From contig JAAVFV010000030.1 of assembly GCA_014800525.1 (NCBI GenBank), positions 1-64,000 of the forward strand: DNA of 64,000 nt, in the 5' to 3' direction. The position numbers and the translations under genes are program-made. This DNA comes from Bacteroidales bacterium. Lineage in GTDB: Bacteria > Bacteroidota > Bacteroidia > Bacteroidales > Muribaculaceae. Positions 1-64,000 of the stretch are shown piece by piece. The notes beneath the pieces were generated by a model. That model did no database searches, was not told the origin of the DNA, and saw only the letters and a list, made by a program, of their open reading frames with translations. Every line of letters starts with the position of its first letter. Positions within the stretch are counted from its first letter, which is position 1.

Positions 1-119
1 GTTATATGTTTCAAATCCCCTTGTCAAGACTTTTCACAAAAATAATGCTTAAAAACATATTTTAAAGTTTCAAGTGTTTGATACTCAATTAATTCAATAA
101 ATGTTAAAATCTCTTTCGA

Positions 120-497
120 TTAGTTAATTTCAACAAATAAAGATATTATATGAGGAATAAAAATAAGGCTTCCTACGATGATAGCCGCAATTACAAAGAG
201 CAGAACGGCGCCCGCAGCGATATCTTTTGCAGCTTTTATAAGCGGATGGCGCTCCATACTTACTCGGTCGCAGAGGCGTTCGATAGCCGTATTCATCCCC
301 TCCCCCATTAATACTCCTCCTATACAAACAATTATTGCACACCATTCCCATCTCTCCAAGTTGAGGAGCAGACCGGCGAGTATCACACACACTGTCGCTA
401 TGAAATCTATCTGTGCATGCGATTCTTTCTTAAAAAGTTCGGCTATGCCCTGGAATGCATAGCCGAACGCTTTCTTTCTCTTGTTCCAATATCCCAT
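120..497 (-). CDS. dgkA: Diacylglycerol kinase / undecaprenol kinase family (DgkA-type) membrane protein
   Basis: 125 aa with GEGMNTAIERLCD...H..IKAAKDIAAGAVL, the DgkA-family signature, and several TM segments. Confidence 0.9.
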   Translation of the reverse strand: MGYWNKRKKAFGYAFQGIAELFKKESHAQIDFIATVCVILAGLLLNLERWEWCAIIVCIGGVLMGEGMNTAIERLCDRVSMERHPLIKAAKDIAAGAVLLFVIAAIIVGSLIFIPHIISLFVEIN

Positions 498-576
498 AGG
501 TTTGGCATATTAATTACCTTCAATCTGCCGTAGAGCCCTAATATTCTATTCAGCAGATAAAGGATTTGATCTTCGT

Positions 577-1140
577 TTAAAATTCAAAGGATGTGTAGAT
601 ACCTACCGAATGTGCATCCGCGACAGGACTTATTTGCAAATTATGTTTACGTGCGAAAGGCGTGGTGAAGAAGTAGGCACTCATCGCTCCTAATGTTCCG
701 CCTGCCACTACATCCCAGACATGATGTTTCTTGGCAAACACTCGTCCCCAACCGACATATGCAGCTAAAGCATAGGCCGGCCCTCCATACCACCATCCAT
801 ATCGACGCTGAAGGAAGGCAGCCGTTGCGAAGCTTATGGAACTATGCCCCGACGGAAAACTATGGTAGTTTGATCCATCCGGACGAAGTTCCTTTACTCC
901 ATATTTCAGAATAAGCGTAATTGCAGCCGTAGCCCCTGCCGTCTCCATACCTTGAATTAGTCCTTTCCAGTCACGCTCCACCAATACCCCGGTTAACGCC
1001 GCCACAGGAAGAGCTATTACAAGGGCATCAGTGGTCTTGGCCACAGCCTTCTGACTCTGGCTCGGCACAAACGGGGTTTCTCCTTTCATGCTGAGATTCA
1101 GACTCAGCATCGCCATGAGTATAATTACAAACCTTTTCAT
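577..1140 (-). CDS. PAP2-family (type 2 phosphatidic acid) phosphatase
   Basis: KELRPDGSNYHSFPSGHSS ... GWGRVFAKKHHVWDVVAG matches PAP2 motifs; overlaps the upstream CDS by 4 bp. Confidence 0.88.
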   Translation of the reverse strand: MKRFVIILMAMLSLNLSMKGETPFVPSQSQKAVAKTTDALVIALPVAALTGVLVERDWKGLIQGMETAGATAAITLILKYGVKELRPDGSNYHSFPSGHSSISFATAAFLQRRYGWWYGGPAYALAAYVGWGRVFAKKHHVWDVVAGGTLGAMSAYFFTTPFARKHNLQISPVADAHSVGIYTSFEF

Positions 1141-2825
1141 TTCTTATACTGAGCCTTTGAATTTCGTGACTGAATGTGGTTTTTACCAGATAATAGTTTC
1201 AATGGACTCATTCCTTCCGGATAATCCCAATCAAACGAGAACTGGTCAACATACAGTATGGAGCCGGCTCCTCCAGTGAAGTAATCTCCATATTTAGACG
1301 CGGCACATGTGATCAAAAGGTAAGTTGGAACTTTCGCCGTATCCCGATACTTTATATCTATTACGAATTCCTTATATTCCGACATTTTACCGCTATAAAT
1401 CAATTCGCCATAGCCTATCACTGAGGGTGAATTAGGATCGAACAACTGTCTCTTTGCAGGATTAGTTCGAATCTCGAAAGGTCCGGCCCAATCAGTAAGA
1501 GCCACATAGATATGGCAGGTATCCGGCTGGCCCTTCATAAAATCGAGTTGCTTATCCGCGTAATTGATATCAGCTGCAGAATACTGATAGTAACCTTTTA
1601 GACGTGTGGGACGTAACGTCCAGGGGCGTCCGAAATCAAGAATACCATTTGAACCGTCTACTTCAACAAATTTACCGGTATAGATCGATCCGGCAGCTAA
1701 CTTTCCTAATCCGAATAAACCCACAAATCGGGTTTCAAGTTGTGCGGCCTGACCGGTTCCGGTAACAGTATGATCCGTCGGTACCACATTACTCTGACCC
1801 AATGTAGCGGCTCCTGTATTACCCGTATCCCAGAACTGATCTCCACCTTCAGGATATGGATTCCAGACATTACCATCTTTCCACCATTGATCGAAATCTC
1901 CATCCGGAATATCAGCTGTGCCTGCAGTGGTGACCTTTATCTCATTTCCCTTTTGTGTCGGCACAACGGCACGCACGGAGTATTCGGTAAGAGGGGTAAG
2001 ATGCGGAATATATGCGTAGAACGAACCTCCTGTCTGACTCACATATTTCTGGTCGAGCGTTATCCATTCTTCTGATCCAGATTCCCGGTATTCAAACCCT
2101 CCTGTCATATCTTCGGGACAAGTGCCGTAAGCCCATATCACCTCCGACCATGCATCCACACTCGTGGTATTGGCCAATGACTCCACTACTTCAGCATAAA
2201 TGGTCCATACCTCGGAGCGTCCGAATGCAGTCACCACCACCTTAAACGGATGTGACAAATCAATATCCCAGCCCGGACGAAGATCCGGAACTGTTTCTGA
2301 CACTTTGGCAGCTCCGAGTTTGGCATTTACAATCCTGACTTTTGAGAGGTCTACCCTATTGGTAACAGAAACAATCACTCTTCGGGCTACCACATCTATC
2401 ACACTCTCACCTACCTGACCCTCAACCTCAAAATATCTTTCTATTTCCTGATGGCCGATAACTTTCCAGGGATATTCCTGATAGCGTTTCAAAGTCACCT
2501 CAAGGGGGGAAGACAGATCATAGGTTCCCTCCAGAAGATTCGGATCCGATGTGCCACCCTCCGTGATTACATATTCACTGAATCTTACAGCCATTATGTC
2601 CACTGCCTCACTCAGATAAACGTCAGCCTGACACGTGACTGAATCCAAAATAGTGGGTCTCGACTCCCCTTCGGCCACCAACGCCCTGATATTCTGAGCG
2701 ATTCGGGGATAAGGGATATCATCCTTGATACACGATCCCATTACCGTCAGCAATACAAACACTGCACCCAAGAGAACGAATGAAGATAAGACCCTTCCGC
2801 CTATTTCTTTATTTTTTCTTTTCAT
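1137..2825 (-). CDS. PCMD (putative carbohydrate metabolism) domain lipoprotein
   Basis: Lipoprotein-like N-terminus (MGSCIKDD); C-terminal half resembles the 4649-6883 product (QFWDTGNTGAATL, FEIRTNPAKRQLFDPNSPSVIGYGEL, ASKYGDYFTG.G.S.LYVDQF). Confidence 0.75.
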   Translation of the reverse strand: MKRKNKEIGGRVLSSFVLLGAVFVLLTVMGSCIKDDIPYPRIAQNIRALVAEGESRPTILDSVTCQADVYLSEAVDIMAVRFSEYVITEGGTSDPNLLEGTYDLSSPLEVTLKRYQEYPWKVIGHQEIERYFEVEGQVGESVIDVVARRVIVSVTNRVDLSKVRIVNAKLGAAKVSETVPDLRPGWDIDLSHPFKVVVTAFGRSEVWTIYAEVVESLANTTSVDAWSEVIWAYGTCPEDMTGGFEYRESGSEEWITLDQKYVSQTGGSFYAYIPHLTPLTEYSVRAVVPTQKGNEIKVTTAGTADIPDGDFDQWWKDGNVWNPYPEGGDQFWDTGNTGAATLGQSNVVPTDHTVTGTGQAAQLETRFVGLFGLGKLAAGSIYTGKFVEVDGSNGILDFGRPWTLRPTRLKGYYQYSAADINYADKQLDFMKGQPDTCHIYVALTDWAGPFEIRTNPAKRQLFDPNSPSVIGYGELIYSGKMSEYKEFVIDIKYRDTAKVPTYLLITCAASKYGDYFTGGAGSILYVDQFSFDWDYPEGMSPLKLLSGKNHIQSRNSKAQYKK

Positions 2826-2839
2826 ATTCTTTTATTCAA

Positions 2840-3778
2840 TCAGATATGAATTCCGATACCAAAATTTATATTAAAGATATTGAAACGGAAATTTGCTCCG
2901 GAAGTGACTCTATTTCCAAGGTCTTCTCCATTCTCTGTCTGCTTCTCATTCTTCAGGTTGAATCCGAATACGCCGAATGAGACATTGAAGCTCACATTAT
3001 CCATAATGAACACGCACACTCCCGGAGAAAAATTCAGGGCTGCCTGCATATATGTAGTGTGAGTGGTACGCAGATTCCCGTCAAATGGTCGTTGAAAATC
3101 CGAATTCCCGGAAGAAAAGGCTAATTCCACTTCATTAAAGATTCCGAACCGGCCTCTACGCGTCAATCCCACATACTGCTGAAGCGTAAGGGCGGCTGTA
3201 TAGGCCTCATTCCTATACATTATATCATGAAGATTGAAATTCATATCTTCCATAATATCCACATTAAAGGAATCTATGGCACCTTTCATTGAGGTGTAGC
3301 CCAACCGCAAACCAAGGGAAACATTATTACTTATAAAATATGATACGGAAGGACGGATGGAAAAAGCATGAGCGCGGATATCTATATCCGACATAAGATC
3401 CATAATTCCCAGATCATCAGTGGTGAATTCTCCATACGATGCTGTCAATCCAAATGCCCATTGTCCCTTGGGAATGAATAGATGATTAAACAGACCTCTA
3501 TCGAAGCGTCCGAAATTACGTGTGCGTAATATCATCGGAACAGTATCACCCTTCCAGAGGGCCTTCTCATTCATATCTATATTGCTCTCATCATCCACTA
3601 CCCTCATATGACCTGTAAGCAATTTCAATACATCATTTTCCAAAGAATCGGGAACATAGATATACTTTCCTGCCGGCTCCGATTTGGAAACGCTATCCAT
3701 CTCAGAGGCCCATGCTTTTGGCCCGATTATCACCGCCAATACCAGCAAGCTTAATCGAAGAATTATTCTCTTTTTCAT
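2840..3778 (-). CDS. Outer-membrane beta-barrel protein (paralog of 3797-4645)
   Basis: Signal peptide, repeated amphipathic strands; shared PKGQW..G, FNEVEL.., PGVCVFI motifs with the neighbour. Confidence 0.65.
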   Translation of the reverse strand: MKKRIILRLSLLVLAVIIGPKAWASEMDSVSKSEPAGKYIYVPDSLENDVLKLLTGHMRVVDDESNIDMNEKALWKGDTVPMILRTRNFGRFDRGLFNHLFIPKGQWAFGLTASYGEFTTDDLGIMDLMSDIDIRAHAFSIRPSVSYFISNNVSLGLRLGYTSMKGAIDSFNVDIMEDMNFNLHDIMYRNEAYTAALTLQQYVGLTRRGRFGIFNEVELAFSSGNSDFQRPFDGNLRTTHTTYMQAALNFSPGVCVFIMDNVSFNVSFGVFGFNLKNEKQTENGEDLGNRVTSGANFRFNIFNINFGIGIHI

Positions 3779-3796
3779 TTTCTTTCTGTTTGGGGA

Positions 3797-4645
3797 TTAG
3801 AGATAGAACGACATTCCGAATGTGATCGAGAAAAGATTGATATGGAAATTGGCCAGTTTCGACTTGCGTCGCGAAACATAGATACGATCCGTTGTGGATT
3901 TAGTGGATGTATAACTAAATCCCAGCACGCCGATATTCACTTCCAGAGCCGAGTAATTGTTGAGGAACATACACAGGCCGGGCACAATACCGACACTCAG
4001 CTGAAAATTTTTCTCATAGGTTCCCGTAATGTTATCACCCACTCCGGTGGTAAATTTCGACTGGCCTCCGCCCAACTGACACTGCACCTCATTAAAGAAT
4101 CCGAATCGCTTTGATCTTCCGATTGAAAAATAATTCCGGAAGAACATCGTGGCATAGTAATTATGCGCCAGCGAATATATATGATCCATTGAATAGTCCA
4201 TATCGGTATCCAGCACAATACTTGCTTCCTCGAGCTTGGTCAGCGACCGCTGGTATCCGAATTTAAGACCCAATCCCATATCATCAGCAATCATATATCC
4301 CAACATGGGAGTAACCTTGAAGGTATAGGTATCTCCCGATACCCCGTCAAGAATTAAAAACTGATATTTATTCTGATTACTCTGGGAATAGGAGATGGAG
4401 ACTCCAGTGAGCCATTGACCTTTAGGCACAAACACCACACTCTCCATTTCACGTCGATATTCCTCCAATGTTTTTTTCTTTACGATTGAATCTATCATCG
4501 CAGGAGTGACATGAAGCGTATCCGCCTCAGCTATCTCAGAGGGCAAATTCATGCTATCCGCTGAAAATGCAGTCTGACCCTGCGCGCATAGTGCGCACAG
4601 AGCCAGACATATACTGATTATAATTTTTTTGTTCACTGCATTCAA
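3797..4645 (-). CDS. Outer-membrane beta-barrel protein (paralog of 2840-3778)
   Basis: Signal peptide and beta-barrel pattern; VPKGQWLTGVSISY, GFFNEVQCQLGGG, GIVPGLCMFL. Confidence 0.65.
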   Translation of the reverse strand: MNAVNKKIIISICLALCALCAQGQTAFSADSMNLPSEIAEADTLHVTPAMIDSIVKKKTLEEYRREMESVVFVPKGQWLTGVSISYSQSNQNKYQFLILDGVSGDTYTFKVTPMLGYMIADDMGLGLKFGYQRSLTKLEEASIVLDTDMDYSMDHIYSLAHNYYATMFFRNYFSIGRSKRFGFFNEVQCQLGGGQSKFTTGVGDNITGTYEKNFQLSVGIVPGLCMFLNNYSALEVNIGVLGFSYTSTKSTTDRIYVSRRKSKLANFHINLFSITFGMSFYL

Positions 4646-4648
4646 CTA

Positions 4649-6883
4649 TTACTCGTAAACAAGTTCAAAATCGTCTACATACATCACCGACTGGCTCGAC
4701 CCGGAGAAATAGTCGCCATATTTGGAAGCCGTAACCACAATCGCCAGATGAGTCGGTTTTCTTGTCTTAGCCGCTTCCTTATACTCAATCGGAATCTCTA
4801 CTTTAGCCAAACCTCCGTCAGGTCCGAATGCCTCAGTCCAGGTCACCTGTCCATAAGCCAATACATTCTGTCCGTTAGGGTCAAACACCTGGCGATTGGA
4901 TGCCTTGGTGCGGATCTCCATCGCTCCGCTAAGAAGAGCCACATAAATCTGACCATGATCGTTTCCTCCTTTAAAGCCCGCCGGAACAAACTCATCATTG
5001 CCATCCTTCACTTTCACTCCCGCTCCCGGACGATAATTCACCCACACAGAAAGCTTCTTGGGATGAGATCCATTATAGGAACGGCCAATTGAGAGAACAC
5101 CATCCGTACCATCCGTCTTCACATACTCTCCGACGAACAGGTTTCCGGCAGCCAATATACCCACAGCCTCGGCTGATGCAAGACGAGCCGAGCTCTCCCC
5201 GCTATTAAACATATCGGTGGATCGTGTGGTCAGAGTCTTACTTGCTGTAGCCGCGCCCTCATTGCCGGATCCCCAGAACGACTGACTCTTATTACCTCCT
5301 GCTCCGGGTAATGTCACAGTTCGGGTGCCTAACATTGTACTGGCTGAGTATGTGCTCCACTCCTCCATCGAGGCATTTGGAATTGTAAACATTGCCTCAG
5401 TGGTGAACGATACAGGCTGGGCTTCATCATATCCATCACAGAAGGGAGCATACTCATACTTCGTATTCTGCTTCAGGCCACTGAGTGACACACGATAGTA
5501 TCCCGTGGCTCTGGTGTTTCCAGCCGGATAGACACGCTGCCAGGTTTCTGTTCCTGCTTCGCGATACTTGATACCATAATTCGCAGCGGAGTTATCATAG
5601 ATATATCCGGTCAGAGTGGCTGTGGTGGCTCCGACTGAAAGAAGGTTCTTCTTAAGATCGCTTTCATCAACTCCTACAGGGGATTTACGTACGATAGCCG
5701 CTTCCGTATTAGCGACATGTAACGTTCCTGAACCCACATTATGGCGATCGTCGGTTCCGGTGACAGTGACACAATATTCTTCATCACTTTCCGGAAGGGC
5801 ATCGAGGAAAGCCTTGGTGAATGTGATATGAAAACGCTCCACTTTCACCTTGCCTTCATCAAGAGAAGGAGCATCGTCATACGTTTCCTCTTCCTCAACC
5901 ACTATTCCTAAGGCACGAAGCTGATCCTGCACGTCTCCCTGCGTGATATTGAGTCCTGACTCAATTCCGGTGAAATTCGAACTGAAATCCATTATCACTG
6001 ATCCCTTATCAAAGCCAAAATAACCCCGCATTACAACGTTTATATCCGTAAAGTTACCCGGAGTAGACACCACTTGGTCGCGGATATCAAATTCCGATCC
6101 GATCAATGCAGGAGCCGGGAAGATTTCTATATCCTCCTGAATAATTGGGATATCTTCTATTTCTATACGGATCAACGCTCCGCCCTGGGTCACGGGAGGC
6201 TGATCAGCGGAGAGTCTGACAACATATTCGTGAGCTCTCTTCACGCCCTCAATCTTACCCTCTTTATGATAGGGTGAGCCATCGGACAATATGCCCTCAA
6301 TCTCATAAGACAAATCCTTGTCAGCATTGGGCATCATGAAATATCCTTTAGATGTGGGGATGTTGGAGTTATCGAATTCCAGACTGCCACGCGAATGACT
6401 GAATGTCACCTTCAGATTCTTAAGATCCACATTCAGGGAAACAGGATCCACAGAAGTGACCACATTGGCAATATTGCAATTCAGTGTCAAAGGAGTGGTG
6501 CCTTCAGAGAGCTGGAATTTACGGTATCCTCTATAAAACTTCTTATCATAAGAAGCTGATACGGAATCTCCTGTCCATCCTTCCACCACATATTCACCTA
6601 CGGTCAGCTTAATCTGGGACGGAACGTTTTCCACACCCTTATATTTACGGATCACGCCTTTCGCATTCTCGATATATATCACGCAATTATCACGAAGCGA
6701 CTTCATTTCATCGTTTCCTATAGCCCGTGTATCGACTTGAAGTTCTCCCTTGACAGCTGTACTTAGCTCAAGAGTGCCTTCGGCCGATCCATCAAATGGA
6801 TTATCCTTGGCACAAGAGGAGAACAGCACACTGCCGGCCAGAATCACAGCCGAACCAGCTATTAATTTCTCTATAAAGTTCAT
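4649..6883 (-). CDS. DUF4493/PCMD domain lipoprotein
   Basis: Lipobox-like FSSCAKDN; DUF4493-like N-terminus; C-terminal PCMD-like block. Confidence 0.75.
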   Translation of the reverse strand: MNFIEKLIAGSAVILAGSVLFSSCAKDNPFDGSAEGTLELSTAVKGELQVDTRAIGNDEMKSLRDNCVIYIENAKGVIRKYKGVENVPSQIKLTVGEYVVEGWTGDSVSASYDKKFYRGYRKFQLSEGTTPLTLNCNIANVVTSVDPVSLNVDLKNLKVTFSHSRGSLEFDNSNIPTSKGYFMMPNADKDLSYEIEGILSDGSPYHKEGKIEGVKRAHEYVVRLSADQPPVTQGGALIRIEIEDIPIIQEDIEIFPAPALIGSEFDIRDQVVSTPGNFTDINVVMRGYFGFDKGSVIMDFSSNFTGIESGLNITQGDVQDQLRALGIVVEEEETYDDAPSLDEGKVKVERFHITFTKAFLDALPESDEEYCVTVTGTDDRHNVGSGTLHVANTEAAIVRKSPVGVDESDLKKNLLSVGATTATLTGYIYDNSAANYGIKYREAGTETWQRVYPAGNTRATGYYRVSLSGLKQNTKYEYAPFCDGYDEAQPVSFTTEAMFTIPNASMEEWSTYSASTMLGTRTVTLPGAGGNKSQSFWGSGNEGAATASKTLTTRSTDMFNSGESSARLASAEAVGILAAGNLFVGEYVKTDGTDGVLSIGRSYNGSHPKKLSVWVNYRPGAGVKVKDGNDEFVPAGFKGGNDHGQIYVALLSGAMEIRTKASNRQVFDPNGQNVLAYGQVTWTEAFGPDGGLAKVEIPIEYKEAAKTRKPTHLAIVVTASKYGDYFSGSSQSVMYVDDFELVYE

Positions 6884-6895
6884 GGCTGTTGCTTA

Positions 6896-8182
6896 TTATA
6901 ATTTCAATTTCAATGTCTTCGTTACTTCTCCATTGGCATCCCCTACGGTGATCACGAAATGATGCTCCGCAGAACCGAATATAGCTATCATGGGAAGGAA
7001 GCCGGTCAGATCAAAATCTACACTTGACTTTCCTCCGGTACTGACCGGCAAGCCAAGGGCTTCAAGTATCTCCTTCACATCTTCGGTCTTGCCATCCACG
7101 AACCTCGTGTTATTGACCAAGTCGAGCCTATCCGACAGACCGACACTTTCCAATTCAGCCGGTGTAAGATTATCGGAGACTATCACACATTCAAATTTTG
7201 TGAAACCGCCCTCCGCATTACTCTTCATATGCAATACCACCTTTGAAGTTTCCGGATCCACCGGATTCACCTTATCCAGGTCGATCGGGCTATCAGCCGT
7301 GATTGTCGGTAATTCCTGAGTCGGTGGAGTCGGATCATCGCCTTCATCATCTCCCTCGCGCGGCCGCTCATTATCATCAAGGATTTCATCCTCGATAGTA
7401 GGGACATCGCAGTTGATATCAATTTTCTGCACAGATGCCTCTACTCTGAGGTCGGCCTCCATATCTCCTCCCATATTCGGGTCGGAGCCTGGATGAGGAT
7501 GGAAATTCAGAATATAATGATATCCCTTCTTCACCTCATTCTTAAGAGTCTTCGTTTCCGAAGTCTTTGAGCCGTCCACGGTGCCCTCGAACACAGCTAC
7601 CATAGTATTCTCATTGGAATACATGAAATAGCCCGCTTTCCCGGCTTCAACCTCAGCTTTTGTGAATCGCAATGCTTCGCTCGCTCCGACCTTTACATCC
7701 ACGAACACATCATCACCCATACGGTTTGTCAACGTCGGATCGAAAGTCACGGTTACCATGATATTCTCAAGCTTACATACGATAGGCTCGATATAGCTTG
7801 TGATCTCCATCGGTTTTACTTCGAACTCGCTCGACTCTCCGACCATATACGGGGCTTCCCATGCCACAGGATACAACTCGCCATATGTGGCTGTACAGGT
7901 ATAGGTGCCGGCCGGTAGTGTCACGACATCGGGCATTTCCGAATACTTATATTTGGCCATAGGCTGCGAGTCACCCTTCTTAGTGAACATCACATCAAAA
8001 TCGCTGAGCAAAGTATTACTGCGAGTGCGTACCAGTGACTCATCAGTAAGACTTACTGCTAATGCTGATTTCACAAGCTGACCCTCTTCCGAGATCGGAT
8101 CCGGACTGAAAGGCTGTTCCTTCTGACAGCTTACCATCAGCAGACATCCCCCTAATAGAGAATATATATATGATCGTTTCAT
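6896..8182 (-). CDS. DUF4493 domain lipoprotein
   Basis: Lipobox-like LMVSCQKEQ; TLPAGTYTCTATYG-type N-terminal domain; overlaps upstream gene by 4 bp. Confidence 0.7.
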   Translation of the reverse strand: MKRSYIYSLLGGCLLMVSCQKEQPFSPDPISEEGQLVKSALAVSLTDESLVRTRSNTLLSDFDVMFTKKGDSQPMAKYKYSEMPDVVTLPAGTYTCTATYGELYPVAWEAPYMVGESSEFEVKPMEITSYIEPIVCKLENIMVTVTFDPTLTNRMGDDVFVDVKVGASEALRFTKAEVEAGKAGYFMYSNENTMVAVFEGTVDGSKTSETKTLKNEVKKGYHYILNFHPHPGSDPNMGGDMEADLRVEASVQKIDINCDVPTIEDEILDDNERPREGDDEGDDPTPPTQELPTITADSPIDLDKVNPVDPETSKVVLHMKSNAEGGFTKFECVIVSDNLTPAELESVGLSDRLDLVNNTRFVDGKTEDVKEILEALGLPVSTGGKSSVDFDLTGFLPMIAIFGSAEHHFVITVGDANGEVTKTLKLKL

Positions 8183-10764
8183 TTTTTCTTGTTATTTCTT
8201 GTTGATTTTCCAGTCAGGCTTGATACTTCATAACCTAAGTGAACATTCTTAATCTTGAGCTCCGAACCCGTAGCCAATGCTTTATATTCATTGGTGGCAA
8301 TCTGATGTGTACGGTTTTCTCCGGTCGGTGTATTCACATCATCCAGTTCGCTGCCTGTTGGAATATGCACTTCCACAGGTTCTGCTGCCGATGACACGAA
8401 ACGTACATACAATTTTTTAGCCTTCTTGCCGAAAGGATATTGTGGGAGCTGAATCTCCTTCGATTCCCATTGACCGCTGACCGTGAGAGAATAAACGCCT
8501 GTTGTACTCAATTTTTCATCATTATCTCCATACACAGTCACCTCTACGGCCCCATGTTCTCCATTAATCGGATTTGCCAGATATTCAAATGAAATCGTAC
8601 TGGGACGGGAGGTGAAGGCTATTCCATTTTCACGGGTTTCCGTTCCGTTATAGATATATTTCCCGAGGAAGAGTTCGCCCGCAGCACGACTGGCAATATT
8701 TTCAGGTGCATTTCTCGAACATCTACTTATTACGGAGAGTCCATGGTTATCCTGTGGCGGCATCACTCCATTATGATCATAGGCCACACTTCTTAAGGTC
8801 ACCTCCCCGTTGGATGCCATTGTAGATGGAACCACAAACCATGTGTTCAATGTATTCGCATCTTCATAACATGTCTTTGCATTTACGGAACACCAGTCGG
8901 CAGGCTCGTTCACATATATGGAAGTATAATTTACATAGGCTTTATAAAGTCCATACTTCCAGGCCCCTCCGGTGTCGATATGACTGAAATTGATCGTGTT
9001 TACAAGATTCTGGAAGTCGCCGTTAGGAACATCCGCCTTTGCTTCCGTTGTAAACTCCGGCACATTCTTATCAAATCCCGTTACAGTGAATTTCAGATCT
9101 GAATAGGTGGTGGAGGGTGAAAGGCCGGTTACGATAAACATTCCACGCTCCGTATCATTCACAATTTCGCGCGTCAGGATATTTTCACCATTATACACCT
9201 TAGTATTGCTGATCACATAATCAATCACCTTCTGATCCGCGCTGTTGATTTTAATTTCCGCCTTTGTGGCGTAGGCATCAATATCAAGTGTATAGTCAGG
9301 CTCCGCCACCGGCACATTAACATCGAATGTCTTCGTACCTAACATGGCTCTGACATCGATTATCGGATTATTCAGTGGACTCACCTCAAGCACATATCTG
9401 ATGGCATAAGGAAGCTGGCTTCCCGCCGGAACCGAAATCACCTGCGATCTGATCACATCCGCCTGTACCATACGGTTGTTCTCATCAGGAGCTTCAAATG
9501 AAAGCTCATTTCTGATATCAATGCAGTCTGTATAGACGTCTACTGTGGCTTCTGTAGCTAAGAATGATGCCGTACGGGGTGCTTTAATCTCTACGGTCAC
9601 AGGTGTGATCTCCACTACAAACTGAATCTCATCGGAAAGTCGGGTCTGCGCATCCTTCACCTGAAGCGATATAGTGTGGCGTCCGACCGGAAGATTACCG
9701 ATAAAACCCTCAAGGTCGAGCACTGCCAATTTATCAGGATTGCGATAGAACCCATAGCATCCCAGACCGGACTCCTCAAGCTGCTGTTGCTGAAGCTCAC
9801 TGGCCTTCATGAGGTCGATACGCTCGCCAAACGCAGGCACATACTGAGCCGATGAGACAATATTTAGATTTGCAGAAGTCAACCCTCCAAGCGCAAATAC
9901 CGCGAATTTTGCCTCATTAGAATAGTGGGCGTATTCGAATGCCTTGTTCTCCTGACCTGAGGTAAATCCCTGAGGAGTCACTGTAGGTGCAGGCGAATTC
10001 CACAGCTGATCTCCTAACGATACATCCACAGTCTCAGAAACCACATTATCATCAAACTGCACATCGAGAGCCATATTCCCTTGAGCATCTGCATTGACAT
10101 TGAATGTCACTACATAATGATGACGTGGTTCGGCTGTGAATCCGGCCGGCTGAATTGTCACGGTCTTACCCTGACCGTTGGTGAGGGAAAGAGTTACATT
10201 CACCTCCGACGGTTTTATATACGCCGGACGCTCCTCCTCCTGAGAAAAGGTGACATACTGATGACCCGGGGTCTGCACAGCGCCATTATATGCTGTGAAA
10301 TAATTTTTGAATGCATCCGTATATCGGAACGATACCATCGAATTGGCCAATGTGGCAACCACAGCTACATCAGTCTTGGCGTTCGGCCCCACATGGACCT
10401 GATTCACACCATAATAATACGGGTGTTCGAAGCCTTCCTGTTCTATATCGCCGTATGAAGCCTCGATATCATAATCTCCGATTGGAAACTCATGCTCACT
10501 ATGAAAGTGATCGAGAGTATCCCATGTCTTGGAATAGCTGCCATCATTTTTGTGAAGTCCGATTCCGAATGTCGCCACATCCGGAACTATCGGAGACATT
10601 CCATCATCGGCCCGGGTCATATTCATCACCCTACCGTCTGTGGACAGGCTAAGCGATATACTTCCTTTCTCTCCGCTTAAACTTTCGATACCGTCATCGG
10701 ATGAACACGAAACCATGCAAGCCACCATTGCTCCGATGAGGAATCCGTTAGTTAGTTTATTCAT
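8179..10764 (-). CDS. DUF4493/PCMD-like lipoprotein, first gene of operon
   Basis: CMVSCSSDDG lipobox; FPIGDYDIEASYGDIEQEGFEHPYYYG (DUF4493-like); long Ig-like region. Confidence 0.7.
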   Translation of the reverse strand: MNKLTNGFLIGAMVACMVSCSSDDGIESLSGEKGSISLSLSTDGRVMNMTRADDGMSPIVPDVATFGIGLHKNDGSYSKTWDTLDHFHSEHEFPIGDYDIEASYGDIEQEGFEHPYYYGVNQVHVGPNAKTDVAVVATLANSMVSFRYTDAFKNYFTAYNGAVQTPGHQYVTFSQEEERPAYIKPSEVNVTLSLTNGQGKTVTIQPAGFTAEPRHHYVVTFNVNADAQGNMALDVQFDDNVVSETVDVSLGDQLWNSPAPTVTPQGFTSGQENKAFEYAHYSNEAKFAVFALGGLTSANLNIVSSAQYVPAFGERIDLMKASELQQQQLEESGLGCYGFYRNPDKLAVLDLEGFIGNLPVGRHTISLQVKDAQTRLSDEIQFVVEITPVTVEIKAPRTASFLATEATVDVYTDCIDIRNELSFEAPDENNRMVQADVIRSQVISVPAGSQLPYAIRYVLEVSPLNNPIIDVRAMLGTKTFDVNVPVAEPDYTLDIDAYATKAEIKINSADQKVIDYVISNTKVYNGENILTREIVNDTERGMFIVTGLSPSTTYSDLKFTVTGFDKNVPEFTTEAKADVPNGDFQNLVNTINFSHIDTGGAWKYGLYKAYVNYTSIYVNEPADWCSVNAKTCYEDANTLNTWFVVPSTMASNGEVTLRSVAYDHNGVMPPQDNHGLSVISRCSRNAPENIASRAAGELFLGKYIYNGTETRENGIAFTSRPSTISFEYLANPINGEHGAVEVTVYGDNDEKLSTTGVYSLTVSGQWESKEIQLPQYPFGKKAKKLYVRFVSSAAEPVEVHIPTGSELDDVNTPTGENRTHQIATNEYKALATGSELKIKNVHLGYEVSSLTGKSTRNNKKK

Positions 10765-10818
10765 ATGTTAGTCTATATATAGCGTCCCTCCGGTCCGCTG
10801 ATTTTATCTATGGAAATC

Positions 10819-10930
10819 ATAAGTAAGTATTCAAAATTAAACGATACCAAGTAATTAAATTATCTTTTATACTATCTACGGCCTCTTTTGACTCGTATAT
10901 AGTATAAATTAATTTTGAACACTTACTTAT
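10819..10930 (-). repeat. Element E1: short (112 bp) derivative of the TIR-bounded structured element family
   Basis: Left end ATAAGTAAGTATTCAAAATTAA, right end TTAATTTTGAACACTTACTTAT (21/22 complementary); reverse complement aligns with E2 but lacks its central ~75 bp. Confidence 0.85.
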
Positions 10931-11278
10931 TTCGGATCTTATGTGAGACAATCCGATTTATCGGCAACAAAATTAATCCTTTAATTTCTATTAACCAATT
11001 TTTTGACCCTTTTGACCAACATTTCCCCTTTTTGACCAATTTTAACCCTTCTTTTAGGTTATTTTTACTCTTTCCTCTCCCTTTTATTCCCTTAACACCC
11101 TATCCGGCTCGGTTCAACTTTTCCCTTTTTATTGCGTTAATAACTCAGATAGATTAATCCTTATCCTTATTTCTTTATCTATTTTTAATAGGTTCCTCGA
11201 TCTATTCTTGATAGATATGAGAGGTCCGGTTATTATACACCCGATTCGTTAATTATAAATATTGATCCTAAAATTCAA

Positions 11279-11965
11279 ATGAAAAAGAAATACGCAATCC
11301 TCCTGAGTGCCGCCCTCTTTTTAGGGGCTTCCTCAGTCCAGGCTCAATCGCTCTCCGATATCCTTTCTAAAATAGGAGCCGGCAAACAGACCAACGATTC
11401 TTCTTCCAATTCCGGCTCCAACTCCGGTATCGGCGGCACACTCGGTAATCTCATCGGTGGCGTGCTCTCCACTTCCAATCTCTCTGAAAAAGATCTTCAG
11501 GGTAAATGGGAATCCCAGGGCCCGGCTGTCGGTTTCAAATCCGACAACCTCCTTAAAAAGGCCGGAGGCGTGGCGGCAGCTGCTGCGATCGAGTCAAAAC
11601 TCGAACCCTACTATTCCCAGTTCGGCCTTAATGGTGCTACTCTTGAAGTGGACCAGAATAATAATTTCGTGCTTGCAATAAAGGGTATCAAACTTAAAGG
11701 TACCATCGCACGTAAGGAGGGTTCAGATAATGGTGTGTTCGAATTCAAATTCCAGGCCTTCGGGAAGGTCGGTCTCGGCAGCGTCACTACCTACGTTTCA
11801 AAATCCATCAATAGCCTTGATGTAATGTTCGATGCCACTTTCCTGATCAAAATTGTATCGGTGGTAGGCAAAGTTAGCGGCCAGTCATCAATCCAGGCCC
11901 TTACATCCCTCCTCACTTCATATGATGGCCTTAACGTAGGCTTCAAGATGGTGAGTCAGAAGTAA
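11279..11965 (+). CDS. DUF4923-family secreted protein
   Basis: 228 aa with signal peptide; LSEKDLQGKW...GPAVGFKSDNLLKKAGGVAAAAAIESKL resembles the Bacteroidales DUF4923 family. Confidence 0.65.
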   Translation: MKKKYAILLSAALFLGASSVQAQSLSDILSKIGAGKQTNDSSSNSGSNSGIGGTLGNLIGGVLSTSNLSEKDLQGKWESQGPAVGFKSDNLLKKAGGVAAAAAIESKLEPYYSQFGLNGATLEVDQNNNFVLAIKGIKLKGTIARKEGSDNGVFEFKFQAFGKVGLGSVTTYVSKSINSLDVMFDATFLIKIVSVVGKVSGQSSIQALTSLLTSYDGLNVGFKMVSQK

Positions 11966-11967
11966 TT

Positions 11968-12012
11968 CGTCAGCGCGAAGCTGTTTCCGTCCCGGCTCTG
12001 CCGGTTCTCCCC
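11968..12012 (+). repeat. REP-like repeat, subfamily B
   Basis: CAGCGCGAAGCTGTTTCCGTCCCGGCTCTGCCGGTTCTCCCC; mini-hairpin CCGGC-TCT-GCCGG. Confidence 0.75.
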
Positions 12013-12013
12013 A

Positions 12014-12059
12014 ATAGAAGCGCCTTCCATTCGGAATTCCGAATGGAAGGCGCTTCTAT
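12014..12059. terminator. Bidirectional terminator: 46-bp perfect palindrome between convergent genes
   Basis: ATAGAAGCGCCTTCCATTCGGAATTCCGAATGGAAGGCGCTTCTAT. Confidence 0.8.
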
Positions 12060-12080
12060 ATTTTCATATCTTGCCTACAA

Positions 12081-12683
12081 TTACACTGCCGCAATCCGGG
12101 CTATATACTTTCCCAGAATATCAAATTCCAGATTCACTTTCGTGCCTTTCTCAATGCGGCAGAAATTGGTGTGGTCGTGCGTATAAGGAATAATCGCCAC
12201 TTTAAAGCTATTATTTGTCGGCTCCACCACTGTCAGACTAACGCCATTCACTGTCACCGATCCCTTATCCACTGTAATATACCCACGCTTTGCCAATTCA
12301 GGAGCCACATCATATTCAAACGTATAATACCAGCTTCCATCTGCCTCTCGGACATCAGTACAGATTGCTGTGGTATCCACATGGCCCTGCACAATATGTC
12401 CGTCAAGCCGACCATCAATCTTCATGCTCCGTTCAAGATTCACAAGGTCTCCGGGCTTCAATCCGCCAAGATTTGAACGATCAAGGGTTTCCTTAATGGC
12501 TGTCACCGTGTATGTGCCATCCCCCGGTAGAGCCACCACAGTGAGACACACTCCGTTATGCGATACACTCTGATCAATATTCAATTCATCGGTAAAGGAA
12601 CTTTTCATCGTGATATGAAGATTCCCTTTATCCTCCAGGACAGCCACCACTTCGGCAGCTTCCTCAACAATTCCTGAAAACAT
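12081..12683 (-). CDS. ribE: Riboflavin synthase alpha subunit
   Basis: MFSGIVEE start, duplicated lumazine-binding domains, NGVCLTV / NGVSLTVV. Confidence 0.95.
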   Translation of the reverse strand: MFSGIVEEAAEVVAVLEDKGNLHITMKSSFTDELNIDQSVSHNGVCLTVVALPGDGTYTVTAIKETLDRSNLGGLKPGDLVNLERSMKIDGRLDGHIVQGHVDTTAICTDVREADGSWYYTFEYDVAPELAKRGYITVDKGSVTVNGVSLTVVEPTNNSFKVAIIPYTHDHTNFCRIEKGTKVNLEFDILGKYIARIAAV

Positions 12684-12755
12684 ATTCTTTGTTGCTATAT
12701 TTTATATTGCAAATATAAGAATTTTTGGGTAATTTTACCCAAAAGAATAACAACC

Positions 12756-14510
12756 ATGGCTCTCCAAACCCGAATTCCTCTTCCGGCCCGCTTGTCGGGA
12801 TCTGTTCCGATGTTGCCCCCGGGGTCGCGTCGTATCACGGTGATTGGAGGCAATGGCGTGGGTAAATCACGGTTCATGGAAGAGACGGCTCGTCTCACAG
12901 CCCCGGCTTCTTTTCGGCTCTCCGCCGTTTCAGGCATCTTCCCCTCGCGGGAGGAATCCACTATGACCGGCTCCATTGATGATCTGTACCGGCGGAATAT
13001 CTCAGCCAATGGTCATTTCAGACCGGAGGCCCTGAGCGAGCTTGACCGGCTTGAGGCTCTCCTTATGGCTGATGAACTGAAGGCTCTCCTTCGCTTCAAG
13101 GAATCCCTGGTGGATGCCCCGACTATAATTAATGGAGAGCATTCTTCCGAAATTTCTTTTCCCTCCCCTACACCCCTGGATCATCTTCGCAACATCTGGA
13201 AAGATATCTTTCCCGGCACGTCCATATCGGCGTTGAGCGGGGCGTTGAGGTTCCGACCCGCCGGTTCTGAGGATTTTATTCCTGTCGGCAGACTGAGTAG
13301 AGGAGAACAGGCGGCTCTATATTATTCCATCGCCATCCATTATGCGCCTGAGAATGGAGTCGTATTCATTGATGCCCCCACCCTCTTCCTCCACTATTCC
13401 GTCTATCAGAGGCTATGGCCTGCTTTGGAAGCCCTGCGCCCCGACTGCGTTTTCATATACAATGCCATAAATCCCGACTTTATCTCGCCCCGTCATGGAG
13501 AACCCCTCATATGGGTGAAAGGTTACGATGCCGACCAAAAAGCCTGGGATTATGAGTTGGTGGATTCTGCGGATATCTCCGATAATATACTCCGCGATAT
13601 CGCCGGAGCGCGCCGGCCGGTACTGTTCATTGAAGGTGACCGCGAGCATAGCATTGATGCCAGACTCTATGCCGCAGTTTTTCACAATTATACAGTCCGC
13701 CCCCTCGGTTCCTGCAATAAGGTGATCGAAGCCACACGGGCTTTTAATGATCTCAACGCCATACATCGCCTGAACGCAGCCGGAATTGTCGATCGCGACC
13801 GGCGTACAGACCAGGAGGTGAATTATCTCCGCCGGAAGAATATCATGGTGCCGGAAGTGGCCGAAATTGAGAATATGTTTCTCCACCCCGGGATTTTACG
13901 GGTAATGGCCCGTCTGCGCGGGCGTCAGGAAGAGAAGGTGATTCGGAAAGTGACAAAGACAATTCTTAATCTGTTTGCCGCCAATATTGATGCTCAGGCC
14001 CTTGAACATGTGCGCCATCGTATCAAACGGGAAGCGGAGATAAATATAGATTCCCGATTCTCCTGTATCACGGCCCTCGAAACCCATCTCAAGACCCTCC
14101 ATAACCGACTCCAGCCCCGGAAACAATATGAGGAACTCCGCAAGCAATTCCGCAGAATGGTATCTGAAAAGGATTATGAAGGAGTGCTCAGAGTATTCAA
14201 TCATAAGCCGATGCTTTCGGCTTCAAATATAGCTCCGATGCTCGGTTTCGGTTCGGTCGATGCATACATACACGCCGTACTCGAAATAATGGCTCGGGAA
14301 TCTCCGGAAAGCCGGGATCTCCGACAGGCCATAAGGTCAATTCTTCTTGTCACCGACCCCGATATTTCTTCCTTCGCTCCCGCTAACAAAGCCTCCCTCC
14401 CGGATGTTAAAAAGATAGCCCGTTATACCCCGGACAATCCTCAAAACAAGAATGTAGCTCAAGATAAAAACAAGAATATAACTCAAGATAAAATATGGAA
14501 AAACAATTAG
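12756..14510 (+). CDS. AAA/ABC-type ATPase with C-terminal DUF4435-like (Toprim-like) region
   Basis: Walker A GGNGVGKS, signature-like LSRGEQAALYYSIA, Walker B VVFIDAP, then RPVLFIEGDREHSIDARLY...IVDRDRR...VPEVAEIENMFLHPG. Confidence 0.7.
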   Translation: MALQTRIPLPARLSGSVPMLPPGSRRITVIGGNGVGKSRFMEETARLTAPASFRLSAVSGIFPSREESTMTGSIDDLYRRNISANGHFRPEALSELDRLEALLMADELKALLRFKESLVDAPTIINGEHSSEISFPSPTPLDHLRNIWKDIFPGTSISALSGALRFRPAGSEDFIPVGRLSRGEQAALYYSIAIHYAPENGVVFIDAPTLFLHYSVYQRLWPALEALRPDCVFIYNAINPDFISPRHGEPLIWVKGYDADQKAWDYELVDSADISDNILRDIAGARRPVLFIEGDREHSIDARLYAAVFHNYTVRPLGSCNKVIEATRAFNDLNAIHRLNAAGIVDRDRRTDQEVNYLRRKNIMVPEVAEIENMFLHPGILRVMARLRGRQEEKVIRKVTKTILNLFAANIDAQALEHVRHRIKREAEINIDSRFSCITALETHLKTLHNRLQPRKQYEELRKQFRRMVSEKDYEGVLRVFNHKPMLSASNIAPMLGFGSVDAYIHAVLEIMARESPESRDLRQAIRSILLVTDPDISSFAPANKASLPDVKKIARYTPDNPQNKNVAQDKNKNITQDKIWKNN

Positions 14511-16792
14511 GAATCCTTCGCGATGATCCATGGCTCGAGCCTTTCGCGGCAGCCATAGAGGGTCGTCATCAGGATGTGATCAGAAAAAAAGAGGAACTCA
14601 CCGCCAATACCCGCGGCTCTCTCAAGCGCTTTGCCAATGCCTACAATTGGTTTGGCCTTCACAAGGAGAAAGACAGCTGGGTATTCCGCGAATTTGCTCC
14701 TAATGCCACTGCCGTCTATCTCTTCGGTACGTTCAACGACTGGAACCCTCGTGATCCACACTACGCTCTCACACGCCTTGAAGACGGCTCCTGGGAGGGT
14801 CATTTCACTGAAGACGCCATCCATAACGGCGATCTCTTCAAAATGTTCGTGGAATGGAACGGCGGCGAGGGAGAACGCATCCCGGCCTATGCCCGTCGAG
14901 TGGTGCAGGATCCTAATACCCATATTTTCTCAGCCGAGGTATATGTTCCCGAACACCCATACGAATTCAAGATCACAAAGTTCACTCCCGATACCAAACC
15001 TCTTCTCATCTACGAATGCCATATCGGTATGGCACAGGATGAGGAAGGTGTAGGCACCTACGAGGAATTCCGTACCAAGACGCTGCCCCGTATCGCCGCC
15101 GACGGCTACAACGCCATTCAGATCATGGCAATCCAGGAACATCCCTATTACGGTTCGTTCGGCTACCATGTCAGCAGTTTCTATGCGGCTTCCTCGCGGT
15201 TCGGCACTCCCGACGATCTCAAGCGTCTCATTGACGATGCCCACGAACGCGGCATAGCCGTTATTATGGATATCGTGCATTCTCATGCCGTGAAGAATGA
15301 AGTGGAAGGTCTCGGACGTCTTGACGGCTCCTATGATCTCTATTTCTATGGTGATCATCGCCGCGAACATCCGGCATGGGATTCCCTTTGCTTCGATTAT
15401 GGCAAGAATTCAGTGCTCCATTTCCTTCTGTCCAACTGCAAGTTCTGGCTTGAGGAGTATAAATTCGATGGTTTCCGTTTCGATGGTGTGACCTCGATGC
15501 TCTATTACGATCATGGTCTCGGCAAGGCTTTCGGAGGGTATGATGATTATTACGACGGAGGGCAGGACACAAACGCCCTTGTATATCTTTCGCTGGCTAA
15601 TATTCTTATCCACGAAGTGAATCCCAAGGCCATCACCATCGCAGAGGAGATGAGCGGTATGCCCGGTCTGGCACTTAAGTTTGACGAAGGCGGCATCGGT
15701 TTTGATTACCGTATGGCTATGGGTATCCCCGACTATTGGATCAAGATGATTAAGGAGAAGAAGGATGAGGATTGGCATCCGACCTCCATATTCTGGGAAC
15801 TCACCAATCGTCGCGCTGACGAGAAGACAATATCTTACTGCGAAAGCCACGACCAGGCCCTCGTGGGAGATAAGACCATCATCTTCCGTCTGATAGATAA
15901 AGAGATGTACTGGCATATGATGGTCGACGACCATAATTTTACTGTCGACCGCGGTATGGCCCTCCACAAGATGATCCGGCTCGTGACTCTTGCCACAATC
16001 AATGGCGGATATCTTAACTTCATGGGCAATGAGTTCGGTCATCCCGAATGGATCGATTTTCCTCGCGAAGGAAACAGCTGGAGCTATAAGTATGCCCGTC
16101 GCCAGTGGGATCTTGTCGACCGTCAGGATCTTAAGTATCGCTTCCTGAATGCCTTCGATAATGCTATGGTCGAAGTGGTTTCCGGAAAATACAATTTCCA
16201 GTCGCTTCCCGTAGAGAAGCTTTGGGAGAAAGATGATGATCAGGTGTTGGCATTCATGCGTGGCGACCTTGTATTTGTCTTCAACTGGAGTCCGAATAAA
16301 TCATTCACTGATTATGGCTTCCTGGCTCCCGCCGGAGAATATGAGGTGGTGCTCGATTCCGATAATCCGGAGTTCGGAGGATATGGAAATATTGATGATT
16401 CCGTGAATCATTTCACTTCTCCCGATCCTCTTTACTCTCCGGCCGGTAAGGGTTGGCTGAAACTTTATCTCCCTGCCCGCACTGCCATGATTCTCAGAAA
16501 GGTCAAGGCTGCCCCTAAGCGTGCGGCGAAGAAGAGCGCCGCAGCCCAAGAGGCACCGGAAGTAGTGGTAACGGTCACCGCAGATGCGGAGGTGAAGGCT
16601 CCGGCCAAGAAAACCACTGCGAAAAAGACCACAACCAAGAAGACGCCCGCAAAGGAGACTGCTGAGAAAAAACCGACTGCGAAGAAATCCACAGCCAAGA
16701 AAACAACAGCCACAAAATCTGCTGCTAAGACCTCTGCAAAGAAGACAACCACAAAGAAGACGGCTTCCAAAAAGTCTGATTCTGTGGAGTAA
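14495..16792 (+). CDS. glgB: 1,4-alpha-glucan branching enzyme with Lys/Ala/Thr-rich C-terminal tail
   Basis: FGTFNDWN (CBM48), GFRFDGVTSMLYYDHG, EEMSGMPG, YCESHDQALVGDK, FMGNEFGHPEW; overlaps upstream CDS by 16 bp. Confidence 0.95.
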   Translation: MEKQLGILRDDPWLEPFAAAIEGRHQDVIRKKEELTANTRGSLKRFANAYNWFGLHKEKDSWVFREFAPNATAVYLFGTFNDWNPRDPHYALTRLEDGSWEGHFTEDAIHNGDLFKMFVEWNGGEGERIPAYARRVVQDPNTHIFSAEVYVPEHPYEFKITKFTPDTKPLLIYECHIGMAQDEEGVGTYEEFRTKTLPRIAADGYNAIQIMAIQEHPYYGSFGYHVSSFYAASSRFGTPDDLKRLIDDAHERGIAVIMDIVHSHAVKNEVEGLGRLDGSYDLYFYGDHRREHPAWDSLCFDYGKNSVLHFLLSNCKFWLEEYKFDGFRFDGVTSMLYYDHGLGKAFGGYDDYYDGGQDTNALVYLSLANILIHEVNPKAITIAEEMSGMPGLALKFDEGGIGFDYRMAMGIPDYWIKMIKEKKDEDWHPTSIFWELTNRRADEKTISYCESHDQALVGDKTIIFRLIDKEMYWHMMVDDHNFTVDRGMALHKMIRLVTLATINGGYLNFMGNEFGHPEWIDFPREGNSWSYKYARRQWDLVDRQDLKYRFLNAFDNAMVEVVSGKYNFQSLPVEKLWEKDDDQVLAFMRGDLVFVFNWSPNKSFTDYGFLAPAGEYEVVLDSDNPEFGGYGNIDDSVNHFTSPDPLYSPAGKGWLKLYLPARTAMILRKVKAAPKRAAKKSAAAQEAPEVVVTVTADAEVKAPAKKTTAKKTTTKKTPAKETAEKKPTAKKSTAKKTTATKSAAKTSAKKTTTKKTASKKSDSVE

Positions 16793-16812
16793 TACCGTAT
16801 AATCCATACACC

Positions 16813-16844
16813 CGACCCGGCGGAATCTTCGTTTCGCCGGGTCG
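16813..16844 (+). terminator. Hairpin downstream of glgB
   Basis: CGACCCGGCG-gaatcttcgttt-CGCCGGGTCG. Confidence 0.6.
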
Positions 16845-16913
16845 ACTATGAATCATAATCAGATATTGAGTCCGATTCATAGACACTTGATAATCCAAAT
16901 TGATTTTCGAATT

Positions 16914-17606
16914 ATGAATTCCAATCCCATCATCATAGCCGTAGATGGTTATTCATCTTCCGGCAAATCCACTATGGCACGAGATCTGGCCGCCCGCATC
17001 GGATATATCTATGTCGATTCCGGTGCTATGTATCGTGCTGTTACTCTATATGCCCTACGCCACGGGATGGCCACTCCTGAGGGAAATCTCGATGCGGAAG
17101 CTCTCAATGCCGCTCTCCCCGATATCTCCATCTCCTTCTCTCCGGCCGGAGCCGACGGGCGTCAGCATACTCTCCTCAATGGGGAGGACGTGGAAAAGGA
17201 AATCCGCTCCATGGAAGTAAGCGGTATGGTCAGCCCTGTAGCGGCCCTTCCTGAGGTACGCCACCGTCTTACAGAGCTCCAGCGCGAGTTCGGTCGGCGG
17301 CGTGGAATCGTGATGGACGGCCGCGACATCGGCACCACTGTCTTTCCCGATGCCGAGATGAAAGTCTTTGTCAATGCCTCTCCGGAAGTCAGGGCCAAAA
17401 GAAGAGTGCTCGAACTCCGGGCTAAGGGTGAGAATGTGAATTTCGAGGAGGTTTTGGATAATATCCGCGAACGCGACCATATCGATACCACCCGTAAGGA
17501 ATCCCCTCTCGTGCAGGCTGCCGATGCCCATGTGCTCGATAACGACTCCATGACAATCCCTCAGCAGATGGATTGGCTCCTGAATCTTTATAATTCAATT
17601 AAGTAA
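16914..17606 (+). CDS. cmk: Cytidylate kinase
   Basis: IIIAVDGYSSSGKSTMARDLA, MDGRDIGTTVFPDA; likely start is the internal Met at 16914 (ORF opens at 16848). Confidence 0.93.
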   Translation: MNSNPIIIAVDGYSSSGKSTMARDLAARIGYIYVDSGAMYRAVTLYALRHGMATPEGNLDAEALNAALPDISISFSPAGADGRQHTLLNGEDVEKEIRSMEVSGMVSPVAALPEVRHRLTELQREFGRRRGIVMDGRDIGTTVFPDAEMKVFVNASPEVRAKRRVLELRAKGENVNFEEVLDNIRERDHIDTTRKESPLVQAADAHVLDNDSMTIPQQMDWLLNLYNSIK

Positions 17607-17787
17607 GTGTTCAAAATTAATTTATACTATATACGAGCTTATTTTGGAGGCGATTGGGGCGCAGAACGAAGGAGAATACTTTCGTATTCGACTGAGTGAT
17701 AAGCCACAAGCGGCCCAAAAGAAGCCGTAGATAGTATAAAAGATAATGCTCTTACTTGATATCGTTTAATTTTGAATACTTACTTAT
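17599..17787 (+). repeat. Element E2: TIR-bounded structured intergenic element (~187 bp)
   Basis: AAGTAAGTGTTCAAAATTAA...TTAATTTTGAATACTTACTTAT; second inverted repeat TTTATACTATATACGAGCTTATTTTGG / CCCAAAAGAAGCCGTAGATAGTATAAA; hairpin GAATAC-TTTC-GTATTC at 17674-17689. Confidence 0.9.
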
Positions 17788-17795
17788 AGCAACAA

Positions 17796-18710
17796 ATGAC
17801 CCACGCCTCTAATAGGAATCAGGTAGTGGAAATCGATGAGAATTCCGGTTTCTGCTTCGGTGTGGTCACCGCCATTGAAAAAGCCGAGGCCGAGCTCGGC
17901 CGAAGCGGTGAGTTACACTGCCTTGGAGATATTGTCCATAATGCTTCGGAAGTGGAACGCCTCCGCCTCCGGGGCCTGAATACAATCACTCATTCCGACC
18001 TCGAAAACCTGCATGACGCCACAGTGCTCCTTCGGGCTCATGGCGAACCCCCATCCACATATGAGACAGCACGCCGGAATAACATCTCTATAGTGGATGC
18101 CACCTGTCCTGTCGTACTTCAGCTCCAGAAGCGAATCAAACGTGCCTATGATGAAGGACGCCTCCGGATGGAATCAGGCCAAGCTTCGCGAATGCCCCTG
18201 ATTCTGATTTATGGTAAAGAGGGACACGCCGAGGTTAACGGGCTTGTAGGGCAGACTGATGGCACGGCGATCGTGGTCCAATCTCCTGAGGATCTCGATG
18301 GTCTGGACCTTGACGGGGACGTGCTGCTCTATTCGCAGACCACTCAATCACTCGATGGATTCCATCGTATGATTGAAGCCATACGGCAACGTAAGAAGAC
18401 CGGGGAATTCGAATATTCCGACACAATCTGCCGACAGGTGGCAAACCGCCTTGAAGGTCTCCGCAATTTTGCCGCAGGTCATGATGCAGTGGTTTTCGTA
18501 AGCGGTGCGAAAAGTTCAAACGGTAAGGTGCTCTTCGAGGAATGCCGGAAAGTGAATCCGCGCACATATCTTGTCAGCGATGTCAAGGATCTCGATCTTG
18601 ACGCGCTCACCGATGTCGCCTCGATCGGAATATGCGGAGCCACCTCCACTCCACGCTGGCTCATGACCCGCATTGCGGATATAATCCGTGATAAAAAAGA
18701 TAATGGATAG
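17796..18710 (+). CDS. ispH: 4-hydroxy-3-methylbut-2-enyl diphosphate reductase
   Basis: NSGFCFGVVTAIEKAE, HGEPP, DATCPVV, GKEGHAEVNGL, SGAKSSN. Confidence 0.95.
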   Translation: MTHASNRNQVVEIDENSGFCFGVVTAIEKAEAELGRSGELHCLGDIVHNASEVERLRLRGLNTITHSDLENLHDATVLLRAHGEPPSTYETARRNNISIVDATCPVVLQLQKRIKRAYDEGRLRMESGQASRMPLILIYGKEGHAEVNGLVGQTDGTAIVVQSPEDLDGLDLDGDVLLYSQTTQSLDGFHRMIEAIRQRKKTGEFEYSDTICRQVANRLEGLRNFAAGHDAVVFVSGAKSSNGKVLFEECRKVNPRTYLVSDVKDLDLDALTDVASIGICGATSTPRWLMTRIADIIRDKKDNG

Positions 18711-18718
18711 AACTGATA

Positions 18719-19186
18719 ATGGATAGAATTGATAAAATCGAAGCTCTCGACCGCCGCTTCATGGAAGCGGCTCTCGAAGAGGCTAAAATTGCCGCCGATA
18801 AGGGGGAGGTCCCTATCGGAGCGGTAATCACACTTAATGGCCGGATTATAGCCCGCGGCCATAATCTCACAGAGATTCTTCACGATGTGACGGCACACGC
18901 CGAAATGATAGCCATCACATCGGCCAGCGAACATCTCGGCGGAAAATATCTTCCCGACTGCACTCTTTATGTCACTGTAGAGCCATGTGCAATGTGTGCC
19001 GGAGCCATAGGATGGAGCCAGATGGGACGCCTTGTCTATGGTGCTTCCGACCAAAAGCGCGGTTGCTTCTCTTTCTTCACTCCAATGCGCTCTCCCCTGC
19101 ATCCCAAGACAATCGTAAAATCCGGTGTCCTCGAGGAGGAATGCAGGAGAATCATGCAAGATTTTTTCAGAAAACTCCGGCGGTGA
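18719..19186 (+). CDS. tadA: tRNA-specific adenosine deaminase
   Basis: DVTAHAEMIAI and TVEPCAMCAGAI zinc motifs, GEVPIGAV. Confidence 0.94.
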   Translation: MDRIDKIEALDRRFMEAALEEAKIAADKGEVPIGAVITLNGRIIARGHNLTEILHDVTAHAEMIAITSASEHLGGKYLPDCTLYVTVEPCAMCAGAIGWSQMGRLVYGASDQKRGCFSFFTPMRSPLHPKTIVKSGVLEEECRRIMQDFFRKLRR

Positions 19187-19218
19187 CAAAAGTTTTTTGT
19201 AATTTTGTGGAAACTATT

Positions 19219-19410
19219 GAAGTTATCTAAACTTATTTTTTATTAACAATTGCGAGAGATTTTTGAGCTGATTTAGTCACTCGAAGAGGTAGCAACCTTT
19301 CGGTTGGTACCGATGAGAGGGGCGAAAGCAGCCAAAAAGATCCGCAAGGGTTAATAAAAGAATGTATGAGTAGCTTCGTTTAACATTCGTAAATAAGTTT
19401 AGACAACTTC
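19219..19410 (+). repeat. Element E4: TIR-bounded structured intergenic element (192 bp)
   Basis: GAAGTTATCTAAACTTATTT...AAATAAGTTTAGACAACTTC (19/20); second IR TTTTATTAACaaTTGCG / CGCaagGGTTAATAAAA; hairpin GGTAGCAACC-TTTC-GGTTGGTACC at 19288-19311. Confidence 0.85.
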
Positions 19411-19492
19411 ATAAGGAGGAGCTCCTGCAAAGTCGATCGGGAATAATGCTCTCCCTCCAATCTATCTATCTTTCTTTTCTAACTGACACATC

Positions 19493-20446
19493 ATGAATGC
19501 TTCTGACAAAATTAAGGGCGCATTATATGGTTTAGCGCTCGGCGATGCCCTGGGAATCGGCACTGAATTTATGACCGTAGATGAAATCCATAACTATTAC
19601 CCCGATGGTCTGACTGATTTCACCCAGTTTATCCGCGATGCTCACCGGGCCACTTTCCAGAAAGGGTCCTGGTCTGCTAATACCGAGGTTGTGCTCCGTC
19701 TGATCGAGACTATTGCCAATCATAAGGATATCCGCCTTAAGGACGTGGCCCATACTTTACGTGAATGGTACCTCGAATCCCCCGAAGATGTCATGCCCGT
19801 TTATCGCGCAGTAATCGGGAATCCTCGCTGGGAAGATAATCCGATCACCGAATGTCATAGCACATGGCGCGAACGCAACATCACAGAGGCCACCAACGAA
19901 GCCATCCATCGCGCTCTGATAATAGCTGTGATTTCAGAGTCTGATACCGACATACACCGCTGGTGTCATCGTCTTGTCAGCCTCACACATGATGACATCC
20001 GCTGTATGGCCTCCACTGCCGTTATCGCAAAATGGCTCCATTCCGTGATTATCGAAGGAAAGGAAGCTTCTCGTGAGGATCTTGAGCAATTTTGCCGCCA
20101 GATCGACTCCCGTACCCTGATATATATCAAGGCTGCGGGCGACGGAGACCTCTCCAATCTTCACCTCGATGATGAAGACACCTACTGGTACACCCGGAAG
20201 AGCATGGCTTCCGCTCTATGGGCCATCTGGCATCTCGATTCCCCGGAGGCTATTCTTCGCGAAATTGTTCATGCAGGTGGGGATGCTAACACTAACGCCT
20301 CTCTGGCCGTGATGTGTGCCGGTGCCAAATATGGCTATGATGCCCTTCCTCCTCTTAAAGATAAGATTCTTAATCGCGATCGCCTCGACAAAGCGATCGA
20401 CCAACTTATTTCCATCCGTGGCTATGGAAAGAGCCATAATATGTAA
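19493..20446 (+). CDS. ADP-ribosylglycohydrolase (DraG-like) family protein, altered metal motifs
   Basis: GALYGLALGDALGIGTEF; GSWSANTEV where GxWTDDT is usual; HAGGDANTNASLAVMCAGAKYG where GGDTDTNA is usual. Confidence 0.85.
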   Translation: MNASDKIKGALYGLALGDALGIGTEFMTVDEIHNYYPDGLTDFTQFIRDAHRATFQKGSWSANTEVVLRLIETIANHKDIRLKDVAHTLREWYLESPEDVMPVYRAVIGNPRWEDNPITECHSTWRERNITEATNEAIHRALIIAVISESDTDIHRWCHRLVSLTHDDIRCMASTAVIAKWLHSVIIEGKEASREDLEQFCRQIDSRTLIYIKAAGDGDLSNLHLDDEDTYWYTRKSMASALWAIWHLDSPEAILREIVHAGGDANTNASLAVMCAGAKYGYDALPPLKDKILNRDRLDKAIDQLISIRGYGKSHNM

Positions 20447-20684
20447 GTAGTTACTAAAAATTAATGAACACATAAAACGCAGTTATTTTGGTGCAGATTT
20501 TGCCGCAGAAGGAAGGAGCATACTTTCGTATGCGACTGACTGATAAGGTAAAAGATGCCCCAATTGAAAATCGACGAGTTTCCTTTTTAAAGAAAACAAT
20601 GACGAGTCAAATAACAAGTTTTATGGTTCAAGATATTCCAACTACTTGAGATACATATATCGTTTAATTTTCAGTAACTACTTA
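20444..20684 (+). repeat. Element E3: TIR-bounded structured intergenic element (241 bp)
   Basis: TAAGTAGTTACTAAAAATTAA...TTAATTTTCAGTAACTACTTA (20/21); second IR CATAAAACgcagTTATTT / AAATAACaaGTTTTATG; hairpin GCATAC-TTTC-GTATGC at 20518-20533. Confidence 0.9.
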
Positions 20685-20688
20685 AGAT

Positions 20689-21567
20689 ATGAATCCATGG
20701 ATTGAAGCCCTTAGGCTTCGCACTCTTCCGGTGTCCGCAGCCGGCGTCCTCACAGGCGCCGGTTGTGCGGCCTATATCGGGGGCTTCCGCTGGCTCCCGT
20801 TCTGCCTCTGTCTCCTCTTTGCGCTCTTGGCTCAGATCGTATCCAATCTCGCCAATGAATACTTCGATTTTAAGAATGGACTCGACCGCAAAGGGCGCGA
20901 AGGGTTCCGACGTGGAGTCGCTGAAGGAGATATCTCAGCTTCCGCAATGTTACGCGCTGTGATCCTCACCCTCATCCTCGCCTGCATCGTCGGATGCTGT
21001 CTGATATTCTGGGGTGGATGGTGGTTGATGCTCATCGGGCTTGCTGTAGCCGTTTTCGCACTCGCATATTCCGCCGGCCCTTATCCCCTCTCTCACCATG
21101 GCCTCGGTGATATTGCCGTCCTTATATTCTTCGGAATCATTCCGGTGTGTCTTACATCATGGCTATCCTCCGGCTCAACCGACCTTCTATGGCAACTCAC
21201 ATTTCCTCTTTCCGTCGCCATCGGCCTGATGGGTGTAAATGTGCTCATCGTAAATAATTATCGCGACATTGACGAGGACCGGGCTGTGAATAAACGCACC
21301 ACTGCTGTAATTTTCGGACCCTCGGCAATCCGCACCCTTTATTTCATCAATGGCATCATAGCCATCGGCATTATTATCTGGGTCACTATCGGCCGGGCAT
21401 CCCTGATTTGGCAAGCCGGATCCCTTCTCTACGCCAATATTCATTTCATTCTTTGGACAAAGATAAAATATTCATTGGGCTCACAGCTCAATCCCATCCT
21501 CGGAAAGACCGCGATGCTCCTCTTCGGTGTCTCACTCTGGCTCCTCCTCCTTCTATCCCTCAATTGA
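20689..21567 (+). CDS. menA: 1,4-dihydroxy-2-naphthoate polyprenyltransferase
   Basis: UbiA-family: RTLPVSAAGVLTGAG, NLANEYFDFKNGLD, NNYRDIDEDRAVNKRT. Confidence 0.92.
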   Translation: MNPWIEALRLRTLPVSAAGVLTGAGCAAYIGGFRWLPFCLCLLFALLAQIVSNLANEYFDFKNGLDRKGREGFRRGVAEGDISASAMLRAVILTLILACIVGCCLIFWGGWWLMLIGLAVAVFALAYSAGPYPLSHHGLGDIAVLIFFGIIPVCLTSWLSSGSTDLLWQLTFPLSVAIGLMGVNVLIVNNYRDIDEDRAVNKRTTAVIFGPSAIRTLYFINGIIAIGIIIWVTIGRASLIWQAGSLLYANIHFILWTKIKYSLGSQLNPILGKTAMLLFGVSLWLLLLLSLN

Positions 21568-21610
21568 TCCTCCTCATCCTCTCTCCCTCTCCCCCTCTTC
21601 GCCTTCTCCC

Positions 21611-21719
21611 GTCGGCGCGAAGCCGTTTCCGCCCCGACTCTGTCGGTTCTCCCCGGTCCTCTCCCGCCCTCTTCCGTCGGCGCGAAGCCGTTTCCGTCCC
21701 GACTCTGTCGGTCCTCCCC
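21611..21719 (+). repeat. Two REP-like repeats, subfamily B (21611-21654, 21675-21719)
   Basis: GTCGGCGCGAAGCCGTTTCCG(C/T)CCCGACTCTGTCGGTTCTCCCC twice. Confidence 0.85.
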
Positions 21720-21785
21720 AAATTAGCCTCTCCCCAAATTAGCCTCTCCCAAGATCAGCCTTCAGGCCTTCCAAAAATTAAGAAT

Positions 21786-23387
21786 ATGCCAGCAGCAAAG
21801 AAACCATATAATCAGCCCATCCTTCAGGATACAAGCGGCAAAATGCAGCCCAATGACATCGAGCTCGAAGAAGTGGTGCTCGGCGCCCTTATGCTTGAGA
21901 AGGATGCATACATGAATGTCAGCGATATCCTGACTCCCGATGCATTCTATGATCCCAAGCATCAGAAAATATATGAGGCCATAAGCTCCCTTGGTTTCAA
22001 TCAGCGTCCAATCGATATGCGCACCGTCACCGAACAGCTTCGCCATAACGGAACTCTCGCCGAAATCGGTGGAGCGGTCCGCATCGCCGAACTCACCGGA
22101 AAGGTGTTCTCGGCCGCAAATGTCGAATTCCATGCCAAGATCATAGCCCAAAAATATCTCGCGCGCCGACTCATAACCTTCGCATCCAAAATAGAGACAG
22201 ATGCGTTCGATGAGACCAATGATGTCGACGATCTCCTCCAGGCTGCTGAAGGCCAGCTCTTCGAGATATCCCAGATGCACCTGAAGAGGGAGGTTACGCA
22301 GATTGACCCCGTCCTCAACCTCGCCCTCGAGCAAATCCAGGCCGCTGCCAATAGCCAGACCGGTCTCTCAGGCCTTCGCACAGGTTATACCGACCTCGAC
22401 CGCATGACCTCCGGTTGGCAGCCTTCCGATCTCATCATCATCGCCGCGCGTCCGGCCATGGGTAAGACCGCTTTCGTGCTATCCATGGCCAAGAATATGG
22501 CAATTGATTACAACACCCCCATCGCTATCTTCACACTTGAGATGGCTAACGTTCAGCTTGTGAAACGTCTTATCTCCAATGTAGCCGATCTTAATGGTGA
22601 GCAAATCAAGAGCGGTAAACTTACACCCGATGAGGAAGACCGCCTCAATTCACGTCTTAGAAGCGTCTACGGCGCTCCTCTATATCTCGATGAGACTCCC
22701 GGTCTCTCCATCACCGAACTGCGCACCAAAGCACGTCGCCTTGTGCGTGAACGTGGTGTAAAGATGATTATGATCGATTACCTTCAGCTTATGACCGCCT
22801 CCGGTATGAAACTCGGTTCACGTGAGCAGGAGGTCTCCACAATCTCACGCTCGCTCAAAGGTCTGGCCAAGGAACTCAACATTCCCATCATCGCCCTCTC
22901 ACAGCTTAACCGAAGCACTGAAACACGCGAGGATAAGCGCCCCGTCCTATCCGACCTCCGCGAATCAGGAGCAATCGAGCAGGATGCGGATATAGTCTGC
23001 TTTATACATCGCCCCGAATATTATACTAAGAGCACCGAAGATGCCCAGGGGAACGATATCCGTGGATTGGCCGAACTAATCGTGGCCAAACATCGTAGCG
23101 GTGCCGTGGGAGACGTCAAGCTACGCTTCGTATCTAAATTCGCCCGATTCGAAAACTGGGATGAGGGCTTTAACAGCGTTCAGAGTGTGGTCTCTCTCGG
23201 AGATACGATGAGAGTGCAGAGTCCAAGCAATTCAAATGGAGGGAATTTCAGCCAGCCCTCCGATTCAGCCGATATGAATGGAGCCTTATCATTCAGAGAA
23301 TCTGTGCAAGGTATGGGTCTGCATGATCCATTCGGCAGCGATATCGATCTCAGCCCCGGCCCCAATGAACTTCAGGTTCCCTTCTAA
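21786..23387 (+). CDS. dnaB: Replicative DNA helicase
   Basis: LEEVVLGALMLEKDAY, IIIAARPAMGKTAF, MIMIDYLQLM, ALSQLNRSTE; start set at 21786 because the upstream part of ORF 21408 overlaps menA and translates the repeats. Confidence 0.95.
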   Translation: MPAAKKPYNQPILQDTSGKMQPNDIELEEVVLGALMLEKDAYMNVSDILTPDAFYDPKHQKIYEAISSLGFNQRPIDMRTVTEQLRHNGTLAEIGGAVRIAELTGKVFSAANVEFHAKIIAQKYLARRLITFASKIETDAFDETNDVDDLLQAAEGQLFEISQMHLKREVTQIDPVLNLALEQIQAAANSQTGLSGLRTGYTDLDRMTSGWQPSDLIIIAARPAMGKTAFVLSMAKNMAIDYNTPIAIFTLEMANVQLVKRLISNVADLNGEQIKSGKLTPDEEDRLNSRLRSVYGAPLYLDETPGLSITELRTKARRLVRERGVKMIMIDYLQLMTASGMKLGSREQEVSTISRSLKGLAKELNIPIIALSQLNRSTETREDKRPVLSDLRESGAIEQDADIVCFIHRPEYYTKSTEDAQGNDIRGLAELIVAKHRSGAVGDVKLRFVSKFARFENWDEGFNSVQSVVSLGDTMRVQSPSNSNGGNFSQPSDSADMNGALSFRESVQGMGLHDPFGSDIDLSPGPNELQVPF

Positions 23388-23550
23388 AGATATTCCGATG
23401 ACCTAAAGATATTCCGATGGCGGAAAACCTTTCTTAACTCCATCGCGTTATATAATCAAAGACTATCAGACAACCTTTGACTATTCGGCCGCGATTCTTA
23501 GAGTCCGATACGTCAAGAAAATTCCAGATAAACTATAAAGACGCAGAATT

Positions 23551-23784
23551 ATGGATAACAAAGAAAAACATGTAAGAGAGAACGAACCGCATCGCGATGA
23601 CGCTTATCTCGACCAGATTGCTAATGGCCTTAAGGCTAATGGTAAGAAGAAAAAAAACCAAGGCATTTTCCGCTCTAACCGTATCTGGCTATGGCTCGGA
23701 GTGATTATCCTTATCTTTATCCTCTTCTGGTGGATTTTCAGCATCGGCACAGCTGAGGATATCGTCGGAACTGCCAACGGTTAA
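23551..23784 (+). CDS. Small single-TM hypothetical protein
   Basis: 77 aa, one strong TM segment IWLWLGVIILIFILFWWIF. Confidence 0.55.
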   Translation: MDNKEKHVRENEPHRDDAYLDQIANGLKANGKKKKNQGIFRSNRIWLWLGVIILIFILFWWIFSIGTAEDIVGTANG

Positions 23785-23947
23785 TCCTATCTCAGGATTA
23801 TTCTCTGAATTTTCGCGCTGAATAATGAACCATTATTAATATTGGCGCGTTTCCTAATTAAAACATCCACTGCATAGCAGTAAAGATACTCCCGGCTATT
23901 CAAAGTCCTTATAAAGGGTTATTTACTTAGCAATTTAATACCGGGAT

Positions 23948-23992
23948 AAAAGCCGCTGATGAGAGCACTCTTCAGCGGCTTTACTTTTATAT
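23948..23992 (+). terminator. Intrinsic terminator
   Basis: AAAGCCGCTGA-tgagagcactct-TCAGCGGCTTT followed by a T-rich run. Confidence 0.8.
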
Positions 23993-24040
23993 CTTCAAAA
24001 TATCCGAAAATCGGAATCGTGGATTTTATATTCACCCCAA

Positions 24041-24793
24041 TTACATCCGGCCTGAATCGCAATAGGAATAATAGCCCGAGGAGGTCACAATCAAATGATC
24101 AAGCATCCGGAGATCCATCGTTTTAGAAGCCTCGCGAAGTCGGCGCGTAATATTATCATCTTCATGACTTGGAATAAGAGTCCCCGAAGGATGATTATGA
24201 CACATCACCAACCCTTGGGCCGAAATCAATAACGCCTCCTTTAGAATTCCCTTAAGATCAAACACCGATGCCACCGCACTCCCCGAACTGATCCGCTTCA
24301 TCGACATCACGTCGTTCTTTCTCCCCAGATACAAAACCCATATCTCCTCATGCCCTAGATTCCCGATTTGCGGTCGCATCAATTCATATATCGTGCGGGA
24401 GTCTTTTATGATTATCTTCTCCCCTAAACTCTCACGGTTATACCTCCTCATGATCTCCATCACGGCCATCACCTGCAATGCCTTTACCGGCCCCATCCCC
24501 GGCAGCTGGGTAAGCTCATTGAGGGTCCGGCGCTCAAGCTGAAAAAGCGAATTCCCATTCTCCTCCATCATCATCCGGCAAATCTGTGTGATCGGCATTC
24601 CCCTCAATCCCGCACGCAATATCAGCGCCCACAAATCCGGTGTCGACAAGGTGCCGATTCCATATTTAATCGCCCTTTCGCGGGGCTGATCATCTTCATG
24701 CCATTCCTTTACCGTAAGCGCAGGCGTATTTCCAATGCGGCCGTTATATTCGCCGGCATCCTCCATCAAGCCCTCTTCTTTCTCCTCTGCCAT
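24041..24793 (-). CDS. radC: RadC/JAB-domain DNA repair protein
   Basis: HhH LPGMGPVKALQ; JAB motif CHNHPSGTLIPSHED. Confidence 0.93.
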   Translation of the reverse strand: MAEEKEEGLMEDAGEYNGRIGNTPALTVKEWHEDDQPRERAIKYGIGTLSTPDLWALILRAGLRGMPITQICRMMMEENGNSLFQLERRTLNELTQLPGMGPVKALQVMAVMEIMRRYNRESLGEKIIIKDSRTIYELMRPQIGNLGHEEIWVLYLGRKNDVMSMKRISSGSAVASVFDLKGILKEALLISAQGLVMCHNHPSGTLIPSHEDDNITRRLREASKTMDLRMLDHLIVTSSGYYSYCDSGRM

Positions 24794-25794
24794 TATAATC
24801 CCTCATTTTTACCTTTCCGAATCTCCTTCTCCTTTGCCTCGTCACGTCCCTTTCCTAATAAAATCTTACTTACATAGGCTTTAAGGAATCCTGTGCCATA
24901 ACCCGTAAGCTGTACCACTCCGGCCACCACCCCACGCGTAGCAATATCAACGCTCCTGGTTGAGAGCAGTCCCCCGATCCATAACGCAAGCAGATAGACT
25001 GCAAGAAGAATCCATAGCCAATGCACCCATATCGAACCGATCAGTAAACCGACAGCTCCGACCGTGAACACCGCCGGAAGCCAATGCACCAGCTTCATCG
25101 ATCCGGGATAAAGCAATTCAAGCGTGATACGCGATTGACCGAACACATGCACCTGCTTCCAGAATTTCTTGAAATCCACCCTCCGCTTATGATACACCTT
25201 CACCTCCGGATAGAGAGTCAATCGGAATCCGTTGTTGCGAATCCGCATACTCATATCGATATCCTCACTGAACATCTCACGAAATCCTCCGGTCTTCTCA
25301 TATACCTCCCGCGAAAAACCCATATTGAAAGTGCGGGGTGTGAATTTCTCCATCGATACTTTACCGCCTCTTATTCCCCCTGTGGTAAGAAAAGAGGTCA
25401 TCGAATAATTAATCGCCTTCTGTGTATTGCTAAACGATTCATGAGCCGCATCCGGCCCTCCGAAACAATCTGAATAATCCCTTTGCAAGGATGTACGCAA
25501 CGATTCGATGTAATCCGATGGAAGAATACAATCTGAATCCACAAAGATGAAATAATCGCCCTCAGCCCGCTCAAGACCATAATTCCGGGCAATGCTCCGG
25601 CCCTCGTTACTCTTGGTGTAATATTTAAGATCCAATACTCCGGCATCATAATTTTCAGGAATACACGGAATTGTGGAGCCATCCTCCACCAAGATGATTT
25701 CAAACCCCTTATCGGTCTGTGTCTTCAGACTGGCCAAAAGATCAGCCACTTCCTCAGGGCGGTTATATACCGGAACTATTATCGAAAACTTCAT
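24793..25794 (-). CDS. Family 2 glycosyltransferase
   Basis: FSIIVPVYNRPEEVADLLASL, YFIFVDSDCILP, GFSREVYEKTGGFRE; C-terminal TM segments. Confidence 0.9.
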   Translation of the reverse strand: MKFSIIVPVYNRPEEVADLLASLKTQTDKGFEIILVEDGSTIPCIPENYDAGVLDLKYYTKSNEGRSIARNYGLERAEGDYFIFVDSDCILPSDYIESLRTSLQRDYSDCFGGPDAAHESFSNTQKAINYSMTSFLTTGGIRGGKVSMEKFTPRTFNMGFSREVYEKTGGFREMFSEDIDMSMRIRNNGFRLTLYPEVKVYHKRRVDFKKFWKQVHVFGQSRITLELLYPGSMKLVHWLPAVFTVGAVGLLIGSIWVHWLWILLAVYLLALWIGGLLSTRSVDIATRGVVAGVVQLTGYGTGFLKAYVSKILLGKGRDEAKEKEIRKGKNEGL

Positions 25795-25829
25795 CCTTGT
25801 ATAGAATACTGAATCCTTGTAAAAATTAA

Positions 25830-25878
25830 GAAGGTGTCTCCGAACCCGGAAACAATTTCCGGACTCTGAAACACCTTC
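25830..25878 (-). terminator. Hairpin terminator downstream of efp
   Basis: GAAGGTGT...CCGGAAAcaaTTTCCGG...ACACCTTC. Confidence 0.65.
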
Positions 25879-25908
25879 AACTAATTATCTTTCTATCTCC
25901 GCGGAGAA

Positions 25909-26475
25909 TTATGCCTTAACACGGCCTACATAGCTTCCATCGCGGGTATCAACCTCAATAAGCTCACCCTCGTTGATGAAGAGAGGCACCTTTACAGTTG
26001 CGCCGGTCTCTACAGTAGCGGGCTTCAATGTGTTGGTAGCGGTATCACCCTTCAGACCCGGCTCAGTATATGTGATCTTAAGTGTGGTCTTGACGGGCAT
26101 CTCGGCGTAGAGCACAGTATTGGTGGATGCATCAGAAACCACCTCCACAGTGTCGCCCTCCTTCATGTAGGCAGCACCTGTCACCACCTCCTTGTTGATA
26201 GGAATCTGCTCGAAAGTCTCGTTATTCATGAAGATATCGTCCTCACCATCAGAATAGAGATACTGATACGGGCGACGCTCCACGCGTACATCCTCAAGCT
26301 TCTCACCGATGTTGAAGCGGCGCTCGATCACGCGGCCATCAACCACATCCTTAAGCTTGGTACGCATGAATGTGTTACCTTTTCCGGGCTTTACGTGGAG
26401 GAACTCCACGCAGAAATATAAACGGCCGTCCAGACGGATGCAGGTGCCGTTCTTAATGTCTTGAGCGTTCATCAT
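25909..26475 (-). CDS. efp: Elongation factor P
   Basis: [44 protein letters not shown]. Confidence 0.95.
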
Positions 26476-26605
26476 AACGTTTAAACGTATATATGGTGTT
26501 AATTTTTTCTATATGGTGATATTCTAATGATATTCTAAGCTTTCCCTTCTCATCTCCGGCAATCCTACCCGACAGCCTGGGATACAGGGCTACACTTAGC
26601 CTCTG

Positions 26606-26637
26606 CAAAATTACTAAAAAAAATTTACACTAAGAAA
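26606..26637 (-). promoter_or_regulatory. Candidate Bacteroidetes-type promoter for efp
   Basis: Reverse strand TTTC-N20-TAATTTTG (consensus TTTG-N19-21-TAnnTTTG). Confidence 0.5.
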
Positions 26638-26638
26638 A

Positions 26639-26670
26639 TTTGCCAATTCAAAAATGAATGATTAATTTTG
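26639..26670 (+). promoter_or_regulatory. Bacteroidetes-type promoter for rpmH
   Basis: TTTG-N20-TAATTTTG. Confidence 0.7.
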
Positions 26671-26737
26671 CAGTCCGAATGCCGACCTATAGCCATACAG
26701 CGGCATTGTTGTTGTATACAATAATAAATATAATAAA

Positions 26738-26893
26738 ATGAAAAGAACTTTTCAACCTTCCAATCGCAGAAGAGTCAACAAGCACGGCTTCCGCGAGAGA
26801 ATGGCCACAAAAGACGGCCGTAAAGTCCTCTCCCGCCGCCGCGCTAAAGGTCGCGCTTCGTTAACCGTTTCCGACCACATCGCTGGTAAGTAA
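26738..26893 (+). CDS. rpmH: 50S ribosomal protein L34
   Basis: [51 protein letters not shown], 51 aa; below the ORF track length cutoff. Confidence 0.97.
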
Positions 26894-26930
26894 TCCGACG
26901 ACCGACGATTCGCTTTGACTCAATCATACT

Positions 26931-26950
26931 ACCCCGCCCTCCGGCGGGGT
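26931..26950 (+). terminator. Intrinsic terminator of rpmH
   Basis: ACCCCGCC-CTCC-GGCGGGGT followed by ATTTGTTTTT. Confidence 0.9.
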
Positions 26951-26996
26951 ATTTGTTTTTATCCCAGCCTTTATTCGCTCTCCCTGCTCTAATTCC

Positions 26997-27230
26997 TCAG
27001 CGCGAAGCTCGTTCTGTGCAAGCCCCGAAGGGGATTGAAGCAGCCATTGCTCCCGTCAGCGCGAAGCTCGTTCTGTGCAAGCCCCGAAGGGGATTGAAGC
27101 AGCAAAGTCCCCGTCAGCGCGAAGCTCGTTCTGTGCAAGCCCTGAAAGGGATTGAAGCAGCCATTGCTCCCGTCAGCGCGAAGCTCGTTCTGTGCAAGCC
27201 CCGAAGGGGATTGAAGCAGCTAATGCCTCC
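26997..27230 (+). repeat. Four-copy tandem array of REP-like subfamily A (58-59 bp period)
   Basis: TCAGCGCGAAGCTCGTTCTGTGCAAGCC(CC/CT)GAA(G/A)GGGATTGAAGCAG four times, with 11-12 bp linkers. Confidence 0.92.
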
Positions 27231-27234
27231 TCAG

Positions 27235-28362
27235 CTATGCCTCCCTCAGCATCTTGCAGAGCAAGATCCTATAGACATGCCGGTCTAACTCCGCCTCATC
27301 AAGTTCCCCGGCCCTTACCGCCGCGACTATCGCCTCAAGCTCCTTCCGGGTATTGACCGGAGCCAACACCACATCCGTCCCCGCCTTCAGAGCCTCCACA
27401 GCCCCACTCCGCTCAGAGCCCTCCATCCCCATGGCATCCGTAAGCACAAGTCCCTCAAAGCCAAGATCTCCCCGCAACAGATCGCGTATCACAGGCGCCG
27501 ACACAGCCGCAGGTCGCAACTCCGGATCCACAGCCGCAACCCCCAGATGACCCACCATCACTGCCGTTAGCCCCTCAGCAATATACCTCCGGAATGGATA
27601 CAGATCTATAGAATCCAGTTCATGCAGATTCCGATAGATCACAGGCTTCCCCCTATGGCTATCTCCCACAGCCGCCCCATGGCCCGGGAAATGCTTCGCC
27701 ACGCTTATCACCCCCTGACTCTCCAATCCCTTCGCATACGCAATCGCCAGATCGGATACCCTCTCCGGATTATCCCCATAGGAACGCTTCCCCATATAGC
27801 TGTCGCGCGTCGCTACGTCCACCACCGGCCCCAACACCATATCAATTCCCAACTCCCGACATTGTGCCCCCACCGTGGCACCATTGCCAAACATCCCCTC
27901 TTCCGTGGCCTCGGCCCCTAATTCAGAATTAAAAGGATAACGCGGAGCATCCTTCAGCCGCATTCCCAACCCCCATTCAGCATCTATGGCCACAAACGGA
28001 CGCACACGCGACAATAACCGCAGAGAATCCGATATCTGCTTGGCTGAAGCCGTATCCCCCTTCAGCAACATTATACCCCCGATTCCCTCCCGCGCATATT
28101 GACCCACAGCACGTAATGTGAAGAAATCATCCGAAGCATACAACGCCGGTATCAGCACCTGAGCCGCCTTCTCCTCCAATGTCATGGTCTTTAGAATGGA
28201 ATCTGCCATAGCAGCTGCATTCGGAGTGAAATCCGCTTCAGGAATTGTATCAGCAGGCACCTCCTTCGCCACCGCCTTTCCCTCTGATCCGCGCATGCCG
28301 CATCCTTCCGTCAATAACATCAACGGGACCATCAAAAAAATCAGAAAGCCAATTCCTCTCAT
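27235..28362 (-). CDS. Glycoside hydrolase family 3 (NagZ-like beta-N-acetylhexosaminidase), lipoprotein
   Basis: KHFPGHGAAVGDSHRGKP, VLTDAMGMEG, LLTEGCGMRG lipobox-like N-terminus. Confidence 0.88.
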   Translation of the reverse strand: MRGIGFLIFLMVPLMLLTEGCGMRGSEGKAVAKEVPADTIPEADFTPNAAAMADSILKTMTLEEKAAQVLIPALYASDDFFTLRAVGQYAREGIGGIMLLKGDTASAKQISDSLRLLSRVRPFVAIDAEWGLGMRLKDAPRYPFNSELGAEATEEGMFGNGATVGAQCRELGIDMVLGPVVDVATRDSYMGKRSYGDNPERVSDLAIAYAKGLESQGVISVAKHFPGHGAAVGDSHRGKPVIYRNLHELDSIDLYPFRRYIAEGLTAVMVGHLGVAAVDPELRPAAVSAPVIRDLLRGDLGFEGLVLTDAMGMEGSERSGAVEALKAGTDVVLAPVNTRKELEAIVAAVRAGELDEAELDRHVYRILLCKMLREA

Positions 28363-28373
28363 CTCTCAAACAT

Positions 28374-28429
28374 AAAAAATTCCTCCCAAAAAATTCCTCC
28401 CAAAGAAATCCTCCCAAAGAAATCCTCCC
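28374..28429. repeat. 4 x 14-bp tandem repeat upstream of the GH3 gene
   Basis: AAAAAATTCCTCCC x2 then AAAGAAATCCTCCC x2. Confidence 0.9.
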
Positions 28430-28430
28430 C

Positions 28431-28479
28431 CGCCGGCGCGAAGCTCGTTATGTGCAAGCCCTGAAAGGGATTGAAGCAG
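28431..28479 (+). repeat. REP-like repeat, subfamily A
   Basis: CGCCGGCGCGAAGCTCGTTATGTGCAAGCCCTGAAAGGGATTGAAGCAG. Confidence 0.9.
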
Positions 28480-28538
28480 CAAGCCCCGAAGCCTCTCTCC
28501 CGCCAGCAAGCTGCTGAAGCCCTCAAGCCTCCGGACAA

Positions 28539-30092
28539 TCATCTTCTGAATATAAATCGATCTCTGGAGTCGGCATCCACAGCCAGCCCATTCCGATCCA
28601 GGATCTCGATATATTCCAATATACGCTTGCTCACTTTATCGGAATCCACCCATAACTTCTCATGGTTAGCCATTTGCTCATAGCCATCGTTACCCTGCGA
28701 GAGATAGGATATCGTGCAGACGGTATATTCCTTTTCAGGATCCATCGGCTCATTACGGTAAAGCACGCTCACATTCCCATCGGGATTGGTGACCACTCTT
28801 ATATCCCGACTCACTCCCTCGCCTCCCTTGGCGGCGGCCTTCTCCATAGTAGCGATAAATTCGCTTCCCTTTATCCGGATTATCTCCAGATCATTGGAGA
28901 ATGGGAATGTGGCCTCCATCTCCCCCTGAGTGATCACTCCCTCACTCATCGGCTGGCGGATGCCCCCTACATTCATAAACCCTATTTCCACCTCCGGGAA
29001 ATCCGGCTTCTCCATCCTCAGGCTATCCGCGATATGGTTTCCCATCCATAAGGCGAAATCGGCCGCCCAGTTGGGATAAGCCCCGGTGCGACGCATATTC
29101 TCCATAGCCATCGAGGAATACCCTATCCGACGATTATTGATCGAGTCCACCTTAGCCTTATAAGGCTGGAGGAATTCCACCATCCGGGAATCATATTTTT
29201 CAAAACGGTCGGTCACCGGTATCGGAGCATACACATAATTCGCAGCTCCGGGCTTATCGGTATCGATCTTGATATAACCCAAATTGCGCCCTGATTTTCC
29301 TGTCTGCACCACCAGCACATCGCGCCCCTCCGCATTCGGAATCAGATAAGGCGTCTTCTCAGGCTTTGCAGGGTCGACGAATGTATGGGAATGGCCTCCG
29401 ATAATGATATCGATATCGCGACTGCTGCGGGCCAGATCAGGATCTGTCGGAAGATTTGTGCCCTCTGCATCATAACCTATATGGGTGACAGCTACCACCA
29501 GATCGCAGCCTTTCTTATGTTTCAGTTCCGCAGCCACGCGGTTGGCCGTCTCAATCGGGTCAGCAAAATTTACTCCCTCATAATTCTGTCCGCTGATCAG
29601 CCGGGCCGGATTAATATTGATTCCGACAAATCCTATTTTCTTTCCCCCGATTTTCTTTATCGTATAAGGCTTGAAGATTCCTTTGACCGGAGTATCAGAA
29701 AAATCATAATTAGCCGACAAGGCATCTGCCTTAACCCCACGCCAATGGCGCGCCAGCTCCTCAAGACCATTATCAAACTCATGATTACCCAAGATACGCA
29801 CATCATATCCCATCATATTAAACAGCGGATATTCCACATCCCCCCGATAAAGATTGAAGTAGAGTGTACCCTGCACCATATCGCCGGCATCCACCAGCAA
29901 TACATTCTTCTCAGCGCCTCGGATTGAATCCACTATGGCCTTTCTCGGAAGTATTCCCCCGATTCCGCCTTTTGATGAATCAATATCGGAATGAGTATCA
30001 TTCGTATGTAATATCACTATTTTCTCCCCCGAAGCTCCGGTTGCGATAGCTGTCGCAAAGAGAAATACGGATAGTATTCTTTGTATTCGTTT
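28539..30092 (-). CDS. 5'-nucleotidase / UshA-like metallophosphatase, secreted
   Basis: ILHTNDTHSDID, LLVDAGDMVQGT, GNHEFDNGLEEL, GGHSHTF; start set at the signal peptide Met (ORF opens at 30137). Confidence 0.9.
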   Translation of the reverse strand, partial: KRIQRILSVFLFATAIATGASGEKIVILHTNDTHSDIDSSKGGIGGILPRKAIVDSIRGAEKNVLLVDAGDMVQGTLYFNLYRGDVEYPLFNMMGYDVRILGNHEFDNGLEELARHWRGVKADALSANYDFSDTPVKGIFKPYTIKKIGGKKIGFVGININPARLISGQNYEGVNFADPIETANRVAAELKHKKGCDLVVAVTHIGYDAEGTNLPTDPDLARSSRDIDIIIGGHSHTFVDPAKPEKTPYLIPNAEGRDVLVVQTGKSGRNLGYIKIDTDKPGAANYVYAPIPVTDRFEKYDSRMVEFLQPYKAKVDSINNRRIGYSSMAMENMRRTGAYPNWAADFALWMGNHIADSLRMEKPDFPEVEIGFMNVGGIRQPMSEGVITQGEMEATFPFSNDLEIIRIKGSEFIATMEKAAAKGGEGVSRDIRVVTNPDGNVSVLYRNEPMDPEKEYTVCTISYLSQGNDGYEQMANHEKLWVDSDKVSKRILEYIEILDRNGLAVDADSRDRFIFRR

Positions 30093-30112
30093 CATGATGC
30101 AAATATATACAA

Positions 30113-30156
30113 AAAAGATGAGACTCATGGCCTCCAAGCCATAAGCCTCATCCTTT
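30113..30156 (-). terminator. Imperfect hairpin downstream of gpmI
   Basis: GATGAGaCTcATGGC...GCCATaaGcCTCATC. Confidence 0.55.
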
Positions 30157-30203
30157 ATAGTCGGATTGATTAACCGGATTTACATTTTTTGAGGGTTGGG
30201 GTC

Positions 30204-31715
30204 TTATTCACTGATAAGAATCTCACCGGTCATATCCTTAGGCTGCTTCATACCCATCAGATAAAGCAGCGAGGGAGCCACGTCAGCCAGACGGCCATCT
30301 TTCAGCTTGGCATTCTTCATGGACCCTATATACATGAACGGAACCGGATTCAGCGAATGGGCCGTATTCGGAGTGCCGTCTTCATTGAGGGCATGGTCGG
30401 CGTTACCATGGTCGGCGATGATGATCGTCTCGTAACCGTGAGCCTTTGCTGCCTCGACAGTCTTCTCAACACATTTATCAAGCGTCTCCACTGCCTTCTG
30501 GATAGCAGGATACACGCCTGTATGACCCACCATATCACCATTGGCGAAATTCACCACAATGAAATCAAATTTCTCGGAGTCGATAGCCTCAACAAGTTTC
30601 TCAGTCACCTCCGGTGCGCTCATCTCCGGCTTAAGATCGTAAGTGGCCACCTTCGGGGAGGGTACGAGGATTCGCTCCTCACCCTCGAACGGAGCTTCCT
30701 TACCGCCGTTGAAGAAGAATGTGACATGGGCATACTTCTCGGTCTCGGCAATATGGAGCTGCTTCTTACCATTCACCGACAGATACTCCCCAAGAGTGTC
30801 GGGCACATCCTGCTTATCGAAAAGGATATGCACTCCCTTGAACGATGCATCATAGGGGGTCATGCAATAGAACTGCAGATCCGCAATAGGCTTCATGCCA
30901 TCCTCCTCATGCTGTGTAAGCACGGTGGTCAGCTCTTTGGCACGGTCGTTACGATAGTTGAAGAAAACCACCACATGGCCCTCACCGATCCGGCCATCCA
31001 CAGTATCATTCACGATAGGCTTGATAAACTCATCAGTCACTCCCTCAGCATAGGATTCCTCCACAGCCTTAACCATGTTATCCGCCTTCTTTCCTTCCCC
31101 TTTCACAAGAAGATCATAAGCCTCTTTCAGACGCTCCCAGCGTTTGTCGCGGTCCATAGCATAGTAACGGCCGATAACGCTTGCAATCTTACCTGCGCTC
31201 TCAGCACAATGAGCCTCTATCTCCTGAAGGAAACCGGCACCGCTCTTCGGGTCAGTGTCGCGGCCATCCATGAATGCGTGGATATATACCTTGTCGAGCT
31301 CGTAATGACGGGCTGTATCACACAGGGCATAGAGATGATCGAGAGAGCTATGCACACCTCCGGCAGAAGTCAGGCCCATAAAATGGATAGGCACATTATG
31401 CTCCTTAGCATAAGAGAATGCAGATTTGATTTCAGGATTCTCCACGAAGCTGCCATCAGCGATCGCACGGTTGATCTTCACCAGATCCTGATATACTACA
31501 CGGCCGGCTCCGATATTGAGGTGACCCACCTCAGAGTTACCCATCTGGCCATCAGGCAGTCCGACATTCTCGCCGCTTGCCTGCAGCTTGGAATGAGGAT
31601 ACTCCGCCAGCAGCTTATCCATATAAGGAGTAGGCGTATTGAAGATAGCGTCATCCTTCTGATGATCGCCGATTCCATATCCATCAAGGATAATCAATAA
31701 TGCTTTCTTTGACAT
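30204..31715 (-). CDS. gpmI: 2,3-bisphosphoglycerate-independent phosphoglycerate mutase
   Basis: [46 protein letters not shown]. Confidence 0.96.
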
Positions 31716-31751
31716 ATTTTTATATATAATTTATTTTCCAATAAATAAAAT

Positions 31752-31915
31752 CCGGCGCGAAGCGGTTGCCGTCCCGACTCTGTCGGTTCTCCCCCATCGG
31801 CGCGAAGCTCGTTCTGTGCAAGCCCTGAAAGGGATTGAAGCAGAATGATATTGCCTTTCACCGCCCCATCGGCGCGAAGCTCGTTCTGTGCAAGCCCTGA
31901 AAGGGATTGAGGCGA
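31752..31915 (+). repeat. Three REP-like repeats: B (31752-31794), A (31795-31843), A (31866-31915)
   Basis: CGGCGCGAAGCGGTTGCCGTCCCGACTCTGTCGG; CGGCGCGAAGCTCGTTCTGTGCAAGCCCTGAAAGGGATTGA twice. Confidence 0.9.
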
Positions 31916-31928
31916 CTTTATAATAATA

Positions 31929-31959
31929 ACACCCCGACCTGCATGACAGATCGGGGTGT
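31929..31959 (-). terminator. Terminator of rplS
   Basis: ACACCCCGAcCTG-catga-CAGaTCGGGGTGT. Confidence 0.8.
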
Positions 31960-31981
31960 AGCTATTTCTTCATGCAAAATC

Positions 31982-32344
31982 TTATTTTGCCTTCTTGACA
32001 TAGCGCTCTTTGATACGAGCCTTCTTACCGGTGAGGTTGCGGAGGTAATAAAGCTTAGCGCGACGCACCTTACCATATTTCATCACTTTCACCGACTCGA
32101 TGAAGGGAGACTCCATCGGGAAGATACGCTCTACGCCGATGCCGTCAGAAATCTTGCGTACAGTGAAACGCTTCTTGTCGCCGTGACCTGAAATCTTGAT
32201 CACAACACCGCGATACTGCTGAATACGCTCTTTGTTACCCTCTTTGATACGGTATGCCACATTTACTGTGTCGCCGGGACCGAATGCATCGATCTCTTTC
32301 TCAGGAGTTGCGAATGCCTCCTCTGCGATTTTGATTAAATCCAT
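31982..32344 (-). CDS. rplS: 50S ribosomal protein L19
   Basis: [29 protein letters not shown]...[43 protein letters not shown]. Confidence 0.97.
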
Positions 32345-32487
32345 TGTAAAAATGTATTTTTGAGTTTCTTTGCAATATAAATAAGTTTCCTCAGTCGCCT
32401 TCTGCAGAACGATAATTGATTATCCCTCCGCTCCTTTTATACCCGTCAGGGCATACGACCTCTTACCAGAGATTGCAAATCCATCTG

Positions 32488-32519
32488 CAAAGTTACCACT
32501 TTTTATCCTAATATCCAAA
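32488..32519 (-). promoter_or_regulatory. Bacteroidetes-type promoter for rplS
   Basis: Reverse strand TTTG-GATATTAGGATAAAAAGTGG-TAACTTTG (20-bp spacer). Confidence 0.75.
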
Positions 32520-32564
32520 TCGGGATTAATCGGGAGAATAATTTATTCCCGATTAATCCCGATT
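32518..32564. terminator. Long hairpin between a C10 peptidase gene and rplS
   Basis: AATCGGGATTAATCGGGA...TCCCGATTAATCCCGATT. Confidence 0.75.
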
Positions 32565-32636
32565 ATTCGATTTTCTAAATATTACGCTCTTCGGAAATAC
32601 TATATTTCTTCAGGCCTTACGCTTATCGGCGATTCA

Positions 32637-34703
32637 TCACTTGATCACTACCTTCTTAAACTTAGTGCCGCGTTTCACGATCACCACCGCACCATCCGAA
32701 GCCGAGGTCACCCGCCGGCCCTGAAGATCATAATACTCCGGCTCCGCTTCCGAGGCATCTTCCCCAATCAGAACTTCTGTGACACCGGATGCATTCTTCA
32801 CTACATTGACCTCTGTCTCTGCAATAGGAACATAATACATTGCATCCTCCGCGCACAGCGTATAATAATACTTCCCGGGTTGAATCGACGTATCCAGCTG
32901 ACTCCAGGGTGATGAATATTCAATCACCTTTGTCTCATTCGGCTCAAAATCGACCGGCATGCGAAGGCCAACACCAATCATATCTTCTTCAGTGGTGAGC
33001 AACGCCGACACATTACTGTAATAGGGTGAGGAAGACGGATTGGTAGCGGTAACCTTACAGGAATAAGAATTCTTGGAATCTTTCATTTCCTTAATCACCA
33101 TTTCATCGGCCACTTCTATATCCTTTCCTTCCAGTGTTACCGCAGCTTCTTTTGCCAGAGTGATCTTACCATTCGAAACCGTTGCAAGATAATGCTGAGA
33201 TTCATATAATGGAATCAACGCAGCCTGCCATTTATCTCCATTTTTAAAACCGAAATTGAGATAATATTTCCCATCAGGGAGATTGGCAGGAACCGGCAAC
33301 GGAAGAGAGTGCCAGCCATACATGATGGGGAGTCCGTCGGCACCTACTCCAAGTCCGGTGACATACTGTTTGTTACCATCCACTGTTGTGAACAATGCTC
33401 CGACCTGTGAGCTTGTAGGGAGTGTACCGGGTCCTATATTATATATCATGCCTTCTCCAAAATCGAAAGTGATATTTTCTCCGCCCGAATAAGTAATATC
33501 AGTATCAATGTCCGGTGCGTTGGAGCAGACCAACAGTCCATTCATAGATTTCGATGCAGTGTTTCCGCTCTTGTCAGGCTGCATTCCAAGGATTACATCC
33601 TGATTGAAATTAAATCCTGAATTCGATGCTGATCCACCGATTCCCTGACTGTAAGGATCAAGGGCATCAAGAAGGAAATAGCCATCGGAAACTCCTCCCC
33701 ATCCCCAATTAAAATGGAAATAGCCATCCTTATCATAACCATCACATATGAAGCTGTGACCGCCGGCATAACTCTGACCATCATAAATCACGGGCCCATA
33801 CGTCTTCAGGGAATTGTAAATCATATCCTCCCATTCAATCAGGCCATAGTAATCTCTCTGATAGAACGAGATTGTCGATTTATCATATTTGAAGAAGTTG
33901 CCCAAAGCGGGTGCGATTCGCATTGAGATAGCCCCGGAGCCGGAGGTGCTGTAGCTCATATCGACTGAAATACCGCAGCTTCTCATAATCTTAGCCACCG
34001 CCGAAGCCTGGGTATCATTATATTCCCCCTCTTTATAGACATCGAGCATATTAGCCCAATCCCAGGTCTGAGCTGAAAAATCCTGCTTTAATGTATATGT
34101 AGTCCACTGATAGGAATTACTTCCCTCTCCTGTAACAGGCCAGTTATGATATTTCATGGCTTGAGCCATGGCCGTTGCCACGCAGCCTGTATAAGTCCTT
34201 CTACGGTTGTTTCCGCTTCCCGATATAGGACACGAATTATTATAGGGAGCATCCTGATTCCAGCGGGTGGCGCATAACACTCCTATTGGAGCTCTATCAG
34301 GACGTTTCATCTTAGGAATCACCCGGCCTTCATGAGAAGGATTATTCCGCAGATATTCAATTCTCTCTGCGAGTTTTGAAATCCAGTAACGAAATCCATC
34401 CGGCAGGTCGTTTGAATTGGTCGGAATAGTTCCTTCATCCGCATATCCTAACACAGGAATAGCCTCATCATCGGCCGAAAGGACGAGGAATCCATCCTGC
34501 TTATTGAATACATAGACTCCCGGCTCCGTTCCGGCTTTCTCCTCCATAACAAGCACTGCGGATCTGCTGTTAAGTCCTAAGGATGATAATTCTCCGGTAG
34601 CTCTTTTCAAAGCCTGCTCAGGAGAGATGGGAGCGGCTGTCATTGCTATGCTACCCAATAATGCTCCTGATATTATCAAATTAGATTTTTTCATGTAATT
34701 CAA
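32637..34703 (-). CDS. C10 family (streptopain-like) cysteine peptidase with C-terminal sorting-like tail
   Basis: GCVATAMAQAMKYHNWP, GGHSFICDGYDKDGYFHFNWGWGG; tail YYDLQGRRVTSASDGAVVIVKRGTKFKKVVIK. Confidence 0.9.
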   Translation of the reverse strand: MNYMKKSNLIISGALLGSIAMTAAPISPEQALKRATGELSSLGLNSRSAVLVMEEKAGTEPGVYVFNKQDGFLVLSADDEAIPVLGYADEGTIPTNSNDLPDGFRYWISKLAERIEYLRNNPSHEGRVIPKMKRPDRAPIGVLCATRWNQDAPYNNSCPISGSGNNRRRTYTGCVATAMAQAMKYHNWPVTGEGSNSYQWTTYTLKQDFSAQTWDWANMLDVYKEGEYNDTQASAVAKIMRSCGISVDMSYSTSGSGAISMRIAPALGNFFKYDKSTISFYQRDYYGLIEWEDMIYNSLKTYGPVIYDGQSYAGGHSFICDGYDKDGYFHFNWGWGGVSDGYFLLDALDPYSQGIGGSASNSGFNFNQDVILGMQPDKSGNTASKSMNGLLVCSNAPDIDTDITYSGGENITFDFGEGMIYNIGPGTLPTSSQVGALFTTVDGNKQYVTGLGVGADGLPIMYGWHSLPLPVPANLPDGKYYLNFGFKNGDKWQAALIPLYESQHYLATVSNGKITLAKEAAVTLEGKDIEVADEMVIKEMKDSKNSYSCKVTATNPSSSPYYSNVSALLTTEEDMIGVGLRMPVDFEPNETKVIEYSSPWSQLDTSIQPGKYYYTLCAEDAMYYVPIAETEVNVVKNASGVTEVLIGEDASEAEPEYYDLQGRRVTSASDGAVVIVKRGTKFKKVVIK

Positions 34704-34776
34704 ATTTTTATCCGTGATTATGTTGAATCTAAATAATCCCGATATTGTAGGATTGATCGCAACTTCATTATACTCA

Positions 34777-34805
34777 AAGAGGCCTCCGAAAATCGAAGGC
34801 CTCTT
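34777..34805 (-). terminator. Terminator hairpin
   Basis: AAGAGGCCTcCGAaaaTCGaAGGCCTCTT. Confidence 0.75.
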
Positions 34806-34845
34806 ATATATTTCGGGGACTATTTCTCTTCTGAGCTATACTCTA

Positions 34846-36159
34846 TTATTTTACAATAGACTTGCTAACCTTAGCACCCTGCTTAACGATTACGAGTTCA
34901 CCGGCTGCGGGGTTGCTGATCTCAACACCCTGGAGATTGTAATACTTAACGGGAGCGTTATCGTCAACTGTGATGTCAGCTACGCCTGCACCATAGCTTT
35001 CGGGAAGAGCGATCTTATACCAGAGATTCTTCTGCGCTGTCCAGATCAGGTTAGCTACAGGATTCTGTGCATTACCGAATACTACATTCTTGACAACAAC
35101 CTCATTGTTCTTGGAATCATAGTATGAGAGGTAGTCCTGAAGAGACTCACCGTCCTCCATTACAAGTTCTGCCTCTTCAATCAGCTCATCCTGAGTCCAA
35201 TCCTCGAGGTATACGCGGTAACCCTCATTGTTATAGGGATACATAGCCTCTGTTTCACCGCCGGAATATCTGAGTGTGAAGCCACACCATACGAGCGGGC
35301 GAAGAAGAACACAATCCTTATTAGTCATATCAACATAAAGGAAACCTTCATCATTTACAGTGGCGTTGCGCTGTGCCCAGCCTCCTACAGTATAAGGCTT
35401 ATAGAGAAGGAAGATGTTGGGCTCAGTCTTGTTCACCATCAGTGTAGTGGGCTGAGGCTCAACCGGAGCACTGTAAGCAGGATTGAATACGAATTCATCT
35501 ACCACTGCCTTATCTGCAAGGGTCTCCCACTCTGAAGCCTTGTATGTCCACTTGTTATAAGGATGCATCACGCCTTCAGCAAAGCCGAAGTTGTAAGAAT
35601 CTCCACCCCAGGTACCCATAATGGCAACGGCTCCAAGATTGATAGTTCCGTCAGCCTGGATCTTGAAGGTTGCCTCGTCTACATTCTGTGTATATTTGTT
35701 ATCCTTATCAGGAACGCGAAGCTCGAGTGAAAGATACTTATCCAATGATTCTGCATAATACACATTCTTATTATCTGCAGTCTTCATTGTAAGGGTAGAG
35801 TTGGCTAAGTCTACTGTTGATGTGATGGGGAAGTGGCTGTAGCTACCGAAAATCACCTCAACAGTATTACCCTCAACGGGAGCGATAACCGCAGTACCAA
35901 TACCGGGATCATCACCTTTAAGCATCCATTGGTAATCAGAGAAGCTATATACATTGCATACCTGATCTACGCTGGAAAGCTCTTTGGGAGCTACTTCTGA
36001 CTTTGACGATACTGCCAGATTGCCCTCTAATTCGACTGCCTCAATTGCCTGTGTAGCAAGATTCGAATTCTTTGCAACTGTGGTTGTGTTCACAGTGCCG
36101 GCGGCTGCTGTGCCGACAATTGCGGCTGCCATTGCCAATACGGAGTAGAATTTCTTCAT
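34846..36159 (-). CDS. Secreted hypothetical protein with C-terminal sorting-like tail
   Basis: Signal peptide; tail VKYYNLQGVEISNPAAGELVIVKQGAKVSKSIVK. Confidence 0.6.
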   Translation of the reverse strand: MKKFYSVLAMAAAIVGTAAAGTVNTTTVAKNSNLATQAIEAVELEGNLAVSSKSEVAPKELSSVDQVCNVYSFSDYQWMLKGDDPGIGTAVIAPVEGNTVEVIFGSYSHFPITSTVDLANSTLTMKTADNKNVYYAESLDKYLSLELRVPDKDNKYTQNVDEATFKIQADGTINLGAVAIMGTWGGDSYNFGFAEGVMHPYNKWTYKASEWETLADKAVVDEFVFNPAYSAPVEPQPTTLMVNKTEPNIFLLYKPYTVGGWAQRNATVNDEGFLYVDMTNKDCVLLRPLVWCGFTLRYSGGETEAMYPYNNEGYRVYLEDWTQDELIEEAELVMEDGESLQDYLSYYDSKNNEVVVKNVVFGNAQNPVANLIWTAQKNLWYKIALPESYGAGVADITVDDNAPVKYYNLQGVEISNPAAGELVIVKQGAKVSKSIVK

Positions 36160-36327
36160 ACCTGTACGAGTTAATTATTATTGGTTTTATTTTCTCTTCT
36201 TTAGTAGGTCTGATACCTTTTCTTTCAAGAGTGTTTCCAATTACAAATTTAATACAATCTTTTAAAATCGCAATATATTTTAAAAAAATTTTTTCAATTT
36301 ATTGAAACAGGCGATTGAGTGCCTTGG

Positions 36328-36375
36328 TTATAATGAAAAATGGAGCATCATATGATGCTCCATTTTTCATTATAA
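36328..36375. terminator. 48-bp perfect palindrome, probable terminator
   Basis: TTATAATGAAAAATGGAGCATCATATGATGCTCCATTTTTCATTATAA. Confidence 0.8.
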
Positions 36376-36395
36376 GTTTTAGGACAGAAATTCTT

Positions 36396-38858
36396 TTATT
36401 CCCAGATCTTCTTGGTGGTAATGGTGCCTTTTTTCACAATTACCATTTCCCCCTTCACCGGCTCTTTTATCTGCATTCCCTGAAGATTATAGTAGGTCTC
36501 TTCTCCTTCTTCATCGGTTGAGATCTCGGTCACACCACTCGATTCTCCGACTATGAACGATACATCCTGCAGATTGGTAGAGGATGAACCTGATGTATAG
36601 GAGGCACGCAGATAATATAACACTCCTTCTTCTGCATCGGGGAATGCGAAGCTGAAATTAACCTTTTCCGTGGATCCCGATTTGAGGAATGGTTGTGCTT
36701 TGTACACTTCATCAAGCACAGGCACCCGAGCTCCTGATTCTGTCAATTTTAATACCGACATTCTCATTATGCCATCGAAGTATCCCGTACGTATATAATA
36801 TTCAAAGGATACCTTGATATCATCCTTATCGGCCAACTTCTGAGTATTATATTCTTTCCCATCAATCTCGGCAGTGATTGCCTGAGCATTATCAATGCCG
36901 AATTCATATACGGAAATAGAGGGCTTAGCTGCGGCTGGATTCATAGTCACCGTGCCATAGTATCCATAAAGCTGTCCCACTTTTCCTGATGCATAGATAT
37001 CGGGCTCATAAAATCCAAGCGTATATTCGGTGGGGGTGGTGGGTGCTTTTGCTCCGTTCACTGCTGAGAAGGAAGTGATCCATTCAAAATCATAAGTCTC
37101 GCCCGGATCCACAGATATAAGGATACTCTCTCCGGCAAATTTCAAATCTCCATCCTGATACAATGCCGGCACATATGCTCCCGTAAGCTGAATATCTGAT
37201 GAATTCTTCAGCTGCGCTTTGATCTTGAAATTCTTACCGTAATATACATCCGTAAGAATCTCAGCTTTCTCTAACTTCAATTCCGATACTCCGAATTCCT
37301 TGACGGTCTTCTGAGAACCATTCACTGTCAGCTCTACATAATTCGGATAGCCCCAGATGGTCTTCACAGGCTTCCATCCCGGAGTGGATCCCTCGGTAAC
37401 ATTACATCCAAGGGTGATGATATATTTTCCATCCGCAAGTGTAGGAAGCGTAAACTCAGGATGCCAATTTGTAGCTTCGAAATAGGTATATCCGGTAAAG
37501 TCGAGACTCTCTATCTTTTCTCCTCTCGTATTAACCAGATTTCCTTTTACTGTCTGACTGCTGTTGGAATCCCCTGATTTAGTGATTATAATTCCAATCT
37601 CGGATTTCATGGGTATATCGTAGGGATTGCCCCAGCCGAGCTGACGGTAATCTTTCACTCCCCATATAAGAGTGGATCCGTTAACGGTAGCTGTCGAAGA
37701 TCCATACTGTGCCAGTACACCATCCACTCTCTTGATTCCATCCTTTTTGGGCTGGGCACCGATAATGGCGTTCTGTGAGAAATTATATCCACCCGAGTAT
37801 CCGCCTATGCCCTGTGCATCAGGATTAAGGGCCTGAAGCAGATAATAGCCATCAGACATTCCCGACCAACCCCAGTTGAAATGGAAATACCCGTTGCCAT
37901 CATATCCGTCGCAGATGAAGGAATGGCCACCTTCTCCCGACTGACCGTTCATCACTACGGGACCTACATTCTTAAGATTGTCGTAAATCAACATCGCCCA
38001 CTCATCTGAAGAATAGAATTCCCGGCGGGCATCATAACATCCCTCGTCATAATAGAAATAGGTCCTCAGGGAATTGGCTATATCATTACCGTAAGCGCCG
38101 GATGCAGATGTGGTGTATTTCATCTTCACCGAATAGCCACAACAACGCATCAGGTTGGCCACAGCGGCAGCCTCTACATCAGTATACGCTCCCGGCTCAT
38201 ATATGTCCAACATATTCTTCCAATCGAACGGCTGCTTTGCCAAATCCAGAAGAAGAGCCTTATTTGCTACTCCGGGGGTGGAATAATTAATTTTACCGGT
38301 TCCGACCTCAGGATATTTGAAATAGTTCATCATCTGAGCCATGGCTGTCGCTACGCATCCCGTAACACATCTCCTATCTTCGCCTTTGCCCATTGGACAA
38401 TCATTATTATACGGAGCGCTCTGATCCCATTTCGTCTTTACCAATGGAGCCACCGGAGCCAACTGAGGAAGGGTCTTCGATACGCCTGTCCCCGAGACTC
38501 CTCTGGATTCGGCCCATTCTATCTGACGTCCATATTCCTCCATCCACCATAGGAATTCCGGGGAGGGGTTTGTGGAATCAAACGTGCCTTCTGAATATCC
38601 CAGCATTGGAACGGCCACGTCATTTGCGGAGACCACTACAAAACCTTCCGAGGCTGTATTGAACACATACGCCACCGGATTCCCTTTCTCCGAACGGGAT
38701 ACATAGGCCGGAGTGACATCAGCGTTCCGGATGCTCTTCACACCCATTCTCGCGGCTCCTGCATCAAGGCGCTGCAGCGCCTGTTCGGGAGTCAGTGTAG
38801 CCGAATAGGCTGTCAGGCCTATTCCTGCTATCGCCATTAATACAAGTTGTTTTCTCAT
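36396..38858 (-). CDS. C10 family (streptopain-like) cysteine peptidase with C-terminal sorting-like tail
   Basis: GCVATAMAQMMNYFKYP, GGHSFICDGYDGNGYFHFNWGWSG; tail TYYNLQGMQIKEPVKGEMVIVKKGTITTKKIWE. Confidence 0.9.
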   Translation of the reverse strand: MRKQLVLMAIAGIGLTAYSATLTPEQALQRLDAGAARMGVKSIRNADVTPAYVSRSEKGNPVAYVFNTASEGFVVVSANDVAVPMLGYSEGTFDSTNPSPEFLWWMEEYGRQIEWAESRGVSGTGVSKTLPQLAPVAPLVKTKWDQSAPYNNDCPMGKGEDRRCVTGCVATAMAQMMNYFKYPEVGTGKINYSTPGVANKALLLDLAKQPFDWKNMLDIYEPGAYTDVEAAAVANLMRCCGYSVKMKYTTSASGAYGNDIANSLRTYFYYDEGCYDARREFYSSDEWAMLIYDNLKNVGPVVMNGQSGEGGHSFICDGYDGNGYFHFNWGWSGMSDGYYLLQALNPDAQGIGGYSGGYNFSQNAIIGAQPKKDGIKRVDGVLAQYGSSTATVNGSTLIWGVKDYRQLGWGNPYDIPMKSEIGIIITKSGDSNSSQTVKGNLVNTRGEKIESLDFTGYTYFEATNWHPEFTLPTLADGKYIITLGCNVTEGSTPGWKPVKTIWGYPNYVELTVNGSQKTVKEFGVSELKLEKAEILTDVYYGKNFKIKAQLKNSSDIQLTGAYVPALYQDGDLKFAGESILISVDPGETYDFEWITSFSAVNGAKAPTTPTEYTLGFYEPDIYASGKVGQLYGYYGTVTMNPAAAKPSISVYEFGIDNAQAITAEIDGKEYNTQKLADKDDIKVSFEYYIRTGYFDGIMRMSVLKLTESGARVPVLDEVYKAQPFLKSGSTEKVNFSFAFPDAEEGVLYYLRASYTSGSSSTNLQDVSFIVGESSGVTEISTDEEGEETYYNLQGMQIKEPVKGEMVIVKKGTITTKKIWE

Positions 38859-39048
38859 AAGTATATGGAATTTGATTCGTTTCCTGATTTTTCAGGGTAG
38901 TACTGAGACCGCATTCATACAATATTTTGCATCATAGATACAGTCTTCTTTACAAATTAAAGAATTTTAATCTGAAGAAACAAGAGTCTTAATCATTTTT
39001 AATAATAAATTACGACCCAAATATGATATATAAGATCATTAACAAAAA

Positions 39049-39076
39049 AGGCGCCACGGAAAAATCCGCGGCGCCT
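39049..39076 (-). terminator. Terminator of the susD-like gene
   Basis: AGGCGCCacGGAaaaatCCGcGGCGCCT. Confidence 0.75.
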
Positions 39077-39096
39077 ATCCTTATATATTAACTTTT

Positions 39097-40908
39097 TTAG
39101 TTAAGAAGAGAGATATTGATTGCAGTGTTATACTGTGTCTCAGACAATGGAATTGTGAAACGCCAGCCGTTGGCTGCACTCGGTGCGATTGTTCCTGCTA
39201 CGTCAGGAATCCAGTTACCTGTCTTGGTCTCCTTATCCCACTTCACACGATTGATCGACTGATTCCAGCGCTTGAGGTCGTTCCATTGACGTCCCTCACC
39301 CCAGAGTTCGATACGGCGGCAAAGCTTAATCTCATTAAGGAGCGACTCATCCTTGCTATTGAAAGAATAGCCTTCGATTCGCTGATCGTTGATCTCTTTC
39401 AGACAAGCGAGCGCACGATCGCGGTCGTTATCCATATAAGCTGCCTCTGCTTCGATCAGGCACATCTCTGATGCACGCATGAAGGGATAGCATGAGTTAC
39501 CGTAAGGAACATTAGCCATAAATTTGAACTGCGCGCCGAAAGGAGCCTTCTGAGGGAAACTACCGTATACACCCTTTGAAAGGAGCTCAACTCCGGTTGC
39601 ACCCTCCGCATAGTAGTTGATAATGCCACTGTTACCTTCATTAAGGATATCTGCCTTATTTCCGGTGAAAACATTATTCACATAGTACTCGCATATGCGG
39701 AGAGCCACATTATAGAGACCCCATTTCTGATTCGGTTTGTTCTTGTCTGCCTTAGTCGGACCGGCTGCAAGGTCGATGCAAGCCGAACCTACACCTACAA
39801 GCTCAGGCTCCCAGAACGACTCACGAGTGATATTCGCTTTCTTCAATGTTGAAGAAAGAGAGAGTTCGTCGATCTTATCCGGAGTAAGGAAGCACTTGCG
39901 ACGGGTATCCTTGGGATCGAGCTGATTATACAAAGAAAGGTCGATAGAGTTTCCACCCCAGTTCCAGACAGATGTATAAGCTCCATTGGCAGCCCAAAGT
40001 GAACCCCATGAATAATAATAGATGTCTGAGGGCTCATCACCTGTACGCCACATGAAATCATCATTATCCTTGAAGAAACCGGCGTGATAGGTATCATTAT
40101 CCATCACCCTATAATCTGCACGGGCATTCTTGGCCATTTCCTTTGCTTTGCTCCAGTCCTGTTTATTGAGCGCGGCACGGGCATATGTACCATAGGCTAC
40201 TGACAGATCGGGTTCCCACTTATACTCGCGGCTCTCCTCAGAATTCTTATAGCATTCGATAGCCGTATCAAGATCCTCATAGATCTGCTTATATGTATCG
40301 TTCACAGTCGACAGAGGTACAGGCTCTGTTCCTGAGTGCAGACGCATTACAAGAGCGTATTTGCCCCCGTTATTGCTATCCTGCCAGCGAGGACCATAGA
40401 ACTCCATCAACTTGTTATAGGCATGGGCACGGAAGGTAAGCGCCTGAGCCTTTACAAAGTTGACTTCAGATTCTGTACCCTCTGCACCATCTATTCCGTC
40501 AAGAATCAGGTTGGCCTGAGCAATAATCTGATAGTAATATTCCCAGGGAATATAGTTCGGGAAGCTGCTCTGGTTGTTCCAGTTATTGTACATGGTGAAG
40601 TCCTTGGGGAACTGGCGGCCGATACAGATCGGGCTGATAAGGTCCTGACCTGTGCTCTCACCAAAGAACATATCGATATTCGACTCACCGTTGCAGAGGA
40701 AGTTGTTCAAGGTAGTACCACTGTACTGGAACTGCATGGTCATACAGATACCGAGGATAGCCTTACGTGCATTCTCTACATTCGCAGTAATCTCATTGTT
40801 ACTGATGGAGGTCTCAGGGGCAAGCTCCAGATAATCGGAATTACATCCGGTCAGAAGAGCGCCTGCAGCCATGATGGCCGCTCCTTTGAATATATTGTTT
40901 ATTTTCAT
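39097..40908 (-). CDS. RagB/SusD family nutrient-uptake lipoprotein
   Basis: LLTGCNSDYLELAPETSISNNE; helical SusD pattern; FMRASEMCLIEAEAAY; RRIELWGEGRQWNDLKRW. Confidence 0.95.
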   Translation of the reverse strand: MKINNIFKGAAIMAAGALLTGCNSDYLELAPETSISNNEITANVENARKAILGICMTMQFQYSGTTLNNFLCNGESNIDMFFGESTGQDLISPICIGRQFPKDFTMYNNWNNQSSFPNYIPWEYYYQIIAQANLILDGIDGAEGTESEVNFVKAQALTFRAHAYNKLMEFYGPRWQDSNNGGKYALVMRLHSGTEPVPLSTVNDTYKQIYEDLDTAIECYKNSEESREYKWEPDLSVAYGTYARAALNKQDWSKAKEMAKNARADYRVMDNDTYHAGFFKDNDDFMWRTGDEPSDIYYYSWGSLWAANGAYTSVWNWGGNSIDLSLYNQLDPKDTRRKCFLTPDKIDELSLSSTLKKANITRESFWEPELVGVGSACIDLAAGPTKADKNKPNQKWGLYNVALRICEYYVNNVFTGNKADILNEGNSGIINYYAEGATGVELLSKGVYGSFPQKAPFGAQFKFMANVPYGNSCYPFMRASEMCLIEAEAAYMDNDRDRALACLKEINDQRIEGYSFNSKDESLLNEIKLCRRIELWGEGRQWNDLKRWNQSINRVKWDKETKTGNWIPDVAGTIAPSAANGWRFTIPLSETQYNTAINISLLN

Positions 40909-40923
40909 TTTACTCGGTTTAGC

Positions 40924-43900
40924 TTAGAATTTAACATTAAGCTGGAAAGAGAAAGTTCTTGACGGAACATAGTAGTTACCCTGACCGCCATTGAAGCTAT
41001 ACTGCGGGTTAAGACCCTTCTGACGAGTGATCAGGAAGAGGTTATCAACCGAGAAACCGACATTGATACCCTGAAGCATCATAGCCTGTGCCCACTTTTT
41101 AGGGAAGTCGTATGAGATATTCAGGTTCTTCATGCTCAGATAATTGTTGCTCACCAGCCAGCGGCTTGATGCGGCATCGTTATACTCAGACATTACAGTG
41201 TTGAGTACAGGGACACCATTGGGATCAACATCACCGGGGTTAAGGATATTAACATTGTCAACCACCATATGAGCACCATAAACAGCCTCGCCGTTCTCGA
41301 AGTAACCGGGGATTGCCTGCTCCTCTGTCCATGCCTTGAGAAGGTCTTTGTGGAGTGCGCTCGGGTTAGCCTGAATCTTCATCAAAGATGAGTATACACT
41401 GTTGTTCGACTTACCGCCTAAGCTGTATGTGAACAGAAGATTAAGGTTGATACCCTTCCAGCTGAGGGCTGTTCCGAATGAACCATATACTGTAGGAAGC
41501 GCAGATCCCATGATTTTACGCTTAGCATAGGTGACCTTGCTGGTCATCGGAACACCATTGAGTTCATAGTAGCTTCCGTCACTCTTTGCGCTCGCTACAT
41601 TCGAATCGTATTCATCCTGATCATAGTAAAGAACACCATTGTCGTCATACTTATAGTAATCAGGCGACTGAGGGTTCATATAGTAGAGAGAATTACCGGT
41701 AACGCGGTCTACACCTGCCCATTCGTAAGTGTACTGCTCATAGAGAGACTTGCCCTGGAAGAGAGCAGACCCCGGAATATCACGACCGAAAGGAAGACTG
41801 ATGATCTTGTTCTTTACGAATGATGCATCGAGATTCACTGACCAGTTCCAGTCGCCACCACGAAGGATGTCATAACCGAACTGAAGCTCCCATCCGCGGT
41901 TGGCCATTGTACCGATATTCTGGAGCACGCTGATTGCATTACCAACTGAGTTAGCGGCGATTACACCACCGGCAGAAAGCGGCTGACGAACTTTATAGAG
42001 AAGGTCGGCGTTACGCTTGTCGAAATAACCGATGCTGAATGTAAAACGATCATTGAACAATGATCCTTCCAATGCAAGGTCAAGTGTCTTTGTTGACTCC
42101 CACTTCAGGTTGCTACCTGCGATGGTGCCCGGGGCGAAAGTTCCTACATTGTCATAATTATAGGCGAAGTATGTTGACCAGGATGCATATGCACTTGCAG
42201 CTGCGTCGTTACCTACAGAACCATATGCAGCACGGAACTTCAAATAATTGAGCCAATCCTGTGTCGACTCCATGAATTTCTCTTTAGTAATGATCCAGCT
42301 GGCACCTATCGACCAGAATGTACCCCAACGATTATCCTTTGCAAAGCGTGATGTTCCATCGCGACGGAGAGAAAACTCTCCGAAGTATTTCTGATCATAG
42401 TTATAGCGGGCACGACCAAGATAAGACTCAGTGCGGATCTTCAGATTCGACTGTGATGAATCCACGTTATTCTCAAAATAGCTCAGAGTGATATTATCGG
42501 GAAGCATCTGACCCTGCTTACGGAGGAAGGTCGTCTCATATCCATATTCATAATTCTCATGGTCGAGAAGAACGTCTACATGATGCATACCATAGTCATG
42601 AGCCCAGTTAAGAGTCTGCATGAAAGTATGAGAGAAAATCAATTCATTAGTAAGGTCGATACCACCATCACCTTTCAGCGAACCGATCTTGTTGCTGCTA
42701 TATTCCATTCCGCGGTTATGGCTGCGGTAGATATTGCCACGGACTGTGAGATCGAAACCGTAAGGAATGAACACTGTTCCGTAAAGAGATGCGTTGACTG
42801 AAGTAGCTTTCCAGTTATTCTTGTTCTCGCGCATCAACCATGCGATGTTCTCACCACCGTTCAGTCCACCAGTGTTCCATACGGGATTTCCATTCTCGTC
42901 ATAAACGATATTACCGTTCTCATCATGCTCATAGTAAGGACGGATAGGAGCGTAGTTATTAACAAGGAACGGATTGACCGTAGTGCTCATATTATCGTCG
43001 TCAACCATACCGGCTTCAGAGTTAGTGTGTGAAGCTGCAAGGTTAACTCCTGTCTTGAAATAAGATACCGGCTGGAAGTTTGCCACAACACGACCGTTGA
43101 AACGTTCGAAGTCTGTCTGAAGCATGTAGCCGCTCTCCTTAAGATAACCGGCTGATGCGAACACATCAAATTTATCTGTAGCACCGGTTGCATTCACATT
43201 GTATTCCTGACGATAGCCCTGACGGGAGATTACATCCCACCAATCGAGGTCAGTATAACCGGGGAGGCGCTTAGCCACAACCTTACCGGCTGCATTGAAC
43301 ACCTCATCTGCGGGAAGGTCGTAGATATTTGTACCCTGTGCGTAGTCGTTGATGAAGCCGGGGCCTGCCTGTGCAAGAGCGTCAGCCAATGTACCGGTAT
43401 ATACACCGGATGACATACGGCCACGGGTATAACCGAGAAGTGAAGTCTCCATCCACTCATCTCCCTCAAGGGTATTATAGTAAGGAAGTCCACGGTTGAT
43501 GAAACCCTGACGAACCTGAAGGGTTACATTAACATTACCCTGATTCTTAGCTCTCTTTGTATTGATAAGGATTACACCGTTGGCACCTCGGTTACCATAG
43601 AGGGCACAGGATGCAGCATCCTTCAACACTGACATGGATTCGATATCAGCAGGGTTGATATCTGCGATGTCACCCTGATATACAACACCATCCACAACAT
43701 ACAGAGGAGTATTGTTGGAGAAGGAGTTGAAACCGCGGATACGGATCGAAGGAGACTGACCGGGACGAGTAGTGGAGTTATCCACCAACACACCGGGAGC
43801 GTTACCCTCAAGTGCTGCTGTTACACTGCCGATCGGACGATCCTCGATTTCTTTAGCACCTACCACTGCTACTGAACCGGTAAGAGACTCTTTTGTACCG

Positions 43901-44223
43901 GTACCGTATGCCACAACCACCAGATCATCAAGATTGGTGTCGGTAGAAGCCAGACGAACGGTCATGCCGTTGCTAAGCGCTACTGTCTGCTCCTTGTAGC
44001 CGATGTAGCTCACCTTGGCCTGCTTCACCGAAGCCGGTACGGTGATTGAGAATTTACCGTCAATATCGGTGGCGGCTCCATTGCCTCCACCAATCGGCAT
44101 GATCGTGGCGCCGACCAACGGTTCGTTGTTGGCCGCGTCAACCACTGTGCCGCTAATCGTGGTCTGAGCTATCGCCCAGCTGCACGACATTAGCGTCATA
44201 ATGATTAAAAACAGTTTTCTCAT
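40924..44223 (-). CDS. SusC/RagA family TonB-linked outer membrane protein
   Basis: TTISGTVVDAANNEPLVGATIM, plug VLKDAASCALYGNRGANGVILINTK, C-terminal beta strand FSFQLNVKF. Confidence 0.96.
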   Translation of the reverse strand: MRKLFLIIMTLMSCSWAIAQTTISGTVVDAANNEPLVGATIMPIGGGNGAATDIDGKFSITVPASVKQAKVSYIGYKEQTVALSNGMTVRLASTDTNLDDLVVVAYGTGTKESLTGSVAVVGAKEIEDRPIGSVTAALEGNAPGVLVDNSTTRPGQSPSIRIRGFNSFSNNTPLYVVDGVVYQGDIADINPADIESMSVLKDAASCALYGNRGANGVILINTKRAKNQGNVNVTLQVRQGFINRGLPYYNTLEGDEWMETSLLGYTRGRMSSGVYTGTLADALAQAGPGFINDYAQGTNIYDLPADEVFNAAGKVVAKRLPGYTDLDWWDVISRQGYRQEYNVNATGATDKFDVFASAGYLKESGYMLQTDFERFNGRVVANFQPVSYFKTGVNLAASHTNSEAGMVDDDNMSTTVNPFLVNNYAPIRPYYEHDENGNIVYDENGNPVWNTGGLNGGENIAWLMRENKNNWKATSVNASLYGTVFIPYGFDLTVRGNIYRSHNRGMEYSSNKIGSLKGDGGIDLTNELIFSHTFMQTLNWAHDYGMHHVDVLLDHENYEYGYETTFLRKQGQMLPDNITLSYFENNVDSSQSNLKIRTESYLGRARYNYDQKYFGEFSLRRDGTSRFAKDNRWGTFWSIGASWIITKEKFMESTQDWLNYLKFRAAYGSVGNDAAASAYASWSTYFAYNYDNVGTFAPGTIAGSNLKWESTKTLDLALEGSLFNDRFTFSIGYFDKRNADLLYKVRQPLSAGGVIAANSVGNAISVLQNIGTMANRGWELQFGYDILRGGDWNWSVNLDASFVKNKIISLPFGRDIPGSALFQGKSLYEQYTYEWAGVDRVTGNSLYYMNPQSPDYYKYDDNGVLYYDQDEYDSNVASAKSDGSYYELNGVPMTSKVTYAKRKIMGSALPTVYGSFGTALSWKGINLNLLFTYSLGGKSNNSVYSSLMKIQANPSALHKDLLKAWTEEQAIPGYFENGEAVYGAHMVVDNVNILNPGDVDPNGVPVLNTVMSEYNDAASSRWLVSNNYLSMKNLNISYDFPKKWAQAMMLQGINVGFSVDNLFLITRQKGLNPQYSFNGGQGNYYVPSRTFSFQLNVKF

Positions 44224-44793
44224 ACTTGATTAATTTAGAGATAAGTTATTGTTGTTTCTGTCTTTCTTGCTGTAGCCCCTACCGATTACGACATCCGTTT
44301 CCTTCACATCCTTCTCTTCCTTACGGCCTTCTCGGCTTTGTCCGATCCTAATGTGGCGGTCTACATCTGTCTTTTTCTCTATTCCGTCCCTTAGACGGAG
44401 CAGCGATATCAAATAGGTTTAGGAAAACACTTCGGTTTGATGTCAATCTGTATTATGGCTCTTTAGCATCCCCTTTCTCCCGCACTGTCTTATTGCGTTT
44501 CCGATTTTCTTTCCAACCGTCATCGACCAAGATTTGCCGGTTGAGTTCGTGTCTTTTTATAGTCTCCCAGGCGGGTGATCAGAGAGTGTTAAAATCTTTG
44601 TACCATTCTAAAGATTCACAAATTTAATTTATTTAACTTATATCTCCAAATTTTCAGATTATATTTTTTATATTCCTTAAATAAAAACGGGCGAACTGCA
44701 AGAGTGCACCCGTTTTCTTATCTACCGTTGGTAGCTTTATTTTTATTTTCCTTTCTTTATTGAAAGTTCTTTTTCATTCCACACATTCCCATG

Positions 44794-44845
44794 CAATCTT
44801 TATTCTCCCTGATCCTGCTACAATCTTTATTCTCCCTGATCCTGC
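44794..44845. repeat. 27-bp tandem duplication spanning the nhaA stop codon
   Basis: CAATCTTTATTCTCCCTGATCCTGC twice, period 27 bp. Confidence 0.9.
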
Positions 44846-46182
44846 GGGGTCTTGGGAAGAGTGACATGGAGGATGGCCCAGCCTAAGATGCCCGCTAACA
44901 GCGATCCGACCAATATTCCTAATTTGGAGTCGTTGAGCAGTTGCGACAGTATCGGGTCGCCTCCCCCGAAACTGAGGTTGGCTATAAATAAGGAGACGGT
45001 GAATCCGATACCACCCAATAATGATACTGAAGCAAGCCGTGCCCAGTTGGTTCCTTCCGGCATCGGAGCCCATTTCAATAGAATCGCAATCGAGGAGAAT
45101 AGGAAGATTCCAAGGAATTTCCCCCCTATGAGCGATACGATAATCGCCGGAGCGATTCCATGGAAGAGCTGACCCACTGACATATCACCAAAGTAGATGC
45201 CTGCATTCGCAAAGGCGAAGATGGGGACTATCAGATAGTTCACCAGAGGATGGAGCGTATCCTCCATATCCTGAAGGGGAGATATCACTTTATCCGATGA
45301 ACTCTCTATCTCCTTGAGCCAGTTGAGCTGGTCTTTGTTAAGAATTGTCCGCGAGTTCAGCCTGTCGTCATCTTCATGGGCGAAGTAGCCTATGTTCTTT
45401 CGGATGTTCTGAACATATTTCTTAGGTGCGTATACCGGTGTGGCCGGTACGCAGAAGGCCACAAGCACTCCTGCTATCGTCGGATGAATACCGGCGTTCA
45501 GGAAACAGAACCATACTCCCGCTCCTATTATTATATAAAAGAGTTTCGACTGAATACCTATCTTTCCGCCGATATACAGCACCACTAATGCTATGGCGGC
45601 ATAAAGTAACAGCATATATTCTATATGTGAGCTATAGAATATGGCTATCACAAGGATTCCCCCGATATCATCCACAACGGCGAGTGTGGTCAGAAACACC
45701 TTCAATCCGATCGGCACTCTGTTTCCAAGCATTGCCAGCACTCCGAGTGAGAATGCTATATCCGTGGCCATCGGTATGGCAGCCCCTCCCTGATAGGGCG
45801 TTCCGGCCGACATGAGCCAATATATCAGAACAGGAACTGCCATGCCGCCGATCGCTCCGACTATCGGTAAAAGGGCGTTCCGGAAAGAGGAAAGCTCTCC
45901 GACCAATACCTCTCTCTTGATTTCGAGTCCTACAGAGAAAAAGAAGAGTGCCATCAACGCATCGTTTATGAATGCCATTATCGACATCGGATGCCCCTGA
46001 TGACTGAACAGATTGAAGTTTCCCACCTGTAAGGCGATCTCATGTTCCCACAATCCGTTGTAGAAATCGCGTGTAAAGGGAAGATTCACCACCAATAGTG
46101 CCAAGGCGGTGGCAAAGATCAGAACATTGCCACCGTTGGCATAATTCTTAATGGTCTTCCGGGCTGTATAAAATACTGACAT
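44827..46182 (-). CDS. nhaA: Na+/H+ antiporter NhaA
   Basis: LFFFSVGLEIKREVLVGEL, PMATDIAFSLGVLAMLG, VVDDIGGI; start set at MSVFYTARKTIKNYANGG because the longer ORF translates tandem repeats. Confidence 0.93.
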   Translation of the reverse strand: MSVFYTARKTIKNYANGGNVLIFATALALLVVNLPFTRDFYNGLWEHEIALQVGNFNLFSHQGHPMSIMAFINDALMALFFFSVGLEIKREVLVGELSSFRNALLPIVGAIGGMAVPVLIYWLMSAGTPYQGGAAIPMATDIAFSLGVLAMLGNRVPIGLKVFLTTLAVVDDIGGILVIAIFYSSHIEYMLLLYAAIALVVLYIGGKIGIQSKLFYIIIGAGVWFCFLNAGIHPTIAGVLVAFCVPATPVYAPKKYVQNIRKNIGYFAHEDDDRLNSRTILNKDQLNWLKEIESSSDKVISPLQDMEDTLHPLVNYLIVPIFAFANAGIYFGDMSVGQLFHGIAPAIIVSLIGGKFLGIFLFSSIAILLKWAPMPEGTNWARLASVSLLGGIGFTVSLFIANLSFGGGDPILSQLLNDSKLGILVGSLLAGILGWAILHVTLPKTPQDQGE

Positions 46183-46198
46183 AAGCAACAGGAATTTT

Positions 46199-46282
46199 GG
46201 AATCGCTATTTCGGGGAGTACATATACAATACTCCCCTTTGGAATCGCTATTTCGGGGAGCACATATACAGTATTCCCCTTC
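46199..46282. repeat. 2 x 42-bp tandem repeat immediately upstream of nhaA
   Basis: GGAATCGCTATTTCGGGGAG(T/C)ACATATACA(A/G)TA(C/T)TCCCCTT twice; internal stem GGGGAGTA/TACTCCCC in copy 1. Confidence 0.9.
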
Positions 46283-46307
46283 GACTTCCGGTTTTATCCG
46301 GATTGGT

Positions 46308-46784
46308 CTAAGCGGGATTGATGTCGTTACGGCCATCAAGAAGCTCAAAAAGCTGTTCGGAGGCGGTTTTGGTCTTTACTTTCTCCACCTTATCAGTCAC
46401 AGTGCCGGTGGAATCGGTTACAAATGTGGTGCGTACTATCCCCCAGTATTCCTTACCTGCCATTTTCTTTAGCTGCCATACACCGGCCAATTCGCAGAGT
46501 TTTCCTTCGGTATCGCTCACCAAAGGAAATGTCAGTCCGTTCTTGCCGGCAAATTTCTGATGGCTGGCTTCAGAGTCGCGGCTCACTCCAATCACCTGAT
46601 ACCCCATCTGATTGAACACATCAAGGTTTGCCTGAAAATTGCAGGCCTCTGCCGTACATCCCGGCGTTGAGTCTTTGGGATAAAAGTAGATTACAAAGTT
46701 TTTAACCGGATAATCCGACAATTTAATCTCTTTCCCGTTCTGGTCCACTCCCAGAAGATCAGGGAATTTATCTCCGATATTCAT
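46308..46784 (-). CDS. bcp: Peroxiredoxin, Bcp/PrxQ type (thioredoxin-dependent thiol peroxidase)
   Basis: FYPKDSTPGCTAEACNFQANLD, VIGVSRDSEASHQKF. Confidence 0.93.
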   Translation of the reverse strand: MNIGDKFPDLLGVDQNGKEIKLSDYPVKNFVIYFYPKDSTPGCTAEACNFQANLDVFNQMGYQVIGVSRDSEASHQKFAGKNGLTFPLVSDTEGKLCELAGVWQLKKMAGKEYWGIVRTTFVTDSTGTVTDKVEKVKTKTASEQLFELLDGRNDINPA

Positions 46785-46841
46785 ATATTTTGGTGTTTTA
46801 GTTATAGTTTTTTATTTGAGAGAATCGCCCAAACATGATTT

Positions 46842-46916
46842 AGCCTGTAGATAGCCTGTAGATAACTTGTAGATAACTTCCTTCAACTGTAGATAACTTT
46901 CGTTATCTGTAGATAA
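46842..46916. repeat. Five TGTAGATA(A/G) motifs upstream of the peroxiredoxin gene
   Basis: CTGTAGATAGCCTGTAGATAACTTGTAGATAACTTCCTTCAACTGTAGATAACTTTCGTTATCTGTAGATAA. Confidence 0.8.
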
Positions 46917-46999
46917 TTTTTTTCGTTTTCAGGAATCCTACCGTAGGATAATCCCCTTATTTAAGACCTCTACCATTTCCTCTTCCATAGGGGTAAAAA

Positions 47000-47032
47000 A
47001 ATAAGTAGACAACCCCGATAGGTTATCTACTT
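47000..47032 (-). terminator. Hairpin downstream of lepA
   Basis: AAGTAGACAACC-ccgata-GGTTATCTACTT (one mismatch). Confidence 0.6.
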
Positions 47033-47084
47033 ATTATTACGTATCTTCTCTTAAAATGTTCACATAAAATGTTCACACTAAGCA

Positions 47085-48872
47085 TCAGTCGAGTTTCAAA
47101 ACGGCGAGGAATGCTTTCTGCGGTACCTCCACAGAGCCGATCTGCTTCATCCGCTTCTTTCCGGCTTTCTGCTTTTCGAGCAGCTTTCTCTTTCTTGATA
47201 TATCACCGCCGTAACATTTGGCTGTCACATCCTTACGGACTGCCTTGATTGTTTCGCGAGCAATGATCTTTGCTCCGATAGCTGCCTGGATGGCGATATC
47301 AAATTGCTGACGCGGAATCAATTCCTTAAGTTTCTCACACATCCGCCGCCCGAATTTCACGGCATTGGCTTCGTGAGTGAGGGTGGACAGGGCATCGACA
47401 CTTTCTCCGTTTAGCAGGATATCGAGTTTCACAAGTTTGGATTCGCGGAAGTCGTGGATATGATAGTCGAACGATGCATATCCCTTCGATATACTCTTCA
47501 GCTTATCGTAGAAGTCGATCACGATTTCTCCCAACGGCATATCAAAGGTGATTTCCATGCGATTGCCGGAGATATATTCCTGCTTCACGAGTTCGCCTCG
47601 CTTTGAAAGGCAGAGGGTCATGATGGGTCCGATGAATTCGGCGGCCGTGATCACAGTGGCCCGGATATATGGCTCCTCGATATGGTCGATAAGTGTGGGT
47701 TCGGGAAGTCCGGAAGGGTTATGCACTTCCATTTTATTCCCTTTCTTGTCGTATACCATATAGGATACGTTTGGCACGGTGGTGATCACATCCATATCGA
47801 ATTCGCGTCCGAGACGTTCCTGCACAATCTCCATATGGAGCAGACCAAGGAAGCCGCAACGGAAGCCGAAACCCAGGGCTGCCGAAGATTCGGGCTGGAA
47901 TGTGAGTGAGGCGTCGTTAAGCTGCAGTTTCTCAAGCGCTGCCCGCAGATTCTCAAAATCTTCCGTGTCTATCGGATAGACTCCTGCAAACACCATAGGT
48001 TTCACTTCCTCAAACCCGGCAATCGCCTCCTTGCAGGGATTGTCGACATGAGTGATCGTATCTCCCACCTTCACCTCGCGAGAGTTCTTGATTCCGGAGA
48101 TGATATATCCCACATTTCCGGCCGAGAGTTCCTTCCGGGGCGACATATCGAGTTTGAGGACTCCGATTTCATCTGCATGATATTCCTTACCGGTGGCCAC
48201 GAATTTTACAAAGTCGTTGGTCCGGATCGTGCCATTCACTATCTTGTAGTATGCGATTATACCGCGGAAGGGATTAAATACGGAGTCGAAAATAAGTGCC
48301 TGCAACGGTGCGTCAGGATCTCCCTTGGGAGCGGGGATACGCTTCACGATGGCTTCCAGAATCTCATCCATGCCCATGCCCGTCTTACCCGAGGCCCGGA
48401 TTATATCGTCATGACTGCATCCCAACAGATCCACAATCTGATCGGACACTTCATCAGGATTGGCGCTGTCAAGATCACATTTATTGAGCACCGGGATAAT
48501 CTCCAGGTCGTTTTCAATCGCCATATAGAGATTGGAGATGGTCTGGGCCTGGATTCCCTGAGAGGCATCCACGATAAGGAGCGCGCCTTCGCAAGCGGCA
48601 ATCGACCGGGATACTTCATAAGAAAAGTCCACGTGTCCCGGAGTATCGATAAGATTGAGGGTATAATCTTCGCCGTCGTGCTTGTAATTCATCTGGATGG
48701 CATGGCTCTTGATCGTGATACCGCGCTCTTTCTCCAGTTCCATATCATCGAGCACCTGCGCTTCCATATCTTTCCCGGTCACGGTTCCGGTCCGTTCAAG
48801 AAGACGGTCGGCCACCGTGGATTTTCCATGGTCGATATGGGCGATGATGCAGAAATTACGAATATTTTTCAT
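47085..48872 (-). CDS. lepA: Elongation factor 4 (LepA)
   Basis: [72 protein letters not shown]; start moved to 48872. Confidence 0.96.
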
Positions 48873-49193
48873 TGCTGTCAGTTTATCCTGCAAATTTACA
48901 ATTTTTCCCTGCAACGACAAAACGCTCTCCCCTACCCCTGCCTCCAACCATATCTCGTGAGCCGACGGCAATCTGCACCGACTTCCAACGGAAGTAGAAT
49001 CTGCCAAAATCCTTTACAAAATCCTTTAAAGGATAAAAAATCCTGCGTACGGATTCTTCACAATCCATAATTAGCTTCATAGGAAGGGATTGAAAAAAAT
49101 AGCACTGACAATAGAAACAGGAATGATGAAAAAACAAGAGAAACAGAAGCCGGTCTATCACACACTGGGCTTCCGGCACAAGCCATCCGTATA

Positions 49194-50408
49194 TTATAAA
49201 AACTTTTCTGTCATTAAGAATTGGCGCAAAGAGAGGTGAGTTATCCCGGCATAATCCTTAGGACGTGATAGCGGATCCATCGAAATCACATATTTAGGAT
49301 AGTTATCCTCTATTTTGGCAAGATTGCCAAATTCACGATCAACCGTGGCTTGTTCGGCCAAAAGATAAGCAACCTGGAAATATACTGTCTTCCCATTCTT
49401 TTCGGCCACAAAATCAATCTCTCCATTAGGCATTGTCCCAACCGATAATTTATATCCCAACTGTTTAAGATGCAAATAAACAGCATTTTCCATCACTTTT
49501 TCAATATCCTGCGCGCGGTCAACGCCAACCAATAGATTTCGCAAGCCGAGATCCTCAAAGTAATACTTGTCATTACTCTCAAGAAGTTTTTTTCCATGCA
49601 TATCATAGCGTGGAACCTTATTCACGATATAGGCATTAGAAGCTGACTTTATATAGTTAATTGCCGTCAGAGGCGTAAGTTCAACTTTCTGCGACTTAAG
49701 GTATTTCGACAATGAATTAGCTGAAACCAGTTGTCCGGCATTATCACTTAAAAATTTCATGAGGTTCTCAAACAGAGTGACATTCCGCAGATTTTCTCGT
49801 TGAACCACATCCTTGAGCACTATAGTGTTATAGATATTTTGAAGATACTCCCAGATCATATCTTCATTCTCAAGGCCTAACCTGTATAGATGTGGCAACC
49901 CTCCCACAGAAAGATACTTCTCTAAACTTTCTTGCGAATCTTCCAGATTATGAAACCGGAGAAATTCCTTGTACGACAAGCTGTTGACATGTATATCCAC
50001 ATAACGCCCGGCAAGATAGGTGGATAATTCCGAAGAAAGCATCTTAGCGTTGCTTCCGGTAACGATTATCTGACATGCCTCATCGGCATTTAAACTTCGC
50101 AAGGTATGCTCAAAACCATCTATGTCTTGCACCTCATCAATAAGAAGATAATTGTGCTTATCGGTGGATAGTCTCTCCTCTACATATTTTGAAAGGTCTT
50201 TATAATCCCGTATATCGCCAAACTTACTCTTCTCCTTATTGATATATATAATGTTTGCATCAGGATTATTTTTGGCTATAATATCTACCAATTGAACCAT
50301 AATGTAGCTTTTCCCAACCCTTCGCTGGCCCGTCAAGGCAATCATGATGCCCTTATCTATATATTTTAGAATATGATTGGTATATGAGGATCTCTCTTTT
50401 ATCTCCAT
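49194..50408 (-). CDS. AAA ATPase with DUF4143 C-terminal domain
   Basis: LTGQRRVGKSYIM Walker A, YLLIDEVQDIDG Walker B, VTGSNAKMLSSELSTYLAGRY, C-terminal GEIDFVAEKNGKTVYFQVAY. Confidence 0.92.
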   Translation of the reverse strand: MEIKERSSYTNHILKYIDKGIMIALTGQRRVGKSYIMVQLVDIIAKNNPDANIIYINKEKSKFGDIRDYKDLSKYVEERLSTDKHNYLLIDEVQDIDGFEHTLRSLNADEACQIIVTGSNAKMLSSELSTYLAGRYVDIHVNSLSYKEFLRFHNLEDSQESLEKYLSVGGLPHLYRLGLENEDMIWEYLQNIYNTIVLKDVVQRENLRNVTLFENLMKFLSDNAGQLVSANSLSKYLKSQKVELTPLTAINYIKSASNAYIVNKVPRYDMHGKKLLESNDKYYFEDLGLRNLLVGVDRAQDIEKVMENAVYLHLKQLGYKLSVGTMPNGEIDFVAEKNGKTVYFQVAYLLAEQATVDREFGNLAKIEDNYPKYVISMDPLSRPKDYAGITHLSLRQFLMTEKFL

Positions 50409-50436
50409 CTCTCTTTTTTACCCACAAATATAAAAC

Positions 50437-50535
50437 TTTTTATTAATCGTAACAAATAAAATTTTAATAAATCTAAGTTTTATTAATCGTAACAAATAAA
50501 ATTTGAATAAATCTAAGTTTTATTAATCATAATAA
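50437..50535. repeat. ~2.5 copies of a 40-bp AT-rich tandem repeat upstream of the DUF4143 ATPase
   Basis: TTTTATTAATCGTAACAAATAAAATTTTAATAAATCTAAG, register marked by TATTAATC at 50441, 50481, 50521. Confidence 0.9.
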
Positions 50536-50595
50536 ATTATTGCTGTCCAATAAAATTTTTTATCATTCTAAAAAATTTTATCGGACAGCAATAAT
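50536..50595 (-). terminator. Long hairpin terminator of the fumarase gene
   Basis: ATTATTGCTGTCCaATAAAATTTTTTA...TAAAAAATTTTATcGGACAGCAATAAT. Confidence 0.85.
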
Positions 50596-50616
50596 ATTGA
50601 TCAGAGTCGCTTATTT

Positions 50617-52260
50617 TTATTTGCAATCCATCGGACAACGCGGTTTGATCTGTTTGAAGAAGTCGTTACCCTTGTTGTCTACGAGGATGAATGCGGGGAA
50701 GTCTTCTACTTCAATTTTCCAGATTGCCTCCATTCCGAGCTCGGGATATTCAAGAAGCTCCACATTCTTGATTGAGTTCTTGGCAAGGATAGCGGCCGGT
50801 CCGCCGATAGATCCGAGGTAGAAACCACCATGCTTCTTACAAGCGTCGGTCACCTGCTGGCTGCGGTTACCCTTAGCAATCATCACCATAGAGCCGCCTG
50901 CTTCCTGGAACTGGTCGACATAGGAGTCCATACGTCCTGCAGTAGTGGGGCCGAATGAACCCGAGGGCATACCCTCCGGTTTCTTTGCCGGACCTGCATA
51001 GTAGATCGGGTGATCCTTAAGATACTGCGGCATAGGCTCGCCGGCATCAAGACGCTCCTTAATCTTGGCATGAGCTATGTCGCGACCCACGATGATTGTG
51101 CCTTTAAGCGAGAGACGTGTGCTTACGGGATATTTGTTGAGAGTCTCAAGAATCTCCTCCATCGGACGGTTGAGGTCGATATTCACCACCTCTCCTTCGC
51201 CGGCATTGCGGTATTCTTCCGGGATGAGTTCGCCGGGGAATTCATCAAGCTTTTCAATCCAAAGACCGTCGCGATTGATCTTGGCTTTAACGTTACGGTC
51301 GGCCGAACAGCTCACACCCATACCGACAGGGCACGATGCACCGTGACGGGGCATACGGATCACACGGATGTCGTGAGCGAAATATTTACCGCCGAACTGT
51401 GCGCCCAGGCCGAGGTTCTGAGCTGCTTCAAGGAGTTCTTTCTCCAGTTCGCGGTCGCGGAAGGCATGACCATATTCGTTACCGTGATCGGGAAGATTGT
51501 CGTAATACTTCACAGATGCTTTCTTCACGGCTGCGAGATTAGCCTCTGCTGATGTGCCGCCAATCACAAATGCAATATGATAAGGAGGACAGGCTGCTGT
51601 GCCGAGGGTCTTCATCTTCTCGATAAGGAAAGGCACGAGAGTCTTTTTATTGAGAATAGCTTTTGTCTCCTGATAGAGATATGTCTTATTGGCCGAACCA
51701 CCACCTTTCGCTACAAAGAGGAATTTGTATTCATCGCCTTCTGTGGCATGAATCTCAATCTGAGCCGGAAGGTTACATCCTGTATTCACCTCCTCATACA
51801 TGGTCAGGGGTGCATTCTGAGAATAACGGAGATTATTCTCAGTGTAGGTTTTGTAGACGCCTTCGGAGATCTTCTCCTCATCATCGCAACCTGTCCATAC
51901 CTGCTGACCCTTATAGGCTGAGCAGATGGATGTACCTGTATCCTGACAGAAGGGAAGCACTCCCTTGGCTGCCACCTCCGCATTGCGGAGCATGGTGAGC
52001 GCGACAAACTTGTCGTTTTCTGAAGCTTCGGGGTCGTTCAGAATCTTTGCCACCATCTCATTATGCTCGCGACGAAGCATGAAAGAGCAGTTATGGGAAG
52101 CTACATTAGCAATTACGGTAAGAGCCTCGGGATCGACCACCAGCATTTCGTGGCCGTTCCAGTCTTCTACCTTTACGTAGTCTTTGGTAATAAGCTCGTA
52201 TTCCGTGGTATCCGGACCGAGCGGAAACATTTCCTGGTAATGAAAAGGTTTGGTTGCCAT
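50617..52260 (-). CDS. Class I (Fe-S) fumarate hydratase
   Basis: [68 protein letters not shown]. Confidence 0.94.
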
Positions 52261-52522
52261 ATATTTCTTTTTCGAAGTTGATTTCTAATTCGAAGTTGAT
52301 TTCCTTTTAGACTCCATTTCCAAATTTACCAACTAATTTCAATATCTCCAAATAATTCCCCCGATTTCCCTCCTCCTCACTTTGTCTTCTTCCTTCACCC
52401 GGTTATAACCCTGCATTAACATTTTTTGTAGGATGGGGTCTTAGTTTTGGTATTGCTATTTTTGTTAACTTTGCAAGTCAATACCATTACGCGGCAATCG
52501 TGCCGTCTATTCTCTGCTGATT

Positions 52523-55500
52523 ATGATATTCCATCGCTTAAAATATTATTTTTCAATCCTGATGGTGGCGCTTTGTTGCGCTGCGGTGACAGTCCCCGCT
52601 GATGGCGCGGCTAAGAAAAAAGTCTCTTCTTCCCAGTCTTCCAAGAAGAGCTCTTCAAAATCCTCCAAATCGAAGTCGAAGTCGGGTTCGAAGTCTTCCA
52701 GATCTTCTTCCAAGTCTTCGGGTGGATCTTCTAAAAATTCGTCAAAATCCAAGACAAATTCAAAGTCGTCCAAAGGGAAGAAGGCTGCCAATGAGAGGAA
52801 GAGTTCCCGAAGGAAAAGCTCTTCCAAGAATACAAGAAAAGATAACGGCGTGCGCCGTGCCCCGCGTGTGGTGAAAACTCCCGCTCCTCCCAAGGAGGTG
52901 GCTTCCAATGATTCGCTCACTTTGCGTGTGAATCAGGCAGTGCTCAGCTGGATTCCGAAGCAACTTAATCCCGGGGGGCTTCGTGTCAACAGCGTGCGTC
53001 CCGATGCCACAGGCCGTATCGCCAATGTACGTCTGAACGAGAATTTTACCTATCTCCCCGTAACCCGTAATTTGATCGATTCTTTGTCGATCACCATTAA
53101 GGATGCGTTGCCTGATTCCCTGTCAGGTTGTCGCGTTAGCCTTTCGGTGAATAATAAGCCTCTCGCTTATTATATCACCCGTGTGGACAAACTCCCCGAG
53201 AAGTATCGTAAAAATATTCCGTTCGTTACCGAAGTAAATCCCGTCTCTAACGCCAAGAAGGGTATGCCCGGTGATATCCTGGCGCTATGGGCTTCACATG
53301 GCCGTTATTTCCGTCCCGGTGCCGATGCCTGGATGTGGCAGCGTCCGATGCTCTTCCAGGCTATGGAGGATACATATACTCTCGGATATGTCTATCCTTA
53401 TCTGGTGCCGATGCTGGAGAATGCCGGAGCCTATGTGTTCATGCCCCGCGAACGCGACACAAATAATAATGAGGTGATTGTCGATAATGATCTGAATCAG
53501 GACGGCAAGGTCTATTCCCAACCCTATTATAAGGAAATGAATGGATCCACTCAATGGACCACAGGCGAACTCGATGGCTTCATCTATGATCTCCCCGATT
53601 TCCGCGACACGGAGAATCCATTCGAAAATGGAACCTACCGCCAGACCACTACCGTGCGCTCCGGAAAACCTTCTGTAGCAGCCTGGTATGCTGATATTCC
53701 GGCTTCAGGTGAATATGCGGTTTATGTGAGCTATAAGTCGCTGCCTAATTCCACGGAGGATGCCCGCTATACGGTGAATTATTCCGGTGGTTCGAAGGAG
53801 TTTAAGGTAAATCAGACGATGGGGGGCGGCACATGGATCTATCTTGGTACATTCCCTATCGAAAAGGGGTATAGCGATTCCGAACCGATTGTGACTCTCT
53901 CAAACATTTCGGATAAGGATGCCGGAAAGATCATCACTGCCGATGCGGTGAAGATCGGCGGTGGTATGGGAAATATCGCCCGCAGCGCGCGTCGGTCGGA
54001 TATCTATTATGATCCCTCCACTCCGGAATCGAATTTCACTTCCACCCGTCTCTCGCAGGATGAAGAGGGTGACGATGACCCGGATGATGATGACGACGAT
54101 AACGATTCAGATGATGATTCAGATTCGTCGGAGGAGGATGTGGCCGATGGCGATGGTCAGGCGGCTGTGAATGCTCCGGTTACTCCTCAGAAGAAGGGCC
54201 CGTCGCCGAAGTTTTCGGTGTCAGGTATGCCCCGGTGGGTGGAAGGAGCCCGCTATTGGTTGCAGTGGGCCGGTTTCCCGGAAAATGTCTATTCTCCCTA
54301 TCATGGGGCCGACGACTATAAGGATGATTATACAGGGCGCGGTCATTGGGTGAATTACCTCGCCGGCGGCTCGCGGGTGCTTCCGAATCGTCAGGGCCTC
54401 AAAATTCCGGTGGATCTCTCATTTGCCCTTCATTCGGATGCGGGAGTGCGCTCGGATGATTCCTTTGTAGGAACTCTGGGCATCTATTACACCAACAATG
54501 GCGCTTCCTACGCCGATGGAACTCCCCGGATCAATTCGCGTATGCTCACCGACCTTATCATGCGTCAGATCACCGGCGATGTCCGGATGAGTTACGAACC
54601 TAACTGGACCCGCCGCTCCATGTGGGATAAGTCGTATGTCGAGGCTCGTGTGCCGGAGGTACCGACTACATTGATTGAACTTATGAGCCATCAGAATTTT
54701 GCCGATATGATGTATGGCAATGATCCCAATTTCCGCTTTACTGTAGGTCGCGCCATTTATAAGGCTATGGCTCGGTTTATGGCCGAAAGAAAGGGACGCG
54801 AGGTTGTGATCCAACCTCTGCCGGTGAAGGAATTCGCAATCCAGATGAATAAACCGAATCATTACCGTCTATCCTGGTCTCCGACTCCGGACCCGTTGGA
54901 GAAAACTGCCATGCCTTCCCGATATATTATAATGGAGCGCACTGAGGGAGATCTCGGTTTCCATCGTATCGCAGAAACTTCTTCCACTCATTATGAAGTG
55001 AAGGTTACGGATAATAAGATCCATAGTTTCCGGATAATCGCTGTCAACGACGGGGGTTCCTCCTTCCCGTCGGAGACTCTGGCGCTATGTAATGGCACAG
55101 GTGGAGGTCAGCCGATGCTCGTGGTCAATGGTTTCGATCGTGTAAGCGGGCCGAAGGTGATCCGCGAGGGTGGTAAGGCCGGATTTGCCGCAGAGGAGGA
55201 ATTCGGCGTCCCCTATATCAAGGATATGAGTTTCACAGGCTATCAGCAGGAATTTAACCGCAGTGCCGGAGTACGTCATGGCAACAGCAGCGGAACATAT
55301 GTGCCTAAGGTTATCGCCGGCAACACATTCGATTACGCTGCGATTCATGGTGATGCGTTTGCGGAGACAGGTCTCGGCTTCGTGAGCTGTTCCGCGGCTG
55401 CTGTGGAAAAGGGTATCGTTAAGCTTTCCAACTATAAGATTATCGATTGGATTGCCGGTAAACAGAAGGCTACAGTGGTAGGTAATGGCAAGAGTGGAGT

Positions 55501-55957
55501 GATGTACCGAACTTTCACACCCAATGTGCAGAAGGAACTCCGGAAGTTTGTCGAGCGTGGTGGCCATCTGCTCATCACAGGTCAGTATGTCGCTTCCGAC
55601 CTTACCGGTCCGCGTTCATCAATGACCGATAGGGATTTCGCTTCCGAGGTTTTGGGTATTCGTCCCGTAGATGGGGATCGTGTCCGCGATGGTGGCATCC
55701 GCTATGTCACCGGAAGAACCATGGATTACAATGCTTCTCTCAACGATCGCCAATACATCGTGGAAAATCCTGATATTCTTGAGGCTGCCGACGACAGCAA
55801 CGCCACTCCCGTTTATTCTTTCTCACGGGGAAGTGGAAACGCCGGCTTCATCCATAATTATGGTAAAGGGAAGGTGATGACCATCTCCGTCCCCCTCGAA
55901 GCGCTCACCAAGGATGAAGACCGTGATGCCGTGGTGGCAAACTTCCTTAAATATTAA
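52523..55957 (+). CDS. Large secreted protein, N-acetylmuramoyl-L-alanine amidase / golvesin-C-like, with Ser/Lys- and Asp-rich segments
   Basis: Signal peptide; KKKVSSSQSSKKSSSKSSKSKSKSGSK...; GDILALWASHGRYF; amidase-like LSFALHSDAG; acidic run DDDPDDDDDDNDSDDDSDSSEED. Confidence 0.65.
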   Translation: MIFHRLKYYFSILMVALCCAAVTVPADGAAKKKVSSSQSSKKSSSKSSKSKSKSGSKSSRSSSKSSGGSSKNSSKSKTNSKSSKGKKAANERKSSRRKSSSKNTRKDNGVRRAPRVVKTPAPPKEVASNDSLTLRVNQAVLSWIPKQLNPGGLRVNSVRPDATGRIANVRLNENFTYLPVTRNLIDSLSITIKDALPDSLSGCRVSLSVNNKPLAYYITRVDKLPEKYRKNIPFVTEVNPVSNAKKGMPGDILALWASHGRYFRPGADAWMWQRPMLFQAMEDTYTLGYVYPYLVPMLENAGAYVFMPRERDTNNNEVIVDNDLNQDGKVYSQPYYKEMNGSTQWTTGELDGFIYDLPDFRDTENPFENGTYRQTTTVRSGKPSVAAWYADIPASGEYAVYVSYKSLPNSTEDARYTVNYSGGSKEFKVNQTMGGGTWIYLGTFPIEKGYSDSEPIVTLSNISDKDAGKIITADAVKIGGGMGNIARSARRSDIYYDPSTPESNFTSTRLSQDEEGDDDPDDDDDDNDSDDDSDSSEEDVADGDGQAAVNAPVTPQKKGPSPKFSVSGMPRWVEGARYWLQWAGFPENVYSPYHGADDYKDDYTGRGHWVNYLAGGSRVLPNRQGLKIPVDLSFALHSDAGVRSDDSFVGTLGIYYTNNGASYADGTPRINSRMLTDLIMRQITGDVRMSYEPNWTRRSMWDKSYVEARVPEVPTTLIELMSHQNFADMMYGNDPNFRFTVGRAIYKAMARFMAERKGREVVIQPLPVKEFAIQMNKPNHYRLSWSPTPDPLEKTAMPSRYIIMERTEGDLGFHRIAETSSTHYEVKVTDNKIHSFRIIAVNDGGSSFPSETLALCNGTGGGQPMLVVNGFDRVSGPKVIREGGKAGFAAEEEFGVPYIKDMSFTGYQQEFNRSAGVRHGNSSGTYVPKVIAGNTFDYAAIHGDAFAETGLGFVSCSAAAVEKGIVKLSNYKIIDWIAGKQKATVVGNGKSGVMYRTFTPNVQKELRKFVERGGHLLITGQYVASDLTGPRSSMTDRDFASEVLGIRPVDGDRVRDGGIRYVTGRTMDYNASLNDRQYIVENPDILEAADDSNATPVYSFSRGSGNAGFIHNYGKGKVMTISVPLEALTKDEDRDAVVANFLKY

Positions 55958-56039
55958 CACCGATTGGCGGAGTCTATCAATTGATATTGATAGACTCCGA
56001 TAATCATTCCACATTTCATTGAATCCAGGATATAAAAAC

Positions 56040-57491
56040 ATGGAGATAATACGTTTCACAACAGTCAATGCCCTCCGTGAGGCCATTTTCCGTATGCCGC
56101 TTGAGCAGTATGTGCTTATCAAGCTCGATGACCGGGAGGTAGAGTTTGACCTTGCTTTCAATAGCCGTCTTATCGAAACGGCCACTGATATTGATTCCAC
56201 ACTGACCTATTGCTGGTTTCGTGAACGTCAGGAGGATGGCTCTTTGCTCGATCATCCCGTGAATGATTATCAGCCGGGATCGGTAAGAGACGATTTCGAT
56301 TTCGGTCCGTTAGTATTGCTCAATACGGCCGATGTGCTTTCTGCCACCGAGGATATGGATGAGTCTTATTCCGGGCTGCTCGATGGCGGATGGTATGCGC
56401 TCCGCTTAAGGATGACCATGTCGAAGATGATTGCCATGGTGCCTGAGTATCTGTATACCGTGAAACGTGTGGATTATCGTCTCAGCGGCGAGAAGCAACA
56501 TGATTATGTCGATCCCAGAAACCGGGAATACCAGATTCAGATGGAGAAGACTCTTACCGAACATCTTGATATGATCGGGGGCCTTGTATCTCCGGAGGTA
56601 GAGAAGGTGGATTATGACGGGGAGGAGTTTCCTGTGGAGGCTTCAGTGATTATTCCTGTCCGCAACCGTGTGCGTACAGTGGCCGATGCCGTGAATTCAG
56701 CTTTGGATCAGGATACTCTGTTTCCGTTCAATGTGATTGTGGTGGATAATGATTCCACGGATGGCACCCGGGAGGTTCTCGAAGCTATCCAGGATCCGCG
56801 TCTTGTGGTGATAAAGGTTGCGGCAGATGAAAATTTAGGTATCGGCGGATGCTGGAACCGTGCCGTGCTTTCCGAACATTGCGGTAGATTTGCCGTGCAG
56901 CTCGATTCTGATGATTTATATAATTCCAGAAGTGTGCTGCAGGCTGTGGTGAATAAGTTCCGTTCAGGAAATTTCGGCATGGTGGTGGGAAGTTATTCCA
57001 TGATAGATTTCAACGGCAATCCTCTTCCCCCGGGTATTATCGACCATAGGGAATGGACGGATGAGAACGGAGCCAACAATGCCTTGCGCGTGAACGGCTT
57101 CGGAGCCCCGAGAGCTTTCTTCACTCCTATCGTGCGCCGTTTCCTTTTCCCGAATGTCAGTTACGGAGAGGATTATGCCATGTGCCTGCGCGTAAGCCGT
57201 GATTATGCTGTGGGCCGCATCTTCCGCCCCCTATATCTATGCCGCCGTTGGGAAGGAAATTCGGATGCAGCGCTCTCCATTGAGAAGACTAATGCAAATA
57301 ATGCCTATAAGGATTGCCTGAGATCTTTCGAACTTCTGGCGCGTATCCATTCCAATATGCAGTCGCATCAGGGCCCCACCCCTTTTCTTCCCTCCGATAT
57401 CTTTGATTCTCTTTCAAATATGCCTCCTTTCGATCCTTCTGATTTCTTCCCCGAAGAGGACACAGAGTTTGATCCGGACGATGATGAATAA
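56040..57491 (+). CDS. Family 2 glycosyltransferase with N-terminal extension
   Basis: [52 protein letters not shown]. Confidence 0.88.
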
Positions 57492-57519
57492 TTGATAAAT
57501 CCCAATGTAGAACAGAGAT

Positions 57520-58431
57520 ATGACCGGAGAAGATATAAATTCAATCATAGAGACCCAACTGGAACTATGGCCTGAGGCTAAGAAAAATTTTGACGCTCTG
57601 ATCGGTGTGGAGCGTCGCGAATTGCCGTTAGGAGATTTCCCGGCTTATGTACAGTTCAATCCGGCCCGTATACGTAGCACAGGGGCAAAAGTGGATGCCG
57701 CTTCCATACGGCAGCGTCCCTGCTTTTTATGTGCGTCCAATCGTCCGGAACAACAGCTCACAATTCCTTTCTCCGAGGATTTTGATCTTCTTGTGAATCC
57801 ATATCCGATTCTTCCGGTCCATTTCACATTGACTTCACGAAATCATGTGCCGCAGGATAGTTTCACGGCAGATATGCTCCGGCTGGCAGTGGAATCCCCC
57901 GACCTCGTGGTCTTCTTCAATGGTGCAAAGGCAGGAGCGTCAGCACCTGACCATCTGCATGGACAGGCGGTTCTTAAATCTGAGGTACCTATATTACGTG
58001 TAGCCGAACGCTTTCATCCCTCTTCCGAGCCGGAAATTCAGTCGTCGGCCGAATGGAACGCTGATCTGCCTTTCCGCTTCTTCAGTGCTGTGATTCCTCC
58101 GCAAAGCGATGGTAGGGATGTGGCCCTGATGGCACGCTTATCCGGCAGAGAGCCGCAGTCAGATAATGAGTTGGATCCTGGACTTGTCAATATCTTCTGT
58201 TGGGTCGATAATAATGGGCTTTTGAGAATGATTTCAATTCCAAGACAGCGGCATCGTCCTCTCTGCTACGGCGATGGCCCCGGGCAGATGCTCATTAGTC
58301 CGGGAGCTCTTGATATGGGAGGAATCGTGATTACTCCCCGGTTAGAGGATTTCAAGTCGCTGACTCCCGATATACTCCGCAGTATATATGCGGATACAGC
58401 TTTTCCTGATGGATATAGTCTTTCTCTCTGA
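57520..58431 (+). CDS. DUF4922 / HIT-like nucleotidyltransferase-related protein
   Basis: RPCFLCASNRPEQQ, NPYPILPVHFTL, APDHLHGQAV. Confidence 0.8.
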   Translation: MTGEDINSIIETQLELWPEAKKNFDALIGVERRELPLGDFPAYVQFNPARIRSTGAKVDAASIRQRPCFLCASNRPEQQLTIPFSEDFDLLVNPYPILPVHFTLTSRNHVPQDSFTADMLRLAVESPDLVVFFNGAKAGASAPDHLHGQAVLKSEVPILRVAERFHPSSEPEIQSSAEWNADLPFRFFSAVIPPQSDGRDVALMARLSGREPQSDNELDPGLVNIFCWVDNNGLLRMISIPRQRHRPLCYGDGPGQMLISPGALDMGGIVITPRLEDFKSLTPDILRSIYADTAFPDGYSLSL

Positions 58432-58499
58432 ACAAATTTTCTCCCATTGAACTCTACAACTAATTATTGAACACTACAACTAATTAGCCTGACCATCCG

Positions 58500-59807
58500 A
58501 TGAAAAACCGATCTCCATGGCTGTGGATTCCCACTCTATATATCGCAGAGGGTCTCCCATATTTTGCAGTCAATACACTGACTGTGCTGATGTATGTCAA
58601 AATGGGAGTAAGCATGTCCGATATGGCTTTCTTCACCGGCTGGCTTTACCTCCCATGGGTGATAAAGCCGTTCTGGAGTCCGTTTATCGATCTATTCCGC
58701 ACCAAACGTTTCTGGACCTTAGCTATGCAGGCATTACTGGCCATTTGTATGGCCGGTGTCGGTTTTCTTCTCCCTCTCCCCTTCTTCTTCGCTGCTTCTC
58801 TGGTATGCTTCTGGATCATGGCTTTTGCCTCTGCCACCCACGATATTGCCGCGGATGGTTATTATATGCTTGAACTCACACCCCATGAGCAGGCGGCCTA
58901 TGTCGGGGTGCGCTCCACATTCTATCGTATAGCCAGTGTAGTGGGTCAGGGTGGATTAGTGATGGTAGCCGGCCTTCTCGAGAATCGGCTTGAAAGCGTA
59001 TCTATGGCCTGGAGTTCGGTTTTCCTCCTTCTCTCCGCCATCTTTACCCTTATCTTTTTCTATCACCTGCGGTATCTTCCTGTCGCCCCGGCCGACCATC
59101 CGGCCCCGGAGCCACGTAATGCTGTCGATATTGTCCGCGAATTCGGCATGACCTTTGCCACATTCTTCCGTAAGCCCGGAATCATCGCCGCACTCCTGTT
59201 TATGCTGTTCTATCGTCTGCCTGAGGCTCTCTGCATCAAACTCGTGCAGCCGTTTCTGGTGGCTTCAAGAGAATCCGGAGGCTTAGGACTTTCCACTATT
59301 GAAGTCGGTTTCGTTAACGGCACCATGGGAGTAATCGCCCTCCTTGCCGGCGGAATTCTCGGGGGTGTGATGATTGCATCCGGAGGATTGAAGAAATGGC
59401 TTTGGCCTATGGCTATGGCTCTCACTCTCCCGTGTCTGGTGTATTGTTGGCTGGCCATATCGCAACCACAGGATTTTACCCTTATATGCTCGGCGATTGC
59501 CATCGAACAATTCGGATATGGATTTGGGTTCACGGCCTTTATGCTCTACCTAATCTATTTCTCCAGGGGAGATTGGCAAACCTCACATTATGCGTTCTGC
59601 ACAGCATTCATGGCACTCGGAATGATGCTCCCCGGAATGGCTGCCGGTTGGTTGTATGAGACCCTTTCTCACTTTTCAATAGTGACCGATGGTGTTCCCT
59701 CGGGATTCGTGAATTATTTCTGGTTTGTGATGCTATCCTGTCTGGCCACATTCGCCGTATGCGCCTCAGTAAAGATCGATCCGGAGTTCGGTAAGAAAAA
59801 GTCATGA
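58500..59807 (+). CDS. MFS transporter (AmpG-like)
   Basis: 12-TM pattern; EGLPYFAVNTLTVLMYVKMG, FASATHDIAADGYYMLEL. Confidence 0.82.
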   Translation: MKNRSPWLWIPTLYIAEGLPYFAVNTLTVLMYVKMGVSMSDMAFFTGWLYLPWVIKPFWSPFIDLFRTKRFWTLAMQALLAICMAGVGFLLPLPFFFAASLVCFWIMAFASATHDIAADGYYMLELTPHEQAAYVGVRSTFYRIASVVGQGGLVMVAGLLENRLESVSMAWSSVFLLLSAIFTLIFFYHLRYLPVAPADHPAPEPRNAVDIVREFGMTFATFFRKPGIIAALLFMLFYRLPEALCIKLVQPFLVASRESGGLGLSTIEVGFVNGTMGVIALLAGGILGGVMIASGGLKKWLWPMAMALTLPCLVYCWLAISQPQDFTLICSAIAIEQFGYGFGFTAFMLYLIYFSRGDWQTSHYAFCTAFMALGMMLPGMAAGWLYETLSHFSIVTDGVPSGFVNYFWFVMLSCLATFAVCASVKIDPEFGKKKS

Positions 59808-62197
59808 TGAAGTTTCTGAGAGTTCTATTCCAACAGAAATCCGGATTCCTTGGTTTTCTCCGGAATCACCGTTTGATGTTCCTCTTATTAAGTCTGCTCA
59901 CCATATGGTTGGCAGCCTGTAATTCCGTGCGTCATGTTCCGGCAGGGGAACGCCTTCTCGATGATGTGAATATCTATCTCAATGATTCCTCTGGCAAGCT
60001 GGATGAAACCCAATTAATGACTTATGTAAGACACCAGGAGAATAACCGCCTGCTCTGGACCGCCAAATTGCGTCTCGGAATCTATAACATGAGCGGACAC
60101 GATACTACAAAATGGCTCAACCGTTTTGTTCGCAAACTTGGTGAACCTCCCGTGCTCTACAACGAAGCAGCTACTCTTTCAGATGCCCAACAGCTCCATA
60201 AAGCAATGGTCAATGCCGGCTATCTTCATTCTTCAGTGACTGTGGATACGGTCACTGATAAATCGGGACGTAAGATGAAGGTGAAGTACAACCTTGATGC
60301 CGGACGCCCCTATACAATCCGTTCGGTTGAATATGTATTCCCTAACGATACTCTCCGTGAGCTGATAATGCGTGATTCCATGCGTTTCAAGGTTCAACCC
60401 GGATCTCTGCTCGATCGCACGGCCCTTGAAGAGGAGCGCGACCTAATTACCGCCAGAATACGGAATCGCGGTTATTATGCTTTTGCTAAGGAATTTATCA
60501 CTTTCAATGCCGACACCACTGAAGGAAGCGAACTTGTGGATCTCACCCTCACCGTGAATCCTCCCCAAAATACACAGCCTTTGCGTACAATCCTCCCTAC
60601 CCATAGGGAGTATATTGTCCGGAATATCATCATAATTCCGGATTATGACCCGGGAGTGACCGATAATTTCACTCAATATCAGGCCGTTGATACAGTGAGT
60701 TATAAGGATGTAACGATTCTTTATGGTAAGAAACGTTATCTTCGTCCGGGTGTATTGGCTGAAAACTGTTTTATACGTCGCGGGCGTCCGTTCCGTCAGC
60801 GTGAGGTGGATAATACATATGCGGCTCTGTCACGTCTCTCCATTCTGAAGTTCATTAATATCAAATTCATTCCGGCCGGAGATTTAGGTGATGTCGGCTT
60901 ATTGGATGCCTATATCCTTCTGACACGTGGAAAAAGTCAGGCATTCTCCGTGGAAGTGGAAGGCACCAACTCCGAAGGAGATTTAGGAGTGGCCATAGGT
61001 CTTAATTATTCCCATCGCAATCTTGGACACGGCTCTGAAACGCTGTCGACCAAGATAAGAGGCGCTTATGAGGCGTTGAACGGTGATATCGGCGGCCTCC
61101 TCCACAACCGATATATGGAATATGGCCTTGAGGCGGGGCTGAATTTCCCAAAATTCAAGGCACCATTCCTGAAAGACCGTTTCAAACGGCGCATCATGGC
61201 CACTACAGAGCTTAATCTATCCATGAATTATCAGGAACGACCGGAGTATACACGTATCATCTCTACACTAGGATGGAGCTACCGCTGGTCGGAACGCAAC
61301 CGTAACCGTCGACATACATTCACTCCGATTGATGTCAACTATGTATATCTGCCGGAGAGCACAAATGATTTTATCAATCAGATAGCCCCCGATAACCCGC
61401 TGCTCCGATATAGTTATGAAGATCATTTCATCATGCGGATGGGATATAATTATTATTGGTCGAATAAACGTCGGGGTACGCCATGGAGTCAGTCGAATCA
61501 ACGGAATATCCATACTCTGCGTGTGAATGCGGAAGTGGCTGGAAATGTATTGTTTGCTCTCAGTTCGATATTCAATCATCGGTCGGATTTCCATTCCGAT
61601 CCTTATAAGGTGTTCGGAATCCACTATTCACAATATGCAAAGGTGGATGCCGATTTCTCTTCACTCCATATCTTCGATAGCCGTACTGCCTTGGCCTGGC
61701 ATGCGGGATTCGGAATCGGAGTGCCCTATGGGAATTCTGAAATGCTGCCGTTTGAGAAACGTTTCTATGGTGGTGGAGCCAATGGTGTGAGAGGATGGGC
61801 GGTGCGCACTCTCGGCCCCGGACGCTATCCGGGCACAAACTCAGTGAGCGATTTCATCAATCAGTGTGGCGATATCCGGCTCGACTTAAGCGTGGAATAT
61901 CGTGCCAAATTATTCTGGTTGCTTGAAGGTGCACTGTTCGCGGATGCCGGAAATATATGGACAATCCGCGATTATACCTATCAGCCTTATGGGATGTTTA
62001 AATTCAGAAACTTCTATAAGGAACTTGCTGCCGCATATGGCATCGGTCTGCGTCTCGACTTCACCTATTTTCTTCTCCGCTTCGATCTTGGAATGAAGGC
62101 TCATAATCCGGCCATCAATGCCGAGCCCTGGCCTCTGATCCATCCCCGCTGGGGTCGCGACCATTCATTTCATTTCTCAATCGGATATCCCTTCTGA
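59804..62197 (+). CDS. BamA/TamA (Omp85) superfamily lipoprotein
   Basis: Lipobox LAACNSVRHVPAGERLL; POTRA-like region; C-terminal barrel with GGANGVRGW; ends HFSIGYPF. Confidence 0.9.
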   Translation: MMKFLRVLFQQKSGFLGFLRNHRLMFLLLSLLTIWLAACNSVRHVPAGERLLDDVNIYLNDSSGKLDETQLMTYVRHQENNRLLWTAKLRLGIYNMSGHDTTKWLNRFVRKLGEPPVLYNEAATLSDAQQLHKAMVNAGYLHSSVTVDTVTDKSGRKMKVKYNLDAGRPYTIRSVEYVFPNDTLRELIMRDSMRFKVQPGSLLDRTALEEERDLITARIRNRGYYAFAKEFITFNADTTEGSELVDLTLTVNPPQNTQPLRTILPTHREYIVRNIIIIPDYDPGVTDNFTQYQAVDTVSYKDVTILYGKKRYLRPGVLAENCFIRRGRPFRQREVDNTYAALSRLSILKFINIKFIPAGDLGDVGLLDAYILLTRGKSQAFSVEVEGTNSEGDLGVAIGLNYSHRNLGHGSETLSTKIRGAYEALNGDIGGLLHNRYMEYGLEAGLNFPKFKAPFLKDRFKRRIMATTELNLSMNYQERPEYTRIISTLGWSYRWSERNRNRRHTFTPIDVNYVYLPESTNDFINQIAPDNPLLRYSYEDHFIMRMGYNYYWSNKRRGTPWSQSNQRNIHTLRVNAEVAGNVLFALSSIFNHRSDFHSDPYKVFGIHYSQYAKVDADFSSLHIFDSRTALAWHAGFGIGVPYGNSEMLPFEKRFYGGGANGVRGWAVRTLGPGRYPGTNSVSDFINQCGDIRLDLSVEYRAKLFWLLEGALFADAGNIWTIRDYTYQPYGMFKFRNFYKELAAAYGIGLRLDFTYFLLRFDLGMKAHNPAINAEPWPLIHPRWGRDHSFHFSIGYPF

Positions 62198-62255
62198 TCA
62201 TGAACTAATCCCCCCTCCAAGCGGTTAAAAATTTATGATATAATCGCGCCTCCCA

Positions 62256-62363
62256 CCCGGATCTCCCGGATCTCTCAGATCCCTCGGATCTCCCGGATTT
62301 CCCGGATCTCTCAGATCCCCCGTATTTCCCGGATCTCCCGGATCTCCAGGATCTCCCGGATCT
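62256..62363. repeat. 12 x 9-bp minisatellite
   Basis: Units of CCCGGATCT with variants CTCAGATCC, CTCGGATCT, CCCGGATTT, CCCGTATTT, CCAGGATCT; exact 9-bp register. Confidence 0.95.
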
Positions 62364-62373
62364 CAACGCTACT

Positions 62374-62412
62374 GAGTCGCGAAGCTTGTTTCCGTCCCGA
62401 CTCTGTCGGTTA
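62374..62412 (+). repeat. REP-like repeat, subfamily B (divergent 5' end)
   Basis: GAGTCGCGAAGCTTGTTTCCGTCCCGACTCTGTCGGTT. Confidence 0.8.
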
Positions 62413-62431
62413 TTTATTTAATATTTAGTCA

Positions 62432-63094
62432 ATGAAAAAATTAGTGATATTCGACCTTGACGGTACCTTACTCAATACCATCGCCGATCTGGGCCATGCA
62501 TGTAATTACGCTCTCCGTGAAATGGGATTTGCCGAACATGCACTCACCACATACAATTATATGGTCGGGAACGGTGTCCGCAAACTCGTGGAGCGAGCCG
62601 AACCCGATGCATCCCCCGAGGAAGTGGATAAACTCCTTCACCTCTTCAGAGAATATTACGATCAACATTCCTACGACCATACCAAACCCTACCCCGGTAT
62701 TCCGGAGCTTCTTGCCGATCTAAATGAAGCAGGAGTGGCGTTGGCGGTCACCTCAAATAAATATGAGGCTGCCGTAAAGCGAATCGTGGCTCATTTCTTT
62801 CCCGATATTCCTTTTGTGGCATTGCTCGGACAGGTGGAAGGCCGTCCCACCAAGCCGGATCCTTCGGTGGTATTCGCTGTAATCAATGCCCATCCTGTTC
62901 CGAAACATGATATACTCTATGTGGGGGATTCTGCAGTGGATATGGATACAGCCCGGCGCGCCTGCATCGAATCAGTCGGCGTAAGCTGGGGATTCCGGCC
63001 GGTATCGGAGCTACATAATGCTTATGCTGATCATGTGGTGAATAATCCGTCTGAAATCTATAACATTGCAGTCGGATCCGGTTCTCTCTATTGA
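62432..63094 (+). CDS. HAD-superfamily phosphoglycolate phosphatase-like hydrolase
   Basis: VIFDLDGTLLNTI, AVTSNKYEAAVKRI, KPDPSVVFAVI, YVGDSAVDMDTARRA. Confidence 0.9.
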   Translation: MKKLVIFDLDGTLLNTIADLGHACNYALREMGFAEHALTTYNYMVGNGVRKLVERAEPDASPEEVDKLLHLFREYYDQHSYDHTKPYPGIPELLADLNEAGVALAVTSNKYEAAVKRIVAHFFPDIPFVALLGQVEGRPTKPDPSVVFAVINAHPVPKHDILYVGDSAVDMDTARRACIESVGVSWGFRPVSELHNAYADHVVNNPSEIYNIAVGSGSLY

Positions 63095-63211
63095 TTCGAT
63101 TCATTTATTAAATAATTCGCGTATTGGTGTTAAGTAGCTCGCAGCAATTAATGATTGCTATATAGGGCTATGGCCGATAGAACCAATATACCCCACCTAA
63201 GGCTATTTACT

Positions 63212-64000
63212 ATGGAAGCTATTTATTCTGAAGAGTTTTTCATCTCCGCCAACGAAAGTAATCCCGAGGGAGAATTGGCTGTGAATGTCCTGGTCAATTC
63301 TCTAATCGAGATCGCCACTCTACATGCCAATCTTTCCGGATTTGGAAATCCTCATATGCAAGACCTTAATGCAGGATGGGTTCTTTCACGTCTCACCCTG
63401 GAAATGTCCTGCTATCCCAAAGTCAATACTTCATATAAGGTATTGACCTGGGTCGAGGACTGGAATCGACATTTCTCTTCCAGATGCTTCGAGATTCAGA
63501 ATCAGGATGGTGCGACAATCGGGTATGCCCGATCGATCTGGATGGTTATAAATACCCGGACTCATGAGAATTTCGGTCTGGAGCACCTCTCGTGTCCCCC
63601 GGAGCTGATTTCGAAGCATCGTTGCCCGATTGCCCGACAGGAAAAGCATGCTGAGATTCTGCCCGCAGGCTCCGTGATTCCGGAGCATTCAAGAGCATTG
63701 GTGGCGAATAAGCCCGTAAGAATCTACACCTTCCAGTATAACGATATCGACTTTTACCGCCATGTTAATACCCTTCGTTATATCACCCTCCTTCTGAATG
63801 CCTTTTCGCTCGAGGAATTCGACCATAATTTTATCTCGCGGCTTGAAATTTCTTTCCTTCATGAGGGAAGTTTCGGCGAATCCATCCGTATAGAGCGCCA
63901 TGATTTCGAGTCATCAGAAGATGGAAGGGTATCGGCCTTCTCTTTTATTCCTGAAAACACAGAAAAATCCCATCCCATTCTCTTTGCGCGTCTGCGGCTC
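63212..64000 (+). CDS. Acyl-ACP thioesterase, truncated by the window end
   Basis: Open frame from ATG 63212 to the window edge: MEAIYSEEFFISANESNPEGELAVNVLVNSLIEIATLHANLSGFG...YTFQYNDIDFYRHVNTLRYI; two hotdog-like halves. Confidence 0.85.
   Translation, partial: MEAIYSEEFFISANESNPEGELAVNVLVNSLIEIATLHANLSGFGNPHMQDLNAGWVLSRLTLEMSCYPKVNTSYKVLTWVEDWNRHFSSRCFEIQNQDGATIGYARSIWMVINTRTHENFGLEHLSCPPELISKHRCPIARQEKHAEILPAGSVIPEHSRALVANKPVRIYTFQYNDIDFYRHVNTLRYITLLLNAFSLEEFDHNFISRLEISFLHEGSFGESIRIERHDFESSEDGRVSAFSFIPENTEKSHPILFARLRL

Follow-up and report, generated by a model that had tools for sequence, protein, structure and literature searches.

The four palindromic elements E1–E4 of the window (by which we mean the whole 64,000-nt stretch of Muribaculaceae DNA analysed here) are best read as MITEs moved by IS5-family transposases, with E1 a deletion derivative and with a central hairpin selected for the propagation of the element itself; we put the probability of this joint reading at roughly 0.8. 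E1–E4 would then be non-autonomous palindromic DNA transposons whose TIRs are recognised by IS5-family transposases, which move them in trans. The part worth following is the covarying, polar hairpin shared across IS5-type MITE families, together with its resemblance to ERIC.

E2 is a full-length family-I MITE of 187 bp (17600–17786, + strand) that supplies the TAA stop of cmk (17604–17606) and ends 9 nt 5' of the ispH ATG. Its apical hairpin (17662–17703, + strand) is marked by covariation, by a strand-specific fold, and by a score of 98.6 bits against R1, a covariance model of the centre built from family I only. The stem pairs 17674–17679 with 17684–17689, and tandem G.A pairs lie at 17672–17673/17690–17691, 17668–17669/17694–17695, and 17664–17665/17698–17699. 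E3, a family-I MITE of subfamily B (241 bp; 20444–20684, + strand), also gives its upstream gene a TAA stop and ends 4 nt 5' of the menA ATG. Nested within it is a ~47-bp module (TTGAAAATCGACGAG...GACGAGTCAA; 20564–20610, + strand) that recurs in L009–L011, L014, and L026 and in the family-II copies L297, L298/L306, and L307. In MITE families whose ends differ, this module, with its two GACGAGT repeats, occupies equivalent sites (L009–L011, L014, L026, L297, L307, and the window at 20564–20610). E4 (19219–19410, + strand) is a family-II MITE of 192 bp with the TIR GAAGTTRTCTAAACTTATTT and an inner hairpin (19253–19350, + strand) homologous to that of family I. E1 (10820–10929, − strand) is a centre-deleted family-I MITE of 110 bp, without the apical hairpin, and has the TIR pair TAAGTAAGTATTCAAAATTAA / TAAGTAAGTGTTCAAAATTAA. 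The family-I terminal pattern has six matches in the window, namely the two ends each of E1, E2, and E3, versus 0.18 expected in shuffled sequence.

Copies of both families are short (~60–250 bp), multi-copy, and free of transposase coding sequence. The genome from which the window comes (2.19 Mb, 76% complete) contains 149 TIR matches, compared to 11 for a reversed control pattern. Family I, which comprises an E1/E2-type and an E3-type subfamily, accounts for ~70 palindrome copies in this genome, and family II (E4 type) for ~25–30 copies (48 BLAST matches). Every copy classified by gene context is intergenic, and none is inside a gene. At the orthologous cmk–ispH site, the element is absent and the junction short in at least 12 relatives of the same genus. 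Related elements are common in MAGs named Muribaculaceae (a family of mouse-gut bacteria) or Bacteroidales, and in this family they run to dozens of copies per genome. R1 matches 172 of 297 Muribaculaceae genomes, in 20 of 30 genera, and has only one match among ~395–396 other Bacteroidota genomes. A search of plasmids, phages, and viral contigs found no copies. Three phylum-wide pattern matches outside the window's own genome resemble coding sequence and were set aside. A MAG labelled Paenibacillus (JAMPHR; L154, L179, L250) has typical Muribaculaceae elements, and its label is probably wrong. The part of the literature covered yielded no paper joining Muribaculaceae with MITEs.

Terminal sequence gives good support for E4 as an IS5-type MITE. 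A 959-bp IS in the relatives G010 and G026 has the ends GAAGTTGTTTAAACTTATTT and GAAGTTGTTTAAACTAATTT and encodes a transposase with DUF4096 and DDE domains (NCBIfam IS5); in L356/L362/L363, the IS ends agree with E4-type ends at 20/20 and 19/20 nt. Target-site duplications of 3 bp are seen in 12 of 26 family-II cases, versus 3.8 expected. In family I (151 copies), the duplication is at most TA, which stands at both ends with nothing longer and is deduced as a duplication from these fixed ends. An all-against-all comparison of the fetched loci for exact empty sites found none.

We infer that E1–E3 (family I) are probably IS5-type MITEs as well. The IS nearest to family I is of IS5 type (L350 in G017), with ends 17/21 like family I, and a MITE of the same genome with intermediate ends (L047; TAAGTGACTGTTCAAAATTAA) bridges the two. 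An in-frame TGA interrupts the G017 transposase (L350, position 2110), so this copy is probably inactive. An intact IS bearing exactly the family-I TIR was looked for and not found, and the window's own genome, at 76% completeness, gave no DUF4096 match; short-read assemblies lose repeated ISs. One candidate autonomous element there, a 1780-bp TIR-flanked segment of contig C69, encodes a MATE transporter and no transposase, and solo ends in relatives were either half copies or the ends of contigs. G412, a genome from a different family of the Bacteroidales, carries ~20 nearly identical 194-bp elements (L316–L334); an IS5-type IS lies ~50 bp from one of them and has the first 16 nt of the TIR in common with it. 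These are probably recently active MITEs with a related tandem-G.A hairpin. The G412 TIR has 10 matches in viral contigs, and no transposase adjoins the one inspected.

The apical hairpin would be under strong constraint. In 66 distinct cores, three tandem G.A pairs alternate with Watson-Crick pairs in which both partners vary (CG/GC/TA, GC/AT). The tandem 5'-GA-3'/3'-AG-5' mismatches are nearly invariant (65 and 64, 66 and 66, and 61 and 62 of 66); because some G.A positions were preset in the pattern by which many of the copies were retrieved, invariance at those positions is partly a product of selection by the pattern, and covariation of the other pairs is unaffected. Over 34 diverse copies, pairing holds in 94.1% of cells, and covariation is 0.481, as against 0.166 in shuffled and at most 0.10 in slid controls. 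Folded as RNA, E2 is 9 sd better than its shuffles. Of the two DNA strands of the centre, the G.A strand folds far more stably (−21.1 kcal/mol, z −6.1) than its complement (−11.8 kcal/mol, z −1.8). Selection in intact copies would seem to act strongly on the hairpin, as one folded strand whose polarity is fixed.

R1 also matches elements well beyond the E1/E2 type. It scores E3 at 81.4 bits (20479–20576), E4 at 38.5 bits (E = 2.6e-7), a third family, whose ends are GAAACTGTTTAAATTT, at 39.6–46.6 bits, a G412 element at 37 bits, and an element with unrelated ends from a Saprospiraceae MAG at 36.4 bits (E = 5e-7). Because these matches fall in families with different ends, one folded centre is common to different MITE families. 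The Saprospiraceae element (L180, 4900–4997), of which one copy was seen, has the same core and the ends GGGCACTTCTAAATACTCC. The hairpin is absent from the parental ISs. The usual view is that a MITE needs nothing but its ends, and conservation of a central hairpin where the ends differ runs against it; since families with different ends keep both the invariant non-canonical and the covarying canonical pairs of the hairpin, the centre has a job.

One candidate job is regulation of neighbouring genes, with the element acting as a cis-acting RNA in the leader of the downstream gene and sense copies kept because the hairpin regulates. The structure covaries and has one functional strand, as such a role would have it, and start codons follow E2 and E3 after just 9 and 4 nt. 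All four window elements are also sense to the downstream gene, as the initial annotation had pointed out, but this shared orientation does not extend genome-wide. Among codirectional gene pairs at Muribaculaceae loci, 30 copies are sense and 30 antisense; in the window's own genome, the sense to antisense counts are 12–13 to 7 for family I and 6 to 5 for the E4 type. A bias was looked for twice in these orientations and none was found, and the agreement within the window is chance. By the criterion that the initial annotation itself set, this refutes the idea that the shared orientation is meaningful. Random orientation weakens the case for cis-regulation, the neighbouring genes are unrelated to one another, and an Rfam search of 10000–22000, which spans E1–E4, returned no credible match. 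We therefore consider a cis-acting leader RNA unlikely. Because the structured strand is not preferentially the sense strand (30:30), as action in cis on an mRNA would require, we infer that the hairpin works for the element's own propagation, in the form of single-stranded DNA or of an element RNA. The constraint would then serve replication or mobility of the element, and not regulation of adjacent genes. This job can be tested in cultured Muribaculaceae, given the polarity of the hairpin, the random orientation of the copies, and the IS5 element that was matched.

It is even harder to see the elements as outward promoters working through the Bacteroidota −7 box TAnnTTTG, which faces outward in the family-I TIR. 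A −7-like TAATTTTG does face outward in every family-I inverted repeat, every family-I TIR includes TTAATTTTGAA, and E1 has the entire TTTG-N19-TAATTTTG (10887–10917), which agrees in full with the Bacteroidota promoter consensus. However, a −33 box at the right spacing is seen in E1 only, where the deletion junction made it; this junction box faces right, to the gene at 11279 and not to the lipoprotein operon, and there is no placement bias across copies.

A REP/RAYT arrangement, in which a Y1 (HUH) transposase would recognise the hairpin as single-stranded DNA, seems to us just as improbable as the promoter reading. In having conserved mismatches and one fixed functional strand, the hairpin resembles REP substrates, and REP/RAYT and REPIN systems likewise consist of dispersed intergenic repeats with an imperfect hairpin that is conserved. 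Here, by contrast, the length of the TIRs and the presence of target duplications indicate a DDE enzyme, and no Y1_Tnp domain (PF01797) was found in the copy-rich carriers G000, G001, G004, G007, or G011, of which G007 is 99% complete.

As to how E1 arose, the initial annotation took it for an internally deleted E2, the product of recent copying or gene conversion. Its account of the two sequences is borne out: the outer arms of E2 (17600–17786) match the reverse complement of E1 over 72 nt at 92% and 41 nt at 98%, and E1 is without centre and hairpin. Descent from E2, on the other hand, fails. The ~70 family-I copies found genome-wide include a closer relative, the 233-bp sister copy L010 on contig C44, which is identical to E1 at 108/110 positions, compared with 103/110 for E2. 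In E2 orientation, the left 38 nt of E1 are matched 38/38 by both, and the right 72 nt at only 65/72 by E2 and at 70/72 by L010. Written in element orientation, E1 is TAAGTAAGTG...TATATACGAG|TCAAAAGAGGCCGTAG...TACTTACTTA. Sequence comparison with L010 places the deletion junction at CTCGT (10892–10896), which is ACGAG in element orientation. The junction sequence ACGAG|TCAAAAG recurs at the end of the nested module in L010/L011 (GACGAG|TCAAAAG) and not in E2. Immediately before its match to the right part of E1, L010 reads ...AATGACGAG, which is the end of the ~47-bp module; in the same comparison, the left part ends in TATACGAG. In the parent type, ACGAG forms a 5-bp direct repeat at the two ends of the deleted segment.

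Since the junction lies at the end of a module absent from E2 and ACGAG is found at both sides, comparison of the copies identifies E1 as a ~123-bp deletion between the ACGAG repeats of a module-bearing sister copy, not of E2. Either slippage or recombination between the two repeats took the ~123 bp, hairpin included, out of such a 233-bp sister, which would make E1 a dead end. E1 itself is an ordinary deletion derivative, and because the genome carries ~70 family-I copies plus a second family, the closeness of E2, 6.7 kb away, is incidental. What holds of the claim of copying is mobility or recent copying as such, as the elements are multi-copy, TIR-bounded, and intergenic and the cmk–ispH site is empty in relatives; copying or conversion between E1 and E2 themselves is unsupported, since another copy is closer and the junction requires a module that E2 does not have. 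That gene conversion across 6.7 kb homogenised E1 and E2 is scarcely credible for all the high identity of their outer arms, given that the unlinked copies L010, L003, and L009 are all closer to E1 than E2 is and that the junction stems from that module.

Other repeats were seen along the way. In the window, a family with the sequence CAGCGCGAAGCTCGTTCTGTGCAAGCCCYGAARGGGATTGAAGCAG, partly tandem at 58–59 bp, occurs at 26978–27219, 28414–28479, and 31778–31915, and the repeat GCGCGAAGCCGTTTCCGYCCCGACTCTGTCGGTT lies near gene ends at 11958–12012, 21600–21719, 31740–31794, and 62387–62411. At 50438–50595, a tandem 40-nt repeat precedes a near-perfect inverted repeat of 27 bp (ATTATTGCTGTCCAATAAAATTTTTTA). 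A further repeat family of the same genome (L373, L378, L383, L384, and L385, on contigs C3, C6, C10, C16, and C18) has the apex AGGAGCATAGCGGGCTATGTGACTGA in a GACTCAG/CTGAGTC stem with one tandem G.A only, and is closer to the ERIC apex than E1–E4 are.

Among known systems, the IS5-type MITEs of P. gingivalis (BrickBuilt, MITE239, MITE464/PgRS, and MITE700) are the nearest members, as far as the accessible part of their description goes (PMC4596501). They too belong to the Bacteroidales and are multi-copy and mostly intergenic, share TIRs with IS5-family ISs, and include MITE-in-MITE nesting and deletion derivatives. They differ in TIR sequences and interiors, and no cross-family apical hairpin is seen in that part of the description. 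RUP of Streptococcus pneumoniae and Correia/NEMIS of Neisseria are alike in TA termini, length (~100–190 bp), TIRs, and long stem-loop transcripts, but their sequences are unrelated and the accessible portion of the source (PMC2229807) does not describe a conserved tandem-G.A apex.

ERIC/IRU/RU-1 of Enterobacterales and Vibrionaceae is, like the elements here, a palindromic intergenic repeat with TA at its ends (PMC2229807, PMC10969869). In a post hoc comparison, we found the apex of the Muribaculaceae hairpin, AGGAG-stem-YGACTG, at the apex of six of nine ERIC copies (Enterobacterales), with tandem G.A at the base. A Citrobacter copy reads AGGAGCATAG-ATAA-CTATGTGACTG, compared with AGGAGCATAG-CGAG-CTATGTGACTG in Muribaculaceae, and the motif turns up a single time in ~15 Mb of shuffled sequence, while 171 kb of unrelated sequence has none. 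Against R1, ERIC scores 16.4 bits (E = 0.15 in 34 kb) and at best 18.8, short of significance, where the window background is 16–18 bits. ERIC differs in its ends, in length (127 bp versus 187 bp), in phylum, and in a CCCC/GGGG stem after the first tandem G.A; neither its terminal sequences nor its ~127-bp length was matched in the families of E1–E4, whose host is a member of the Muribaculaceae and not of the Enterobacterales or Vibrionaceae. The shared apex suggests a link between ERIC and the apical hairpin but falls short of proving one; we describe an architecture like that of ERIC and do not claim membership. To our knowledge, the ERIC transposase has never been identified, nor its mode of movement found. 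It is conceivable, though we hold it only tentatively, that the apical hairpin is one ancient module of several Muribaculaceae MITE families, the Saprospiraceae element, and ERIC. If so, single-stranded tandem-G.A hairpins would be a common requirement of such mobile palindromes and IS5-type transposases would be candidate mobilisers of ERIC. Were the ERIC apex the same module, the 30-year-old question of how ERIC moves and of its conserved centre would gain both a candidate enzyme class and a structural determinant.
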